Origin: Chitinophaga vietnamensis
Lineage (GTDB): Bacteria > Bacteroidota > Bacteroidia > Chitinophagales > Chitinophagaceae
Assembly (NCBI RefSeq): GCF_902167635.1
Contig: NZ_CABHMS010000005.1
Location: 62,001 to 126,000 of the forward strand
Direction of reading: 5' to 3'
Length of the DNA stretch: 64,000 bases
Numbering within the stretch: position 1 is the stretch's first letter; every line of letters starts with the position of its first letter. The notes under the pieces are model-generated. The model had not been told where the DNA came from, did no database searches, and was given only the letters and a program-made list of their open reading frames with translations. The translations under genes and the position numbers were made by a program. Below, one piece after another: positions 1 through 64,000 of the stretch.

Positions 1-717
1 GAGGTAACGCTTACACGAAAAGAGGAGCAACTGCTGCAATCCTTGGCAGATGCGGGTTATGAGGCTTATAATAAATTAAAACTGCATCCTTATTTCCTCG
101 CTTACCTGGATCATGCCAGCCCCTTGCGCTACTATGCAGAGGCTAATATTGGCAGTCGCCCGAGCAAACGCAATGCCTCGGCCAAACTGAACCTGAACGA
201 TCTGCGCGCCGTTCCCTATGTAGGCGCCTGGAGCCAGCTGAAACAAAATGTGCCCGGCTATTACGGCGTGGGCAGCGCTTTGCAGCAGCTCGATCAAAAA
301 GGCCAATGGGAAGAAGTGGATCATCTCTATAAACATTCGCTCTTCTTCCGCACCTTGCTCGATAACTGTGAGATGGCGATGAAGAAAAGTTATTTCCCGC
401 TCACCGCTTATCTGGCCAAACATCCGCAATATGGCGAGGTATGGCAGAAGATCTATGACGAATATGAATTGACCCGCAAATACCTGCTCCGCCTGAGCGG
501 CGAGGCAGAACTGATGGCCGGAAGCCCGATCGATCAGTTGTCTATCCAGATGCGCGAACGCATTGTGTTGCCTTTGCTCACCATTCAGCAATATGCGCTC
601 ACCCGTATCCGTGAACTGGATGCAGATGCCGCTAATGGCGCCGGCAAAGAGACGTATGAGAAGCTCGTGATGCGTTGCAGCTTTGGTATCATCAACGCCG
701 GAAGAAACTCCGCGTAG
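1..717 (+). CDS. ppc: Phosphoenolpyruvate carboxylase, C-terminal part (5' truncated)
   Basis: The frame is open at base 1, so this is only the last ~238 residues of a protein normally about 850-930 long. It carboxylates phosphoenolpyruvate to oxaloacetate in the cytoplasm, replenishing the TCA cycle. The C-terminal landmarks of the family are visible: GSRPSKR near the start (family GSRP.KR), LRAVPYVGAWSQ (family LRAIPW.FAWTQ), FFRTLLDNCEMAMKKS, and the terminal RNSA where most members end in RNTG. The stop at 715-717 is followed at once by a large inverted repeat. No sign of decay is seen in the visible part. Identity rests on these conserved blocks; the N-terminal half and its catalytic His lie outside the window. 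Confidence 0.93.
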   Translation, partial: EVTLTRKEEQLLQSLADAGYEAYNKLKLHPYFLAYLDHASPLRYYAEANIGSRPSKRNASAKLNLNDLRAVPYVGAWSQLKQNVPGYYGVGSALQQLDQKGQWEEVDHLYKHSLFFRTLLDNCEMAMKKSYFPLTAYLAKHPQYGEVWQKIYDEYELTRKYLLRLSGEAELMAGSPIDQLSIQMRERIVLPLLTIQQYALTRIRELDADAANGAGKETYEKLVMRCSFGIINAGRNSA

Positions 718-720
718 TGG

Positions 721-872
721 CTCGCAAAGCAGCGTAAGCAGCAAAGCAGCATAAGTTGCGCTGCGCGCTGTGGAGAGATCGATTTTTTATTTCGCGATAT
801 AGAAAATAACTATTTCTTAATGGCGCGCGCAGCGCGCCTTATGCTGCTTTGCTGCTTACGCTGCTTTGCGAG
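721..872. repeat. Long intergenic inverted repeat (35-bp perfect arms)
   Basis: Arms 721-755 and 838-872 are perfect reverse complements; the stem continues inward for roughly 15 more bases with a few mismatches (GC-rich GCGCTGCGCGC words), leaving an AT-rich loop. The arms are built from short repeated words (GCAAAGCAGC, GTAAGCAGC). It begins three bases after the ppc stop, so it could terminate or stabilise the ppc transcript, but it has no clean U-tract. It may be a repetitive extragenic palindrome. Confidence 0.85.
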
Positions 873-905
873 AAAAAAACGCACGCGCAGCGGGCAGTTG
901 CACCC

Positions 906-939
906 TTTGCGCGAAATTGATAATTCTTTTCTACTTTTA
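906..939 (+). promoter_or_regulatory. Probable promoter of gnd-zwf-pgl
   Basis: TTTG at 906-909 and TACTTTTA at 932-939 (consensus TAnnTTTG with the last G changed), separated by 22 bases, match the Bacteroidota -33/-7 arrangement about 30 bases before gnd. The spacing is at the long end, so this is a moderate call. Confidence 0.5.
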
Positions 940-967
940 CATCTCCATTTAAGTAACTACTCTTCTT

Positions 968-2380
968 ATGGCAAACAGCTTATATGATTTTGGAATGATT
1001 GGCCTGGGAGTAATGGGTCGCAACCTCTTGCTCAATATGGCTGATCACGGCTTCTCCGTTATCGGTTTTGATAAGGACGCTTCAAAAACAGCCGCATTGG
1101 AATCTGCCGCCACCGCCGGCACCAACGTTAAAGGCGTAGCCGAACTGGCTACCATGGTGCAGATGCTGGAACGCCCACGCAAGCTGATGATGCTCGTCCC
1201 CGCAGGACAACCCGTTGACGACGTAATTGCCTCTCTGCTGCCGCTGCTGGAGCAGGGCGACGTAGTGATCGACGGTGGTAACTCCCACTACACCGACACT
1301 TTACGCCGCGTAAAATATCTCCGCGAAAAAGGTATCCACTTCATGGGTATCGGCGTTTCCGGTGGTGAAAAAGGCGCACGTACCGGCCCGAGCATCATGC
1401 CAGGCGGAGACCTCGAAGCCTACGCTAAAGTAAGACCCATGCTGGAAGCCATCGCGGCCAAAGTAAAAGATACGCCCTGCGTAGCCTACCTCGGTAAAGA
1501 AGGCGCAGGCCACTACGTGAAAATGGTGCATAACGGTATCGAATATGCGATCATGCAACTGATCAGCGAATGCTATGAAATGTTGCAGCAAGGCGCAGGC
1601 CTCAACAACGATCAGCTCCATGAAGTGTTCAAAAGCTGGAACGACGGCGTGCTCCAGTCTTTCCTCGTAGAGATCACCGCAGATATCTTCCTCAAGAATG
1701 ATGATAAAACCAGTCAGCGCCTCGTAGATGTGATCTCCGACAAAGCCGGCTCCAAAGGCACTGGCAAATGGACCTCACAGGACTCGATGGAACTGCCGGT
1801 AGCCGTTCCCGTGATCGATACCGCGGTAGCCATGCGCACCCTCTCCGGCTTCAAAGAGCAACGCACACAGGCCGCCCAGCTGTATGCAGAACCGGAAAAC
1901 AAGATACACGCCACCGCAGACATGTGGATCAAACAAGTGCATGATGCCCTGTACTTCGCTACCATCCTGAGCTACGCACAAGGCCTGGCTATGCTGCACG
2001 AAGCCTCCCGCGAACTGCAAATGGAAATACCACTGCCGGAAGTAGTGAAAGTATGGCGTGGTGGTTGCATCATCCGCTCTTCCCTGCTGGAAGTGTTTAC
2101 ACAGGCTTATCAGCAAAATACCAATCTGCCTAATATCCTGCTCGACAAGGGCGTGGCTTACCTCGTGAAATCCGTAGAGGCAAACACCCGCAGCGTAGTG
2201 GCGCAAGCCGCACAGGCAGGCATTCCCGTGGCAGGGCTGATGTCGGCATTGTCGTACTTCGATGCATTCCGCACGGAGCGCATGCCCACTAACCTGATTC
2301 AGGCCCAGCGCGACTACTTCGGTGCACATACCTATCAGCGCATTGATATGCCAGGTACTTTCCACACCGAATGGCAGTAA
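968..2380 (+). CDS. gnd: 6-phosphogluconate dehydrogenase, decarboxylating
   Basis: Oxidises 6-phosphogluconate to ribulose 5-phosphate and CO2, reducing NADP+ (or NAD+), the last step of the oxidative pentose phosphate branch, in the cytosol. At 470 residues it has the full family length. The N-terminal Rossmann motif is GLGVMGRN (residues ~12-19), the substrate loop GVSGGEKGARTGPSIMPGG lies near residue 130, and the catalytic lysine is K185 in HYVKMVHNGIEY. The C-terminal all-alpha domain is complete and ends in HTEWQ. It is the first gene of a run gnd-zwf-pgl with 32 bases to zwf, so the three enzymes are probably cotranscribed. Start ATG 968 gives the usual short N-terminus before the dinucleotide fold. 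Confidence 0.97.
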   Translation: MANSLYDFGMIGLGVMGRNLLLNMADHGFSVIGFDKDASKTAALESAATAGTNVKGVAELATMVQMLERPRKLMMLVPAGQPVDDVIASLLPLLEQGDVVIDGGNSHYTDTLRRVKYLREKGIHFMGIGVSGGEKGARTGPSIMPGGDLEAYAKVRPMLEAIAAKVKDTPCVAYLGKEGAGHYVKMVHNGIEYAIMQLISECYEMLQQGAGLNNDQLHEVFKSWNDGVLQSFLVEITADIFLKNDDKTSQRLVDVISDKAGSKGTGKWTSQDSMELPVAVPVIDTAVAMRTLSGFKEQRTQAAQLYAEPENKIHATADMWIKQVHDALYFATILSYAQGLAMLHEASRELQMEIPLPEVVKVWRGGCIIRSSLLEVFTQAYQQNTNLPNILLDKGVAYLVKSVEANTRSVVAQAAQAGIPVAGLMSALSYFDAFRTERMPTNLIQAQRDYFGAHTYQRIDMPGTFHTEWQ

Positions 2381-2412
2381 TATTCAAAGCAATTCATTTT
2401 TTAAATTAATAT

Positions 2413-3918
2413 ATGCAGATCCATAAACGCCCACCTGCCACCATCCTCTTTATCTTCGGCGGCAGCGGCGATTTAAATTACCGGAAACTTACGCCTGCGC
2501 TATACAATCTGTTCCTCGACGATTGGATGCCCGAGCAGTTTGCCATCGCAGGCCTGGGCCGCAGTCCATATAGTGATGATGAATACCGTGGACACCTGCT
2601 GGAAGGTATCAGCAAATTCTCCCGCCGTAAAGGCGAACAGAATGGCCATTGGGCCGACTTCAGCCAGCATGTGAATTATTTGCAGATGGATGCAGAAGAT
2701 CCCGCGGCTTACGCTAAACTCACCGACTACGTAAAACAGAAAGAAAGCGAATGGGGCGTACATCCCACCGTGATCTTCTACCTGGCCGTAGCGCCGCAAC
2801 TGGTGCCGAATATCGCTACCAGGCTGGGCGCGCTGGACCTCTGCTCCGATAAACATTGCACCCGCATCGTGATCGAAAAGCCTTTCGGCCACGACCTGAA
2901 AAGCGCACATGAACTGAATGAGCTGCTGGCAGCAAGGTTCACAGAAGAACAGATCTACCGCATCGATCACTACCTCGGTAAAGAAACGGTACAGAACATC
3001 CTGGCCTTCCGCTTTGCCAACGCACTGTTTGAGCCGGTATGGAACCGTAACTTCATCGAGTACGTACAGATCACCGCCGCTGAAAGCGTAGGCCTGGAGG
3101 GCCGCGGCGGTTATTACGAAAGAGCCGGCGCCCTGCGTGACATGGTGCAGAACCACATCCTGCAAATACTTTGCATGATCGGGATGGAAGCCCCGGTATC
3201 TTTCGATGCCAATGAAATACGTAACAAAAAAGTAGATGTGCTCAACGCCATCCGCCGCATCACTAAAGATAAAGTACACGAATACGCCGTTCGTGGCCAG
3301 TATTCAGGCGGCTGGATGAAAGGAGAAAAGGTAACAGGCTACCGCCAGGAAAAAGGCGTAGACCCCAATTCCAACATCGAAACATATGCCGCTGTTAAAT
3401 TCTATATCGATAACTGGCGCTGGCAGGGCGTTCCATTCTATGTGCGCACCGGTAAATACCTGCACCAGAAAGCGACCAATATCGTGATCCAGTTCAAGGA
3501 AGCGCCTCACTATGCTTTCCCTGAAGAAGCGGCTCAAACATGGCGCCCCAACAGGCTCACCATCAGCATACAGCCGGAAATGGATATCCGTATCCGCTTC
3601 CAGGCCAAACGCCCCGGTCAAACCATGACCCTCGACCCGGTGGATATGACCTTCAACTACGATGCCGCCAACGGCGAACACGCACCGGAAGCATATGAAA
3701 CGCTGCTGCTGGATGTAATGGAAGGCGATGCCACCCTGTTCATGCGCGGCGACCAGGTAGATGCTGCCTGGAAGGTGATCATGCCCATCCTAGAAACATG
3801 GGAAAACCGCAGCCCGCAAGACTATCCCAACTATGCACCCGATTCATGGGGCCCCGACGATGCAGACGCGCTCGTTGCCCGTGATGGTCACAGCTGGATC
3901 AATCTTCCTTCGAAATAA
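2413..3918 (+). CDS. zwf: Glucose-6-phosphate 1-dehydrogenase
   Basis: Oxidises glucose 6-phosphate to 6-phosphoglucono-1,5-lactone with NADP+, the entry step of the oxidative pentose phosphate branch. The protein has 501 residues, normal for bacterial Zwf. The dinucleotide motif [12 protein letters not shown] is at residues ~15-26, EKPFGHD near residue 155, and the signature RIDHYLGKE at residues 183-191 contains H186, in the family's active-site position. It sits between gnd and pgl on the same strand. A perfect 11-bp hairpin follows the stop and may tune expression of pgl relative to zwf. Start ATG 2413 is directly before the conserved [11 protein letters not shown] strand. Confidence 0.97.
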
Positions 3919-3924
3919 ATATAC

Positions 3925-3957
3925 TTTCGCCCACCACTACTACAGCGGTGGGCGAAA
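3925..3957 (+). terminator. Hairpin between zwf and pgl
   Basis: TTTCGCCCACC (3925-3935) pairs perfectly with GGTGGGCGAAA (3947-3957), 11 bp with an 11-base loop. There is no U-run after it, so it may be a partial terminator or an mRNA-processing/stability element inside the operon. It covers an in-frame GTG at 3948, arguing against that codon as the pgl start. Confidence 0.6.
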
Positions 3958-3977
3958 ATATTTCTAATTCACATCTT

Positions 3978-4703
3978 ATGGAACTACACATCGCGAAAGA
4001 TCCGGCACAGCTCAGTGAAAATGTAGCCGCATGGATCAGCAACTACATACAGGAAGTGCTCCAGGATCAGGAGCATTTTACATTCGTATTATCAGGCGGC
4101 AATACGCCCAAACAATTGTATGCCCTGCTCGCCAAAGAGCCATACAGCCAGATCATTCCATGGGAGAGAGTACATTTTTTCTGGGGAGATGAAAGGGCGG
4201 TGCCTTTTGAAGATGACCGCAACAATGCACGCATGGCGTTTGAGGTGCTCCTCAATAAAGTACCGGTAAACCCCGAGCATATCCACGTGATGCGCACAGA
4301 TATCGCCCCGGAAGCGGCTGCCGCGGAATATGAGGCGATACTGAAAAAATATTTTGATGATGAGGAAGAGGATACCTTCGATCTCGTATTATTAGGAATG
4401 GGAGATGACGGGCATACCTTGTCATTATTCCCCGGTACACCCGTGGTACATGAACACGATGCCTGGGTGAAAGCATTCTTCCTGCAGGCGCAGGATATGT
4501 ACCGCATCACTCTCACTGCGCCCTTGGTGAACCGCGCTTCCTGCGTAGTGTTCCTCGCTACCGGCTCCGGCAAGGCCATCACTTTGAAAAATGTGATCGA
4601 AGGCACCTTCGATGCAGAAAGATATCCTTCCCAGCTCATCAGGCCGCAGGACGGCGAACTGCACTGGTTCGTTGATGAAGCGGCTGCCGCAGCCATGGAC
4701 TGA
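3978..4703 (+). CDS. pgl: 6-phosphogluconolactonase (DevB/SOL type)
   Basis: Hydrolyses 6-phosphogluconolactone to 6-phosphogluconate, linking Zwf and Gnd. The family fold is shared with glucosamine-6-phosphate isomerases: LSGGNTPKQLYALLA near residue 40, WGDERAVPFEDDRNN near residue 75, and the characteristic GMGDDGHTLSLFPGTP near residue 140. About 241 residues from ATG 3978, a normal length. An in-frame GTG at 3948 would add ten residues but lies in the right arm of the upstream hairpin, so ATG 3978 is preferred. It completes the three-enzyme branch with gnd and zwf and is followed by a strong hairpin. Confidence 0.94.
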   Translation: MELHIAKDPAQLSENVAAWISNYIQEVLQDQEHFTFVLSGGNTPKQLYALLAKEPYSQIIPWERVHFFWGDERAVPFEDDRNNARMAFEVLLNKVPVNPEHIHVMRTDIAPEAAAAEYEAILKKYFDDEEEDTFDLVLLGMGDDGHTLSLFPGTPVVHEHDAWVKAFFLQAQDMYRITLTAPLVNRASCVVFLATGSGKAITLKNVIEGTFDAERYPSQLIRPQDGELHWFVDEAAAAAMD

Positions 4704-4710
4704 TCTTTAT

Positions 4711-4740
4711 AAATATGTGGCGCCACCGCGCCACATATTT
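4711..4740 (+). terminator. Terminator-like hairpin after pgl
   Basis: AAATATGTGGCG (4711-4722) pairs perfectly with CGCCACATATTT (4729-4740) around a 6-base loop, eight bases after the pgl stop. The A/U-rich outer part of the stem supplies the weak-pairing U stretch typical of bidirectional terminators. Confidence 0.7.
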
Positions 4741-4784
4741 GTATCAGGATTATTTCGTAGCTTGTGTATCATAAGCGATGAGAT

Positions 4785-5552
4785 ATGTTTGAAAAGCCCG
4801 TATTTGATGCACACCTGCACATCATAGACCACCAGCACCCCTTGCAGCCCAATCAGGGATATTTGCCACCTGCCTTTACTGTTGCGGATTACCGCGAGCG
4901 GACAGCCTCACTGCATATCAGCGGCGGCGCCGTCGTGTCAGGCTCTTTCCAGGGTTTTGACCAGGGATATTTATTGGATGCATTGAAAACATTAGGACCC
5001 TCTTTTGTAGGCGTAACACAGGTCCCCGCCACCACCGCCGATGAAGAGATCATCTCCTTACATCAGGCAGGCGTACGCGCAGTGCGCTTTAATGTGCAAC
5101 GCGGCGGCTCTGAAAGCATCAAATATCTCGAAAAACTCGCACTGCGTGTATACGAGCTCGTTAAATGGCATGTAGAACTCTATATCGATTCCCGGCAACT
5201 GCCCAGCATCTCCACCACCCTGCGCAAATTGCCAAAAGTAGTGATCGACCACCTGGGCCTCTCCAAAGCCGGCTTTAAATATTTATTGCCCTTGGTAGAA
5301 AAAGGCGCCATCGTAAAAGCCACCGGCTTCAGTCGCTGCGATTTTGACGTAGTTACCGCCATGCGCCAGATCACCGCCATCAATACCGCCGCTTTGATCT
5401 TCGGCACCGACCTGCCTTCCACCCGTGCGCCACGGCCCTTTGCTGATGCGGATCTGCAACTGGTACAGAAAAGTTTTTCACCTGAGCTGGCTGAAAAGAT
5501 CTGTTATACCAATGCGGTAAATCTTTACCAGCCAGCGCAGGTGCAGGTTTAA
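4785..5552 (+). CDS. Amidohydrolase-2 family TIM-barrel hydrolase
   Basis: A 255-residue metal-dependent hydrolase of the Amidohydro_2 family, which contains 2-pyrone-4,6-dicarboxylate lactonase and 4-sulfomuconolactone hydrolase. Seen: the first-strand metal motif FDAHLHIID (residues 7-15), RAVRFNVQRGG near residue 100, VIDHLG near residue 158, and the C-terminal barrel motif IFGTDLPSTRAPRPF near residue 205, whose Asp would be the conserved metal/catalytic Asp. The substrate cannot be read from sequence; a lactone or carboxylated ring is typical. It converges on the next gene: the two stop codons share the TTAA at 5549-5552. No functional link to neighbours is evident. Confidence 0.82.
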   Translation: MFEKPVFDAHLHIIDHQHPLQPNQGYLPPAFTVADYRERTASLHISGGAVVSGSFQGFDQGYLLDALKTLGPSFVGVTQVPATTADEEIISLHQAGVRAVRFNVQRGGSESIKYLEKLALRVYELVKWHVELYIDSRQLPSISTTLRKLPKVVIDHLGLSKAGFKYLLPLVEKGAIVKATGFSRCDFDVVTAMRQITAINTAALIFGTDLPSTRAPRPFADADLQLVQKSFSPELAEKICYTNAVNLYQPAQVQV

Positions 5553-7132
5553 TTCCAGCTGTCAACGCTTGCTTCATCAATGACCTGCTTCAGTGGCTCC
5601 GGAGCCGCTCCGTTGAGCAATGCGCCCGGCGCGGTGCTGGGATAGATATCCTCAAAAGTACGTACCTGGTTCATGAACACCCGGCGGAACATATGCCGGC
5701 GCGTTACTGCATGGATGTCGTTCAAACCTGCTGCTGCAGCCAGTTCCACGGCACTCTCTATCGTATCGCGGTGGTAGTTGGCTACGCGGTGTTTTTTATC
5801 ATCTACCACAAGGCCGGCCATCAGCCATTTATCCTGTGTGGCCACGCCCGTAGGGCATTTGTTGGTATTGCACTGCAAGGCCTGGATACAGCCGATGGCC
5901 ATCATCATAGCACGGGCGCTGTTGCAGGTATCGGCGCCAAGAGCCAGCGCACGCAGGATATGATAGCCCGTAAGCACTTTACCGGAGGCGATCAGCTTCA
6001 TCTCTTTTCGTATACCGAAGCCCGTTAGGGTATCATGTACAAAAGCCAATGCATCCATCAGGGGCATGCCTACGGAGTTGGAGAACTCCGGTGGCGCTGC
6101 GCCGGTACCGCCCTCGCCGCCGTCAACGGTGATGAAATCGGGATAGATATTAGTAGCGATCATGGCTTTACAGATGGCGTAGAACTCGCGCTGCTGGCCA
6201 ATGCACAGCTTGAAGCCCACCGGCTTGCCTTTGCTCAGCTCCCGCATACGGCCAATGAACTGCATCATTTCCCGCGGACTGTTGAAAGCAGTATGATAGG
6301 GAGGGGAGAAGACAGTGGTATAGGGCTTCACATGGCGGATGGCCGCTATCTCCGGCGTATTCTTTGCTGCCGGTAATATGCCGCCATGGCCTGGTTTGGC
6401 GCCTTGTGATATTTTCAGCTCGATCATTTTTATCTGCGGCAGCGCTGTCTTCTCTGCAAAGAGCGCATCGGAGAAACGGCCTTCGTCGTCGCGGCAACCG
6501 AAATAGCCGGTACCGATCTGCCAGATAATATCGCCGCCTTGTTTCAGGTGAAAATCACTGATGCCGCCTTCGCCGGTGTTATGCGCGAAGTTGCCCAGTT
6601 TGGCCCCGCCGTTCAAAGCCTCTACAGCATTGGAGCTCAGCGACCCATAGCTCATCGCGCTCACGTTGAAGATACTGGCGGAATAAGGTTGTTTGCAATC
6701 TTTACCGCCGATCGTTACCCGCGGATCGGCATCCATCTTCTCGAAATCGCGCGGCTGGATGGAATGCGCCATCCATTCATAACCTTCTGCATATACGTCG
6801 AACTGCGTACCGAAAGGCTGCGTATCCAGTTCACGTTTGGCGCGCTGGTAAATGGTGGATCGGTCTACACGGTTTACCGGCCGCCCGTCAATATCGCTCT
6901 CTACAAAATACTGGTAGATCTTGGGCCGCAAGGCCTCCATCCAGTAGCGCATACGCCCTACCACCGGGTAATTGCGGATGATGGCATGTTTGGTTTGCCG
7001 CAGGTCCAGTATCCCCATTACTATTACGGGCAATACCAGTATGAGCAACCACCATACCCAGGGGAAAAACATTCCCAATACAATAATCAATAGCAGGCTT
7101 CCACATGAAAATCCGATGAACCCTTTTATCAT
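5549..7132 (-). CDS. FMN-binding glutamate synthase-like protein, membrane-anchored
   Basis: A 527-residue protein homologous to the synthase domain of glutamate synthase but without the N-terminal glutaminase domain. Residues ~5-35 form one or two hydrophobic segments, suggesting membrane anchoring. FMN-domain motifs: SAMSYGSLS near residue 155, GEGG, KPGHGGILP near residue 245, VDGGEGGTGAAPPEF near residue 335. CNTNKCPTGVATQ near residue 420 matches the three-Cys 3Fe-4S site region. Stand-alone members of this family are common in Bacteroidota and their in vivo reaction is not settled, so glutamate synthase activity should not be assumed. Transcribed away from the secreted-protein gene at 7209. 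Confidence 0.88.
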   Translation of the reverse strand: MIKGFIGFSCGSLLLIIVLGMFFPWVWWLLILVLPVIVMGILDLRQTKHAIIRNYPVVGRMRYWMEALRPKIYQYFVESDIDGRPVNRVDRSTIYQRAKRELDTQPFGTQFDVYAEGYEWMAHSIQPRDFEKMDADPRVTIGGKDCKQPYSASIFNVSAMSYGSLSSNAVEALNGGAKLGNFAHNTGEGGISDFHLKQGGDIIWQIGTGYFGCRDDEGRFSDALFAEKTALPQIKMIELKISQGAKPGHGGILPAAKNTPEIAAIRHVKPYTTVFSPPYHTAFNSPREMMQFIGRMRELSKGKPVGFKLCIGQQREFYAICKAMIATNIYPDFITVDGGEGGTGAAPPEFSNSVGMPLMDALAFVHDTLTGFGIRKEMKLIASGKVLTGYHILRALALGADTCNSARAMMMAIGCIQALQCNTNKCPTGVATQDKWLMAGLVVDDKKHRVANYHRDTIESAVELAAAAGLNDIHAVTRRHMFRRVFMNQVRTFEDIYPSTAPGALLNGAAPEPLKQVIDEASVDSWN

Positions 7133-7186
7133 ATGTTGATCGTTATTTGTTTAAAGTTAAAGAATAATCAGCAGCGACAATCTTCC

Positions 7187-7194
7187 TATATTTG
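7187..7194 (+). promoter_or_regulatory. -7 element upstream of the 7209 gene
   Basis: TATATTTG exactly fits TAnnTTTG, 15 bases before ATG 7209. No TTTG is found at the ideal -33 spacing. Transcription would start around 7200, giving a very short leader. Confidence 0.5.
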
Positions 7195-7208
7195 TCGGGC
7201 TATAACGC

Positions 7209-7814
7209 ATGTTTATGAAAGAAAGACTAGCACTGATGTTTGTTATCCCCTTGCTGGTGGCAGCTTTTAGCGCATCTTCACAACAACGGGAACTGAAGGT
7301 GACGGTGCCGAAGCCTGAGGAGATAGAGGCGGATTTTCCCGGCAGGTTAATACAGGCTTACGAGATCGGTGATGCCATGGGCCTTCACCAGTTCATTCTC
7401 TCCCAGGAAGAAAAGATCACACCCACCGATACCATGGGCACCGTGATACATGCCTATAAATATACACACGACCATGGCGGATTGTTGCTTCGCTGGGAGG
7501 TGAAGGAGGCCGCCCCAGGCCCGCTCACCGCGGTTTTCTTCGATGAAAAAAAGACCAGGATCGTGGATATCGATCACGATGGTGAAGCAGAAACCATCTT
7601 CGTATATTATTGCTGGCCCGATGGGCTCGACCCCGTTACCATGAAGATGATGGTACACTACAAAAACAAAAAGTATGCGATCCGCGGCAGTTTCCCGCAA
7701 CAGGAAGGCGATCAGCCAGTGAAAAAAATGGATGCTGCATTCGATGATATTCCGCCGGTCATTAAGGTCTATGCATCAAAATACTGGGACGAGATAGTGG
7801 CATCGCACCGCTAA
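7209..7814 (+). CDS. Secreted/periplasmic protein of unknown function
   Basis: 201 residues with a signal peptide (ERLALMFVIPLLVAAFSASS, cleavage near QQRELK), so exported. No family recognised. The mature part is a mixed alpha/beta domain with the stretch IVDIDHDGEAETIFVYYC near residue 115, resembling the acidic D-x-D-G-x-x-E strand-loop seen in FG-GAP/VCBS-like or M949_RS01915-type surface proteins. The end, YASKYWDEIVASH, is amphipathic. A second in-frame ATG at 7215 is equally possible as start. It is alone between divergent and same-strand genes, with its own -7 element. Function unknown. Confidence 0.75.
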   Translation: MFMKERLALMFVIPLLVAAFSASSQQRELKVTVPKPEEIEADFPGRLIQAYEIGDAMGLHQFILSQEEKITPTDTMGTVIHAYKYTHDHGGLLLRWEVKEAAPGPLTAVFFDEKKTRIVDIDHDGEAETIFVYYCWPDGLDPVTMKMMVHYKNKKYAIRGSFPQQEGDQPVKKMDAAFDDIPPVIKVYASKYWDEIVASHR

Positions 7815-7969
7815 GTGACCAGTAGCTTGCTTATTTGAGGATTAGTGACTATCTTACAAGATCGCCACAAATGGTGGCATTGACACAACTGCGAAGATAT
7901 GCCATCAGATTTGCCTACACTGCTACAAACAACTTGTCGCACCTCATATAATCCGTACTATTTAATTTA

Positions 7970-10588
7970 ATGTTAAGACACATGACCAGGCTTAAACATT
8001 TCACAAAACTGGTGGCCGCTTCGGCATTCCTGGCCAATTCCATTGGAACAGCCCATGCGCAGCAAACACCTTTCGACGCTACTAAATTAAGGACCAGCTG
8101 GGAAGTGGTAGAAAATAACTACCAGGGAAAAGCGGAGTTCCTATCTACCTTCACGTTTATCAACACCGGCGGCAAAGCCTTTCCTGCAAAGGGATGGCAA
8201 CTGTATTTCAATTTCGTGCGGAGTGTGAAAGAAGGGGTGATACCTGGCAATATTAAAATAGATCATGTCAATGGAGACCTTTACCGTTTGTCGCCCGCCG
8301 ATAATTTCGCCGGTATCGCTCCTGGCGATTCGCTGAAAGTGAACATGGTGGGCGATGCCTGGGCAGTGAACTTCACCGATGCGCCCGGCGGCCTGTACCT
8401 CGTATGGGAACAGCATCCGGAAAAAGGTATCTCCCTCACAGATTATGCGATTCGCCCTTCCAGTACGGCCCGTCAGCTGATGCGTTACCCCGGCGATAAA
8501 AGCGCCGTCGTAACGCCCGGCGAGATATTTAAGCAGAATGCTGCCATCAAAAATATTCCTGCTAACCAGCTGCCGCCGGTTTTCCCGACGCCAGTATCCT
8601 GGACCATGCAGAGCGGCGCCTTTGTGATGGATGCGCCTCCGGTGATCAACGCTGATCCGCAGCTGGACTCAAGCGCTCAATTCCTCCATAACGAGTTACT
8701 AACGTTACTGGGTAAACGAAATACCGGCAAGGCCACTATCAAATTACAACTGGATGCCTCGCTGGCCGCCAGCGCCTACAAGCTGGATGTGACGCCGCAA
8801 GGCATCACCATCGCCGCCAGCGGCAATGAAGGCGCCTTTTATGCAATACAATCCCTGAAATCCCTCATATCACCTGCGGCATGGACCGGTGTGCAGAAAT
8901 CTATCAGCATACCGGCTGTGCAGGTGACCGATCATCCCCGCTTCAGTTACCGCGCCTTCATGATCGATATCGCGCGTAACTTCCACAACAAACGCGACCT
9001 CCTCCGCATCATTGATGTGATGGCGCTGTACAAACTCAATGTGCTGCATTTTCACTTCAGCGACGACGAAGGCTGGCGCCTGGAAATACCCTCACTGCCG
9101 GAACTGACGCAGGTAGGCGCCAAACGCGGCCACAGCGTGGACTTCAAAGCCATGCTGCCGCCTTCTTATGGCTCCGGCCCGGATACTACCAATACTGCCG
9201 GTACAGGATACATCTCCCGCAAGGATTTTGTAGAGATATTAAAATATGCAACGGAAAGGCATATACGTATTTTACCGGAGATCGAAACGCCCGGCCACGC
9301 CCGCGCAGCAGTCAAATCCATGGAATACCGCTACCAGCGCCTGATGGCGGCTGGCAAACAAAAAGAGGCAGAGGAATTTCTGCTCACCGATCTCCAGGAT
9401 CAATCACAATACCACTCTGTACAGGACTGGAATGATAACGTTATGAATGTGGCCTTGCCATCTACCTACCGCTTTCTCGACAAGATCGTGGAAGAGTTAC
9501 AGTCGATGTACAAAGAAGCCGGCGCACCGCTGACCGCTGTTCACATGGGCGGTGATGAAGTGCCGAATGGCGCATTTGAAAAGTCTCCCGCTTGCGCAGC
9601 CCTGATGCAGCAGGATGCCTCCATCAAAAATGTAAATGACCTCTGGTATTATTACTACCGCAAAGTAAACGACTTGCTCAAGGCCCGCGGCCTCCAAACA
9701 GCGGCATGGGAAGAAGCCGGCATGCGCAAAACATCTATGGACGGGCAACACGCCAGCATCCCCAATCCTGATTTCGTGAACGATAACTTCCAGCTTAACG
9801 TGTGGAATAACGTGATCGGCGGCGGCCAGGAAGATCTTTCTTACCGCCTGGCTAATGCTGGCTATAAAGTGATCCTGTCGGGCGTGAGCAATTTTTACTT
9901 CGATATGGCTTACATGAAATCTTTCGATGAGCCAGGCTTCTACTGGGGCGGCTTTGTAGATATCGATAAACCTTTCTACTTCATACCTTTCGATTACTAT
10001 AAAAATCAAAAGGTGGACGGCAAAGGCGATCCTGTCACATCCGCGCTCTTCGTAGGAAAAGACCGCCTCACCGGCTTTGGTCAGTCGAACATCCGTGGTA
10101 TCCAGGGACTGCTGTGGAGTGAAACCGTGACCTCTTCCGAACGCATGGAATACATGATGCTGCCCAAATTGCTCGGCCTCGCAGAACGCGCATGGGCGCA
10201 GGATCCCGCCTGGGCTACCGAAAAAGATACGGCTAAAGCAGATGCCATGTACCAGCAAGCCTGGAGCGTTTTCACCAACGTGATGGGCAAGCGCGAAATG
10301 CCCCGCCTCGATCACTATAGCGGCGGCTACAACTGGCGCATCCCCACTGCCGGCGCCATGGCGGAAGACGGCGTAGTGAGCGCTAACGTGCAGTTCCCCG
10401 GCCTCGTGATCCGCTACACCACTAACGGCGACGAACCTACGCTGAAAAGCCCCGTATATAATGGTCCGGTAAAAGCTGCCGGTAAGCTCGTGAAATTCCG
10501 GGTGTTCGATACCCGCGGCCGCAGCAGCCGCACTACCGCTATCAAGGTGCCGGTACCAGACACACAAGTGAAAAGTAATAAGTTGTAA
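7970..10588 (+). CDS. Beta-N-acetylhexosaminidase, GH20 (chitobiase type)
   Basis: Removes terminal GlcNAc (or GalNAc) from chitooligosaccharides; periplasmic or surface enzyme of chitin use. 872 residues with the chitobiase domain order: signal peptide (FTKLVAASAFLANSIGTAHA), CHB_HEX carbohydrate-binding domain (~35-165), GH20b alpha/beta domain (~200-320), GH20 catalytic barrel (~325-770) and a C-terminal CHB_HEX_C Ig-like domain (~795-865). The catalytic pair is D529-E530 in HMGGDEVPNG. MLRH precedes a second ATG at 7982 that gives a more typical signal peptide start, so either start is possible. Followed by a very strong terminator, so monocistronic. The neighbourhood of a CBM9/DUF5916 protein fits glycan scavenging. 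Confidence 0.94.
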   Translation: MLRHMTRLKHFTKLVAASAFLANSIGTAHAQQTPFDATKLRTSWEVVENNYQGKAEFLSTFTFINTGGKAFPAKGWQLYFNFVRSVKEGVIPGNIKIDHVNGDLYRLSPADNFAGIAPGDSLKVNMVGDAWAVNFTDAPGGLYLVWEQHPEKGISLTDYAIRPSSTARQLMRYPGDKSAVVTPGEIFKQNAAIKNIPANQLPPVFPTPVSWTMQSGAFVMDAPPVINADPQLDSSAQFLHNELLTLLGKRNTGKATIKLQLDASLAASAYKLDVTPQGITIAASGNEGAFYAIQSLKSLISPAAWTGVQKSISIPAVQVTDHPRFSYRAFMIDIARNFHNKRDLLRIIDVMALYKLNVLHFHFSDDEGWRLEIPSLPELTQVGAKRGHSVDFKAMLPPSYGSGPDTTNTAGTGYISRKDFVEILKYATERHIRILPEIETPGHARAAVKSMEYRYQRLMAAGKQKEAEEFLLTDLQDQSQYHSVQDWNDNVMNVALPSTYRFLDKIVEELQSMYKEAGAPLTAVHMGGDEVPNGAFEKSPACAALMQQDASIKNVNDLWYYYYRKVNDLLKARGLQTAAWEEAGMRKTSMDGQHASIPNPDFVNDNFQLNVWNNVIGGGQEDLSYRLANAGYKVILSGVSNFYFDMAYMKSFDEPGFYWGGFVDIDKPFYFIPFDYYKNQKVDGKGDPVTSALFVGKDRLTGFGQSNIRGIQGLLWSETVTSSERMEYMMLPKLLGLAERAWAQDPAWATEKDTAKADAMYQQAWSVFTNVMGKREMPRLDHYSGGYNWRIPTAGAMAEDGVVSANVQFPGLVIRYTTNGDEPTLKSPVYNGPVKAAGKLVKFRVFDTRGRSSRTTAIKVPVPDTQVKSNKL

Positions 10589-10630
10589 TAAATAGCACGG
10601 CCCCGCAAGGGGCCGTGCTATTTATTACAA
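10583..10630 (+). terminator. Strong intrinsic terminator after GH20
   Basis: A 22-bp perfect stem: left arm 10583-10604, GCAA tetraloop 10605-10608, right arm 10609-10630. The core is GC-rich (GCACGGCCCC) and the outer part is AATAAAT/ATTTATT, which provides the U-rich run after the GC stem on both strands. It overlaps the GH20 stop codon. Confidence 0.9.
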
Positions 10631-10667
10631 CTATAATTTACTATTTTGTTTGTTCAACCTTGAAACT

Positions 10668-12839
10668 GTGCGTATAATTCCACGTTTATTATGCTGCCTG
10701 CTGGCCCTTCCTGCCATGGCGCAGAAAAAAAATGAATCCTTCAAACTGCCCATCCGCAGGGCCATTTCACCGATCAAAATAGACGGAGTAATGGATGAAG
10801 CAGCCTGGCAAGAAGCCGCAGTAGCTACCGATTTCCACATGGTATTACCAATGGATACCAGCAAAGCCCGCCTGCGCACGGATGTGCGCATGACCTACGA
10901 CCAACACCATCTCTACATATTTGTAGAAAACTATACCGCCGGCGAAGGGCCTTACATGGTGGAATCATTGCGCAGAGATTTCGCCTTCCTGAAAAATGAT
11001 AACTTCATCTTCTTCATGGACCCCTTCGATGACCAGACCAACGGCTTCTCTTTCGGCGCCAACGCCGCCGGCGCACAATGGGACGGCCTTATGTACGATG
11101 GCGGAAAAGTAGACCTCAGCTGGGATAACAAATGGACATCTATCGTGAAGAATTACGATGGCAAATGGGTGTTTGAAGCAGCCATCCCTTTTAAGACCAT
11201 CCGTTATAAAAAAGGGATCAAAAGCTGGGGCATCAACTTCAGCCGCAATGATCTCAAAACAACAGAGAAATCAGCCTGGGCGCCCGTGCCACGGCAGTTC
11301 CCAACTGCCTCGCTGGCCTACACCGGCACGCTGGAATGGGACTCCGCGCCACCGCCCGCAGGACCCAATATCTCCATTATCCCTTACCTGCTCGGCGGAG
11401 TATCCAAAGATTTCGTGAAGGGCGACAAAGCCTCCTGGCGCCGCGATGCAGGCCTCGACGCTAAAATAGCCGTTACCTCTTCTCTCAATCTTGATCTCAC
11501 CGTGAACCCCGACTTCTCACAAGTAGATGTGGACAAGCAAGTCACCAACCTCGATCGCTTTGAATTATTTTTCCCGGAGAAAAGACAGTTCTTCCTCGAA
11601 AACGGCGACCAGTTCTCTAATTTCGGCTACAGTACCATCCGGCCATTCTTCTCACGCCGTATCGGTTTGGGAGCGCCTATTCATTTCGGTGCACGCCTCA
11701 GCGGGAAACTCAATAAAGACTGGCGCCTCGGTGTGATGAACATGCAAACAGGCGCGAAGAGCGAGATTGGCCTTCCCGCGCAGAACTTTACTGTGGCGGC
11801 TTTGCAGCGACGCATGTTCTCCCGGTCCAATCTCGGTTTTATCTTCATCAACAAAGAATCTGTCAACTACGATCCCGCAAAAGTGGTGGACCAGCCCATA
11901 TATTCACGCTATAACCGCAACATGGGACTGGAATACAACCTGGCATCGTCCAACAATTTCTGGACAGGAAAAGCGCTCTTCCTGAAATCGTATAGCCCTG
12001 GCAAAAGCGGCCATGATATGGTGCATGCCGCCAACCTCCAATACACGAGCAAGGTCTGGAACATTGGCTGGGCGCATGAATACGTAGGACGTAACTATAA
12101 TGCAGAAGTAGGATATGTGCCGCGGCAGGGATATATTAAAATGGCGCCGCAGGCTACCAGGCTGTTCTTCCCGCTGTCGGGGCCCGTGTTGAGCCATGGC
12201 CCGCAGCTCACCACCACCTGGTTCTTCAATGAAAATTTCCATCGTACAGATAATGAAACCATGCTGAACTATGGCATCGTTTTCCGCAAACGTAATACAT
12301 TGAACATCTGGGCATCCAATACCTATATCCGGCTGCTGCAGAAATTTGATCCTACCAATACGGGGAAAGATAGTCTGGCCGTGGGTTCGCAGCATAACTG
12401 GAATACCGTGGGACTGGACTATGTATCGAAACCGCAAAGCCTTTTCACCTATGCTTTCTCTGCGCGCTATGGCGGTTATTACGACGATGGCCATCGCCTG
12501 ATGCTCAACACAGACCTCGGATACCGCTTCCAGCCTTATGTGAGCATCGCGCTGAGCGCGAATTACAATAAAATCAATCTCCCTGAACCCTGGGGCAACA
12601 ACTCTTTCTGGCTCGTAGGCCCACGCCTCGATGTAACGATGACCAATACCCTGTTTTTCACCGGCTTCCTGCAATATAACGAGCAACAGAAGAACATGAA
12701 CGTGAACACCCGCTTCCAGTGGCGTTACCGGCCGGCGTCGGATCTTTTTATCGTGTACACCGATAACTATCTGCCCGAGCCTTTTTACGTGAAAAATCGT
12801 GCATTGGTAATAAAACTGGTATATTGGCTGAACATTTAA
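10668..12839 (+). CDS. CBM9-like / DUF5916 outer-membrane protein
   Basis: From GTG 10668 the protein is 723 residues with a clean signal peptide (MRIIPRLLCCLLALPAMAQ). A TTG at 10650 would only add six residues. Domain order: carbohydrate-binding CBM9/DOMON-like beta-sandwich (IDGVMDEAAWQEAA, then strands to about residue 200), followed by the DUF5916 region, rich in alternating aromatic strands (FSQVDVDKQVTNLDRFELFF, FFSRRIGLG) and ending in an aromatic-terminated strand (LVIKLVYWLNI), as outer-membrane beta-barrels do. Such proteins are common in Bacteroidota; a role in outer-membrane binding or uptake is inferred, not shown. It is 12 bases upstream of the 7TM-fusion gene, so the two are probably cotranscribed. 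Confidence 0.8.
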   Translation: MRIIPRLLCCLLALPAMAQKKNESFKLPIRRAISPIKIDGVMDEAAWQEAAVATDFHMVLPMDTSKARLRTDVRMTYDQHHLYIFVENYTAGEGPYMVESLRRDFAFLKNDNFIFFMDPFDDQTNGFSFGANAAGAQWDGLMYDGGKVDLSWDNKWTSIVKNYDGKWVFEAAIPFKTIRYKKGIKSWGINFSRNDLKTTEKSAWAPVPRQFPTASLAYTGTLEWDSAPPPAGPNISIIPYLLGGVSKDFVKGDKASWRRDAGLDAKIAVTSSLNLDLTVNPDFSQVDVDKQVTNLDRFELFFPEKRQFFLENGDQFSNFGYSTIRPFFSRRIGLGAPIHFGARLSGKLNKDWRLGVMNMQTGAKSEIGLPAQNFTVAALQRRMFSRSNLGFIFINKESVNYDPAKVVDQPIYSRYNRNMGLEYNLASSNNFWTGKALFLKSYSPGKSGHDMVHAANLQYTSKVWNIGWAHEYVGRNYNAEVGYVPRQGYIKMAPQATRLFFPLSGPVLSHGPQLTTTWFFNENFHRTDNETMLNYGIVFRKRNTLNIWASNTYIRLLQKFDPTNTGKDSLAVGSQHNWNTVGLDYVSKPQSLFTYAFSARYGGYYDDGHRLMLNTDLGYRFQPYVSIALSANYNKINLPEPWGNNSFWLVGPRLDVTMTNTLFFTGFLQYNEQQKNMNVNTRFQWRYRPASDLFIVYTDNYLPEPFYVKNRALVIKLVYWLNI

Positions 12840-12851
12840 TGTTCCGGTGTT

Positions 12852-14738
12852 GTGAAAAATATAACCAGCTTGCTATGCCTGCTGCTGTGGATGTGTGGCA
12901 GGACCTATGCTCAACAGGTAGTAAAGATCGACAGTGCTGTAAATGAGCATATATTTACTTACGGAGAGATCGATTACCTGGAAGATCCCACAGGGAAACT
13001 GAGCTTCGGCCAGGTGCGCAGCATCCCGTATGATACCCTGTTCCGGGCCAATAACCGCAGCACCCCGCAAAATGAAAATCTCGGCAGCACTTATTGGTAC
13101 CGCGTGCGGGTACAGCATAACAGCGCCGTGCAGCAACATTATATCCTCGAATTTTTTGATCAGACGATCGATCACATCACCGCCTGGATGCCCGACAGTT
13201 TGGGGCATTACCATGCCATTCAAACCGGCGACGATTTCATTTTCAGCCGCAGGCTCTTTGCCCACAAGAATTTCGAGCTGCCGGTAGATAATAATCACAA
13301 CAAGGAAAGCGTGTATTATTTCCGCGTCTACTCCCGGCAAACAGCTGATGTGATCATCGTATTGCGCTCCGTGAACCGCTTTGTAGGATATGCGCTCAGC
13401 GAATATTTTTCGTTCGGGCTGTTCTATGGCATGATCCTCATTTTCAGCTTTTACAACCTGATCATGTTCATCGCCATGCGGCAGCGACAATACCTGTATT
13501 ATGTATTGTATAACCTGAGCGTGGCCTTGTACGAAATGTGTACCGATGGTATTGCTTACCAGTACCTGTGGCCGCATTCGCCCGCCTGGAACCAGTATGC
13601 CTATGCAGTGCCGCTGTGCGGCATGAGCATATTTGCACTGTTGTTTACCCGCAAGCTGCTGAACGTAAAGGTGCGGGCGCCTTTGCTCAACAAGCTGATT
13701 GTAGGCATCATCATCGCCAGGATAGCATGGTTTATCATTTGTGCAGTGGCGGACCCTTTCCTGTTCACTTACAAGTTCATAGAGGTGATACCCTTGGCAG
13801 TGGCCTTTTACACAGGTATTTACACCTGGGCGCGCGGCTACCGGCCGGCCCGTTTCTTTGTGCTGGGCTACAGTTTCCTCTTCATTGGCTTTATGCTGAA
13901 ATTCTTTATCATGCTGGGTTACGAATGGCTCAACTTCGGCGTTATCAGTTATTACAGTCTGAGTTTCTGTTTCATTTTGGAGATGTTCTTTTTATCATTT
14001 GCGGTGGGAGACAAGGTGAGATGGATGAAGCGCCAGAAAGACAAAGTACAGCGGCAGATGATGCGGCAGATGATAGAAAATGCGCGACTGAAAGATACGC
14101 TGAATAAAGAACTGGAAACGCTGGTGCAGCAACGTACCCGTGAGTTGTCCGAACAATCCGCGCTGGTGGCTTCGCGCAATGAGGAACTGTTGCAGGCCAA
14201 CGAATTATTGCAGCAACAGGCCGAAGAGATATCGCGCATGAATGCCTTGCTGGAGCAGGATAACAAGCAGCTCACCACCAATGTGGAAAAGGTGTCGAGG
14301 GCAAGGGCCTTGTCGGCGCCGGTAGACTTCGAAGAATTTTCCAAAACCTATCCCGATAAAGAAAGTTGCTTCCGGTTCCTCGCCGATCTGAAGTGGAATG
14401 AAGGATATAGCTGCCGCAAATGCAGCAATGAACAGTATTTCAACGGGCATCAGCCTTTGAGCCGCCGTTGTACCAAATGTGGTTATGAAGAGTCGGTGAC
14501 GGCCAACACCATCTTTCAGAACAGCCATATCCCTATTACCAAGGCCTTTTACATGACCTATCTCGTGTATTCCTCCAAGGGAAAGATCTCTTCGCATAAG
14601 CTGTCGGATATGGTGGATATCCGGCAAAGCACCTGCTGGAGCTATGCCAGCCGCATCACAAAGATGATGGCCGAACGGCAGAAAGAGCTGAAGCAAGGGC
14701 AGGGTGGCTGGAGCCGCCTGGTGCTCATTAAAGATTGA
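12852..14738 (+). CDS. 7TM-DISM sensor fused to IS1595-type zinc-ribbon/HTH DNA-binding domain
   Basis: 628 residues from a GTG start. Seen in order: signal peptide (1-20); periplasmic 7TMR-DISMED2-like sensor (~30-172); seven hydrophobic segments of a 7TMR-DISM membrane block (~183-386); a long coiled coil (~392-482); then a C-terminal module (~495-610) with a CXXC...CXXC zinc ribbon (C521, C524, C540, C543) and an HTH stretch (KISSHKLSDMVDIRQST). That C-terminal module matches the N-terminal part of IS1595-family transposases (Zn_Tnp_IS1595: TIF..S..P..K.F...YL...KG.SS..L). There is no histidine kinase, cyclase or DDE nuclease domain. The layout suggests a membrane-bound transcription factor or a domesticated transposase module; the signal and target are unknown. 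Expressed with the upstream CBM9/DUF5916 gene. Confidence 0.85.
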   Translation: MKNITSLLCLLLWMCGRTYAQQVVKIDSAVNEHIFTYGEIDYLEDPTGKLSFGQVRSIPYDTLFRANNRSTPQNENLGSTYWYRVRVQHNSAVQQHYILEFFDQTIDHITAWMPDSLGHYHAIQTGDDFIFSRRLFAHKNFELPVDNNHNKESVYYFRVYSRQTADVIIVLRSVNRFVGYALSEYFSFGLFYGMILIFSFYNLIMFIAMRQRQYLYYVLYNLSVALYEMCTDGIAYQYLWPHSPAWNQYAYAVPLCGMSIFALLFTRKLLNVKVRAPLLNKLIVGIIIARIAWFIICAVADPFLFTYKFIEVIPLAVAFYTGIYTWARGYRPARFFVLGYSFLFIGFMLKFFIMLGYEWLNFGVISYYSLSFCFILEMFFLSFAVGDKVRWMKRQKDKVQRQMMRQMIENARLKDTLNKELETLVQQRTRELSEQSALVASRNEELLQANELLQQQAEEISRMNALLEQDNKQLTTNVEKVSRARALSAPVDFEEFSKTYPDKESCFRFLADLKWNEGYSCRKCSNEQYFNGHQPLSRRCTKCGYEESVTANTIFQNSHIPITKAFYMTYLVYSSKGKISSHKLSDMVDIRQSTCWSYASRITKMMAERQKELKQGQGGWSRLVLIKD

Positions 14739-15035
14739 TATACATGTGATAACACCAGTCGTCTTTATTGTTAACAGATACCCCGTTAAGAAGTAATTAA
14801 CAATCTGCGGTGATAATCAGATTATCATTGCACCACAAAATTGCTCATAAGTCCCCCTTTTATATATTAATCAGAGTTCTGCAAATGTTTTCATTTACTA
14901 TCGTTGTGAATACTAATTCCCCGTGGTTTTTACCCTGGGGATTTCTTTGGGATGGTGTATCGTGGTTTATTTCCGATATATTTGTAAAAGACCGGGTTAA
15001 CCAACGCAGCTCACAACCATAAAGCAGATAACCAT
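14739..15035 (+). promoter_or_regulatory. Intergenic region with palindrome and -7 element
   Basis: About 300 bases without a gene. TGATAATC A GATTATCA at 14811-14827 is a perfect 8+1+8 palindrome, possibly a regulator site; it resembles a Fur half-site pair but the spacer is wrong. TATATTTG at 14977-14984 is a perfect Bacteroidota -7 element about 50 bases before the gene at 15036. A 70-codon frame (14810-15022) in this region lacks any coding feature. Confidence 0.5.
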
Positions 15036-16406
15036 ATGTACCGGCGTCCCGTTCCCTGTTATGAAAAATGGCTGCAACGTATTGTTGGCGGCCTGTTGTT
15101 ACTAAGTTCATTCCTGTTGCCATTATCCGGGCTGCATGCGCAGCAAGCGGCTGTTATCAGCGGAAAGGTAGCTGATGGCGGCGCGCAGCGGGTTACTTTG
15201 TCTTATTGGTTCCATCCCGGCGTGTCGGCTCTTAGCAGTATGGATACCTTACTACAGCGGGATACTTTCAGTTTTCGTTTACCCCCCTTTACGGCACGTG
15301 AATTATTTTTTTATGCAGATGCAGGAGGAGGCCATGATTTTTACGGGATGATCAGTCCGGGAGATAGTATCCGGCTGGATTTCCGGGAAGATACGGTATT
15401 GCTGTCGGGGCGTGGCGCCATGCCCTGCAAGGCCTGGTATGCCGCCAGGAAAGCGCAGGAGCGTGTAGCCGTTACCGGTAGGGAGCCGCAACAGCAGGTA
15501 GCCTTTTACAAGGCCCGCATGGCTGCTGCCATGCAATCGCTGGACAGGTGGCGGGATAGTTTGTCTGCCACCGCCTGCGCAATCATCCGGGCCGACCTGC
15601 TGGGCGGATCGGCCTCGAAGCTGATGGCCACTTTCTGGAATGCTGCGCCCGACGAGCAGGAGGCTTTATACCGTCGTCAGATCGCGCCGGCGCTGCCTGC
15701 TATTGTTCCTTCAGATACTACGGCCATGGCTATACGCTATCTGGATTATTTGCTGGAGAAAGCGCAGGTAGATTATTTTCTGTCGCAGCATTTCCGTTGC
15801 AGCAATGCCGCCGTATATGAATGGCTGAAAACGCACTACAGTGGCCGTTTACAGGAGAAGCTGCTGGTACACCAGCTCATGCTGGCCTATGCCGGCGGCG
15901 GGCCGCAGGATGAACTGGAAACCTGCGTATCCGATTACCTGAACCACGCGCAACTGGAACCAGGCCGTCAGGCTATTGCCACACTATATGGCCGCAGCAG
16001 GCGAGGTATCCGGAAAGGCATGCCAGCGCCGCTTTTCATCGTACCGGATGATGGCGGCCATGCGGTAGACCTGCAACAGTTTCGTGGAAAGGTGGTGCTA
16101 TTGCATTTCTGCGAAGGCAATGATCCCATCATGCCTACCCTCGACGAGATCAACAAATGTTTCAATAAAGGAGAGGTAGTATTTATGCATGTAAGCCCGC
16201 AACCCTTCAGCAGCAAGGCCGACGGCATACTGCTACCCTGTGGCAGTAAGGCCGCTGAAATCCAGGCCCATTATAATGTGAGCGCTTATCCCGGTTTGAT
16301 CGTGGTAGGAAGGAACGGCAATATTTTCGCAGTGAAGCCGCCGGATCCTGCCGCCGACCATGGCACCGCACTCACAAATATCCTCTATGAGGCGCTCCAG
16401 CAGTGA
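15036..16406 (+). CDS. Thioredoxin-fold (AhpC/TSA-TlpA like) exported protein lacking CXXC
   Basis: 456 residues with an N-terminal signal/anchor (IVGGLLLLSSFLLPLSGLHA). The part up to about residue 130 is a beta-rich domain resembling DUF4369 (ISGKVADGG, then ISPGDSIRLDF), followed by a helical linker and a C-terminal thioredoxin-like fold (~325-456): GMPAPLFIVPDDGG, LQQFRGKVVLLHF, AYPGLIVVGRNGNI with the cis-Pro motif. This is the architecture of Bacteroidota TlpA-like proteins, which normally carry WCxxC after VLLxFWA. Here the segment reads HFCEGNDPIMP, so only one Cys remains and disulfide exchange is unlikely. Possibly a structural or ligand-binding derivative. Monocistronic with its own -7 element. 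Confidence 0.75.
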   Translation: MYRRPVPCYEKWLQRIVGGLLLLSSFLLPLSGLHAQQAAVISGKVADGGAQRVTLSYWFHPGVSALSSMDTLLQRDTFSFRLPPFTARELFFYADAGGGHDFYGMISPGDSIRLDFREDTVLLSGRGAMPCKAWYAARKAQERVAVTGREPQQQVAFYKARMAAAMQSLDRWRDSLSATACAIIRADLLGGSASKLMATFWNAAPDEQEALYRRQIAPALPAIVPSDTTAMAIRYLDYLLEKAQVDYFLSQHFRCSNAAVYEWLKTHYSGRLQEKLLVHQLMLAYAGGGPQDELETCVSDYLNHAQLEPGRQAIATLYGRSRRGIRKGMPAPLFIVPDDGGHAVDLQQFRGKVVLLHFCEGNDPIMPTLDEINKCFNKGEVVFMHVSPQPFSSKADGILLPCGSKAAEIQAHYNVSAYPGLIVVGRNGNIFAVKPPDPAADHGTALTNILYEALQQ

Positions 16407-16625
16407 TTTTCGTGGCAATGCTCAATAAATCGCGTTATTCCACGTTATAGGAAATGTTCGTAGCTAAACCCGCATCAGCGCCATTGACCCGCAGCTTGTA
16501 TTGAGAAACCCGTTTAAACCCAGCTTCTTAATATTTACATTATAATATATATATGAGAATCTTGGTTTAATCATTCACTTTATCGTAAATTCAGTATTAG
16601 TAATCGTTAAGCCCCTCTATGCCAG

Positions 16626-16907
16626 ATGCCAAAGCGTTATTTTGACCGATTGCAGACCATTGATTACCTTATTAGGATCAAAGGGACCGGGAAGCCCGCT
16701 CAGTTAGCCAAGCGGCTTCGTATTTCCGAACGAACACTCTATGAATTCCTCAAAATGATGAAGGAGTTAGGTGCTCCCATTGAATACGACCGGTACAAAG
16801 AAAGTTACTATTACTCGGAAAAAGGCGGATTCAACATCCGGTTCTCCAAGAACCTCCTTGCCGTGAGTACAGTATTTCTTCTCTTCCTGATGAACGTATG
16901 GTATTGA
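16626..16907 (+). CDS. Small HTH protein with hydrophobic C-terminus
   Basis: 93 residues. Residues ~10-60 form a winged-helix/HTH_11-type motif (QLAKRLRISERTLYEFLKMM), the DeoR/WYL-like N-terminal DNA-binding fold; GAPIEYDRYKESYYYSEKGG is the wing. Proteins of this size with the same HTH occur in Bacteroidota as stand-alone regulators. The last 18 residues (LLAVSTVFLLFLMNVWY) are strongly hydrophobic, which could be a membrane tail or a frame accident near the 3' end. ATG 16626 is close to ATG 16620, which is out of frame. Target unknown. Flanked by long non-coding DNA on both sides. Confidence 0.7.
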   Translation: MPKRYFDRLQTIDYLIRIKGTGKPAQLAKRLRISERTLYEFLKMMKELGAPIEYDRYKESYYYSEKGGFNIRFSKNLLAVSTVFLLFLMNVWY

Positions 16908-17434
16908 TGCTCTGACGCATTCCCCGCTATGCGGAGATGCCCGGTAAGCCTGCGCCGCTATGCGGTCGCCAAGATTCATTCGCAGCAACGCTAAATTGCT
17001 GCCGCCGAATCTTTTATGTATATCCGTCCCACAAGGCGGAAGGAGGGATATTTTTGAATTTTTTGATTTAGGGATTTAGGGATTTGGGATTCCCCCAATC
17101 AAAAAATCCGTACATCAAAAAATCCTTAAATATCCCTCTCTTCTGCTTTTTGTTTTTCGTTCTTTGTTAACATCTGATCTACATTCTACGGATTTTTTAA
17201 ATGCATCTTTACTGGCGATACCAAAGCACAACCACAATCAAAGTGAACCAGGAATTATCAAGATTTTACACTTTACCGGATATGAGCGCCATTGCGCCGT
17301 GCTTTTGTTTCTTTCATAACGCGGTTTAGATTAGATTTTAGAAAAATCCGCAGGTCTCTATCCAGTCACCTGCTCCTGTTTGATCAGGTGTTGCAGTTTC
17401 AGGTGAATATCGTAACTATCACAAATGCATCAGT
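16908..17434. repeat. Intergenic region with imperfect inverted repeat
   Basis: 527 bases without a gene. An inverted repeat made of GATTTAGGGATTT-like words spans 17043-17138: GAGGGATATTT at 17043 pairs with AAATATCCCTC ending at 17138, and the internal TTTTTTGATT words pair with AATCAAAAAA words. It is the same style as other long palindromes in the window but with different sequence. 17140-17434 shows nothing recognisable. Confidence 0.6.
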
Positions 17435-18133
17435 ATGATGTTGAATTGTATTGTTCTCGGGGACGCCCCCAGTGGATTTGAAGAACTCGAAACTTTTTTA
17501 AACGAAACGCCCTTTACCTATCTTGCCAGCCGCTGCTCCTCCATGCAGGAAGCCGCCTCGCTGCTCACCACCAGCTGCATCCATCTGCTCATCATCGGCA
17601 ATCATGTGAAAGAAATGGAAGCCGCTCTGGAACCAAGAGATGAACTACCCGTACTCATCATGAGCTACCCCGATAAGGGCCCCGATCCATTCATCGTCTA
17701 TCACGCCGAAATCATCCATCTCCCTTTCACCTATACCCGCTTCTACGACATCTTCAGAAAAATTTATAATCTCATCAATATGGAAGGAGAAGTAACTTAC
17801 TTCAACCCGCGTAACGACCATTTCATGCTGCGCTGTGGCCACCGCCATGAAAAAATCTGCTATCATAACTTGCAGTATGTGGAGGTAATGGATGATCATA
17901 TCCTGCTGCACATGACCGATCAGAAAATTGCAACCACAGAAAAGCTGGACTGGATCATCTCACAGCTGCCCTTAAATGCTTTCATGCATGTACATCGCTG
18001 GTTTGTAGTAGGGTTCAGGCATGTAACGCAACTGGAACGCGATCACCTGTTCATCGGAGATGCAAAAATACCGGTAGCCACACATGCCGGCCCCGAAGTG
18101 GCCCGCCGCTACCGTAAAAGATGGGAATCGTAA
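17435..18133 (+). CDS. LytTR-family DNA-binding regulator with degenerate receiver
   Basis: 232 residues. The C-terminal ~100 residues are a LytTR domain: CGHRHEKICYHNLQYVEVMDDHILLHM, LDWIISQLPLNAFMHVHRWFVV and the final strand KIPVATHAG. The N-terminal ~110 residues have the alternating strand/helix pattern of a CheY-like receiver, but the strand that should end in the phospho-acceptor Asp reads IHLLIIGNH, and the paired N-terminal acidic residues are absent. It probably does not receive phosphate in the usual way. No histidine kinase is adjacent. Start may be ATG 17435 or 17438. Its stop is two bases from the stop of the convergent hydrolase gene. Targets unknown. Confidence 0.83.
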   Translation: MMLNCIVLGDAPSGFEELETFLNETPFTYLASRCSSMQEAASLLTTSCIHLLIIGNHVKEMEAALEPRDELPVLIMSYPDKGPDPFIVYHAEIIHLPFTYTRFYDIFRKIYNLINMEGEVTYFNPRNDHFMLRCGHRHEKICYHNLQYVEVMDDHILLHMTDQKIATTEKLDWIISQLPLNAFMHVHRWFVVGFRHVTQLERDHLFIGDAKIPVATHAGPEVARRYRKRWES

Positions 18134-18135
18134 AA

Positions 18136-18822
18136 CTATTGACTGATAGCTGCAAGGATCTTGCTGGCAACGCCGCCGGCATCTTCATCATAGGCATGCC
18201 CGCCCGGCAACACCAGCTTTTTATAATTATGAACCGTGAGATCAGGCATGTTGAAATCTTTCTCTTCTGCCCCGAAAATAAATACCACCGGCTTCTCCGT
18301 GATCTTGTTGATCTCCGCGATTACACTCATGCCCTTGTTGCTGCTCTTGCCCAACATGTCAGATAAATGCACTTCCATATCAGTAAAACGGGAGGGAGAT
18401 AATAACACCACGTTCCGCACTTCACTGCCCAGTGCGCCCGGCAGGTGATTGTAAATGAAAGGCATCACATCTGCACCCAGGGAATAACCGATGAGCACCA
18501 CGCCATGGTTGCCGCCCCATTGTGATTGATAATAACGGATCAGGTTAGACACATCCGCCGCCGCTTGCTGCGGCGTTTTCTTGTTCCAGAAATATTTCAA
18601 GGCATTCAATGCGATCACCGGATAACTCTTCCGCTGGAACTCGTCGATCACATTCACCGAAAATTTTTTCATACCGCCGTCGCCGGTAATATAAAAAATG
18701 AGTGGCGCTGTACTGCCCGTTGGTGGCGCTTTTACAACCACCGGCAAATTCCCCTGCGCCATCGCGGCTCCCGACCAGATGCCTATTAGCAGCACCACAC
18801 TGAAAATATATCTGTTCAACAT
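18136..18822 (-). CDS. VirJ/AcvB-like alpha/beta hydrolase (putative lysyl-phosphatidylglycerol hydrolase)
   Basis: 228 residues with a signal peptide (MLNRYIFSVVLLIGIWSGAAMA), so periplasmic. It matches the bacterial virulence VirJ family: PLIFYITGDGG near residue 42, the nucleophile elbow GYSLGAD with S114, and the C-terminal GGHAYDED where the His is probably the catalytic base. In Agrobacterium and relatives the family member AcvB hydrolyses lysyl-phosphatidylglycerol in the periplasm and sits beside the synthase gene. Here it also lies directly downstream of mprF (55 bases, same strand), which strengthens the assignment. The pair would control how much aminoacylated lipid the membrane holds. 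The actual lipid substrate in this organism is inferred. Confidence 0.82.
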   Translation of the reverse strand: MLNRYIFSVVLLIGIWSGAAMAQGNLPVVVKAPPTGSTAPLIFYITGDGGMKKFSVNVIDEFQRKSYPVIALNALKYFWNKKTPQQAAADVSNLIRYYQSQWGGNHGVVLIGYSLGADVMPFIYNHLPGALGSEVRNVVLLSPSRFTDMEVHLSDMLGKSSNKGMSVIAEINKITEKPVVFIFGAEEKDFNMPDLTVHNYKKLVLPGGHAYDEDAGGVASKILAAISQ

Positions 18823-18877
18823 ATTAAAATATCTCCTGTCTGAAAAAACAAAATCCGTTCCGTTAATGTTCAGCTCA

Positions 18878-21463
18878 TTATGGCTGCATCACTTTACTCA
18901 ATGCTGCCGGCAGCTGGATCAGGTCAAAGTCGTGCTCGTACACCAGGTATTTGTTGGTCCACTCGGTGGCGTACTTGTCTTTGAACTCGCGCAAGCCTTG
19001 ATAATGGCGGAAGAAACGCAGTTTCTCATACGCATATTTCACCATTTTCTCGGCCGTATTCTGGGGCTGGCTGATGCCCGACATGGGCACCATACCGAGG
19101 TTGAGGTATTGTAATCCTTTCTGTTGCGCATCCTGTATGAGTGCAATGATCAATGCATCCATCACGCCGCCGGGCGCATCGGAACGCTTGCGGATCAGGT
19201 CATAGGTACATTCGCCAGGCGCATAATCAGGGATGATGTTGAGAAAGGCCGCCACCTTGCCTTCCGGGTCAGATACCGTGATGATATCCTGCTCGCGTAT
19301 GGCATCTGCATCAAACAATCCCTGTGAAAAGGTCATCTCTTTTACTTCATATTGTTCCAGCCATTCATCGCTCACCACTTTCAGCGCGTTGATCATCGCA
19401 GGCGATTGCGGCGCCGGGTGGAAGGTGGTTACATAACCTTTATTGGCAAGGCTGTTCAGGCCATTGCGCAGCGACTTCTTATCTTTCCCGCTCAGCGTAA
19501 ACTCGCGCAGGTCCATAATGGCTTCCTGGCCGATGAGCATTTTTTTCTTTTTCAGCTGGTTGAAATAATAGGTGCTGTCTTCATCCACACGATAGAATGC
19601 AGGCCGGAGGCCCATCTTGCGGCATTGCTGCTCGAACTCCTGTAATAGCGGCAACTTGTTATCTTCACTGCATACCGGTTCTTCCAGTACGATCGCGAAA
19701 CTGCTGGCCACGCGGTAAGCAATAAAACCTTCGTACTGACTGGAAATAAACAGCAGCTTATCCTGCCCGATCTTAAAATAGTCCATCGGAGAATCGCCAT
19801 ACTGGCTCAGGTAGAAGCGCGCCTTTTCCAGGGCCATATTGGTAGTACGGGAAATATGCAGATACGGACGGATGATCGTGTAGAAAAGGAAGGCCCATGC
19901 ACTCACGCCCAGTACCCGGATGGACGACATAAACTCGCGCCCGAAGCGGGTTACCGGCTGCAGGCCATCATCATCCAGTAACATGAAACCATGAAAGGCA
20001 TGGCGGATCGATTGCTGCCAGGTGAAGTCGATACCAAAGTGCCGTTGCTTCAGAAAATAAAATCCGATCGACCCGAAAAGCAGTACCACGCCGAAAGTGG
20101 CGATGGCTGTGATAATGCCCACATTCACCAGTTGCGGGTTGCTCTTCACACGGTATTGCCGCGCGGTGATCACAAGCAGCACACTGGTAACGAGCGCCAA
20201 TGACGCTTCTTCATAATCCAGCGCCTTGCTCAGGTGCCCGATCACCGACAGCAGGGATACCGACAGCGCCACGATCCATGCGCTGCGCAGTCCGCGGAAC
20301 AGGAAGGTGGCCGTTACCAGCAATATCAATCCCAGGAATACCACCAGCAAATTAGACGCATGGATGGAAGTACCGGGGATATAAGCGCGCAGCAAATGCA
20401 TACGGCTGGCCAGCGGCGGCGTAAGCACTGAGAAGATGTTCACCATACCCAGCAGGAAAATCAGGATGGGCGGGAGGATACGCAGCACCAGGTCGCGGCC
20501 CTTGAGCGCAAAGGCCACCATGCCGGCGGCCAGCGGCAGCCAGAATTCAAATAAACGGAACAGCAGCGTGATCTCCAGTGCCTGCAAATTGGAATAGCCA
20601 TAGTTGCTCAGCAGGTAGGCGAGCGATAACTCGATGGCGCCGAGGCCGCGCAGGAAAGGAGAGATGATCAGGAAGATGGTAGCTACGATGTATCCCACGC
20701 AAGCCGCTTCCAGCGAGGGTTGTACGCCCACTGCCAACATACTCAGGTAGAGGTGCGCCACGCCGGCCACTTCAATGAGCACAGAGGCAATCACTGTTTG
20801 CATAAAGTCCGGCACCGACAAATGAAAGGTGAATATCTCATCTACCTGGTTGGCAGCGGAAGGAAAATATTTTACCAGCAATTGATAAGCGCCGCCTTTC
20901 TGTTGCATGGACCTTACCAGCCATACCACTGCACTCAGCAAAGCGCATATCACGATCAAGCCCCACATCGCATCTTTCATGGTGGCTGTGTGCAGCATTG
21001 CGTACATCACTACGGGGATGCCCACCAGGAATACAGAAAGGATACCTACAAATCCGTAGATGCCGGAAGCCTGATGTATCTGTTGTTTGTGGATATGTGC
21101 GCGGCGCAGGCTTTGCGGCAGATATGCCAGCGAGCTGATACCACCTGCCGGCAGAAATACGGACAGCAGGTTGCGCTTGAGAAATAATTCAGTGCTCTTG
21201 AAAATATCCAGCCTTGCGCCAACAGAGCGGAAACTGAATACGTACATCAATGCCTGTAATAAAACATACACGGCAGTAATGATCACGCCGGCGTATACCC
21301 ATACGCGGTCGGCTTTTTCAATGGCAGGTACGAGGGCGACTAATTCATGTCGTTGGGAACGAAAGAAATAGATGGCCAGCAGGATGAACAGCACAGCCAA
21401 CAATTCTTTCCAATGCAGTTTTCGCAGGAAAGTAGCAGATAAAAATTTCTTCTCTAGAGGCAT
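18878..21463 (-). CDS. mprF: Phosphatidylglycerol lysyltransferase/flippase
   Basis: 861 residues, full length for MprF. The N-terminal ~500 residues contain about a dozen hydrophobic segments (flippase region, beginning LLAVLFILLAIYFF). The C-terminal ~330 residues are the cytosolic aminoacyl transferase domain (DUF2156/LPG_synthase_C): GDSPMDYFKIGQDK near residue 570, FYRVDEDSTYYF, SLRNGLNSLANKGY, and LNLGMVPMSG near residue 800. It transfers lysine (or another amino acid) from charged tRNA to a membrane phospholipid and moves the product to the outer leaflet, lowering the negative surface charge and sensitivity to cationic peptides. First gene of an operon with the VirJ-like hydrolase. The amino acid specificity cannot be read. 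Confidence 0.92.
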   Translation of the reverse strand: MPLEKKFLSATFLRKLHWKELLAVLFILLAIYFFRSQRHELVALVPAIEKADRVWVYAGVIITAVYVLLQALMYVFSFRSVGARLDIFKSTELFLKRNLLSVFLPAGGISSLAYLPQSLRRAHIHKQQIHQASGIYGFVGILSVFLVGIPVVMYAMLHTATMKDAMWGLIVICALLSAVVWLVRSMQQKGGAYQLLVKYFPSAANQVDEIFTFHLSVPDFMQTVIASVLIEVAGVAHLYLSMLAVGVQPSLEAACVGYIVATIFLIISPFLRGLGAIELSLAYLLSNYGYSNLQALEITLLFRLFEFWLPLAAGMVAFALKGRDLVLRILPPILIFLLGMVNIFSVLTPPLASRMHLLRAYIPGTSIHASNLLVVFLGLILLVTATFLFRGLRSAWIVALSVSLLSVIGHLSKALDYEEASLALVTSVLLVITARQYRVKSNPQLVNVGIITAIATFGVVLLFGSIGFYFLKQRHFGIDFTWQQSIRHAFHGFMLLDDDGLQPVTRFGREFMSSIRVLGVSAWAFLFYTIIRPYLHISRTTNMALEKARFYLSQYGDSPMDYFKIGQDKLLFISSQYEGFIAYRVASSFAIVLEEPVCSEDNKLPLLQEFEQQCRKMGLRPAFYRVDEDSTYYFNQLKKKKMLIGQEAIMDLREFTLSGKDKKSLRNGLNSLANKGYVTTFHPAPQSPAMINALKVVSDEWLEQYEVKEMTFSQGLFDADAIREQDIITVSDPEGKVAAFLNIIPDYAPGECTYDLIRKRSDAPGGVMDALIIALIQDAQQKGLQYLNLGMVPMSGISQPQNTAEKMVKYAYEKLRFFRHYQGLREFKDKYATEWTNKYLVYEHDFDLIQLPAALSKVMQP

Positions 21464-21497
21464 GGTGGTTTAGCTTCTTACAGTAGACGTCAACCCG

Positions 21498-21505
21498 CAA
21501 AGTTA
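21498..21505 (-). promoter_or_regulatory. -7 element of mprF operon
   Basis: On the minus strand TAACTTTG matches TAnnTTTG, 35 bases before the mprF start. No clear TTTG at -33. Predicted leader about 25-30 bases. Confidence 0.5.
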
Positions 21506-21644
21506 GGTATTGTTTTCGATGGTACGCGCCACTGACAGGCAGTTTAAGGGATTTTTAATCCACATTTGTCAATTTATCAACATCAGTTTTTTGCGGCTGT
21601 TCAACCAGATCGGCATCTCGCAGGTTCCGGCCTGTTAAAAAGGG

Positions 21645-21681
21645 AAGAGGCTGTATCATTTATTTATGATAACAGCCTCTT
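21645..21681 (-). terminator. Intrinsic terminator of uspA
   Basis: AAGAGGCTGT (21645-21654) pairs with ACAGCCTCTT (21672-21681). On the minus strand the stem is followed by CCCTTTTTAAC, giving a U-run, and lies about 40 bases after the uspA stop. Confidence 0.8.
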
Positions 21682-21723
21682 TTGCCCCTTGTTGTTTTAG
21701 TGATGGTTGAGTGTTATAAGGTT

Positions 21724-22161
21724 TTAATGGGCCGCCTGGTTATAGGGTATAACGAGCACGGGTATACGTGCGTGGCGGATAATGTATTCGGCGGTGCTGC
21801 CCATCAGCATGTGATCCAGCCCGGTACGGCCATGGGTGCCTACTACCAGGTAGGAGGTGTCGCCATTGTGAGCCTGTTCCAGTGTTTCATTTTTAGCGCT
21901 GCCCGCAGTTACCACGATCCTGATATCCATATCCGGGTACTGGTTTTTGAAAGCGGTGAGGCGTTCTTCGGTTTCCCGCATCCTGGCGGGAATATCGTCG
22001 GCAACGGTGGGGCCTGCATCCGGTAATGCAATGCCAATGCCTATCTCCACAACAGAAAAGAGTACAACGGGCGCCTGCATTTTTTTTGCCAGGGCTACAC
22101 CATTGCTTACCACATTTTCTGAAAATGGGCTTAAGTCTACAGCGATCATAATGTCTGCCAT
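21724..22161 (-). CDS. Universal stress protein (UspA family, ATP-binding type)
   Basis: 145 residues, the usual single-domain length. MIAVDLSPFSENVVSNG at residues 5-21 and the C-terminal VGTHGRTGLDHMLMGSTAEYI match the nucleotide-binding motif G-2x-G-9x-G-S, so this is probably an ATP-binding member. Such proteins accumulate in growth arrest or stress; the molecular role is not well defined. It lies 39 bases downstream of a TetR regulator on the same strand, and the gap contains a palindrome nearly identical to one upstream of the TetR gene, so the regulator probably controls it. Followed by a terminator. Confidence 0.92.
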   Translation of the reverse strand: MADIMIAVDLSPFSENVVSNGVALAKKMQAPVVLFSVVEIGIGIALPDAGPTVADDIPARMRETEERLTAFKNQYPDMDIRIVVTAGSAKNETLEQAHNGDTSYLVVGTHGRTGLDHMLMGSTAEYIIRHARIPVLVIPYNQAAH

Positions 22162-22177
22162 ATGCGTAGTATTTATA

Positions 22178-22195
22178 TTGAATAATTATTCGCTA
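22178..22195. promoter_or_regulatory. Putative TetR operator before uspA
   Basis: GAATAATTATTC (22180-22191) is a perfect palindrome. With flanks, its reverse complement AGCGAATAATTATTCAAT agrees at 16 of 18 positions with AGCGAATAAGTATTCATT at 22786-22803 upstream of the TetR gene. Confidence 0.6.
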
Positions 22196-22200
22196 ATCGA

Positions 22201-22773
22201 TCAGGCTTTGAGCGCATCCCAACAGAGTTCAAAAGTCTGCTCTATCCGTTTTTTGTTGAGCGGCACGGCGCTGTAATGCGTTTGTTTCACCAGTTCGTTC
22301 ATAGCGCCCATCATAAAGCTCAGCAGGAGGTTGGCATCCATTTCCTTGATCAGCATTTCCTGTTGACCTCTTTTGATAAGATCAAAGAAGGGAGCGGCCA
22401 GCTCACGGGCTTTTTCGCGGGTATGGGTGGTGATGAAAGGGGAGTGGTTACACTGTTCCTGGAATACCGATTCGTCGAAGTTCTGGAGCTTGTATCGCAG
22501 GATGTTGAGCCATACGGTACGGAAGCCCGGCTTGTACGGTCCTGCAGGGTCGTAACCTTTAAATGCCACCTGTACAGAATTTTCGCGGCAGGCTGCAAAC
22601 AAGGCATTGATCAGTTCATCCTTGCCCTTGAAATACACGTACAAAGTGCCGGTGGCAATACCGGCTGCTTTCGAAATATCGCCCATCGTCATGCCTGCCA
22701 GCCCCTTTCTGGCCACCAGCTTGAGCGCAGCCTGAAATATCTGGTCTGCTTTCTTGTCGTCTTTCAATTTCAC
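22201..22773 (-). CDS. TetR-family transcriptional regulator
   Basis: About 190 residues from GTG 22773 (VKLKDDKKADQIF). A longer frame begins at 22845, but that would run through the upstream gene's terminator and the promoter, so the short start is chosen. The HTH is residues ~5-52: AALKLVARKGLAGMTMGDIS followed by KAAGIATGTLYVYFKGKDEL, typical TetR. The C-terminal domain (ligand and dimer part) has the FLVxHT-free pattern of TetR_N-only hits, so the ligand is unknown. TATATTTG at 22778-22785 nearly touches the start, implying a leaderless or very short-leader mRNA. A palindrome just upstream suggests autoregulation. Confidence 0.88.
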   Translation of the reverse strand: MKLKDDKKADQIFQAALKLVARKGLAGMTMGDISKAAGIATGTLYVYFKGKDELINALFAACRENSVQVAFKGYDPAGPYKPGFRTVWLNILRYKLQNFDESVFQEQCNHSPFITTHTREKARELAAPFFDLIKRGQQEMLIKEMDANLLLSFMMGAMNELVKQTHYSAVPLNKKRIEQTFELCWDALKA

Positions 22774-22777
22774 ATAA

Positions 22778-22803
22778 CAAATATAAGCGAATAAGTATTC
22801 ATT
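22778..22803 (-). promoter_or_regulatory. tetR promoter -7 element and operator
   Basis: On the minus strand TATATTTG (22778-22785) is a perfect -7 element five bases from the GTG start. GAATA AG TATTC at 22789-22800 is a palindrome overlapping the region between -33 and -7, a standard position for repression. Confidence 0.6.
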
Positions 22804-22817
22804 AAAAAAAGAAAAAA

Positions 22818-22850
22818 AGTCGATGAAGCACTGCCCGCACTTCATCGACT
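22818..22850 (-). terminator. Terminator of the SusC-SusD-GH30 operon
   Basis: AGTCGATGAAG (22818-22828) pairs with CTTCATCGACT (22840-22850), 11 bp. On the minus strand it is followed by TTTTTTTCTTTTTTT, a strong U-run. It begins seven bases after the GH30 stop. Confidence 0.88.
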
Positions 22851-22856
22851 ACTACA

Positions 22857-24236
22857 CTACCACGCCAGTGTGACCACCGCGTGTTCTTCCAAGCGGTACT
22901 GAAATACGGCCTTGCCTGCTTGTACCGTAAACGACACAGCCGTATCAGCTTTGTTCAGCGCCACCAGCACCTTACCGCCATCCCGGTTCAGGAAGGCCAC
23001 GCTTTCCAGCGGGGCATCATTCCTGCTCTGGATACGGTAAGCGCCGGGCCGCACGAACTTTGAAAAATGTGCGATCACGTAGTACTCTACGTTACGCAGG
23101 GTGCTATCGCCCCGCAGCGTCAGCACACCCCGGCAATTGCTACAGCCGCGGTTCTGCGGGCCATGTGCTGCATCCAGCGCAAGATTCCACAGCAGCGCAC
23201 TTTTAGACCAGTTGTTCATCGTACCAATGAAAATATTGGAGATATTCCATTGAAGATTATCGCTGAAATTCCTGGCCCACTCGCCACCGGAAATCTCGGT
23301 GAAATGCAGCTCCTTGGCCGGATAGGCATCGTGCACGCGACTCATCGCGCTCACATCGCCGGCATAGGCATGAAAAGCGCTGCCTGCCACGTAACCCGCT
23401 GCCTGCGGGTCGTTCAGGATAGTGAGAGGGTATTGGGGCTCATCCCAATTATGATCATAAGCAATAATTTTCGTGTGTATCTTTTCCCGGCGGAACAAAG
23501 GCCCGAGATGATCCCGGATAAATACCGCCTGCTCCGCAGCCTCCATGCGCATAGACGGATAGGCCGCTTCATGCAGCGGCTCATTCTGCACCGTCACTGC
23601 ATCTACATGGATACCTTCCGCCGCCAGCGCCCGCAGGTATTTTACGAAGTAATGCGCATAGGCCTCATACCATTGCGGGTCCAGCTTGCCGCCGGCCAGG
23701 CGGCCATTGGTTTTCATCCAGGCGGGCGCACTCCAGGGCGTTGCCATGATACGCAGGCCCGGCGCCACTTCCAGGATCTCCTTTAATACCGGTATCACAT
23801 CCTGCCGGTCGTCGCCCAGCGAAAACCGCTTCAGCTGCGGGTCCTGGCTGCCGGCAGGCAGATCGTCGTACGTATAATCGCGGAGCGAAAAATCCGATGC
23901 ACCCATCGTAATGCGCAGGTAACTGATGCCGATACCGCGCGCCGGATCGAAAAGCTCTCTCAGCAAAGCTTTTCTCCGCGCGGGTTCCAGCTGATGGATC
24001 AGCCAGGCCGACGACCCCGTGAGCGCCGCCCCGAAACCGCTCACTTCCTGCAAGCGGCGGCTCGTATCTATACTGATCATCCCCTGCGAACCAGGGTACA
24101 TCGGGATGTCCGCATCCCGATGCAATAATTTGCTACCCTTTCCATTGGTGACCCATACGCTCACCTTGTGCGGCAAACGGGTCAGCGGCGCGGCCATGAG
24201 CGCCATTATTATCAATACCTTGAACACATTCATCAT
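22857..24236 (-). CDS. GH30 family glycoside hydrolase
   Basis: 459 residues from the ATG at 24236; a longer frame would overlap susD by 60 bases and lacks a signal sequence at its start. From 24236 the N-terminus MMNVFKVLIIMALMAAP is a signal peptide. Landmarks: SGFGAALTGSSAW near residue 66, WSAPAWMKTNG near residue 168, acid/base E219 in TVQNEPLHE, and nucleophile E314 in HFTEISGGEW. GH30 subfamilies of this kind include beta-glucosylceramidase and endo-beta-1,6-glucanase; in Bacteroidota loci with a SusC/D pair the latter is frequent, so fungal beta-1,6-glucan is the favoured but unproved substrate. Last gene of a three-gene operon, 17 bases after susD. Confidence 0.9.
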   Translation of the reverse strand: MMNVFKVLIIMALMAAPLTRLPHKVSVWVTNGKGSKLLHRDADIPMYPGSQGMISIDTSRRLQEVSGFGAALTGSSAWLIHQLEPARRKALLRELFDPARGIGISYLRITMGASDFSLRDYTYDDLPAGSQDPQLKRFSLGDDRQDVIPVLKEILEVAPGLRIMATPWSAPAWMKTNGRLAGGKLDPQWYEAYAHYFVKYLRALAAEGIHVDAVTVQNEPLHEAAYPSMRMEAAEQAVFIRDHLGPLFRREKIHTKIIAYDHNWDEPQYPLTILNDPQAAGYVAGSAFHAYAGDVSAMSRVHDAYPAKELHFTEISGGEWARNFSDNLQWNISNIFIGTMNNWSKSALLWNLALDAAHGPQNRGCSNCRGVLTLRGDSTLRNVEYYVIAHFSKFVRPGAYRIQSRNDAPLESVAFLNRDGGKVLVALNKADTAVSFTVQAGKAVFQYRLEEHAVVTLAW

Positions 24237-24253
24237 CCACTGTTTTGCTACGA

Positions 24254-25729
24254 TCAATACCCGGGGTTCTGTGTCAGACTCGGGTTGAGGTCCATCTCGC
24301 CCTGTGGAACTGGCCACAGCAGCTTGTTTTCATTCAGCTTGTAACCGAGGTTGTTACCGTTGCCATCTTTTACAGCCTGCATCACAGGGATGGCCTGGTT
24401 GGTACGCAACAGGTCGAACCAGCGCTGTCCTTCGAAAGCCAGTTCCAGCCTGCGTTCCAGCGCAATGGCATTGCGAAGGTCGCTCTGGCTGGTGGCCGTA
24501 GTAGGCGCCAGGTGTGCGCGGCTACGGATCTGGTTCACCAGCACAGCGGCGCCGGCGGCATCGCCCAGCTCATTGAGCGCCTCTGCCTTCAGGAGCAACA
24601 CATCCGCGAGACGGTACATGATAATATGTTGCGTGCCATCAGTTTTGCGCATCTTGTAGAAGAAAGGAAATTTATTGACATCCAGGTATTTGTCTGCCCA
24701 CTTGCCATTCACATTCATGAAAGTGATGGTGGAAGCCTTTCTCACGGCATCGCCTGCATCATCGTATGCTTTCAGCATATCATTGGAAGGATTGCAGAAT
24801 TTTTTCCAGTCGTCGCCGAGGAACATGCTGGTGCCCCAGTTACCACCGGTTTCCCAACCGGCGAAGTTCAGTTCAAAGATCGCTTCGGAAGAATTGAGAT
24901 GGTTGTTATCCCACAGCTGCTCGAACTCAGGCAGCAAAGCATATCCCAGGGCTATCACTTTGTCGCAGTTCTCTTTCACTTTGGCCCAGTCGTGAGGATT
25001 GTACGCAGCATACACTTTTGCCAGCAGGGTATATACTACGCCGGGCGTTACATAGCCTTTGTTCTGTGCGCTGGAAGGCACGGTGGTGGCGGCATCGCTG
25101 AGGTCCTGTATGATCTGTTTGTACACAGAGTCAACAGTAGTACGGGCGGGATATAATTGAGGATAAATCTGGGAGATGTTATCCGGTGTGATGGCCGGGA
25201 ACTCGTAGGTGATCAGTGGCACGGGGCCGAAGATGCGCACCAGGTCGAAGAATGCGCGGGCGCGTAATGTTTTGGCCTCGCCAATCATCTGGCTTTTGCG
25301 GGCCTGCGTGAGTGCTGGATCTGTTACCTTGGGCACATTCAGGATCACGGCATTGCAACGCGCAATGTGATTGTAAAGATAGCCCCAGTCGCGCTTCACC
25401 CATTCGTTGGTAGAAACGATGCGGAACTCATCGATCTGGAAACCGTTTACGTTGTCAGCGCCTACATAGGCATTGTCTGACTGTGAGTCGCCATTGTTAA
25501 AATAGTCCAGTACATAATATTCCGCGCCATCGTTCTTGAAGAAAGAGTAGCAGGCCGACATCGCGCTTTCGGCTGTGGCGGCGTCTTTGATGAAGGAGCC
25601 GGCGCTACCCGCGCCATTGCCGCCGCTGATCGTATTGGAGATAGGCTTCAGGTCCAGCTGCTTCTGGCAGGAGGCGCCAGCGATGAGCATTATTCCAAGT
25701 ATAAATAAATGTGTTTTTTTCATGGCCAT
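24254..25729 (-). CDS. SusD/RagB-type surface glycan-binding lipoprotein
   Basis: 491 residues with a lipoprotein signal: MKKTHLFILGIMLIAGASC, Cys in lipobox AGASC, then QKQLDLKP. The SusD alpha-helical TPR-like fold is recognisable from ARCNAVILNVP, AKTLRARAFFDLVRIFGPVPL, and the C-terminal block ALERRLELAFEGQRWFDLLR, LLWPVPQGEMDLNPSLTQNPGY. It caps the SusC channel on the outer face and presents oligosaccharide for import. Six bases after susC, translationally close, and 17 bases before GH30. The binding specificity cannot be told from sequence. Confidence 0.95.
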   Translation of the reverse strand: MAMKKTHLFILGIMLIAGASCQKQLDLKPISNTISGGNGAGSAGSFIKDAATAESAMSACYSFFKNDGAEYYVLDYFNNGDSQSDNAYVGADNVNGFQIDEFRIVSTNEWVKRDWGYLYNHIARCNAVILNVPKVTDPALTQARKSQMIGEAKTLRARAFFDLVRIFGPVPLITYEFPAITPDNISQIYPQLYPARTTVDSVYKQIIQDLSDAATTVPSSAQNKGYVTPGVVYTLLAKVYAAYNPHDWAKVKENCDKVIALGYALLPEFEQLWDNNHLNSSEAIFELNFAGWETGGNWGTSMFLGDDWKKFCNPSNDMLKAYDDAGDAVRKASTITFMNVNGKWADKYLDVNKFPFFYKMRKTDGTQHIIMYRLADVLLLKAEALNELGDAAGAAVLVNQIRSRAHLAPTTATSQSDLRNAIALERRLELAFEGQRWFDLLRTNQAIPVMQAVKDGNGNNLGYKLNENKLLWPVPQGEMDLNPSLTQNPGY

Positions 25730-25735
25730 CAGGAT

Positions 25736-28708
25736 TTAGAATTGAAGATTTAAACCAGCAATGAACGATCTGGCCTGTGGATAAGTGCCATAATCGATGC
25801 CCAGCGTAGCGCCGTTGTTATTTACCTTGTCGGGATTAGCGGCGGCATTGAAGGCATTCACTTCCGGATCAAAGCCTTTGTATTTGGTGATGGTGAAGAT
25901 ATTGGTAGCGGTTACATACACAGAGAGCTTTGTGAGCTTGATGTGTGAAATAAGCTCCTGTGGCAGGTTATAGGAGAGCGTGATACTCTTCATGCGCAGG
26001 TAGGAACCGTTTTCCACAAAGCGGCTGCTGGTGAGCGAGTTGGTCACATCCTGCAGGGTGGCCTTTGGGATATCGGTCACCTGTCCGGGTTTGGTCCATC
26101 TTCTCAGCACATCTGTGCTTTGGTTTTTACTATCATACATCCCTTCTGTTTCCATACGGGATGCATTGAATACATCATTGCCTTGTGAGCCTTGCAGCAG
26201 GAACGACAGGCCCCAGTTACGGAAGCGCAGGTCGTTGTTCATGCCGTAGGTAAACCTGGGCTGCGCGCAACCGATCACGGTGCGGTCCTGCGGGGTGATC
26301 ACGCCATCGCCATTCACGTCTTTGTATTTGATATTACCTGTTTGCGGATCCACACCTTCAGAGATGTAGCCATAGAAAGTGCCCAGCGCTACGCCTTTCT
26401 TCAGGATGATAATGTTATCGCGTCCTTCCACACCGCCAAAGTAATACACCGGGCTGAGCTGCATATCGGTGATACGGTTACGGTTAAACGAAATGTTGAA
26501 ATCCGTATGCCAGGTGAATTGTTTGGTGTCCATGTTCACAGAAGATACTGTGAACTCAAGGCCCTTGTTCTCCATCGCGCCGAAGTTGCCAGGCATATAT
26601 TGCACATTGGCGATCTTGGGCACGGGCACGTTCAGCAGCAGGTCCCTGGTTTGCTTGAGGTAAGCATCAGCGCTCACCGTCAGGCGGGAGTTAAAGAGGC
26701 TGATATCGATGCCCACATTGGTTTGTGTAGTGGTTTCCCAGGTCAGGTTGGGATTGGGGATATAGGAAGGGATCACGATATCCGGGCCCGACAAAGGATT
26801 GGTAGGCGTGCGTTGCTTATAGGTATTAAGACCATAGGCGGAGTAGTTGTCCAGTCCTTCCTGGTTGCCATTCTGGCCCCATCCGGCGCGGATCTTCAGG
26901 TCGTTGATCACGCGCACATCTTTCATGAAAGGTTCCGCGGAGATACGCCAGCCGGCAGAGAAGGAGGGGAAGTAACCCCACTGGTGACCTGGCGCCAGCT
27001 TGGAAGAGCCATCGGCCCTGAAGTTGGCGGTGAACAGGTATTTGCTATCGTAGTTATACATCACGCGGCTGATGTACGACATCAGGAACCAGGCTGATTC
27101 TTCGGTGAAACCGGTGAGCTGGTTGGCGGCATTCAATGTTTTCACGGTAGGGTCGTCGGGGAAGTCGCGGCCGTTCATCGTGGAAATATTGTATTTGTTC
27201 TGCTGGGTGGTGATGCCCGCCATGGCAGATACATTGTGCTTTTTCCAGCTATGGTCGTAGGTGAAATAGTTTTCCAGCAGGTAAGTGAAGCTGTTGGATT
27301 TATCCGAATTGCCGATACCATGGTCATTGCGGCCAGGGGTGGTGGAGAAGGCATCGAGGTAATAATCGTACTTGTGGTTGAAGTAATCGATACCGAAATT
27401 GGATTTGAACTTCAGGCCTTTGTACAAGGTAAGTTCGCCACTAACGTTACCGAATATACGATTATCAGTGGTGTTTTGAGTGGGCCCGTCGATGGCGGCC
27501 AGCGGGTTATCCCAGCCGGCTTTGTAGAGATTGCTGGTATAGCGGTTGCGGCCCAGCGAGTCTTTCTCAAAGATGCCCATGGTGGGCGGCGCGTTCAGAG
27601 CGCCAAGGATGGCGGCATTGCGCATGGCGTTGCCATTGTCTTTCACATCTTTCGAATTCACATTGGAATAGCTGATGTTGGTGCTGAGCTTGAACCATGA
27701 TTTCACCTGGTTGTCGAGGTTCACGCGGAAAGCGTAACGGTTATAGGCGGCAGGCTTCACGATCCCGTCGTCGCGGGTGATATTGCCGGACACATAATAT
27801 TGTGATTGTGCATTGCCGCCGGAAAAGGCCAGCTGGTAATTCTGGTTATGCCCCGTTTTAAAAACTTCTTTGAGCCAGTCGGTGGTAGTGGTGGCGGGTT
27901 GCACGTTATAGCCCAGTTCCTTCATCAGGTCGTTGTACTGGGAGGGATTGAGCACATTTATTTTCTTCGCGAGATTGGAAACGCCGTAATAAGTATTAAA
28001 GGAGATGACCGGCATACTTTCCTTTCCTCTTTTGGTGGTGATGATCACCACGCCGTTGGCGGCACGGGCGCCGTAAATGGCGGCAGAGGAAGCATCTTTC
28101 AATACCTGTATGCTGGCGATGTCGTTGACGTTCAGGTCGCGGGTATCCATAGTTGGCACTCCGTCGATCACATAGAGCGGCTCATTGCCGGCCTGTACGG
28201 AGGTGGCGCCACGTACGCGGATGGAGAAGGCCGTGCCGGGCTTGCCGCTGGGCTGCGTTACCTGTACGCCTGCTGCCTTACCCTGAAGGGCGCCTGCTGT
28301 TTGCACGATGGGGCGCTCTTCAATGTCTTTGGTGTTTACACTCACCACTGCGGTGGTGAGGTCTTTCTTTTTCTGCGTACCATAACCTACTACCACTACT
28401 TCATCGAGGTGGGAGTTACTATCATTCAGGGTGATGTTGATGGCGCTGCGGCCGCTCACAGCCACTTCCTGGCTGCTGAAGCCGATGTAGGAAAATACCA
28501 GTACAGCATCGGGCGCTACATTGATGCTGAACACGCCGTTATTGTCGGCGGTAACGCCCTGAGTCGCTCCTTTTACATGGACAGACACACCTGGTAGCGG
28601 GGTGCCATGACTGTCCCTGATCGTTCCCTGCACACGGGTTTGCTGCTGGGCAAATGCCAGGGCACAACATACAAGCAGGAACATGGTGAGTAAAAATCGT
28701 TTTTTCAT
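25736..28708 (-). CDS. SusC/RagA-type TonB-dependent outer-membrane transporter
   Basis: 990 residues. Signal peptide (FLLTMFLLVCCALAFA), CarboxypepD_reg-like N-terminal domain (~22-105; GTIRDSHGTPLPGVSVHV), TonB box region (LDEVVVVGYGTQKKKDLT ~113-130), plug (~118-225; SIRVRGATSVQAGNEPLYVIDG and AIYGARAANGVVIITTKRG) and a long beta-barrel ending in aromatic F (ARSFIAGLNLQF). It imports oligosaccharides using TonB energy. No STN domain is present, so it is not the sigma/anti-sigma coupled type. First gene of SusC-SusD-GH30, with a good promoter about 80-115 bases upstream and no adjacent HTCS, sigma or AraC regulator. Confidence 0.96.
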   Translation of the reverse strand: MKKRFLLTMFLLVCCALAFAQQQTRVQGTIRDSHGTPLPGVSVHVKGATQGVTADNNGVFSINVAPDAVLVFSYIGFSSQEVAVSGRSAINITLNDSNSHLDEVVVVGYGTQKKKDLTTAVVSVNTKDIEERPIVQTAGALQGKAAGVQVTQPSGKPGTAFSIRVRGATSVQAGNEPLYVIDGVPTMDTRDLNVNDIASIQVLKDASSAAIYGARAANGVVIITTKRGKESMPVISFNTYYGVSNLAKKINVLNPSQYNDLMKELGYNVQPATTTTDWLKEVFKTGHNQNYQLAFSGGNAQSQYYVSGNITRDDGIVKPAAYNRYAFRVNLDNQVKSWFKLSTNISYSNVNSKDVKDNGNAMRNAAILGALNAPPTMGIFEKDSLGRNRYTSNLYKAGWDNPLAAIDGPTQNTTDNRIFGNVSGELTLYKGLKFKSNFGIDYFNHKYDYYLDAFSTTPGRNDHGIGNSDKSNSFTYLLENYFTYDHSWKKHNVSAMAGITTQQNKYNISTMNGRDFPDDPTVKTLNAANQLTGFTEESAWFLMSYISRVMYNYDSKYLFTANFRADGSSKLAPGHQWGYFPSFSAGWRISAEPFMKDVRVINDLKIRAGWGQNGNQEGLDNYSAYGLNTYKQRTPTNPLSGPDIVIPSYIPNPNLTWETTTQTNVGIDISLFNSRLTVSADAYLKQTRDLLLNVPVPKIANVQYMPGNFGAMENKGLEFTVSSVNMDTKQFTWHTDFNISFNRNRITDMQLSPVYYFGGVEGRDNIIILKKGVALGTFYGYISEGVDPQTGNIKYKDVNGDGVITPQDRTVIGCAQPRFTYGMNNDLRFRNWGLSFLLQGSQGNDVFNASRMETEGMYDSKNQSTDVLRRWTKPGQVTDIPKATLQDVTNSLTSSRFVENGSYLRMKSITLSYNLPQELISHIKLTKLSVYVTATNIFTITKYKGFDPEVNAFNAAANPDKVNNNGATLGIDYGTYPQARSFIAGLNLQF

Positions 28709-28791
28709 AACTATATCGGTAAAGTTGGTTAGTGGATAATAGATCTTGGTGCTACTTATGCTAACATGGAATTATTTTGTTGTATCCGGCG

Positions 28792-28824
28792 TAAAGTTAA
28801 TGGGAAAAACAGGTATCTTGCAAA
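28792..28824 (-). promoter_or_regulatory. Promoter of the SusC-SusD-GH30 operon
   Basis: On the minus strand TTTG (28821-28824), 21 bases, then TAACTTTA (28792-28799; one base off TAnnTTTG). Predicted leader about 75 bases to the susC start. Confidence 0.6.
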
Positions 28825-29595
28825 TAAATTTTCTCACAACTAATTGATAATTAATTGATTGTGATAAAAATGATACGCTTGTTTACCATTCCTTCCGGGC
28901 ATATGGAAGCCTTTGCCATGCCGGAATTTTGTCATGAAAAAAGGGCTTGGGAGAGAGAGGTCTGATACGCTTTGTTACCCGCAAAAAAAGTCCGCATCAG
29001 TAGACACTGTGCGGCACCATTAGCTGGATGATGTTAGAATCAAAAACCCATCCTGCCAAATTCAATGATATCTTTATGAAAAATAATCAACCCAAAATCT
29101 GATCTGGTTACAAAGAATTTAACCAGCTACCTGGAAAGGTGGCCGGGACCTCTATCATGATGTTTTGTACTTTGTATGCATTCCGTTTTTCTCAACGCGA
29201 TGTAGTTATGGTGTAATATTAAGGAGGAGCTGGAAAAGAATAGATGGGTGGAGATGATAGGAAGATGGATTAACAAATGGTCTTTCCGGATGAGACCGGC
29301 AAAAAAAAGACCCTTGCTGAAGCCATCAGCAAGGGCCGGAAAACATTCACATGCTATCCCCGGCATAGGACAGCCGCAGGATGTGCTGTATTCAAATTGT
29401 AGCCTACTATTATCTTGAAATAAATTATTTCGATTGAATCAGTAACGAAATTAAAGTTTCCATTCCGGATAATTAGTTAACTGCTGGTTAATGTGGCCAT
29501 TATACAATTTTCCCTTTCCCTGATATCTTTTTTCTAAGGGCTTGGACATGCCGCAGCTTATCGCTACTTTTTATGGACCGCTAGTAATAAAAAGT
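28825..29595. other. Long intergenic region between divergent operons
   Basis: About 770 bases. The 28825-29300 part is AT-rich with no gene or structure I can support. A minus-strand terminator lies at 29311-29335 (listed separately). A 79-codon minus frame at 29127-29366 runs straight through that terminator and is not believed. TATCTTTT near 29522, one base off the -7 consensus, may serve the GH29 gene at 29596. Confidence 0.5.
29302..29335 (-). terminator. Orphan minus-strand intrinsic terminator
   Basis: CCCTTGCTGA (29311-29320) pairs with TCAGCAAGGG (29326-29335) around a 5-base loop. On the minus strand it is followed by TCTTTTTTTT (down to about 29302). No minus-strand gene ends here, so it may end a short untranslated RNA. 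Confidence 0.7.
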
Positions 29596-31386
29596 ATGTT
29601 CCATAAATTTCCCGTTATACTGATACTAACGCTGATGTGCACACGCTGTTGGGCCCAGGATATGCCCGACATGTGGGCCAAAGGCGCCACCAGCAATGAA
29701 AAACACCCTGGCCTGCAATGGTTCCGGGAGGCTAAATTTGGCCTCTTCATCCATTGGGGGCTCTATTCCAAACTGGCCGGCCGCTGGAAAGACAGCAGCT
29801 ATTACGGCAGTGGCGAATGGATCATGCACCGCGCCAAAGCGCCGGCCGCCGAATATGCACAGGTAGCCGCCACCTTCAATCCCACCGGCTTTGATGCCAG
29901 CGAATGGGCCGCCACAGCCAAAGCCGCCGGCATCCGCTATCTTGTGATCACGGCCAAACACCACGAAGGCTTCAGCATGTACGATTCCAAAGTCTCCGAC
30001 TTCAATATCGTAGCCGCCACTCCTTATAAAAAAGATCCCATGAAAGCCCTCGCTGCGGCCTGCCGGCAGCAAGGCATCCATTTCGGGTTCTATTATTCAC
30101 AGTTCCTCGACTGGCACGAACCTAATGGCGGCGGCAACAACTGGGATTTTAAAGAAAAGGAAAAAGACTACCAGCAATATTACCGCAGCAAATCGGTGCC
30201 GCAATTAAAAGAGCTGCTCACCAACTATGGCCCGCTCGGCATCATCTGGTTTGATATGCCCGGCGGCCTCACCACAGAACAAACCAAAAAGATGATCGAC
30301 AGCCTCCGGGTACTGCAACCCGGCTGCCTCTTCAGCAGCAGAGTAGGCCACGACCTGGGCGACTACCGCGATTTCGGCGATTCTGAAGTGCCGCCGGTAC
30401 CCATCGCCGGCGCATGGGAATCTATCTATACCCACAACGACTCCTGGGGATATATTCAACATGATCTCAATTTCAAATCTCCGCAGGAGATCATCCGGCT
30501 GCTCTCGAATGTAGCTTCCAAAGGAGGGAACCTCATGCTCAATGTAGGTCCCGATGGAAACGGCCGCTGGCCGGCCTATTCCATCGAATACCTGAAAGCC
30601 ACCGGCAGGTGGCTGCAACAGTATGGCGAAAGTATCTATGGCACCACCTATGGCCTCATCCCGGCGCAGCCCTGGGGCGTCAGCACCAGCAAACCGGGAC
30701 GCCTTTTTCTGCATGTGTGGGAAATGCCCGCCAACAGGGCATTGCGCGTGCCCGGCCTCAGCGCAAAAATTAAATCTGTAAAGATCCTCGGTACCCATCT
30801 TCCGCTATCTTATAAACAAACACCCACGGAAACCGTGATCCAGCTGCCCACTACGTTGCCGGATACACGAAATACCGTATTGGAAGTGATATATAATGGT
30901 ACGCAACCCGACCTGTCGCGGCAGCGGGTGCAAACCGTGAGCAGCCAGTATCCGCAGGCATCTATACCAGCGGTATGGGCCGTATTCAATGGCGCCGCCA
31001 CCAGCAAGCTGTTTACCTATTCACATTATTTCGGCGACTGGAAACATGATAACTGCGCCATCGGTATGAAGCAACCGGAAGATGCGTTGATATTCCCTCT
31101 GGACGTACAGGATGCAGGCGATTATAAGGTGATACTGGACTATTCCTGCGAAACCGGCGCGGCCTCCCAGCAAGGACTGGTAACGGTTAACAGTCAGCAG
31201 CTGCCTTTCCTCACACTGGCTACCGGCGTGTACAACAGCCACCAGCCCATGTTGTTCATTCCGCATGCGGTAGGTATCATCCACATTGATCAACCCGGAA
31301 AATATAATATCGCAGTGAAGCCTGCGGCTAATAACAAACAGGAATTATTCCGGTTACGCAGCCTGATACTGCAACCGGTCAGGTAA
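29596..31386 (+). CDS. Alpha-L-fucosidase, GH29, with C-terminal carbohydrate-binding domain
   Basis: 596 residues from ATG 29596, which gives a signal peptide (MFHKFPVILILTLMCTRCWA); an upstream in-frame ATG at 29542 would bury it. Catalytic barrel ~25-340: FGLFIHWGLYS near residue 50, VITAKHHEGFSMYDSK near residue 117, and the nucleophile D220 in GIIWFDMPGG. SNVASKGGNLMLNVGPDG near residue 305 closes the barrel. After a beta-sandwich domain the last ~130 residues resemble a CBM6/35-like module (FPLDVQDAGDYKVILDYSC). It removes terminal alpha-L-fucose. First gene of a GH29-unknown-GH29 run with gaps of under 30 bases. Confidence 0.93.
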   Translation: MFHKFPVILILTLMCTRCWAQDMPDMWAKGATSNEKHPGLQWFREAKFGLFIHWGLYSKLAGRWKDSSYYGSGEWIMHRAKAPAAEYAQVAATFNPTGFDASEWAATAKAAGIRYLVITAKHHEGFSMYDSKVSDFNIVAATPYKKDPMKALAAACRQQGIHFGFYYSQFLDWHEPNGGGNNWDFKEKEKDYQQYYRSKSVPQLKELLTNYGPLGIIWFDMPGGLTTEQTKKMIDSLRVLQPGCLFSSRVGHDLGDYRDFGDSEVPPVPIAGAWESIYTHNDSWGYIQHDLNFKSPQEIIRLLSNVASKGGNLMLNVGPDGNGRWPAYSIEYLKATGRWLQQYGESIYGTTYGLIPAQPWGVSTSKPGRLFLHVWEMPANRALRVPGLSAKIKSVKILGTHLPLSYKQTPTETVIQLPTTLPDTRNTVLEVIYNGTQPDLSRQRVQTVSSQYPQASIPAVWAVFNGAATSKLFTYSHYFGDWKHDNCAIGMKQPEDALIFPLDVQDAGDYKVILDYSCETGAASQQGLVTVNSQQLPFLTLATGVYNSHQPMLFIPHAVGIIHIDQPGKYNIAVKPAANNKQELFRLRSLILQPVR

Positions 31387-31405
31387 TATTATTTAATTCA
31401 GTGAA

Positions 31406-33574
31406 ATGATGAAGAAAGCAATCATCCTGGCTTGCGGGATAGCGGGCATATTGTATACTACCGCCCTGCCTGCACAGGAGAAAAAGCCGGTAAAGAAAGA
31501 CTGGCTGATCGATAACAGTGGCTTCAAAGCCGCTATCACAGAGCGAAACGGGGAAATCACCCTTGGCAACGGCCTGCTCAGCCGCACTTTTCGTATAGCC
31601 CCCAACGTGATCTGCACCGATTTCCGTAACCTTGGCAGCGGCGAACAGTTGTTGCGCGCCGTGAAACCGGAAGCGCGCATCCAGGTGAACGGAAAGTATT
31701 ACAATATGGGCGGCGCCTATGGCCAGCGCGAACAAGCCTACCTGCTGCCCGCATGGCTCGATGAGCTGCATGCCGGCCAGGAAGATTTTATGTATCAGTC
31801 GCACGAAGTTGGCCCCATTCAGCCCTACCTGCGCTGGAAGCCGAAAGGCTGGACGGGCAGCCCGTATTGGTCCGGTGGTAAAGCATTGGTATTTACCTAT
31901 AAAGCGCAGGCGCCTGCCCTGCAAGGCGTAGCGGTAAAAGTACATTACGAGATCTACGACGGCATACCTCTCATCGTGAAATGGCTGGAGGTGCTCAATG
32001 GCAGCCGTGCGGCATTACAGCTGGACCAGGTGGTGAATGAGATACTCGCCACACCGGAAGAAGAATCTGCCGTGGTAGGCAGCGTTACGAAGATGGCCAC
32101 GCCGCATGGTCTCTACATTGAAAGCAATTATACCTTCAATAATGCGATGAAGGCAAGTTTGAGCGATCAGAGCACACATTGGAAAATCGACAGTACCTAT
32201 ACATCACAGGTGAACTATGACCTGCAAACCCCTTGTTTGCTGGAAGTGCATCCGATAGTGCCCGTGGGCATTACGATGGCGGCAGGTGAAAACTACCGCT
32301 CCATCCGTACCTGCGAGCTGCTGCTGGATAGTTATGACCGCGAACGCAATGGTCTCGCCAAAAGAGCGATGTACCGTGTCATTGCGCCATGGACCGCTGA
32401 AAACCCGGTGTTCATGCACCTCGTGAGCAGCGATCCGGTGAAAGTGAAAGCCATCATCGATCAATGTGCCGCCACCGGTTATGAAGGCGTGATCCTCAGT
32501 TTCGGCAGCGGCCTCAATATGGAAGATACCAGTGCGGCCAACATTGCGAAATACAAGCAGCTGGCGGATTATGCCCATAGCAAAAATGTTTGGCTCGGCG
32601 GTTATTCCCTCTTTTCGAGCAGGCGTATCAGTGATGAGGACGATGTGATCAATCCCGCTACTGGCAAGCCCGGCGGCGCTTTCTTCGGTAATGCGCCCTG
32701 TCTGGGCAGCAAGTGGGGCCTCGCCTATCTTGCTAAAATAAAAACCTTTATCCGCCAAACCGGCTTCGATATTTTCGAGAATGATGGTCCCTATCCCGGC
32801 GATGTATGCGCATCTACCACACATCCCGGTCATACCGGCCTGAAAGACTCACAGTGGAAACAGATGGAGCTACAGAAGGGCTTGTACCATACGCTCAATG
32901 AAATGGGCGTGTACATCAATGCGCCGGACTGGTACTTCCTGGATGGCACCAACAAGATCGCGCTGGGCTACCGCGAGGTGAACTTCTCCCTGCCGCGCGC
33001 GCAGCAGCTGATCCTCAACAGGCAGAATATTTTTGATGGTACCTGGGAGAAAACACCTGCCATGGGCTGGGGCTTTGTGCCGCTCACTGAGTACCAGGGC
33101 GGCGGCGCGGCTGCTACACTGGAGCCGCTCAAAGATCACCTCGATGCCTACGAACAGCTGATGATGCAATACTATGGCGCCGGCATACAGGCCTGCTACC
33201 GCGGCCCCCGATTGTACGATACCGATAGCACCAAACAACTGGTACAACGTGTGATCCGCTGGTATAAAAAGTACCGTGATATTCTAAATACCGATGTGAT
33301 ACACCTGCGTCGTGCCGATGGCCGCGACTGGGACGGTATCATGCACGTGAGCGCCCACTGGCAGCAGAAAGCATTGGTGATGCTATACAATCCCACCACT
33401 CAGCCCATTACCCGGGAAATAGCGCTGCCATTGTATTACAGCGGACTGGATCGCACTGCCCGCATCCGTGAAAAAGAAGGCACGCCAAAAACGTATAGCC
33501 TTGACCGTGAATACAAGGCGCATGTGACCGTCAGCATCCCCGCCTCCGGCTATACCTGGCTGGTGGTGGAATAA
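31406..33574 (+). CDS. Secreted putative glycoside hydrolase of unassigned family
   Basis: 722 residues with a signal peptide (KKAIILACGIAGILYTTALPA). Residues ~30-320 look like a beta-supersandwich as found at the N-terminus of clan GH-D enzymes (KVHYEIYDGIPLIVKWLEV). Residues ~330-640 resemble a TIM barrel: YEGVILSFGSGLNM, KNVWLGGYSLFSSRR, GFDIFENDGPYPGDVC, GVYINAPDWYFLDGTN. The strand-end Asp residues in FENDGPYPGD are candidates for the nucleophile. A C-terminal beta domain ends at VSIPASGYTWLVVE. I cannot assign a CAZy family; distant kinship to GH36/GH27/GH31 is an inference from layout. Sandwiched between two alpha-fucosidases, so it should act on the same glycan. Confidence 0.7.
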   Translation: MMKKAIILACGIAGILYTTALPAQEKKPVKKDWLIDNSGFKAAITERNGEITLGNGLLSRTFRIAPNVICTDFRNLGSGEQLLRAVKPEARIQVNGKYYNMGGAYGQREQAYLLPAWLDELHAGQEDFMYQSHEVGPIQPYLRWKPKGWTGSPYWSGGKALVFTYKAQAPALQGVAVKVHYEIYDGIPLIVKWLEVLNGSRAALQLDQVVNEILATPEEESAVVGSVTKMATPHGLYIESNYTFNNAMKASLSDQSTHWKIDSTYTSQVNYDLQTPCLLEVHPIVPVGITMAAGENYRSIRTCELLLDSYDRERNGLAKRAMYRVIAPWTAENPVFMHLVSSDPVKVKAIIDQCAATGYEGVILSFGSGLNMEDTSAANIAKYKQLADYAHSKNVWLGGYSLFSSRRISDEDDVINPATGKPGGAFFGNAPCLGSKWGLAYLAKIKTFIRQTGFDIFENDGPYPGDVCASTTHPGHTGLKDSQWKQMELQKGLYHTLNEMGVYINAPDWYFLDGTNKIALGYREVNFSLPRAQQLILNRQNIFDGTWEKTPAMGWGFVPLTEYQGGGAAATLEPLKDHLDAYEQLMMQYYGAGIQACYRGPRLYDTDSTKQLVQRVIRWYKKYRDILNTDVIHLRRADGRDWDGIMHVSAHWQQKALVMLYNPTTQPITREIALPLYYSGLDRTARIREKEGTPKTYSLDREYKAHVTVSIPASGYTWLVVE

Positions 33575-33601
33575 TACAGAGATCAAACCAAAATGTATAT
33601 C

Positions 33602-34942
<1,341 letters not shown>

Positions 34943-34952
34943 GTAATATTTT

Positions 34953-35060
34953 TGAATTTATTGATTTATGGATTTATTGATTTGGTTGAAGCGAAGATGA
35001 CAACATTGTTCATCTTCGCTTCAACCAAATCAATAAATCTGTAAATCAATAAATCCGTAA
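34953..35060. repeat. Long intergenic inverted repeat (29-bp perfect core)
   Basis: 34971-34999 is perfectly complementary to 35011-35039, with an 11-base loop; pairing continues outward with two mismatches for ~17 more bases. Arms consist of repeated GATTTATTGATTTATG-like words and a non-repetitive tip (GGTTGAAGCGAAGATG). Lies after the GH29 stop and before the sulfatase; may also terminate. Confidence 0.85.
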
Positions 35061-35119
35061 ATCATTTAATTTTTTCTATTTTTATAGCGCCACCATTTTC
35101 TTATTGTTAAAAAGCCGGA

Positions 35120-36580
35120 ATGAAAAAAGTTGCACTGTTATTTAGCGCGTTGATGTTAACCGGTCTCTCATTCAGTTTTGTGGAGCCGCAGCCTGCGGCA
35201 AAGCAACCCAATGTGGTGATCATTTTCATGGATGATATGGGATATGGTGACCTGGAATGTTATGCCGGTTCCCCGTGGCATACGCCTAACCTGAACAAGA
35301 TGGCGGCGCAGGGGATGCGCTTTACTTATTTTTATGTGGCACAGGCGGTGTGTTCCGCTTCCAGAGCGGCTTTGCTCACAGGTTGCTATCCTAACAGAGT
35401 AGGCATCAGCGGGGCCTTGTGGCCTACTGCCCCCATCGCGTTGGACACCAGTGAAACAACGATCGCCAATGTGTTAAAGCAACGTGGATACCATACCGGT
35501 ATGGTAGGTAAATGGCATCTTGGATCTAAAGAGCCCTGGCTGCCTTTGCAGCATGGCTTTGATGAATATCTTGGATTGCCTTATTCCAACGATATGTGGC
35601 CCGTACATTATGATGGCGTGCCCTATGCAGATACTTCTACGAATCCACGAAGCAAGTATCCTCCTTTGCCGCTGATTGAAGGCAACAAGCCGGTACGTTA
35701 TATCAAAACGCTGGATGACCAGGCGCAGTTAACCACCTTGTACACGGAGCGTGCCTGCAAGTTTATCCGGGAGAATAAACAAAAACCTTTCTTCTTATAT
35801 CTCGCGCACAGCATGCCGCATGTGCCGATTGCCGCATCAGATAAATTTAAAGGAAAGAGCAAGGATGGATTGTTTGGAGATGTGATCGAGGAGATCGACT
35901 GGTCGGTGGGAGAGGTGTTGAAAACCCTCCAGGAGAGCGGTGTGGCGGACAATACGCTGGTGATCTTCACGAGTGATAATGGCCCGTGGTTATCTTATGG
36001 CAATCATGCGGGCACTACAGGCGGCCTGCGTGAGGGCAAGGGCACTTCCTTTGAAGGCGGTATCCGTGTGCCTTGTATTATGCGCTGGCCGGGCAAGATA
36101 CCGGCAGGTACAGTCTGTAACCGGATGGCTGCTACTATTGATCTGTTGCCTACTATAGCGGGGCTTTGTGGCGCCAGGCTGCCGTCGCGCCGGATTGATG
36201 GCGTGGATATGCGTTCGCTGATGTTCAACGAACCGGACGCGAACCCGCGTGATGAACTCGCTGTATATTATGAAACCAATAGTTTACAGGCAATCCGTAA
36301 AGGGCCATGGAAGCTGGTGTTGCCGCATCGTTCGCGCACGTATAAATTAAATGTACCTGGTAAGGATGGTTTTCCGGGTGCGCAGCCAACAATGATGGTT
36401 GCACAAGCGTTATATGATATGCGCCATGATCCCGGAGAAACTTTAGATGTGCAATCACAATATCCTGAGGTAGTGAAAGCGTTATTACAGTTAGCAGAGA
36501 AATATCGTAATGATCTGGGCGACGATCTAACCGGCGCAAAAGGTACGGGAAGGAGAGCCGCCGCCAAAGTCCAATTTTGA
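35120..36580 (+). CDS. Sulfatase of the formylglycine (S1) family
   Basis: 486 residues with a signal peptide (KKVALLFSALMLTGLSFSF). Hydrolyses sulfate esters. Metal-binding FMDDMGYGDLECYA near residue 38; the active-site signature is C78-S-A-S-R82 (family C-x-A/P-S-R), the Cys being converted to formylglycine by a maturase not in this window. Further landmarks: MVGKWHLG near residue 128, FTSDNGPW near residue 285, and a C-terminal subdomain with ELAVYYETNSLQAIRKGPWKL. Its presence argues that the target glycan carries sulfate. Codon use is somewhat more AT-rich than the neighbouring hydrolases. TATTTTTA around 35077 may be its -7 element. Substrate not determinable. Confidence 0.93.
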   Translation: MKKVALLFSALMLTGLSFSFVEPQPAAKQPNVVIIFMDDMGYGDLECYAGSPWHTPNLNKMAAQGMRFTYFYVAQAVCSASRAALLTGCYPNRVGISGALWPTAPIALDTSETTIANVLKQRGYHTGMVGKWHLGSKEPWLPLQHGFDEYLGLPYSNDMWPVHYDGVPYADTSTNPRSKYPPLPLIEGNKPVRYIKTLDDQAQLTTLYTERACKFIRENKQKPFFLYLAHSMPHVPIAASDKFKGKSKDGLFGDVIEEIDWSVGEVLKTLQESGVADNTLVIFTSDNGPWLSYGNHAGTTGGLREGKGTSFEGGIRVPCIMRWPGKIPAGTVCNRMAATIDLLPTIAGLCGARLPSRRIDGVDMRSLMFNEPDANPRDELAVYYETNSLQAIRKGPWKLVLPHRSRTYKLNVPGKDGFPGAQPTMMVAQALYDMRHDPGETLDVQSQYPEVVKALLQLAEKYRNDLGDDLTGAKGTGRRAAAKVQF

Positions 36581-36919
36581 TATATAGTTTTAAATTCAAT
36601 TTGAGTATTGAAAAACCGGTCCAACTTAGAAGACCTTGAGAATTAGTTTATTATATCTCTGTTAATCCATTATTTATTTGAACAAGACCATATTATGAGT
36701 GTGTGAATTCTATAATATAGAACAAATTGTATATTAATATTTATTGAAAAACCATATACGTATCCGATTGACTGCTGCTGGTATTTGTACCAAATTTGTT
36801 TCGGTATGGGAACCGTGTGAACTTCCCATTTTCTAACTATTAGCCATACCAGCTTCCGGAACTTGCAGCTTTACGATGGGAGATTTCAGGAAAACATACT
36901 ATAACCCAAAAGGAATATT
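36581..36919. other. AT-rich intergenic region
   Basis: 339 bases without a gene. Two competing short stems are visible near the end: GGTATGG 36803-36809 with CCATACC 36844-36850, and GCTGGTAT 36777-36784 with ATACCAGC 36846-36853. They could form alternative leader structures before the regulator gene, but this is weak. Confidence 0.35.
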
Positions 36920-37525
36920 ATGAAAAAAGTGCGGCCTATAAGTGCTGGTCATTTGGCAGAACCAAGTCTTTATGAAGTGCCTGGAATGCACAACGAATCA
37001 ACGGAAATGTTACAACAATTAGCAAAAGATATCTGTAACCTGGTTTTTATGGACATAGATATACCCGGACTTACCACTTTAGAGGCTGCCAGCATTGTGA
37101 AGGCTGCGTACCCTGATATTAATGTGATCCTGCTTACATTAAATGAACAGGAGAAGTCGGTATCGCAGGTACCCGCGCCCAGAGCGGGTTTTGAGCCGGA
37201 TCATATTCCGCCGGTATCTTTATCGGAATTTATTACGCAAGTATATGAAACCGCGCTGCATTCCAATATGGTAGCAGTGAATAAAGTACTGGCCTTTTTC
37301 CGGAAAGACCGGCTGGCGCACCAGCAGGATCCGTATGGATTGTCGCCCCGTGAAAAAGAAATATTGCGCTGCCTCGTTAGCGGGGATACTTATAAGAAGA
37401 TCGCGGAACATTGCCATATCAGTGTGGGAACCGTTCGCTCACATATCATGAATATCTATCGGAAACTGGATGTTAACTCACGCTCCAATGCTATCGTAAA
37501 AGCGATGAAAGAACATATTGTGTAA
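36920..37525 (+). CDS. LuxR/NarL-type transcriptional regulator with degenerate receiver
   Basis: 201 residues. The C-terminal ~65 residues are a clear GerE/LuxR HTH: LSPREKEILRCLVSGDTYKK, IAEHCHISVGTVRSHIMNIY, RKLDVNSRSNAI. The N-terminal ~120 residues keep a receiver-like core (LVFMDIDIPGLTTLEAASIV, with a plausible phospho-Asp) and the following strand VILLTLNE, but the first strand reads MKKVRPISAGH without the acidic pair that binds Mg2+. Phosphorylation is therefore doubtful. It stands alone between the sulfatase and the SusC gene, so it might regulate this locus, though such orphan regulators also act elsewhere. Confidence 0.83.
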   Translation: MKKVRPISAGHLAEPSLYEVPGMHNESTEMLQQLAKDICNLVFMDIDIPGLTTLEAASIVKAAYPDINVILLTLNEQEKSVSQVPAPRAGFEPDHIPPVSLSEFITQVYETALHSNMVAVNKVLAFFRKDRLAHQQDPYGLSPREKEILRCLVSGDTYKKIAEHCHISVGTVRSHIMNIYRKLDVNSRSNAIVKAMKEHIV

Positions 37526-37570
37526 GATGAAAATCCTATTAAAAAATGCGAAAATAGCACTTCATTAAGT

Positions 37571-37582
37571 GCAATCGATTGC
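37571..37582. promoter_or_regulatory. LacI-type operator 1
   Basis: GCAATCGATTGC, a perfect 12-bp palindrome with the central CG typical of LacI/GalR-family sites (GCAAnCGnTTGC). 382 bases upstream of the susC start. Confidence 0.55.
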
Positions 37583-37662
37583 GTAATTTCGACTAATCAA
37601 CCACGGGATGAAGCGGCGGAAATGCCTGTAAACATTGGGGTTCAGACCTTTTGTATAATAGT

Positions 37663-37674
37663 GCAATCGTTTGC
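37663..37674. promoter_or_regulatory. LacI-type operator 2
   Basis: GCAATCGTTTGC, same pattern GCAAnCGnTTGC, preceded by GT as in operator 1 (GTGCAATCG). Centre-to-centre distance to operator 1 is 92 bases. Confidence 0.55.
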
Positions 37675-37741
37675 TCAATCAGGACATCAACCAGAACTAG
37701 ACTTGCGATAAAATTTACGTATCCCTTTAAAAAATTCCATT

Positions 37742-37795
37742 ATGAAAAGTAAAGTACCAGCGGCCCTTATACAGGAGGATAAGCGTTTCTCTTAA
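37742..37795 (+). CDS. Possible 17-codon leader peptide
   Basis: ATGAAAAGTAAAGTACCAGC begins a 17-codon frame ending at TAA 37793-37795 (MKSKVPAALIQEDKRFS). An AGGAGG lies inside it. It could be a leader peptide or chance; the start resembles typical Bacteroidota gene starts. Nothing supports translation apart from the frame. Confidence 0.2.
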   Translation: MKSKVPAALIQEDKRFS

Positions 37796-37963
37796 TTCAA
37801 ATCTGTTTACTGTATTCCATCTTTGTTATATAACAACATCATAGCCTGTATGCTGTGCTGTAGCATTCTGTGTAGCGCGTATATACGTTCCCGTTAGTAT
37901 GGCATTCAGACTGTCAGCATTTTTTATCGTCCTTTATTATCTCACGTTATTAACTGTTCTATT

Positions 37964-40900
37964 ATGTATGCCTATTTACGACGCATACCCCTGCTCGCTT
38001 TGCTGCTATTGCTTTGTGGCGGAAGTTTGACTACGCTTCATGCGCAGGATGGCGCCATTTCGGGCCAGGTACTCACACCAGACAACCAGCCATTTCCCGG
38101 CGTAACAGTCCGCGTAAAAGGAACAACAGCAGGGGCCACCACCAACCAGGAAGGCCGCTTTGTTATTGCCAATGTACCGGCAACGGCTACACTGGTTTTT
38201 TCCGCCATCGGCCACACGCCCGTAGAGAAAGCGCTCAACGGCGCTAAAAACATCAGCATCCGGATGCAGGCCGACAACAAATCACTCGATGAAGTAGTGG
38301 CCGTAGGCTATGGCAGCGTGCGCAAACGCGACGTTACCGGCGCCATCACCTCCATCAGCCGGGATGCCATCGAAAAACGACAACCGGTAAACCTCGTCGA
38401 TGCCCTGCAAAGCCAGGCCGCCGGCGTACTTGTAATGAACGATGCCGGTAAACCCGGCGCAGAAGGAAGTGTGCGCATCCGCGGGTTCTCTACCTTCTCC
38501 ACCGCCGGCAACAACCCCCTCTATGTGATCGATGGCGTGCTCGCGGAAAGCGCCAGCAACATCAATCCCGGCGATATACAATCGATAGAGATACTCAAAG
38601 ACGCCGCCAGCGCCGCTATCTACGGCTCCCGCTCCGCCAACGGCGTGATCATCATCACCACCAAACGTGGACAGGAAGGCAAACCCGCTTTTGATGTGCG
38701 CTATTCCAGCGTATTCGGCAAGCTCGCACATAAAATGCGGCAATCCAATGCCGACGAAGTACGCATGTACCGCATCCTGCAAGGCACTTCCGGCACCTCC
38801 GCCGATTCGCTCAACCCGAGCTTCAATGCTGATAACGACTATCAGAGCATTATCACGCAAACGGCTATACGTCAGCAAGTGGACCTCAGCATGAGCGGCG
38901 CCTCTAAAACATCGAACTATTATTCCAGCATGCAGTACCTCGACGATAAAGGTCTTGTGGTTAACAGCTGGGCCAAAACTATCCGGGCCCGCGTGAACAC
39001 CGAGTTTGCGCTCTCCGATCGTTTCAAGTTCGGTAACCGTTTCCAGTTTGCCTATCAGAATAAGAATAATATCAATGAAGGAAATACGCTCAACCAAACT
39101 TTCCAAAGGCCTACCAACTACTACGTGTGGCTGCCGGATGGCACCGTAGCCGGCTATCTTGGCGGCCGGCGCAACCCGCTCGCCAATGCGCTCTATGAAA
39201 CAAATACCACACAGTCGTATGCCGGTTCTGCCTTCTCCTTCATGGATTTCAAAATAGCCAAAGGCCTGGACTTCCATACCAACTTCAACGTAGACCTGGC
39301 CGCACCGCATAATGTCATGTTTGCCTCCAAGCTCGTCAGCGCCGCATCGCCGCCCAGGAACAATGGCGGCGAGAGCTTTGATCTCAATATCGGATGGCAA
39401 TACCAGGCCTACTTTAATTATCACAAAGCATGGAAACAAGCGCATGAAATCACTGCCATGGCAGGCTTCAGCGCAGAGAAGGCAAAAGGCAATTCTTTCG
39501 ATATCGCCGGCACCGATTATGTAAGTGAACTGATCTACTATGCTAACGCTTATGGGCAGCTGCTTAACAACAAAACCACTACCTCGGGATATGTGCACAG
39601 CATGGCGTCTTTCTTCGGCCGCGTAGGCTACAGTTATAAAGGCCGTTATATCGTTAATGCTACCTTGCGCCATGATGGCTCCTCCCGCTTTGGTAAGTCT
39701 AATGTATGGGGCGATTTCCCCTCCGTATCGGCCGCCTGGCGCCTCAGCGATGAAAAGTTCATGAGCTTCACCCGCCGCTATCTGAGCGATGCCAAAGTGC
39801 GCCTGAGCTACGGCATGAATGGTAATGAACGTATCGGTGATTATGATGCCATGCAGCGCCTCACCTTTGGCACACAGTTCTATAACGGCATTTCCGGCGC
39901 AGTGCCTACTTCCGATTTCGGTAACAAGGACCTCAGCTGGGAAAGTACGCGCACGGCGGATATAGGCCTGGACCTGAGCCTGCTCAAAGACCGGGTGCAA
40001 TTCACTTTCGACTACTACGCCAAAACCACGCGTAACCTCCTGTACTCCCGTCCGCTGCCAGTGGAAACAGGCTACAGCAGCACCCGCATCAACCTGGGAG
40101 GCATCCGCAACACCGGGCTGGAATTTGCTGTGAACATCACTCCCGTGAGAAAAGCCAATTTCCAGTGGAACACTATTTTCAATATTACTTTTGAACGGAG
40201 CAAGATATTGCAGCTCTATAACGGACAACAATTTATTGCGGGAGATAAATGGCTGATCCGCGAAGGCGGCCGCCTGGGCGACTTCTACGGCTTTGTATAC
40301 AAAGGCGTGTATCAATACGATGAATCCAATGCCTACAATGATGGATGGGAACAACTCACGCCCATATTCGACGCCAATCAGAAATTCACAGGCGAGTATC
40401 AACTGAACGGACAGAAATATACCGGCGTGGTACATCACATGTACGGCAATGGCAACCTGCTCAAAGGTGGCGACGTAATCTATGCCAATCCTGTAAAAGA
40501 CAGCGTGATCGATGATGCCGACCGCACCGTGATCGGAAACGCGCAACCCAAGTTCTACGCCGGGTGGATCAATAACCTGACGTATAAAAACTTCACGCTG
40601 TCTTTCACCTTCAACATCACTATGGGAGGAAAGATATATAATGCCGCTGCTGCTGCACTCAATGATTATGCTACTTCCAACATCATTCCACAGCCTTATG
40701 TGATCTATCATGCCTGGCGTAAGCCGGGCGACATCACCGATGTGCCAAGGGTAGATAAAAGCACTGCCTGGAACCATCGCGTAAGTACCCGTTACCTGGA
40801 AGATGCTTCGTTTATCCGTTTGAGTTATGTAAAGCTGATGTATGCCTTCAACCCGGCACTGGTGCGTCGCGCCAGGATCAAAGGCGCCGGTATGTACGTA

Positions 40901-41044
40901 TATGCGAGCAACCTGATCACCTGGACCAACTACAGCTGGTATGATCCGGAATTTTCTTCTGACAATGCGCTGCAACTTGGTCAGGATAATGGCCGTTACC
41001 CGCGCAGAAGGGAACTTGGGTTGGGCATTAATATTAACCTTTAA
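37964..41044 (+). CDS. SusC/RagA-type TonB-dependent outer-membrane transporter
   Basis: 1026 residues. Signal peptide (RRIPLLALLLLLCGGSLTTLHA), CarboxypepD_reg-like domain (~28-112), TonB-box region LDEVVAVGYGSVRKRDVTG (~108-126), plug domain (~115-225; GSVRIRGFSTFSTAGNNPLY, AIYGSRSANGVIIITTKRGQ), then a large barrel ending GLGININL. It lacks the N-terminal STN signalling domain. Imports oligosaccharides released by the surface enzymes of this region. First gene of SusC-SusD-FAS1 lipoprotein, with two LacI-type palindromes upstream and a weak -7 candidate CATCTTTG at 37818-37825. Confidence 0.96.
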   Translation: MYAYLRRIPLLALLLLLCGGSLTTLHAQDGAISGQVLTPDNQPFPGVTVRVKGTTAGATTNQEGRFVIANVPATATLVFSAIGHTPVEKALNGAKNISIRMQADNKSLDEVVAVGYGSVRKRDVTGAITSISRDAIEKRQPVNLVDALQSQAAGVLVMNDAGKPGAEGSVRIRGFSTFSTAGNNPLYVIDGVLAESASNINPGDIQSIEILKDAASAAIYGSRSANGVIIITTKRGQEGKPAFDVRYSSVFGKLAHKMRQSNADEVRMYRILQGTSGTSADSLNPSFNADNDYQSIITQTAIRQQVDLSMSGASKTSNYYSSMQYLDDKGLVVNSWAKTIRARVNTEFALSDRFKFGNRFQFAYQNKNNINEGNTLNQTFQRPTNYYVWLPDGTVAGYLGGRRNPLANALYETNTTQSYAGSAFSFMDFKIAKGLDFHTNFNVDLAAPHNVMFASKLVSAASPPRNNGGESFDLNIGWQYQAYFNYHKAWKQAHEITAMAGFSAEKAKGNSFDIAGTDYVSELIYYANAYGQLLNNKTTTSGYVHSMASFFGRVGYSYKGRYIVNATLRHDGSSRFGKSNVWGDFPSVSAAWRLSDEKFMSFTRRYLSDAKVRLSYGMNGNERIGDYDAMQRLTFGTQFYNGISGAVPTSDFGNKDLSWESTRTADIGLDLSLLKDRVQFTFDYYAKTTRNLLYSRPLPVETGYSSTRINLGGIRNTGLEFAVNITPVRKANFQWNTIFNITFERSKILQLYNGQQFIAGDKWLIREGGRLGDFYGFVYKGVYQYDESNAYNDGWEQLTPIFDANQKFTGEYQLNGQKYTGVVHHMYGNGNLLKGGDVIYANPVKDSVIDDADRTVIGNAQPKFYAGWINNLTYKNFTLSFTFNITMGGKIYNAAAAALNDYATSNIIPQPYVIYHAWRKPGDITDVPRVDKSTAWNHRVSTRYLEDASFIRLSYVKLMYAFNPALVRRARIKGAGMYVYASNLITWTNYSWYDPEFSSDNALQLGQDNGRYPRRRELGLGININL

Positions 41045-41054
41045 TTTTTTTGCT

Positions 41055-42470
41055 ATGAAGCAGATAATTTTTTTAGCAGGGATCTTAGCAGCAGTGATGA
41101 TGGGCAGCTGTAACAAATTCCTCGACGAAAAGCCGCAAACGCAGCTGACGCCCGATCAGTTCTGGAAAACGGAAGATGATGTGATCCATGCGCTGGCTGG
41201 CGTGTACGATGGCGTACAAAGCAGTCTTAATACCAACTATATCTTTTGGGGCGATGCCCGTACAGATAATTTAGATGTAAGTCAGTATGGCAACAAGCAA
41301 TTTGCCTACAACGGTTTGAGCGCCACCATTGCGGGTAGCGACTGGGCGCCGCTTTACAGCACTATTGGCCGCGCCAATATGCTCCTGAAATATGCGCCTA
41401 CTGTAAAGAACCTGCCTTCTTCCAGTCTTACGCAATATGTAGCGCAGGCTAAAGTAGTGCGCGCATGGTGTTACTTTACCATCATCCGCCTCTGGGGCGA
41501 TGCGCCCGTATGGCTTACGCCTTATGAAGACCTGAACACCAGTCCGTACAAGGCGCGTACATCGGCAGACAGTATCATGACCGCCATTGTATTGCCTGAC
41601 CTGGAAGCGGCCTTCAATGCGCTGAACACCGATCACTCTTCTGTGTACAACATCAATAAAGGCAGTGCAGCCGCCGTGTTGATTGATGCCTACATGTGGC
41701 GTCATGATTATGATAATGCCATCAAATGGATGGATAAACTTGCCGCGCTGAAATGGTATTCACTTGAGCCTACCGGCACCTGGAAAAATGTGTTGATCTC
41801 TCCATCCACCTCCCTGGAAAATATCTGGAGCCTCTCCTGGGATTACCTTGTAGATGGCGGCGCAGGCATTTCCGGCCTGATCGGTTGTAATGATACCAAT
41901 AGTAATTTCCTTGTTGAAGATACTATCTGGAATCATTTCCTGATTGATACTATCGACGTGAGAGGTAAGCAGACCGTGGATTACAAGGCTATCAACAGAG
42001 ACAAGATACTGAAATACTACCCGGTAAAACTGGATAAAGATGGCAAGCAGATCTATCCCAAACAATCGGAGGCCAATATCTATTACCCGATTTACAGGTA
42101 TGCAGATATTATCCTGCTGCGTGCAGAAGCCTTGACCGCCAAAGGCGATCTTGCAGGCGCGCTCGCACAACTGAACCAGGTACATACGCGCGCCGGCCTG
42201 AAAGCCTTTACGATGGCTAATTTCACGGATGCTAACAGTATGCTCAATGCGATCCTCTGGGAAAGACAATTAGAGTTCTTCTGCGAGTTTAAACGTTGGT
42301 TTGATCTTCGCCGTACCAATAAAGTGAAAGAGGTGATGGACCCCTTATTGAAAGCCCGTCAGCCTGCCAATCCCGGGTATAACAATCCCGGTTTGTTGCT
42401 CTGGCCGATCAATCGCAATAATCTCAATGCCAATCCTTTGCTCAAACAAAATCCGCCTTATTCTGAATAA
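41055..42470 (+). CDS. SusD/RagB-type surface glycan-binding lipoprotein
   Basis: 471 residues from ATG 41055; a longer frame from 40941 overlaps susC and is discarded. Lipoprotein signal MKQIIFLAGILAAVMMGSC with Cys 19, then NKFLDEKPQTQLTPDQFW. SusD hallmarks: ANMLLKYAP, AKVVRAWCYFTIIRLWGDAP, YRYADIILLRAEALTAKGDL, ILWERQLEFFCEFKRWFDLR, LLLWPINRNNLNANPLL. Ten bases after the susC stop. Works with SusC as the lid of the importer. Followed after 14 bases by the FAS1-like lipoprotein. Confidence 0.95.
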   Translation: MKQIIFLAGILAAVMMGSCNKFLDEKPQTQLTPDQFWKTEDDVIHALAGVYDGVQSSLNTNYIFWGDARTDNLDVSQYGNKQFAYNGLSATIAGSDWAPLYSTIGRANMLLKYAPTVKNLPSSSLTQYVAQAKVVRAWCYFTIIRLWGDAPVWLTPYEDLNTSPYKARTSADSIMTAIVLPDLEAAFNALNTDHSSVYNINKGSAAAVLIDAYMWRHDYDNAIKWMDKLAALKWYSLEPTGTWKNVLISPSTSLENIWSLSWDYLVDGGAGISGLIGCNDTNSNFLVEDTIWNHFLIDTIDVRGKQTVDYKAINRDKILKYYPVKLDKDGKQIYPKQSEANIYYPIYRYADIILLRAEALTAKGDLAGALAQLNQVHTRAGLKAFTMANFTDANSMLNAILWERQLEFFCEFKRWFDLRRTNKVKEVMDPLLKARQPANPGYNNPGLLLWPINRNNLNANPLLKQNPPYSE

Positions 42471-42484
42471 TAAAATCTGCTGTT

Positions 42485-43186
42485 ATGAAAATCGGTAAAT
42501 ATTTTTGGCTGATCCTGTGCAGCGCGCTGGGCGCCTGTTCCCTGGCAGGTTTGGACGCGCAGGAATCATGGAATTTTAAACCGCATGTTGCGGACCCACA
42601 TACGTTCAAGAGCACCTGGTCGTACATCAACGACCGCAATGTGCCGGGGAAAGATTCTATATTTTATCTCATGGCGCAGGCGATACAGTACGCCGGTATT
42701 GATTCCACAGAATATACGAAACCAGGCCGTACCTACATCTTGCTGCACCGCGACGCCATCCTGCGCCTCGATGCCAAGAAGAAACCCACCATCGATTGTT
42801 ACTGGGGAAAATACCTGGTGCCAGATAAAGATGCCAACGGCAACGTGATCCCGAATAAATTCAGGCCGGCGCAATCCTGGCAGGAGTATCCGAAACAACA
42901 GGTGAAGAACTGGCTGCTGTACCTGATTGCAGAAGGCGAGTACGGCTTCAGTAAGATAGGTCCCGAGAATGATACCATGCACACCTTGCTGCCCTTAGGC
43001 GCCGATACGCTGAACCCGGCCAGCATCATGACGATCAAGCTAACCAACGACCGTAACTCTACAGTAAAGCTCAATGATTTCCTGAACTCCGTTACGGCCA
43101 CCAATGTGCGTACTGCCGGGATACTCAATACCAACGGGCCTGCGCATGTAGTAGATCGGATTGTATTATTTACCGCGAAGCCCTGA
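42485..43186 (+). CDS. Fasciclin-like surface lipoprotein
   Basis: 233 residues with a lipoprotein-type signal (GKYFWLILCSALGACS, Cys in lipobox LGAC). The body matches the FAS1 pattern weakly: DSIFYLMAQAIQYAGIDSTE, GRTYILLHRDAILRL (first conserved box) and HVVDRIVLF at the end (second box region). In Bacteroidota loci FAS1-type lipoproteins sometimes follow SusD in the SusE position and probably bind glycan at the surface. Cotranscribed with SusC-SusD (14-base gap). The fold assignment is moderate; no catalytic motif is seen. Confidence 0.72.
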   Translation: MKIGKYFWLILCSALGACSLAGLDAQESWNFKPHVADPHTFKSTWSYINDRNVPGKDSIFYLMAQAIQYAGIDSTEYTKPGRTYILLHRDAILRLDAKKKPTIDCYWGKYLVPDKDANGNVIPNKFRPAQSWQEYPKQQVKNWLLYLIAEGEYGFSKIGPENDTMHTLLPLGADTLNPASIMTIKLTNDRNSTVKLNDFLNSVTATNVRTAGILNTNGPAHVVDRIVLFTAKP

Positions 43187-43217
43187 CAATGGTTGAAGCA
43201 ATACGAATATATCGCCT

Positions 43218-43430
43218 CTACCGAGCTGTCGCCCCTACGGGGCTTATCGTAGCGTAACGCATGTTTTGTTTACCGGGCTATCACCCCTACCGGGGCTAAA
43301 ATTTATCTAACAATATAATGCCCCATAGGGTAGATAAAACATGCGTTACGCTACGATAAGCCCCGTAGGGGCGGTAGCTCGGTAGATAAAACATGCGTTA
43401 CGCTATAATACGCCCCGTAGGGGCGACATA
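43218..43430. repeat. Palindromic repeat cluster (GCCCCTACGGGGC family)
   Basis: Arms 43218-43275 and 43328-43385 (58 bases) are near-perfect reverse complements separated by 52 bases. Inside and just after them are five cores of the type CGCCCCTACGGGGCG, and two copies of AAAACATGCGTTACGCTA. The core and the GTAGATAAAAC flank are the same as in the tandem array at 56191-56969. Lies between the FAS1 lipoprotein and GH2. Confidence 0.85.
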
Positions 43431-43465
43431 TTGGTAGATCAAAAAGTATTCATTTTCGACAAAAT

Positions 43466-43507
43466 AATAACGAAAGTTATGCAACCGTTTGCATAACTTT
43501 CGTTATT
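43466..43507. promoter_or_regulatory. 42-base palindrome with LacI-type core before GH2
   Basis: Arms 43466-43484 and 43489-43507 are perfectly complementary (19 bp). The centre GCAACCGTTTGC (43481-43492) fits GCAAnCGnTTGC, as do the two sites upstream of susC. It ends 23 bases before the GH2 start. It could also fold as an mRNA hairpin. Confidence 0.6.
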
Positions 43508-43530
43508 AAAAGGAAAAACGATTTCCCGTT

Positions 43531-45990
43531 ATGAAAAAATTGGGTATCCCCGCTTGGCTGAGTATATTGCTGCTATGGTGCCAACCCTTGCTGGCACAGC
43601 AATCCACGCGGCTCACAGCACACTGGGATTTTTTGAAAGGCGACCTGGGCGGCATTTGGGAAGCCGTGCGTCCCGCGGCTGATGGCAGTCCGGAATCGGT
43701 GCCGCTATGGCAAAACGTTACACTGCCGCATTGCTTCAACAGCCGCGATGCAGTGGATCCTGATGTGAACTACTATCAAGGCCCCGGCTGGTACCGCACT
43801 CAACTCGATATCAACAACCCTTACAAGAACGGCCGTACCTTGCTGCATTTCGAAGGCGCCGGCCAGAAAACTACCGTATACGTATATACGAAAAAAGTAG
43901 CCGAACATACCGGCGGCTATGACGAATGGACGGCCGATATCACCGAAGCGGCGCAGCAATTCCTGCTAACGCCGGAGGCAAAACGTTTCAAAGGAAAGGT
44001 GCCTGTTGCGATTCGTTGCGATAATACCCGCGACCTGCAAATGATGCCGTCCAGCATGTCGGATTTCAATGTGTATGGCGGCTTATACCGCTATGTAAAT
44101 CTCGTATATACGCCACCGCTATCCTTCGAAGCAGTGGGCCTGCAAGCGCAAACCGATGCTGCCGGTAAAGAAGGCGTGCTCACCGTAAGCGCCAGCTTCA
44201 TCAATGCTTTGCGCTTCCAGGAGGCCACGCTGGAACTACGCCTGCTGGACCCGCGCCAGCAAGTGATAGAAACGCTGAAGCAGCCACTGCAACTGGGTAT
44301 GGGAGAAAAGAAAGTGGCCCGCTTTACCATCAAGAAACCCGCTCTGTGGTCGCCGGATCAACCACAGTTGTACACCGTACAGGCCCGCCTCACCAGCGAG
44401 GCTGGTACGGCGGAATGGAGCGGCCATACAGGTTTCCGCCATTTTCAATTTATCGCGCACGGACCATTCCTGCTCAATGGCAAACGTTTGCTGCTGAGAG
44501 GCACACACCGGCATGAAGATCATGCAGGCGTAGGCGCAGCAATGACTGAACCCATGATCCGGGAAGAGATGTACCTGATCAAAGCCATGGGCGCCAATTT
44601 CATCCGCTTAGGCCATTATCAGCAATCGCCGCTTGTATTGCAATTGTGCGATAGTTTAGGCATACTGGTATGGGAAGAAATTCCCTGGTGCCGCGGCGGC
44701 CTTGGCGACAGCACCTATCAGGAACAAGGCAAACGTATGCTGCTCAATATGATCGCCCAGCACCGCAATCATCCTGCTGTGATACTCTGGGGCCTCGGCA
44801 ACGAAAACGACTGGCCCGGCGATTTCCAGGAGTTTAATAAAGAAGAGATACGCAAGTATATGGCGGAACTCAATACCCTCGCCCATTGGGCAGATAGCAC
44901 GCGTTATACTACCATCCGCCGCTGCGACTTCTGCAAAGATATCCCCGATGTATATTCTCCTTCCATATGGGCCGGCTGGTATCGTGGTCGCTACACAGAA
45001 TACAAAAAAGAAAGTGAAAACGAAATTGCCAAAGTGCCGCATTTCTTTCATGCAGAATGGGGCGCCGACAGCCACCAGGGCCGTCATGCAGAGGCGCCGG
45101 AGCAATTCATTCAACAGGTGGCCACCGGCAAAGGCGCTGACGAACGTAGCGGCGATTTTGCCCTCAGCGGCGGAAATGCCCGCGCATCAAAGGATGGTGA
45201 CTGGTCGGAAACATATGCCTGCAACCTGGTGGACTGGCACCTGAAAGAACAGGAAACCATGCCGCAGCTGACAGGCAGCGCTTACTGGATATTCAAAGAT
45301 TTTTCCACACCATTGCGCCCGGAAAATCCCGTACCTTATGTCAATCAAAAAGGTATCGTTGCGAGAGACCTGACACCGAAAGAGCTGTATTATGTGTTTC
45401 AGTCGTACTGGACCACGAAGCCTATGGCCCGCATCTATGGCCACTCCTGGCCCATCCGCTGGGGCAAGGAAGGTGAACAGAAAGAAATTCGTGTATACTC
45501 CAATTGCCAGGAAGCAGAGCTGTTTGTGAACGGCAAGAGCGCCGGTGTCAGAAAAAGGAATAGTCAGGATTTTCCCGCAGCAGGCCTCCGCTGGCAAGCG
45601 CCGTTGCAACATGGAGAGAATCACATCAAAGTGATCGCGCGTAGTGGCAAGGTAACGGTGAGCGATGAAATCACTTGCCAGTACCAGACCGAACAATGGA
45701 CAAAGCCCGCAAAACTGCTGGTAGAAAGCATTCCAGCCGGTAAGGATACGGCGCTTGTAAAAGTGAAAGCAGTAGATGCCAATGGTATTTTATGTCTCGA
45801 TGCGGCTAACCAGGTGGAATTTTCCATTGCCGGCAATGGCGCGCTGCTGGACGACCTGGGCACTGCCGGCGGCTCCCGCAAAGTGCAGCTGGCCAATGGC
45901 CAGGCTAGTATCAAGATATTGCTGAATAAAGGGAAAAGCGTGGTAGGAGTGGCCTCCAAAGGAATGGCGGCGGTGTTCACATCTTTATAA
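43531..45990 (+). CDS. GH2 family glycoside hydrolase (beta-galactosidase-like)
   Basis: 819 residues, signal peptide KKLGIPAWLSILLLWCQPLLA. GH2 order: N-terminal jelly-roll sugar-binding domain (~30-195; GGLYRYVNLVY), Ig-like domain (~200-300), TIM barrel (~305-600) and C-terminal DUF4982/Ig-like domains. Barrel landmarks: LLRGTHRHEDHAGVG near residue 325, acid/base E425 in GLGNENDW, nucleophile E509 in FHAEWGAD. It removes terminal beta-linked galactose or a related sugar (glucuronide and mannoside are alternatives). First gene of a five-gene operon with gaps of 18, -4, -8 and 8 bases, and the LacI-type palindrome stands just upstream. Confidence 0.9.
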   Translation: MKKLGIPAWLSILLLWCQPLLAQQSTRLTAHWDFLKGDLGGIWEAVRPAADGSPESVPLWQNVTLPHCFNSRDAVDPDVNYYQGPGWYRTQLDINNPYKNGRTLLHFEGAGQKTTVYVYTKKVAEHTGGYDEWTADITEAAQQFLLTPEAKRFKGKVPVAIRCDNTRDLQMMPSSMSDFNVYGGLYRYVNLVYTPPLSFEAVGLQAQTDAAGKEGVLTVSASFINALRFQEATLELRLLDPRQQVIETLKQPLQLGMGEKKVARFTIKKPALWSPDQPQLYTVQARLTSEAGTAEWSGHTGFRHFQFIAHGPFLLNGKRLLLRGTHRHEDHAGVGAAMTEPMIREEMYLIKAMGANFIRLGHYQQSPLVLQLCDSLGILVWEEIPWCRGGLGDSTYQEQGKRMLLNMIAQHRNHPAVILWGLGNENDWPGDFQEFNKEEIRKYMAELNTLAHWADSTRYTTIRRCDFCKDIPDVYSPSIWAGWYRGRYTEYKKESENEIAKVPHFFHAEWGADSHQGRHAEAPEQFIQQVATGKGADERSGDFALSGGNARASKDGDWSETYACNLVDWHLKEQETMPQLTGSAYWIFKDFSTPLRPENPVPYVNQKGIVARDLTPKELYYVFQSYWTTKPMARIYGHSWPIRWGKEGEQKEIRVYSNCQEAELFVNGKSAGVRKRNSQDFPAAGLRWQAPLQHGENHIKVIARSGKVTVSDEITCQYQTEQWTKPAKLLVESIPAGKDTALVKVKAVDANGILCLDAANQVEFSIAGNGALLDDLGTAGGSRKVQLANGQASIKILLNKGKSVVGVASKGMAAVFTSL

Positions 45991-46008
45991 AAAAATCTTA
46001 TTCATACG

Positions 46009-48546
46009 ATGATAAAATATTTTCTGACCGGAGCGATGTTATTGATCTCTTGGCAAATGCGGGCATCGGCCCCAGCAGACTCGCTCCTGAAGCTCTGGTA
46101 CCGGCAGCCGGCCAAACAATGGGTTGAGGCCCTGCCGCTGGGTAATGGCCGTATCGGCGCGATGGTGTTCGGTGGCGTACAGGAAGAAGAGTTACAACTC
46201 AATGAAGGCTATCTATGGTCCGGCGCTCCGCGCGATGGGAACAACCCGGAAGCAAAAGTGTTGCTGCCGCAGATACGTCAGTTGCTTGCCGAAGAAAAAT
46301 ACATGGAGGCTGATAAAATGGCCCGCCAGATGATGGGCCGTTACAGCGCCCGCTATCTCACGCTGGGCAGCCTTTTCATCGATCAGGCACCGCAGGAGGC
46401 CACGCATTATCAACGTGAACTGGACCTGAATACCGGTATCAGCAAAGTAAGTTATACGGCTAACGGTGTCGACTATACGCGGGAAGCCTTTATCAGTTAC
46501 CCGGCGCAATTGCTGGTCCTGCGCTACCGGGCTTCGAAGCCTGGCGCGCTGAACTTCGATACCCGCTTTGCCAACCCCATGCCGCATCAGAACGCAGTGG
46601 TGAATAACAACTACCTGGTGATGAAAGGCCGCTGTCCTTCATATGTGGCAGCCCGCAATTATGAGCCGCAACAAATTGTTTACGGCGATGATGCCATCGC
46701 CTACGAAGTGCACCTGCAGGCGCGTTGCAAAGATGGCAAGGTGAAAACGGATACTGCCGGCGTGCATGTGAGCAAAGCTACAGAAGTAGTGCTGTTGCTG
46801 TCGATCGGCACCAGCTATAATGGCCCTGATAAATCGCCATTTAAAGAAGGGAAAGACCCGCATACCGCTGCCACAGCGCCTTTGCAGCGGGCTGGGTATA
46901 GTACCTACGCGCAATTGTTAGCTGCGCATTTACAGGACTATCAGCGTCTTTTTAAACGCGTATCGCTGGACCTCGGCGATGATGGCGCTGCCAGCGAACC
47001 TACCGATGAGCGTTTGTTGTCGTACACGGAGAAAGGCGGTAACCGCGATCCGCAGCTCACCACTCTCTTGTATCAATATGGCCGTTACCTGATGATTGCC
47101 GGCTCGCGCAGCGGCGGACCTGCCATGAACCTGCAAGGGCTGTGGAATAAGGAGTTGCAGCCACCCTGGGGATCGAACTATACGATCAACATCAACACTG
47201 AAATGAATTACTGGCCGGCTGAAACGGCGAACCTCTCCGAATGCGCTACGCCCTTGTTCAACTTCGTTGCTCAGCTCGCGAAGAATGGCCGCAAAACAGC
47301 GAGCGTGAACTATGGCGCCCATGGCTGGACGGCGCATCACAATGCCGATATCTGGGCGATGACCAATCCCGCCGGCGGCATCGATTTCAAAGATCCCAAC
47401 GGCAAGCCCACCTGGGCGATATGGCCCATGGGCGGGGCCTGGCTGAGCCGCCATCTCTGGGAGCATTATCTTTTTACCGGCGATAAAAAATTCCTGCAAC
47501 AGGTGTATCCTGATCTCAAAGGCGCTGCGGAATTTATGCTCGACTGGCTCATTAAAAACGACAAAGGTCAGTGGGTAACAAGCCCTTCTACCACACCGGA
47601 AAATAATTTTTTTGTGAATGGAAAACGCGAAGGCTCTGTGAGCATCGCCACTACCATGGACCTTTCCATTATCCGCGACCTGTTTGAAAATACCATCCGC
47701 GCGGCCGGCGAATTGCACGTGGATAATGCGCTGGTGGCCCGTTTGCAGCAAACCTTGAAAGAGATATATCCTTTCCATGCAGGTCAGTATGGTCAGTTGC
47801 AGGAATGGTACAAAGACTGGGACGATCCGAAAGATAGTCATCGCCATGTATCCCATCTCTATGGCTTGTTCCCCGGATATTTTATCTCGCCGCGCCATAG
47901 CGAAGTAATGGCTGCTGCGGCGAAACGCAGTTTGTTGCTGAGGGGCGATGGCGGCACCGGATGGTCCAAATCCTGGAAGATCAATTGGTGGGCGCGCCTG
48001 GAAGATGGCGACCACGCCTATACGATGTTGAACAAACAACTGTTTCTCGCCACCGCGCAACATGTGAGCACGGCTGATAACAGCGGCGGTTCTTATCCTA
48101 ACCTGTTTGATGCGCATCCGCCGTTTCAGATCGATGGCAATTTCGGCGTTACTTCCGGTATCACGGAGATGCTGTTGCAGAGCCACGATGGCGCTTTATA
48201 CCTGTTGCCGGCTTTACCAAAGGCATGGCCCCAAGGCAAAGTGAAAGGGCTGAAAGCAAGAGGCGGATTTGAGGTAGATATGGAATGGCAAGAAGGTAAA
48301 CTGGTGACGGCGGTGATCCGGTCAACGGCAGGAGGGAACCTCCGCATCCGCTCCCGGCAGCCATTGGAGATCGCTGGCAGTCATGCCGCCAGTGGCGTGA
48401 ATACCAACCCGTTTTATCGTATAGCCGGTCCAGTTAGTATTGAAGTAAAAGATAGCAGTCTGTTGCCATCGCTCGATCTGGTGCATATACATGAATATGA
48501 CCTGCCTACAGAGGCTGGAAAAACTTATATCATCAAGCGTTTATGA
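46009..48546 (+). CDS. GH95 alpha-L-fucosidase / alpha-L-galactosidase
   Basis: 845 residues, signal peptide ([19 protein letters not shown]). GH95 pattern from the start of the mature protein: [54 protein letters not shown]. In the (alpha/alpha)6 barrel: [39 protein letters not shown] and [20 protein letters not shown]. Inverting enzyme acting mostly on alpha-1,2-linked L-fucose (some members on L-galactose). Its stop TGA overlaps the next start in ATGA (48543-48546), indicating translational coupling with the following GH29. Confidence 0.95.
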
Positions 48547-50402
48547 AGATATTGAAGGGGTTAATTTTTAGTATAGGCCTTACCGTTATATCAGGACTAT
48601 CTCTTGCACAAGTGAAGGGAGATGATGACGGCGTGTTGTCGCAACGCGCGCAGCAGCGCGACCAGGCGGCGATCGACAGTGCTGTGAACGGCTGGTGGAC
48701 GGCCTCTATGAAGGGCCACGATGCGCGCATCGCCTGGTGGCGGGAAGCTAAATTTGGTTGCTTTATCCATTGGGGCGTATATTCCGTACCCGGCGGCGAA
48801 TGGAAGGGCAAGAAAGTAGAAGGCTATGCCGAGCATCTCATGCGCAAGGAAAAGATACCACGCAGGGAATATGCTACCCGCCTGATCCAGACATTTGATC
48901 CGGTGCATTTCAACGCAGATGCCTGGGTACGGATGATCAAAGCCGCCGGCATGCGCTATCTTGTGATCACCGCCAAGCATCATGATGGCGTAGCCATGTA
49001 TCCCACGGCCATCGGCGATTTCAGCATTAAACAATCAGCGTTCAGGCGCGATCCGATGGCAGAGCTATCGGCCGCTTGTAAGAAATATGGTATCCGTTTC
49101 GGTTTCTATTATTCACATGCCTTTGATTGGGAGCACCCGGATGCACCCGGCAACGACTGGGACTATGACAATCCCGGTGGTGACAAGAACCTCCATGGTG
49201 GCGCCAACTGGTATGATGTACATCCCGAGTTGCTGCCTAAAGCCGTGCGCTATGTAAATGAAAAAGCCATTCCACAGATTCAGGAGCTGTTGCGTAAATA
49301 TCACCCTGATATACTTTGGTTTGATACGCCGCACAAGCTGCCTTTGAGTGAAAATATCCGCATCCTGAAAGCCATCAGGGACGTGGATCAGCGGGTGGTG
49401 GTCAATGGCCGGCTGGCGCGCAGCGGCAGCATTTCTTTCGGGGATTATCAAAATACAGCCGACAGGCCCGCGGAGTTTTACCCGGTAACCGGCGACTGGG
49501 AGGCTATTCCCACTACCAATGAGTCCTATGGATATTCAAAATATGATAGCAGCCATAAGCCCGCATCGTTCTTTATCCGTTTGCTGGCCAAGGCGGCAGA
49601 CCGTGGCGGCAACCTGCTGATGAACATCGGGCCGGAAGGCGATGGCAGCATCGACCCGAGAGATACGGCGATCCTGCACGGCATTGGCGCCTGGATGCAG
49701 CAATATGGCGAAAGCATCTACGGTACTACTGCCTCTCCGCTGCCACCGCAGCCCTGGGGCGAAGTGACCCGCAAGGGCAAGCAGCTTTACCTGCATGTTT
49801 TTGCCTGGCCGGCTCAAAGGCCGCTCTACGTGGGCGGTTTGGAGGGCAAGATCACGCGCGCCTACCTGCTTGCCGGAAAGCAACCCGTGTCTTTCAAACG
49901 CATCAATGATAAGGACCTGGCGCTCACGCTGCCTGCCGTTGCGCCGGATAGTATCAACAATGTGGTGGTATTGGAGATGAAAGATATTGCCGCAGATACC
50001 GTGCGCGTGCTCGACACACAGGGCCTCACCAATCACCTGCTGGCCTACGATGCTACCGCGCATGGTAAAGGGTTTCAGCGTGGAGATGGTAAACAGGCCA
50101 GCTACTTTTTATCCGGGTGGAAATCCACCGGTCAATCCCTGAGCTGGAAATTACGTGTACCCGTTGCCGTTAATATGCAGGTAAATGTGAAATATGCCAG
50201 CACGGGCGGCGGTAAATATGTGATCAAAGTGGGAGATCAGCAATTGGATGGATCAGTGGAAAGTATTAAGGGCATTGCGTTACAGCCCGCGGGCACTGTT
50301 CGCCTGCCGGCAGGAACTTATGACTTGAGTATACAGGCAAGGGAAATAACAGGTAATGAGCTAATGAAATTATTTGAAGTACAATTGACAGCACATGAAT
50401 AA
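48543..50402 (+). CDS. Alpha-L-fucosidase, GH29, with C-terminal domain
   Basis: 619 residues, signal peptide [21 protein letters not shown]. Barrel landmarks: [39 protein letters not shown], nucleophile D261 in [12 protein letters not shown], and [19 protein letters not shown]. Longer than the GH29 at 33602; the last ~130 residues form a beta-rich module ([20 protein letters not shown]) like a carbohydrate-binding domain. The acceptor pocket residues differ from the other GH29 proteins here, so a separate linkage is likely. Coupled to GH95 by ATGA and overlapping the GH36 start by 8 bases. Confidence 0.93.
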
Positions 50403-52185
50403 ACAAACGCTTTTGTCGTTGATATGCACGTTGATACTCGGGCTGACCGCCCGCGCCGGCGATGCCGATCGTTTTATCAAAGCGCTGAAAAGCAGCGCTG
50501 CCGCGGTTTTTCAGGAAGATGGCACTCCTGCTCCCGCCACCATCAAAGTGATCCGCAACTGGAATAATGAGCTATGTGATATTCGTATAGTCAATACCGG
50601 TAGTGCGCCGGTAAGATTGAAGGAAGTGGTACTTGGCGCGGTAGGCAAGGTATTGCCTGCCACCACTCCGATGTATGCAGAAGGATTCCAGATGTTGAGC
50701 CAAACGGCCGGCACTATCGGCCAGCCGGAAAACCTCGGCAATTACACTGATGCGGGGCATTACCGCATTCCGCAACCAGCGGGCTATCTGGCGGTATATA
50801 ACCTGTTGCGGCTCTATCCCGCAGGTGATGCACAGCTGTTGCTCGGATATACTTCCAGCAACAGGTTTGTGGGAAAGTTCTACATCTCCGCAGATACCAT
50901 TAAAGTAGCCACCGACCTGGAGAACCTGGAACTGGCTCCCGGCAAGGAGTTCAGGCTGGAAGAGCTGATGGTGGCCAGTGGCCGTGATGGCAATGCGCTG
51001 CTCAACAGGTTCGCTGATCGCATCCAGCATTTTCATCCAAGGCTGGTTTTCAAGGCGCCGCCCACCGGCTGGTGTTCCTGGTACTGCTTCGGCCCGAAAG
51101 TGACTGCGAAAAATATTTACGATAACCTCGATTATATCAAACAAAATATTCCTTCGCTGAAATATATCCAGATCGATGATGGCTATCAGCCGCATATGGG
51201 CGACTGGCTCTCCGTAGGCAATTCCTTCGGTGGTAATGTACAGCAGGTGCTGCATACGATCCGTGATAAAGGCTTTGAGCCGGCTATCTGGGTGGCGCCA
51301 TTCATCTGCGACAGCAATTCCACCATCTTCCAACAACATCCCGACTGGCTCGTGAAAGACGCCAACGGCAAGCCTTTGCGCAGTGATAACGTTTCTTTCG
51401 GCGGATGGCGCATGAAGCCCTGGTATGTGCTCGACGGTACCAATCCCGCGGTGCAGCAGCATTTGCAGGCATTGTTCCATACCATGCGCAACGATTGGGG
51501 CGTCACCTATTTCAAGCTGGACGCCAATTTCTGGGGCGCTATCCATGGCGGTTATTTCTATGATAAAAACGCCACCCGTGTAGAAGCCTACCGCAGGGGG
51601 ATGGCCGCTATCCTTAAAGGAGCCGGCGATGCATTTATACTGGGCTGTAACCAGCCACTGTGGCCTTCGCTGGGCCTTGTGCACGGCTCCCGTACCTCTA
51701 TGGATATCAAACGCAGCTGGACCATCTTCGAACGCTCCGGCCGTGAAAACCTGTACCGCTCCTGGCAGAACGGCCGCCTGTGGTGGAACGATCCCGATTG
51801 CCTCTTGCTCACCGGCGATATGCCCGATAATGAATACCGCTTCCATGCAGCGCTCATCTACGCTACAGGCGGCATGCTCCTGAGTGGCGACGATCTTACG
51901 AAGATCTCACCCGAACGGCTAAACGTTTTAAGGAAGGCAGTGCCGCCCACCGGCCATGCTGCCGCATTTGATAATACTGATTTTGAAACAGGAAGAATAA
52001 AGGTAGATGGAGAGGAAAGGATCGTGCTGCTCAACTGGGGATCATCTCCCCGGAAGATGACAGTGAAACTGAGCAAACCCGCTACCGTAGTGGATTACTG
52101 GACTGGTAAAGTATTGGGTAAATATAGTGGCAGCTATAGCGCAGAGCTGGCGGGCCATGATGGGCAAGTGATCACCCTCAAATAA
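50395..52185 (+). CDS. GH36-type alpha-galactosidase
   Basis: 596 residues, signal peptide ([19 protein letters not shown]). Retaining clan GH-D enzyme: GWCSWYCFGPKVTAKNIYDN near residue 225, IQIDDGYQPHMGDW near residue 260, nucleophile D376 in YFKLDANFWG and acid/base D437 in SRTSMDIKRSW. N-terminal beta-sandwich (~30-210) and a short C-terminal beta domain are present. Releases terminal alpha-galactose, though beta-L-arabinopyranosidase activity occurs in the family. Overlaps the preceding gene by 8 bases and precedes the lyase by 8, so it is in the same operon. Confidence 0.9.
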   Translation: MNKQTLLSLICTLILGLTARAGDADRFIKALKSSAAAVFQEDGTPAPATIKVIRNWNNELCDIRIVNTGSAPVRLKEVVLGAVGKVLPATTPMYAEGFQMLSQTAGTIGQPENLGNYTDAGHYRIPQPAGYLAVYNLLRLYPAGDAQLLLGYTSSNRFVGKFYISADTIKVATDLENLELAPGKEFRLEELMVASGRDGNALLNRFADRIQHFHPRLVFKAPPTGWCSWYCFGPKVTAKNIYDNLDYIKQNIPSLKYIQIDDGYQPHMGDWLSVGNSFGGNVQQVLHTIRDKGFEPAIWVAPFICDSNSTIFQQHPDWLVKDANGKPLRSDNVSFGGWRMKPWYVLDGTNPAVQQHLQALFHTMRNDWGVTYFKLDANFWGAIHGGYFYDKNATRVEAYRRGMAAILKGAGDAFILGCNQPLWPSLGLVHGSRTSMDIKRSWTIFERSGRENLYRSWQNGRLWWNDPDCLLLTGDMPDNEYRFHAALIYATGGMLLSGDDLTKISPERLNVLRKAVPPTGHAAAFDNTDFETGRIKVDGEERIVLLNWGSSPRKMTVKLSKPATVVDYWTGKVLGKYSGSYSAELAGHDGQVITLK

Positions 52186-52193
52186 CGATTATC

Positions 52194-53351
52194 ATGCGCA
52201 TTGCTTTGTTACTCATCTCCTGGATATTTTCACTGGCTGCCGGCGCGCAAACGCGCTGGCAGCAGCAAGTGATCAAAGACCTGAAACCAGCTATCATGGC
52301 GCGTGCCAGCTGGGCGGTGCAGCAGTTGCCACAAACGATTACAGCGTTCAAGTGCAGCCGCAGCGCCGGCGGCCTGCACGACTTTTATTCCGAAGGCGAT
52401 TACTGGTGGCCCGATCCGGCCAATCCTGAAGGGCCTTATATCCAGCGCGACGGACAAAGCAATCCGGAAAATTTCGTGGCGCACCGCGAGGCGATGATAC
52501 GTTTCAGTCGTATCATGGGCGCGCTGGCAGCAGGTTATATAACCAGCAAAGATCGGACTTACCTGAAAGCCGCTTTGCGGCACGTCCGTGCATGGTTTGT
52601 GGATCCCGCCACCCGCATGAATCCCAGCCTCTTGTATGCGCAGGCCATCAAAGGAAAAGCGACCGGCCGCGGTATTGGCATCATCGATACCATACAATTG
52701 CTGGAAGTAGTGCAGGCCTTGCGTATTATGGAAAAAGCCGGTGTGATACCGCCTGCCGACCTGGCCGCGATCCGCTCCTGGTTTGAGTTATACCTGCAAT
52801 GGCTTACCACGCATCCTTATGGGAAGGATGAGATGAATGCCGCCAACAATCATGGCACCTGCTGGGTGATGCAGGTCGCTGAATTTGCCACTTTCGCCCG
52901 CAATGATACCTTGCGGCAGTTTTGTATCAACCGTTACAAACAGGTGTTACTGCCCGCGCAAATGGCTGCTGACGGCAGTTTCCCGTTGGAACTTAAACGT
53001 ACTAAACCTTACGGCTACTCGCTGTTCAATCTCGATGCAATGAGTACGCTTTGCCAGATATTGAGTACCCCGAAAGATAATCTCTGGGAATATACGGCGA
53101 ATGCGCAGCAGAACATGCAGCGCGGCATCGCCTGGATGTATCCTTTTGTGAAAGATAAAAATAGCTGGCCTTATCCGCATGATGTGATGTATTGGGATAA
53201 CTGGCCGGTGGCGCAACCCTTTCTGTTGTTTGGCGCCGCCGCTTTCAATCGGCAGGATTACTATCAGCTGTGGCGCAGACTGGATCACGATCCGCAGGTG
53301 ACTGAGGTACTGCGCAACCTGCCTGTTCGCAACCCGCTTATCTGGTTATGA
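52194..53351 (+). CDS. Alginate_lyase-family polysaccharide lyase (PL5/PL38-like)
   Basis: 385 residues, signal peptide (ALLLISWIFSLAAGA). Matches the Alginate_lyase (PF05426) helical-toroid family: FYSEGDYWWPDPANPEGPYI near residue 65, the catalytic-site region NAANNHGTCWVMQVAEFATF near residue 220, and ELKRTKPYGYSLFNLDAMST near residue 265. Such enzymes cleave uronate-containing chains by beta-elimination; those in Bacteroidota loci are often glucuronan-type (PL38) rather than alginate lyases. Last gene of the GH2-GH95-GH29-GH36 operon, so a uronic acid is expected in the glycan. The exact uronic acid is not determinable. Confidence 0.85.
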   Translation: MRIALLLISWIFSLAAGAQTRWQQQVIKDLKPAIMARASWAVQQLPQTITAFKCSRSAGGLHDFYSEGDYWWPDPANPEGPYIQRDGQSNPENFVAHREAMIRFSRIMGALAAGYITSKDRTYLKAALRHVRAWFVDPATRMNPSLLYAQAIKGKATGRGIGIIDTIQLLEVVQALRIMEKAGVIPPADLAAIRSWFELYLQWLTTHPYGKDEMNAANNHGTCWVMQVAEFATFARNDTLRQFCINRYKQVLLPAQMAADGSFPLELKRTKPYGYSLFNLDAMSTLCQILSTPKDNLWEYTANAQQNMQRGIAWMYPFVKDKNSWPYPHDVMYWDNWPVAQPFLLFGAAAFNRQDYYQLWRRLDHDPQVTEVLRNLPVRNPLIWL

Positions 53352-53503
53352 TTTTCGTCAAAAAATAGGGTGTCTCTGTTGATAATTGAGAAAAAAATGC
53401 AAGTCTGGCCCCGCAGAAATTGCCAAATCGTTAAATCTTCCCGCATTGATATTATTAATCATGTTAATGTTTAATTTTAAGGACTATGCAAAAACTTTAG
53501 TGT

Positions 53504-53740
53504 ATGAGTTGGATGGACGACTTGTATGCGATTTACCAGAAACTGGATGCTACCGGTTGTGCAGAGGTAAAACGCAACATTATTAAAGCCCAGATGGATG
53601 GCTGTAGCAGGGGAGAGATTTATGTCCTGATATTACAGCAACTGATGCAGATCAAGCAGGAGAAGGCGCCTGTATATGAGCTGATCAAGGGAGAAGTAGA
53701 GAACATTATCCACTACAGCAACAAGCAATACCTGAACTAA
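53504..53740 (+). CDS. Small protein of unknown function
   Basis: 78 residues (MSWMDDLYAIYQKLDATGCA at the start), probably all-helical, no signal peptide or membrane segment, family not recognised. Rich in acidic and hydrophobic heptads (LQQLMQIKQEKAPVYELIKG). Its stop overlaps the stop of the convergent sigma-fusion gene by four bases (53737-53740). A 150-base gap after the lyase operon separates it from that unit. Could be a regulator or an adaptor, but nothing in the sequence decides this. Confidence 0.6.
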   Translation: MSWMDDLYAIYQKLDATGCAEVKRNIIKAQMDGCSRGEIYVLILQQLMQIKQEKAPVYELIKGEVENIIHYSNKQYLN

Positions 53741-55038
53741 GCTTTGAGTTCATCTATCAGTTTCTGTACCTTGAGATAGTTAGGAGCGCCTTCGGGGATT
53801 TTTAGCAACCACTCCAGGCAATCCTGTTTACGCCCTTCTTTCAGATAGCTAAGGCCCATATAAAATGCTGCTTCATAACGCAGGTCATTGTTACTATTAA
53901 AAACAGTGAGCAGGTCTTTGCGTGCCGGATCGAGCTGGTTGAGATCAACGAGGCATACGCCGCGATAGTAGCGGGCATAGGTGTTGTTGGGCTGATCGGC
54001 CAGCACTTTATTGAGCAATTGCAAGGCATCGCTGAAATGGCCGCGGTTAAATTCCCGGGTGATTTCATCAGAGAGGCGCATGCTGTCGTTTTCTATGGAT
54101 TGAATTTCCGTGGAGGCAAACTGGCTGTAGATATTTTTATGCCATGGGCTGATATACAGCAGGGTGGCCAGTCCGGCGGCGATAATGGCGGTAAGCACCA
54201 CAAATTTTCGTATAGGCATATTCGTGGAATCCCTGACAGAAAACCAGGCGTTGCGGTGGCCGAACAGCAGGTGCTGCAGTTCGTCGCGGTTGTTGTCGGT
54301 GCAGATCCTTTGTGCAAGCAGTTTGCGAATGAGGTCAAAGCGGCGTATCTGTGTGGTGAGAGCGGGATCGCTTTGCAGGCGGGCGCTGTAGGCTTTTCTG
54401 TTGGCTTCGCTGAGGAAGCCGGAGAGGAAAGCGTCGGCTTCTTGTATGCTGCTTTCGCTGAAGCTCTCCATCGGAGAGAGGTTGCTGTCGATCCGCTTGA
54501 ACAGCTCATGGAAGCAGGACGCGCGGCGTGCAGGCAGTTCTGCTATCGGTATTTTGGTAGCTACGGCAATATCTTCCTGTAGGTAGTCGGTGAGCGACCA
54601 GCGGATCAATCCCTTGCAATCATCTCCTAATTGCAGATAATGGTGATAGGCCAATCTTCTTTTCTCTCCTTCTTTCAACACATCTTCCACATCTTGTAAG
54701 TCATCGCGCGAGAGCGTAGCGGTTTCATCTGCTTCGAGGCCGGGAATGCGCTGTCCGCGCCGTTCCAGCTCACGTTCCCAGATACGTTTGCAAAGGAGTA
54801 ACAGGAAATTTTCAAAAGTGTTTACTTTCAGCGGGTGGCGTTTGGCGAAGTAGTAGATATCCATCAGGGCCTCTTCGAAGATGTGGGCGGCGTCTTTTAC
54901 GTTACCGCCTTTCTGCTGGATAAAACGGCCTGCTTTGGTGGCGAAGCGCTGATAAATGTGTTCAATAACTTCCGGTGTATGATGAAGCAAGCCCTCTATG
55001 TATTCCTGGTCGTTATTGGTTAAAGTGTCAGGTGACAT
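53737..55038 (-). CDS. Sigma-factor / anti-sigma-like / TM / TPR fusion protein
   Basis: 433 residues. Residues ~10-95 have the ECF sigma-2 pattern (VIEHIYQRFATKAGRFI, HIFEEALMDIYYFAKRHP, TFENFLLLLCKRIWERELER). Residues ~128-185 resemble sigma-4 (helices plus LQEDIAVATKIPIAELPARR). Residues ~195-245 match the cytoplasmic anti-sigma N-terminus (EADAFLSGFLSEANRKAYSA then LQSDPALTTQ). A single TM segment at ~277-297 (KFVVLTAIIAAGLATLLYIS) is followed by a C-terminal TPR-like region (~320-430; HFSDALQLLNKVLADQPNNT, DLNQLDPARKDLL, YEAAFYMGLSYLKEGRKQDC). This puts sigma-like and anti-sigma-like domains in one membrane-anchored chain with TPRs outside. Whether the sigma part binds RNA polymerase is unknown. 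Divergent from fecR. Confidence 0.8.
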   Translation of the reverse strand: MSPDTLTNNDQEYIEGLLHHTPEVIEHIYQRFATKAGRFIQQKGGNVKDAAHIFEEALMDIYYFAKRHPLKVNTFENFLLLLCKRIWERELERRGQRIPGLEADETATLSRDDLQDVEDVLKEGEKRRLAYHHYLQLGDDCKGLIRWSLTDYLQEDIAVATKIPIAELPARRASCFHELFKRIDSNLSPMESFSESSIQEADAFLSGFLSEANRKAYSARLQSDPALTTQIRRFDLIRKLLAQRICTDNNRDELQHLLFGHRNAWFSVRDSTNMPIRKFVVLTAIIAAGLATLLYISPWHKNIYSQFASTEIQSIENDSMRLSDEITREFNRGHFSDALQLLNKVLADQPNNTYARYYRGVCLVDLNQLDPARKDLLTVFNSNNDLRYEAAFYMGLSYLKEGRKQDCLEWLLKIPEGAPNYLKVQKLIDELKA

Positions 55039-55139
55039 ACGCTTGGTTTTTGCCTGTTCTGCTCTTACTAAAGTATTAAACCTTGCGGAGCTGGCCTAAT
55101 AAATTTAATTACAACATACGCATTCAGAATTTTGGTATA

Positions 55140-55237
55140 TTAGCCGCCGCAAGCACAGCAAATGTGCTGCAGTGGAGGAACACAGCAGAGGGTTACGGCG
55201 CCGGCGCCGTGGGTTCACAGGAAGGACAGTAGCAATT
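55140..55237. promoter_or_regulatory. Divergent control region with palindromes
   Basis: Between the sigma-fusion gene and fecR. ACGGCGCC GGCGCCGT at 55195-55210 is a perfect 16-bp palindrome; AGCACA (55152) pairs with TGTGCT nearby. No consensus TAnnTTTG was seen, which fits use of an alternative sigma factor but does not show it. Confidence 0.4.
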
Positions 55238-56161
55238 ATGTATCAGCCGACTACCGAGATTACAGATCTGATCATACGTTTTATCAATGCACCGCATGAT
55301 CCTGCATTGCAGGAACAGATCGCTATGCGTAAATCAGAGAGCGAAGAACAGGCCGCTTATATTGAACACATGCTTCAGGCCTGGTTGCAACCTGCCGAGA
55401 AAAAAACAGCTCCGCCACCTGTTACCATACCTTACTGGAAAACCTGGTCATGCGCTGCTATCACCCTTGCAGCGCTGCTGCTGGTACTAGGCGCATTTTA
55501 TTTCTTCCATCGCCCGCAAACATTGCTCTCCAATGTTAATCAAACCGGCTATATCGATTCCTTTATTCTCTCTGATGGCAGCAAGGCCGTGCTGAACAAG
55601 AATACCGCTATCCGCTATCCTGCGCGTTTTGAGAAAGGAAAAAGATATATGGAGATGAGCAGGGGAGAAGCCTATTTTGATGTGAGCGGCCATTCCGCTA
55701 CCATTTTCGAGATGAAAGTGAACGACGTTACCCTGCACACGGATGCTGCGGCCTTCAATGTGCGGGTAGATGAAAATGGCGTCATCCTATTTGTGGTACG
55801 CGGGAAACTATCGATGGAAGCGGGTTCCGGCGAGCCGCTATCTCTCACGGCCAATATGCAGGGTAGCTGGCAAAAGCAGCAGTTGCGGTCGGAACGCTTG
55901 CATAGCCAGGCTTCGCTGGCCTGGAAAACAGGCCGGCTGCGCTTTAACAACGTGCCATTGAAAGAAGTGCTGGATGCGGTGAATACCTATTACGATATCC
56001 AGGTGGAAGTGCCGCCTTCTGCACAAAGTGCGCTGCAACGCAAGCTAACCGCTAATTTCGATAGCGAAGGCCCCGAGCAGGTGTTGGCGGTGATCAGTAA
56101 AAAACTGAATGTTCATATTACCCGCGATAAAGAAGGGCGCTATTATCTCACCATCAAATAA
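55238..56161 (+). CDS. FecR-family anti-sigma factor
   Basis: 307 residues from ATG 55238; a longer frame from 55172 adds an arginine-rich stretch across a palindrome and is rejected. Cytoplasmic N-terminal domain (1-65), one TM (71-90, SCAAITLAALLLVLGAFYFF), FecR domain (~105-200: DSFILSDGSKAVLNKNTAIR, GEAYFDVSGH) and a C-terminal DUF4974/STN-like domain (~235-305: LRFNNVPLKEVLDAVNTYYD). It would hold a sigma factor at the membrane and respond to a TonB receptor. The neighbouring SusC proteins lack the STN domain that normally signals to FecR. The only sigma-like protein adjacent is the fusion on the other strand. Confidence 0.9.
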   Translation: MYQPTTEITDLIIRFINAPHDPALQEQIAMRKSESEEQAAYIEHMLQAWLQPAEKKTAPPPVTIPYWKTWSCAAITLAALLLVLGAFYFFHRPQTLLSNVNQTGYIDSFILSDGSKAVLNKNTAIRYPARFEKGKRYMEMSRGEAYFDVSGHSATIFEMKVNDVTLHTDAAAFNVRVDENGVILFVVRGKLSMEAGSGEPLSLTANMQGSWQKQQLRSERLHSQASLAWKTGRLRFNNVPLKEVLDAVNTYYDIQVEVPPSAQSALQRKLTANFDSEGPEQVLAVISKKLNVHITRDKEGRYYLTIK

Positions 56162-56190
56162 ATTTTGTTGTATAAATACGAGGTAGGTGT

Positions 56191-56969
56191 CGCCCCTATG
56201 GGGCGGTACGTTGGTAGCTCGTGTTTTATCTACCAACATTTCGCCCCTACGGGGCGGTATATTGATGGCTCGTGTTTTATCTACCAATATATCGCCCCTA
56301 CGGGGCGGTATATTGATGGCTCGTGTTTTATCTACCAATATATCGCCCCTACGGGGCGGTATATTGATGGCTCGTGTTTTATCTACCAATATATCGCCCC
56401 TACGGGGCGGTATATTGATGGCTCGTGTTTTATCTACCAATATATCGCCCCTACGGGGCGGTATATTGATGGCTCGTGTTTTATCTACCAACATTTCGCC
56501 CCTACGGGGCGGTATATTGATGGCTCGTGTTTTATCTACCAATATATCGCCCCTACGGGGCGGTATATTGATGGCTCGTGTTTTATCTACCAATATATCG
56601 CCCCTACGGGGCGGTATATTGATGGCTCGTGTTTTATCTACCAATATATCGCCCCTACGGGGCGGTATATTGATGGCTCGTGTTTTATCTACCAATATAT
56701 CGCCCCTACGGGGCGGTACGTTGATGGCTCGTGTTTATCTACCAACATTTCGCCCCTACGGGGCGGTATATTGGTAGCTCGTGTTTTGTCTACCAATATT
56801 TCGCCCCTAAAGGGCGGTATATTGATGGCTCGTGTTTTATCTACCAACATTTCGCCCTTACGGAGCGGTATATTGATGGCTCGTGTTTTATCTACCAACA
56901 TTTCGCCCCTACGGGGCGGTATATTGGTAGCTCGCGTTTTGTTTACCAATACCTCGCCCCGTAGGGGCG
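56191..56969. repeat. Tandem array of 16 hairpins, 51-bp period
   Basis: Hairpin cores of the form CGCCCCTACGGGGCG start at 56191, 56242, 56293, 56344, 56395, 56446, 56497, 56548, 56599, 56650, 56701, 56751, 56802, 56853, 56904 and 56955. All intervals are 51 bases except one of 50. Between cores is TATATTGATGGCTCGTGTTT then TATCTACCAATATA, itself partly self-complementary. The last core is the reverse complement form (CGCCCCGTAGGGGCG). Units at the ends differ (CGCCCCTATGGGGCG first; CGCCCCTAAAGGGCG and CGCCCTTACGGAGCG near the end), as in arrays grown by internal duplication. Because 51 is a multiple of 3, several frames on both strands stay open, giving spurious 17-residue-repeat proteins; the 50-base unit breaks them. 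Confidence 0.95.
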
Positions 56970-57013
56970 AGATCCATTTGTTATTCATGAATAACTCCTA
57001 CGGCTATACGTAA

Positions 57014-57484
57014 TTACAAGCCCAGGCCTTTGTTAAGTTTGATCAACAGGCTTTTCAGTTGCGCCATGTCTTTATCTCCCAGGATATCCGTATAGCTATG
57101 CTCCACTTCTTCTACACTTTCGGCAGCGTTGATCACCAGTTTTTTTCCTTTTTCTGTGAGGAAGATCACGCTGGCGCGATTGTCGGTATCGTGCTTGCGG
57201 GAATTGATATAGCCATCTGCTTCCAGGTTCTTCACCACTTTGCTCATGGCCTGTTTGGAGATACGGGCTTTGCGCGCCAGGTCGTTGTTGATAGTTCCAT
57301 GTGCATCGATGTTAATCAACAGCACCATATCGCCCAGCTTGAAATCCCGGTAGCCGCGTTCCTGTAGTTTTTCCGTGATCTGGTTGTCCATGTCTTTTTT
57401 CAGCAGATTGATCAGCCTGGCCAGGCTATGGGGACGTTTGGCCATGCAGGCTTCGTAACGCGCATCAATTGAATTGCTCATCAA
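57014..57484 (-). CDS. MarR-family transcriptional regulator
   Basis: 156 residues, normal for MarR. Winged HTH: GTINNDLARKARISKQAMSK, VVKNLEADGYINSRKHDTDN, RASVIFLTEKGKK. N-terminal helices (PHSLARLINLLKKDMDNQI) and the C-terminal helices form the dimer interface. It binds small palindromes and typically responds to phenolic or oxidative signals; here the ligand is unknown. It sits between the hairpin array and a divergently read small-RNA candidate; an imperfect palindrome GTCAACTAATTTGTC at 57542-57556 overlaps the -33 element of that promoter and may be its operator. Confidence 0.9.
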   Translation of the reverse strand: MMSNSIDARYEACMAKRPHSLARLINLLKKDMDNQITEKLQERGYRDFKLGDMVLLINIDAHGTINNDLARKARISKQAMSKVVKNLEADGYINSRKHDTDNRASVIFLTEKGKKLVINAAESVEEVEHSYTDILGDKDMAQLKSLLIKLNKGLGL

Positions 57485-57550
57485 GTGTCGTTATAGGTTT
57501 AGTACTGTAATGCTACGAAAATATTTAGAATCTGGAAAAAAGTCAACTAA

Positions 57551-57582
57551 TTTGTCTATTTGGTAATCTTGGTTTACCTTTG
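57551..57582 (+). promoter_or_regulatory. Consensus promoter of a candidate small RNA
   Basis: TTTG (57551-57554), 20 bases, TACCTTTG (57575-57582): an exact fit to the Bacteroidota -33/-7 consensus. No coding gene follows on this strand. Confidence 0.7.
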
Positions 57583-57587
57583 TGGGT

Positions 57588-57712
57588 AATAAGGTAAGTC
57601 AATATTACGCAAGGCATTAATTACTGACTGGAATTGATGATAAGAATGAGCTAAATTGTTTTCGTAGTGTGTTTCAATACCCCGGTGTTTTTTCAGCACC
57701 GGGTTTATTTTT
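57588..57712 (+). ncRNA. Candidate small RNA with terminator
   Basis: From the predicted start near 57588 to an intrinsic terminator: CCCGGTG (57681-57687), 9-base loop, CACCGGG (57697-57703), then TTTATTTTTT. Length about 110-125 bases. The only frame in it is five codons (57638 region), so it is probably not translated. Target and family unknown; not recognised as 6S, tmRNA, SRP or RNase P RNA. Confidence 0.5.
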
Positions 57713-57716
57713 TCCC

Positions 57717-57804
57717 GCAAAGAAGCAAAGAAGCAAAGGCGCAAAGCAATATAGATCGAAGTGGATCTTTGTTACTTTGCGCCTTTGCTTCTTTGCGTCT
57801 TTGC
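57717..57804. repeat. Inverted repeat of GCAAAG words
   Basis: 57717-57746 pairs with 57775-57804 at 29 of 30 positions; arms are GCAAAGAAGC-type word repeats. Begins five bases after the small-RNA terminator. The rest of 57805-57980 shows nothing more. Confidence 0.85.
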
Positions 57805-57980
57805 TGGAAATATTCTTCTTTCAAAATATATAAAGCAGCGGTATTTGCAGCTGTAATTAGCGGTTACAGTGTGATCTTATCAACTACGCTTTCTGCTTTG
57901 GTGTAACATCTCAGTCCGACGATGGTATTGCTGATCCCCACCTTGAAACTTTGTGCAGACCTGATGTTGGTAGACGTCAG

Positions 57981-59147
57981 TCAATCAGAGCCTAAAGCCC
58001 CGGCTATACCCGCTTCCAGGCCACGCAGTTCTGCCAGGCCGCGCAGGCGGCCGATAGCGCTGTAACCGGGATTGGTTTTCTTATGCAGGTCGTCCAGCAT
58101 CTGGTGCCCATGATCCGGGCGCATCGGGATGGATACGTGACGGCGTTTCATAGTAAGCAGGATGTTCTTCACTACATTGAACATATCCACATCTCCTTCG
58201 AGGTGATTAGCCTCATGGAAATTGCCCAGTGCATCGCGTTGGGTGCTGCGCAGATGAATGAAATGGATATGATCGCCGAGACGGTCTACCATGCCTGGCA
58301 GGTCATTATCGGCGCGTACGCCGTAAGAGCCGGTGCAGAAACACAGGCCGTTGGATTTATAGGGCGCCGCTGCCAGCAGTTCTTTGGCATCCTGTTCTGT
58401 GCTCACTACGCGTGGCAAGCCGAAGATGGGGAAGGGAGGATCATCCGGATGGATGGCCAGTTTCACGCCCGCTTCTTCTGCTACGGGAGCGATCTGTTGC
58501 AGGAAATAGAAGAGATGCAGTTTCAGCTGGGTAGCGTCGATGTTTTTGTATTTGTCCAGCGCCGCCTGGAATTTCTCCAGCGTGAAGCTCTCTTCGGAGC
58601 CGGGCAGGCCGGCGATGATGTTCTTTTGCAGCAATGCCTTCTCTTCGTTGGTCATGCTGTCGAAATGTTCTTTGGCGCGGGCGATATCTTCATCGCTGTA
58701 ATCTTTCTCCGCGTTGGGCCTTGCGAGCATAAAGAGGTCGAAGGCCATGTAGGCTGCTTTCTCGAAGCGCAGGGCTTTGGAGCCGTCGGCCACCGTATAC
58801 GAGAGATCGGTGCGGGTCCAGTCCAGCACCGGCATGAAGTTATACGTCACGGTTTTGATACCGCAGGCGGCGAGGTTGCGCAAGGTTTGCTGATAGTGGG
58901 CAATATAATCCCGGAACCGGCCGCTCTGTGTTTTGATATCTTCGTGTACCGGCACGCTCTCCACTACCGACCAGGTAAGGCCCGCCGCTTCTATCGCTGT
59001 TTTTCTCTGTAAAATCTCCTCCTTCGTCCACACCGTTCCGTTAGGCACATGGTGCAATGCTGTGACGATGCCGGTAGCTCCTGCCTGTTTGATATCAGAC
59101 AAACTCACCGGATCATCAGGCCCGAACCAACGCCATGTCTGTTCCAT
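57981..59147 (-). CDS. uxuA: Mannonate dehydratase
   Basis: Converts D-mannonate to 2-keto-3-deoxygluconate in the cytosol, the dehydration step of D-glucuronate catabolism. 388 residues from ATG 59147 ([13 protein letters not shown]); a start three codons earlier is possible. Landmarks: [13 protein letters not shown] near residue 27, [16 protein letters not shown] near residue 117, [17 protein letters not shown] near residue 230, [12 protein letters not shown] near residue 275, and [12 protein letters not shown] near residue 345, the metal-binding site. It would handle uronic acid released by the lyase at 52194. It has its own promoter and is separated from the glycerate kinase by a terminator. 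Confidence 0.95.
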
Positions 59148-59201
59148 TCTCAGCATAATGCAATTGGGTTTATATCTCTAATAACTTATTGATCCAAACC
59201 C

Positions 59202-59232
59202 CAAAAATAAAATCTCTCTGCACATATACAAA
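59202..59232 (-). promoter_or_regulatory. Promoter of uxuA
   Basis: On the minus strand TTTG (59229-59232), 19 bases, TATTTTTG (59202-59209): full agreement with the consensus. Leader about 45-50 bases. Confidence 0.75.
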
Positions 59233-59249
59233 CTTTATGTGGAAGAAAA

Positions 59250-59263
59250 AGCGGAGAACCGCT
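59250..59263 (-). terminator. Short terminator after glycerate kinase
   Basis: AGCGG (59250-59254), 4-base loop, CCGCT (59259-59263); on the minus strand followed by TTTTTCTTCC. Twenty bases after the kinase stop. The stem is short, so efficiency may be moderate. Confidence 0.55.
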
Positions 59264-59282
59264 ACCAGCAAGGATAGCGAGT

Positions 59283-60602
59283 TTATGCCTTCGCTGTAAT
59301 GAGCAGGATCATCAGGTCCATTACATTCGTTTGCGTAGGACCGGTGATGAGGAGTCCACCTGTTTGATGGAAGAAATGCCAGGCATCGTTGTTGTCGAGA
59401 AAGTCATTAGCATGGAGATGAAGGGCTTTGGCTTCCTTTAACGTATAGCCGTTAACGATAGCGCCGGCGGCATCGGTGGGGCCGTCGGTACCATCGGTGC
59501 CGGCGCTCAGGAGGGTGATATTTGTTTGTCCTTCCAGCGCAATCGCCGCTGCCAGCGCGAGTTCCTGGTTACGGCCTCCTTTGCCGGTACCGCGGATGGT
59601 GACGGTAGTTTCCCCGCCTGCCAGCAGGCAGGCCGGCAAAGGGCCTTGATAGTCCATCGCTGTTTGTACCAGCTGCCGGGCTACCTGGCGCGCTTCTCCG
59701 CTAAGATCATCCTGCAATAAGCGCGTATGATACCCCAGGCTGCGCGCCTTGCTGGCAGCTGCTTTCAGGGCAATGCGGTTGGTGCCTGCGAGGATGTTGT
59801 GTACATGCTCCCACGGTGCGTTGCCCGCCTTGGGCGTGTCGGGGATGCGGCCTGCGAGACCGTCTTCAATATGTTGCAGCAAAGGCTGCGGCATTTTTTG
59901 GGTGAGATGATATTTTTGGAGAATGTGCAGGGTGTCTGCAAAGGTGCCAGGGTCGGGCACTGCAGGGCCTGAGCCGATCACGTTGAGCTGGTCACCCACC
60001 ACATCGCTGAGGATGATGGTGTACAAAGTGGCCGGATATATTTGCTGTGCGAGCTGACCGCCTTTGATATGAGAGAGATGTTTCCGCACGGTATTTATTT
60101 CGCTGATGTCGGCGCCGCTTTGCAGCAGCAACTCAAAGAGCGCCTGCACTTCCTGCAAGGAACCGCCGGCCGGAACATCGGCCAGCAGCGCGGAAGCGCC
60201 GCCTGATAACAAAAATATCACTACGTCGGCAGCTTGCAGGTGTTGCAGCTGTGCGAGCAATCTCACGGTGGCGGCTACACTGTTTTCGTCCGGCACTGGA
60301 TGGCCTGCTTCCAGCAGTTCGATGTGCGCTAACGGTAACGCATGTCCGTACTTGGTAACAACAAACCCGCTGAGCGGGAAATGCGGCGATACCACCCGCT
60401 CCAGCTCCTGTGCCATGGCGGCTGCGGCTTTGCCTGCGCCCACCACCACGATGCGCGCCCCTGGCGATAATACCACGGCTTCGCTATTGAGGTAAAGCGT
60501 GCCATCTTTTACCTGCACAGTATCCCGGATCAGCCGTTGCGGATGTACCGCCGCTACCGCATGCCGGAAAATAGAAACGATATCTTGCTCAGGGTGTACC
60601 AT
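59283..60602 (-). CDS. Glycerate kinase, MOFRL family (type II, glycerate 2-kinase)
   Basis: 439 residues. The DUF4147 N-terminal domain (VVVGAGKAAAAMAQELE near residue 50, LLSGGASALLADVPAGG near residue 130, INTVRKHLSHIKGGQLA near residue 160) and the MOFRL C-terminal domain (LLAGGETTVTIRGTGKGGRN, LSAGTDGTDGPTDAAGAIV) are both present. It phosphorylates D-glycerate to 2-phosphoglycerate, feeding glycolysis; members were formerly called hydroxypyruvate reductase. Fits with sugar-acid catabolism beside uxuA. The start ATG is three bases inside a 42-bp palindrome's edge, so its 5' leader can fold strongly. Confidence 0.92.
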   Translation of the reverse strand: MVHPEQDIVSIFRHAVAAVHPQRLIRDTVQVKDGTLYLNSEAVVLSPGARIVVVGAGKAAAAMAQELERVVSPHFPLSGFVVTKYGHALPLAHIELLEAGHPVPDENSVAATVRLLAQLQHLQAADVVIFLLSGGASALLADVPAGGSLQEVQALFELLLQSGADISEINTVRKHLSHIKGGQLAQQIYPATLYTIILSDVVGDQLNVIGSGPAVPDPGTFADTLHILQKYHLTQKMPQPLLQHIEDGLAGRIPDTPKAGNAPWEHVHNILAGTNRIALKAAASKARSLGYHTRLLQDDLSGEARQVARQLVQTAMDYQGPLPACLLAGGETTVTIRGTGKGGRNQELALAAAIALEGQTNITLLSAGTDGTDGPTDAAGAIVNGYTLKEAKALHLHANDFLDNNDAWHFFHQTGGLLITGPTQTNVMDLMILLITAKA

Positions 60603-60605
60603 AAA

Positions 60606-60705
60606 AAATTACGGATTACGAATTAAGAATTACGGAGTTGTGGGAAGGTCATCATTTGCTTATCTTCCCACAACTCCGTAATTCTTAATTCGTAATCCGT
60701 AATTT
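60606..60705. repeat. Perfect 42-bp inverted repeat upstream of glycerate kinase
   Basis: 60606-60647 is the exact reverse complement of 60664-60705, loop 16 bases. The arms contain the word AATTACGGATTACGAATTAA plus a unique tip (GGAGTTGTGGGAAG). It fills most of the gap between the Spy-like gene and the kinase. Confidence 0.9.
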
Positions 60706-60718
60706 AAAGTTTTTTGAA

Positions 60719-61144
60719 TTATTGCGTTCTGGCTTCTTTCTTCTGCCTTTTCTTCTCCATCTTGGCTTCCAGGTGTTCTTTCTTGCGCAGCTCCCAGTCG
60801 TTCCAACGTTTGTATTGCGATGCGGTGAGCACAGATTTAAAGCGCTGGCTGCGCTCATTGTTCAAGGCTTTCACCTGTAGCATCCGTTCCTTGTGCGTGA
60901 GGGATTTGTTTTTCCGCAGCTCGTCCATGCGGCGAACGATATCGCTGTTGATCGCATAGATCTCTTTATCCTGATCTTTGTTGAGTCCCAGCTGGCGTGA
61001 GATCTTGTCGCTCATTTTATCGGCTCTTCCTTCCACGCTCCAGCGGCCTTTTACATCGCTGCTATCCTGCGCGCGGGCGCCGGTGGCGGCGCCTGTCAGC
61101 AAGCCTGCGAGGAGTAACAGGGTATAGATGGAAAATATCTTCAT
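60719..61144 (-). CDS. Secreted Spy/CpxP-like small helical protein
   Basis: 141 residues with a signal peptide (FSIYTLLLLAGLLTGAATGARA). The mature protein is helical and highly charged: LGLNKDQDKEIYAINSDIVR, LTHKERMLQVKALNNERSQR, VLTASQYKRW. The repeated L-T/N-x-x-Q pattern (LNKDQ, LTASQ) is that of LTXXQ (Spy/CpxP) periplasmic proteins, which act as chaperone or envelope-stress sensors in other bacteria. The tail KKEHLEAKMEKKRQKKE is strongly basic. Assignment is moderate because the family is short and diverse. A perfect -7 element lies 26 bases upstream. Confidence 0.7.
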   Translation of the reverse strand: MKIFSIYTLLLLAGLLTGAATGARAQDSSDVKGRWSVEGRADKMSDKISRQLGLNKDQDKEIYAINSDIVRRMDELRKNKSLTHKERMLQVKALNNERSQRFKSVLTASQYKRWNDWELRKKEHLEAKMEKKRQKKEARTQ

Positions 61145-61169
61145 AGCATATCTGATTAATGAATATAAA

Positions 61170-61177
61170 CAAACATA
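61170..61177 (-). promoter_or_regulatory. -7 element of the Spy-like gene
   Basis: On the minus strand TATGTTTG fits TAnnTTTG; a TTTG lies 16 bases further upstream, closer than usual. Confidence 0.5.
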
Positions 61178-61353
61178 ACGGCCAAATGCCTTTCAAATTA
61201 TCCCTTTTTCGTGTTAATCCAAAACCATACATCCCGGAAAACCGGTACAAGTTTGATACCACTCATAAAAAAAATCGATTTTTACTTAGAGCGGCCTGTA
61301 TCATTTCCTAAATTTAACCGCAACTAAGTCTGAATCGCTATAAAAAACTTTAC

Positions 61354-64000
61354 ATGAAAAAAGCTTTTGAGAAACCCGGAGCGGCTCCGCTGTTCCGCGG
61401 ACTGGCCCTAGCCATTAACAGGCATCGCGGCAAATCCATGCTGCTGGCGCTGTTATTGGCAGGCACCTATGCCAGCGCCCAGGAAACGTTTCCTGTTAAT
61501 GGCATCGCCGATCCACATGAAGGCTGCTTTGCCTTCACACATGCCACTATTGTCAGAGATGCGCAAACCACCCTCTCCAATGCTACGCTCGTGATCCGCG
61601 ATGGCAAGATTGTAGCCGCCGATGCCAATGCCGCCATCCCGAAAGATGCAGTGATAGTGGATTGCAAAGGCAAGTACATCTATCCCTCTTTCATTGACCT
61701 GTACAGCAACTATGGCCTCGGCGAAGCCAAAAGAGGCGGGTCGGCCTGGAATGCGCCACCACAGTTCCTTTCCAACACCAAAGGCGCTTATGGCTGGAAT
61801 CAGGCCATCCGGAGTGAAGTGAATGCGGCATCCCTTTTTGTAACAGACGATAGCAAAGCCGCCACCCTCCGTGAAGCCGGTTTCGGCACAGTGCTCACCC
61901 AGCAGCAGGATGGCATTGCGCGCGGCACCGCGGCTCTCGTTACCCTCGCCTCCGACCGCGAGAACAAAGTGATCATCCGGGAAAAGGCCGCAGCCGCCTA
62001 CTCTTTTGATAAAGGCAGCTCTACGCAAAACTATCCTAACTCCCTCATGGGATCTATCGCGCTGCTGCGACAAACCTACCTGGATGCACAATGGTATAAA
62101 TCACAACCCGCCAAAGAGGGCGTGAACCTCAGCTTGCAGGCATGGAACGAAAACCAGCAACTGCCGCAGCTTTTCGCGGTATCAGATAAATGGGATGCCC
62201 TGCGCGCCGACAAGATCGGCGATGAATTTGGCGTGCAATATATCATCAAAGCCGGTGGTAACGAATACCAGCGCATGAAGGAAATGGCCGCTACCAAAGC
62301 CACTTTCATCCTGCCGCTCAACTTCCCCGGCGCCATCGATGTAGAAGACCCGGCGGATGCGCGTTACGTGTCGCTGGCCGATATGAAGAACTGGGAAATG
62401 GCGCCCTCCGAGCCCGCCGCCTTCGAAAAGGCCAATATCCCCTTCTGCCTCACCGCAGCCGATATCAAAGATGTGAAAACCTTCCTCTCGCAAGTGCGCA
62501 AAGCCATCGATTATGGCCTCAGCGAACAGAAAGCCCTGGAAGCGCTTACCAAAACGCCTGCTACCACCCTGAAAATCTACGACAAGGTAGGTAGCCTGGA
62601 ACCCGGCAAGCTGGCCAATTTCCTCATCACTTCTGCTCCCCTGTTCCGCGACAATACCGTTGTGTTACAGAACTGGGTACAGGGCAACCGGTATGTGATC
62701 AAGGAAGATGGATGGAAAGATATCCGCGGCACTTATACGCTCACCTTCACGCCTGGCAACAGCTACACCATCGAGGTGAAAGGCACGGCCACCGCGCCTT
62801 TGGTGTCCGTACTGCAAAAAGATACTTTATCCGGAAAGATAGATGTGAACAACAAACTGATCACACTTTCATTCCCCCTGCAAAAAAATGGCAGCGCAGT
62901 ACGCCTCAGTGGTATGGTCGGCGACAACAGCTGGACCGGTACCGGCACTGATACTACTGGCGCCATCGTAAGATGGAATGCCGCATTCGTAAAGGCTTTG
63001 CCGGAGAAAGCCGATTCCGCAAAGAAGAAAGCGCCCATCGATGCCGGCCCGCTCTACTTCCCCTTCAATGGCTATGGCTGGGATAAATTACCGCAGCAAC
63101 AGGATATCCTCATCAAAAATGCAACGGTATGGACCAATGAAAAAGAAGGCAAGCTGGAAAATACTGATGTGTTGATCCGCAGTGGCAAGATCGCGCAGGT
63201 AGGCAAAGGCCTCGCAGCCGGAAATGCCCGCGTGATCGACGGTACAGGCAAACATGTGACTGCCGGTATTATCGATGAGCATTCACATATCGCCATCTCG
63301 AAAGGCGTCAATGAATCTTCCCAATCTGTTACCTCGGAAGTTCGTATAGCCGATGTCGTTAACCCGGATGATATCAACATCTATCGTCAGCTCAGTGGCG
63401 GCGTTACCGCCTCGCACCTGTTGCACGGCAGCGCCAATGCCATCGGTGGACAGTCGCAGCTGGTGAAACTCCGCTGGGGACAGAACGCTGAAGAGATGAA
63501 GGTAGCTGGATGGGACCCCTTCATCAAATTCGCGCTGGGCGAAAACGTGAAACAATCCAACTGGGGCGAGCGTAACACCGTTCGTTTCCCGCAAACAAGG
63601 ATGGGCGTGGAACAGATCTATATGGATGCGTTTACCCGTGCCCGTGACTATGAGCAACAAGGCCCCGGCAAGCGCCGCGACCTGGAGCTGGACGCCCTCG
63701 TGGAGATCCTCCACCATAAACGTTTTATCACCTGTCACTCCTATGTACAGAGCGAGATCAACATGTTGATGCATGTGGCAGATACTTTCCATTTCCATGT
63801 AAACACCTTTACGCATATCCTCGAAGGGTATAAAGTGGCCGACAAGATGAAGGCCCATGGCGCCGGCGCCGGCACCTTCGCCGACTGGTGGGCATACAAA
63901 ATGGAAGTACAGGACGCCATCCCCACCAATGCCGCTATCATGAGCCAGGTGGGAGTAGTCACGGCAATCAATTCCGACGACGCTGAAATGGCACGCCGCC
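61354..64000 (+). CDS. Tandem amidohydrolase, exported (3' truncated)
   Basis: Open frame of 882 codons running off the window. Begins MKKAFEKPGAAPL with a hydrophobic segment (SMLLALLLAGTYASA) at residues ~30-45, so exported. First amidohydrolase-like domain (~50-430): ATLVIRDGKIVAADAN, then YPSFIDLYSNYG where the HxH metal motif is replaced, and the C-terminal LEPGKLANFLI. A beta-sandwich (~445-530) follows, then a second amidohydrolase domain (from ~590): DVLIRSGKIAQVGKG, GIIDEHSHI with HxH intact, FITCHSY, FTHILEGY and INSDDAEMARR holding the expected metal residues. So only the second domain looks catalytic. This layout occurs in Bacteroidota imidazolonepropionase-like proteins; substrate unknown. 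Confidence 0.88.
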   Translation, partial: MKKAFEKPGAAPLFRGLALAINRHRGKSMLLALLLAGTYASAQETFPVNGIADPHEGCFAFTHATIVRDAQTTLSNATLVIRDGKIVAADANAAIPKDAVIVDCKGKYIYPSFIDLYSNYGLGEAKRGGSAWNAPPQFLSNTKGAYGWNQAIRSEVNAASLFVTDDSKAATLREAGFGTVLTQQQDGIARGTAALVTLASDRENKVIIREKAAAAYSFDKGSSTQNYPNSLMGSIALLRQTYLDAQWYKSQPAKEGVNLSLQAWNENQQLPQLFAVSDKWDALRADKIGDEFGVQYIIKAGGNEYQRMKEMAATKATFILPLNFPGAIDVEDPADARYVSLADMKNWEMAPSEPAAFEKANIPFCLTAADIKDVKTFLSQVRKAIDYGLSEQKALEALTKTPATTLKIYDKVGSLEPGKLANFLITSAPLFRDNTVVLQNWVQGNRYVIKEDGWKDIRGTYTLTFTPGNSYTIEVKGTATAPLVSVLQKDTLSGKIDVNNKLITLSFPLQKNGSAVRLSGMVGDNSWTGTGTDTTGAIVRWNAAFVKALPEKADSAKKKAPIDAGPLYFPFNGYGWDKLPQQQDILIKNATVWTNEKEGKLENTDVLIRSGKIAQVGKGLAAGNARVIDGTGKHVTAGIIDEHSHIAISKGVNESSQSVTSEVRIADVVNPDDINIYRQLSGGVTASHLLHGSANAIGGQSQLVKLRWGQNAEEMKVAGWDPFIKFALGENVKQSNWGERNTVRFPQTRMGVEQIYMDAFTRARDYEQQGPGKRRDLELDALVEILHHKRFITCHSYVQSEINMLMHVADTFHFHVNTFTHILEGYKVADKMKAHGAGAGTFADWWAYKMEVQDAIPTNAAIMSQVGVVTAINSDDAEMARR

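Follow-up and report, generated by a model that had tools for sequence, protein, structure and literature searches.

A receptor joined to an IS1595-type DNA-binding module is a predicted membrane-tethered regulator of beta-glucan loci in Bacteroidia

Introduction

Three types of regulator are described for the polysaccharide loci of Bacteroides, namely SusR-like proteins, hybrid two-component systems and ECF sigma/anti-sigma pairs (PMC3878776). SusR-like regulators are presented there as membrane proteins with a periplasmic sensor and a cytoplasmic DNA-binding end; SusR activates sus operons, and its predicted direct repeats lie unusually far apart, at 67 or 77 bp (PMC3878776). SusR3/BT3309 is described as lying together with predicted glycosyl hydrolases of unknown specificity. 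An ECF-sigma/anti-sigma pair is reported from a polysaccharide locus of Chitinophaga pinensis (PMC10449523).

Among the 7TMR-DISM receptors, DISMED2-type extracytoplasmic domains are predicted carbohydrate binders (PMC6107284), and for the one in NicD a link to direct carbohydrate binding has been made (PMC8544897). Signalling coiled coils are described as occasionally joined to HTH domains (PMC1592074). ChiS is described as sensing chitin and directly regulating a sugar-uptake operon. The DNA-binding domain of its family offers one precedent for a 7TMR-DISM receptor joined to such a domain (PMC8092284). A search of one open library for work on 7TMR-DISM and on domesticated or captured transposases returned, in the portions of text available there, no report of the fusion analysed here.

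Results

The fusion gene occupies positions 12852..14738 on the plus strand of the window, by which we mean the whole 64,000-nucleotide stretch of Chitinophaga vietnamensis DNA that was analysed. It is a single open frame of 628 aa with a GTG start, and its parts, all on the plus strand, follow one another without interruption of the frame. A 7TMR-DISMED2 periplasmic sensor domain (residues 39-171, 12966..13364; Pfam PF07696, E 1.4e-27, 96.7 bits against a curated cut-off of 22) precedes a 7TMR-DISM_7TM membrane domain (residues 184-388, 13401..14015; PF07695, E 1.5e-45, 156.1 bits against a cut-off of 29). A coiled-coil linker with approximate boundaries (about residues 395-485, 14034..14306), drawn from weak coiled-coil-type profile matches only, leads to a zinc ribbon of the IS1595 type with ligands C521, C524, C540 and C543 (residues 502-545, 14355..14486; PF12760) and to an HTH placed by NCBIfam NF033547 and by alignments (residues 557-612, 14520..14687). 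A sequence-only reading of this DNA had described the gene in these terms, as a 7TMR-DISM sensor ending in a CXXC/CXXC zinc ribbon and an HTH with no nuclease domain, and our searches bear this out.

The IS1595 zinc ribbon that this reading had placed in the C-terminal part was recovered by profile search, at E 3.4e-4 and 21 bits at the protein level, below the 25.4-bit cut-off, and at 26.7 bits at the DNA level, above it. The HTH matched positions 1-57 of the 215 in NF033547, an IS1595 transposase model, with 27.1 bits, below that model's cut-off of 75, and contains the segment RQSTCW at residues 591-596. The four cysteines are invariant across 42 aligned fusions. Neither the window protein nor three divergent fusions that we scanned, in which DISMED2, 7TM and zinc ribbon were present, matched the DDE domain (PF12762); both stand-alone relatives scanned carried Zn_ribbon_IS1595 followed by DDE_Tnp_IS1595. 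Pfam and NCBIfam searches found no kinase, receiver, AraC, sigma or anti-sigma domain in the window protein, and no PDB entry matched the window protein or a profile of the module at better than E 0.36. After the HTH stands a short tail, GWSRLV (14706-14723), and the match to the IS1595 model stops before its W620. This tryptophan is invariant in 20 aligned fusions and nearly invariant in 42.

We surveyed genomes for proteins with the same plan, as the sequence-only reading had suggested. Apart from the window protein, 71 further distinct proteins were found in Chitinophaga, Mucilaginibacter and other Bacteroidia. Within the genus, a module match occurred in 40/79 genomes and the fusion, counted by frame length and score, in 31/79, of which 26 carry the window's own fusion clade. 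The family scan found the fusion in 14/394 genomes, all at 223 bits or more, with transposases at 128.2 bits or less. The class-level scan (E at most 1e-22) yielded 16/395 genomes with the fusion, their family codes being f13, f16, f41 and f50 besides f1; here the scores overlapped, diverged fusions reaching down to 115.6 bits and transposases up to 140.5. A phylum scan of 395 genomes at the same threshold found no fusion outside the class, and when 50 class genomes were scanned for the Pfam zinc ribbon, the window's frame alone exceeded 600 aa. The matches listed (L071 onward) fall into two kinds, those that align with the window sensor and shorter proteins or fragments of transposase type that lack it.

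A frameshift, an assembly join between a 7TM gene and a transposase remnant, or absence from all relatives would have pointed to an artefact. A contig scan returned 47 pattern-matching stretches, and all 34 loci confirmed from it, in Chitinophaga, Mucilaginibacter and a few other Bacteroidota, encode full-length fusions. With 34/34 loci full-length and the fusion in 31/79 genus genomes, neither a frameshift nor an assembly join can account for it; a pseudogene is excluded too, the loci being full-length and under purifying selection. A few scan rows had an internal stop within the match, and the frames fetched from those genomes are open to the end. The fusion is thus confirmed as a genuine single gene.

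We examined the ancestry of the two halves separately. The nearest sensor relative in the same genome (L002; 26% identity, E 5.5e-44) consists of DISMED2, 7TM and a histidine kinase. In a sensor-only scan of 147 family genomes, the best nine matches, at 337 bits or more, came from the genomes with the fusion, and the next, at 132.5 bits, was a longer frame of kinase type by its kinase motif. A tree of 24 chosen fusions and 16 kinase-type sensors (15 of them flagged as kinases by motif) placed the fusions in one clade with support 100/100. In a first sensor tree with very long branches, a kinase paralogue had fallen among the fusions; this placement disappeared when the tree was rebuilt with the 16 kinase-type sensors. 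For the module, 71 fusions separated from 28 transposases with support 98/50 in a tree that rests on 139 columns and whose transposases were found with the module itself (121 matches reduced to 99 rows by leaving out those with fewer than 95 aligned residues or identical modules). The split fits one capture, and the window module is 37-43% identical to eight stand-alone transposases aligned with it. The likely source of the module is an IS1595-family transposase, with probably a single capture event.

Estimates of dN/dS from four pairs, one value being undefined in each set, were 0.024, 0.035 and 0.028 for the module and 0.060, 0.129 and 0.047 for the sensor, at dS of 0.9-1.9, which is near saturation. 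These values indicate strong purifying selection on the module.

The genes around the fusion point to a polysaccharide locus. A SusC, SusD, GH30, GH5 or GH16 relative was present in the flank of 69/71 distinct fusion loci (SusC 41, SusD 41, GH30 49, GH5 19, GH16 18), as judged with reference proteins taken from the window and from some of the same 71 loci; the fetched flanks of L037 and L145 held none of the five. In 40 control regions from 14 genomes, each of about 17 kb and so of similar size to the loci, any of these families occurred in five (SusC 4, SusD 2, GH5 1, GH30 0, GH16 0). In the window the predicted target operon runs from 22857 to 28708 on the strand opposite to the fusion gene and consists of a SusC-like TonB-dependent receptor as first gene (25736..28708, minus strand; Pfam Plug and CarbopepD_reg_2), a SusD-like protein (24254..25729, minus strand; SusD_RagB and SusD-like_3) and a GH30 glycoside hydrolase (22857..24317, minus strand; Glyco_hydro_30). 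The best solved relative of the GH30 protein is 5ngk (E 1e-89), which we take to be the Bacteroides beta-1,6-glucanase BT3312. In the Mucilaginibacter locus L016, the GH16 protein matches laminarinases and endo-1,3-beta-glucanases, and the best matches of the GH5 protein are to a putative beta-xylosidase and an endoglucanase, followed by exo-1,3-beta-glucanases. From these relatives we infer, for this soil bacterium, a locus for the beta-1,6/1,3-glucan of fungal cell walls. The L016 GH30 (11122-12990) and GH16 (13059-14468) proteins also share a C-terminal domain that matches DUF7910 below cut-off, as well as 7zoi/7zoh, PDB entries whose deposition describes a portion of a GH18 protein.

CBM9/DUF5916 and GH20 genes neighbour the fusion in the window genome, the DUF5916 gene ending 13 bases before it. 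The CBM9/DUF5916 protein had been put forward as a ligand-binding partner of the sensor. Relatives of CBM9/DUF5916 and GH20 occur in the flank of 0/71 loci elsewhere, and we discarded both as functional partners; SusC/SusD and GH30, GH5 or GH16 recur in their place. The proposal of a membrane-bound regulator made from part of a transposase therefore stands as a conserved unit with a candidate site upstream of nearby operons, and loses its CBM9/DUF5916 link.

Two copies of AAGCGTATCA became apparent on aligning the gaps between the fusion gene and SusC. In the window this conserved pair of candidate operators, with a distal copy at 28963..28972 and a proximal copy at 28871..28880, 92 bp from the distal one (both minus strand), precedes SusC, 14 kb from the fusion gene. 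A candidate -7 promoter box, TAACTTTA (28792..28799, minus strand), starts 72 bases past the proximal site. It belongs to the type TAnnTTT[GA], which we take to be the -7 promoter form of Bacteroidota. Over 41 loci the fuller site reads G[GT][TG]A-n3-AAGCGTATCA, and the two sites are direct repeats 86-93 bp apart. Of these 41 loci, 34 have a TAnnTTT[GA] box that starts 71-72 bases beyond the proximal site (next commonest offset: 3), the 41 including L140, inside coding sequence, and L143, a weak match before the fusion gene, both of which probably arose by chance. The pair precedes SusC in Chitinophaga loci and GH30 in several Mucilaginibacter loci, and is therefore not simply conserved with one neighbour.

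The pair (86-93 bp apart, at most three mismatches in all) was found in 35/72 distinct 1-kb regions, compared with at most one region for any of up to 200 shuffled patterns; because motif and spacing were derived from these very loci, which are related, the counts are descriptive and the shuffles do not capture the effect of that choice. Half-overlapping control windows gave 0/897 before the fusion gene and 0/2344 on the opposite strand, and control DNA gave one pair, with three mismatches, on 80 strands of 17 kb. The class scan and genome G818 provide checks outside the loci that defined the motif. In the class scan the exact pair occurred in 3/395 genomes (G000, G106 and G778), all with the fusion; two pairs lie directly behind the fusion gene and that of the window genome before SusC, 14 kb off. 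A reversed-pattern control gave none among the matches listed, and the exact form was absent from the other 13 of the 16 fusion genomes of that scan. In G818 the fusion is last in its locus. The start of the SusC-SusD-GH16 series there was fetched after the motif had been set, and it held the predicted pair before SusC, 89 bp apart with one mismatch.

Across the genus, 18/79 genomes had matches to a shorter exact pattern, 21 in all, of which 15 lie behind the fusion gene or, in the window genome, before SusC, and six elsewhere. The pair stood at the expected place in 15/26 genomes with the window's fusion clade, and any pair occurred in 2/48 genomes without the fusion. A second shorter-pattern match in the window genome (C2:766616) was rejected because it fails the full 10-base motif, and two single exact sites sit in coding frames. 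Of the 72 regions, 37 had no pair within 1 kb. Three of these (L017, L022 and L033) have it beyond 1 kb. In eight (L018 and L023-L029) the operon start is outside the locus; in G818, probably the genome of L026, the fetched start holds the pair. Of the ten regions L150-L159, seven have a variant pair before GH30 and three do not. A lone core is present in L143, L147 and L162, and no pair was found in L015 and L030. The last 11 come from the families f13, f50 and f16, where a de novo search for spaced repeats found nothing; its positive control likewise gave nothing, so the search carries no evidence either way. Separately, a third exact AAGCGTATCA copy was seen on the opposite strand in L016 (at 10381), L017 (10437), L022 (10803) and L033 (10512), 368-531 bp before the pair and inside a small open frame.

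We compared the segment within the candidate recognition helix with the putative site. Ten loci (L150-L159), which form a second fusion clade in Chitinophaga, have the helix RQGTCW and lie close to a convergent GH30 gene of the kind that bears DUF7910. In seven of them a variant of the pair, AAGTGTATTA, with its copies 88-89 bp apart, stands on the GH30 side, upstream of that gene; three are without it. Where the standard pair is lacking, AG[CT]GTAT was found behind the fusion gene in 7/8 loci with RQ[SG]TCW and in L136, which has RQATSW. By group, it occurs in 2/3 loci of f13 (RQSTCW), 3/3 of f50 (RQGTCW twice, RQATSW once) and 3/3 of L143, L147 and L162 (RQSTCW), and in 0/5 loci of f16, where the helices read GTNTVW, RRNTIW, RKNTIW or otherwise. 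As aligned here, candidate helix and candidate site vary together.

The ends of IS1595-type elements were also compared with the site. Element ends with 8-bp target duplications were found in 3/49 loci. Four elements of one group (L173, L174, L193 and L194) have GGTATA[AG]GCGTTTA at both ends, which resembles the operator GGTA-n3-AAGCGTATCA with an inter-box gap two bases shorter. Shuffle p values were 0.010-0.012 for L193, 0.045-0.072 for L173, L174 and L194, and 0.08-0.94 for the ends of the other elements tried; because several groups were tried, the resemblance is not significant. Seven further transposases with a TCW helix (L182, L183, L184, L185, L191, L195 and L204) lacked the two-ended box; L182 has one single box match, L195 is cut by its contig, and in many loci of that scan the helix was missed by the pattern. 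The likeness is at most a lead towards operators derived from transposon ends. A bolder account, a bacterial counterpart of transposase capture, in which a sugar receptor took over the end-binding domain of a transposase, its glucan-locus operators still resemble IS1595 ends (GGTA-n-AAGCGT), and a fourth class of membrane regulator arose and spread among the polysaccharide loci of Bacteroidia, is one we hold tentatively and at less than even odds.

Discussion

We propose, with a probability of roughly 0.8, that the fusion acts on a beta-glucan locus as a one-component, membrane-tethered activator whose DNA-binding domain was captured from an IS1595 transposase. At the level of sequence, this reading draws on the architecture, the grouping of each half into one clade, the purifying selection, the gene partners that recur and a site pair tied to fusion genomes. 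Glucan fragments imported through SusC/SusD would reach the periplasm and be sensed by DISMED2; that the ligand is a glucan fragment is suggested by the neighbouring genes. The 7TM domain and coiled coil would relay the change to the cytoplasm and rearrange the C-terminal modules. Two or more zinc-ribbon/HTH modules, the copy number being our deduction, would then bind the two bipartite sites about 90 bp apart and, if the sign of regulation is activation as we expect, raise transcription from the SusC-SusD-GH30 promoter. The long spacing of the sites fits a membrane-tethered dimer. In this protein the module would have taken the place of the histidine kinase found in the nearest relatives.

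The best-surviving alternative has the fusion regulating the locus while another factor binds the AAGCGTATCA pair, the module acting by contact with RNA polymerase or with that factor. Zinc ribbons can bind protein, W620 could serve as a contact surface, being conserved in the fusions, and DNA binding by the module is itself a prediction. However, the class genomes with the exact pair all carry the fusion, one of them with a target 14 kb away, the core of the site goes with the recognition helix, and the module retains a transposase HTH with its RQ.TCW segment. We regard this alternative as improbable. Slightly less probable still is that the module binds the same sites as a repressor released by ligand. 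A fixed distance to the -7-like box would fit either sign, but the sites lie about 70 and about 160 bases upstream of that box and not over it, a placement usual for activators. SusR, the nearest analogue in working, is moreover described as an activator (PMC3878776). A recent or non-functional read-through from a receptor gene into a transposase remnant would explain the homology of the C-terminal part to IS1595 transposases and is scarcely credible, given an intact fusion in tens of species of several families, a module dN/dS of about 0.03 and invariant zinc ligands.

If the proposed activator is confirmed, it would add a further type to the three regulator types of Bacteroides polysaccharide loci, and would be a clear bacterial case of a transposase DNA-binding domain turned into the output of a receptor. 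The analysis also provides a candidate operator and a promoter geometry that can be tested directly, and a candidate sugar ligand for the receptor.

In its working, the fusion most resembles the SusR-like regulators (SusR and SusR2-4): both are membrane one-component proteins encoded beside SusC/SusD with long-spaced direct repeats as predicted sites, described as 67 or 77 bp apart for the former as against 86-93 bp for the fusion. The likeness is one of working only. The DUF6377 proteins, presumably the SusR family, combine TPR-like repeats with a single membrane helix, and a sequence relation to the fusion was not found: the module profile matched none of nine DUF6377-model proteins (eight above cut-off, one weak), and blastp gave E values of at least 0.77. 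The window's own genome encodes one DUF6377 protein (L270, C8:79290-80009), with TPR-like repeats, one membrane helix and a C-terminal end that looks HTH-like by eye; it is perhaps a regulator, as a distinct membrane protein.

The 7TMR-DISM receptors share DISMED2 and 7TM with the fusion, as its kinase paralogue L002 illustrates, and have an enzyme output (histidine kinase, GGDEF and others) where the fusion has a zinc ribbon and HTH. Proteins with the ChiS-family DNA-binding domain likewise carry it C-terminally on sensors, one architecture including 7TMR-DISM (PMC8092284). That domain is described as a cryptic HTH of proteobacteria, and the available text of the source mentions neither a zinc ribbon nor a transposase origin, unlike what we propose for the fusion. 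IS1595 transposases have the zinc ribbon and HTH in the same order as the fusion, together with DDE_Tnp_IS1595, whereas the fusion lacks that domain, is joined to a receptor and has a conserved W620 tail beyond the part that matches the transposase model. SETMAR and ZBED6 are eukaryotic and come from other transposon families; they are described as transposon-derived DNA-binding proteins reused for host regulation, as the module of the fusion would be.
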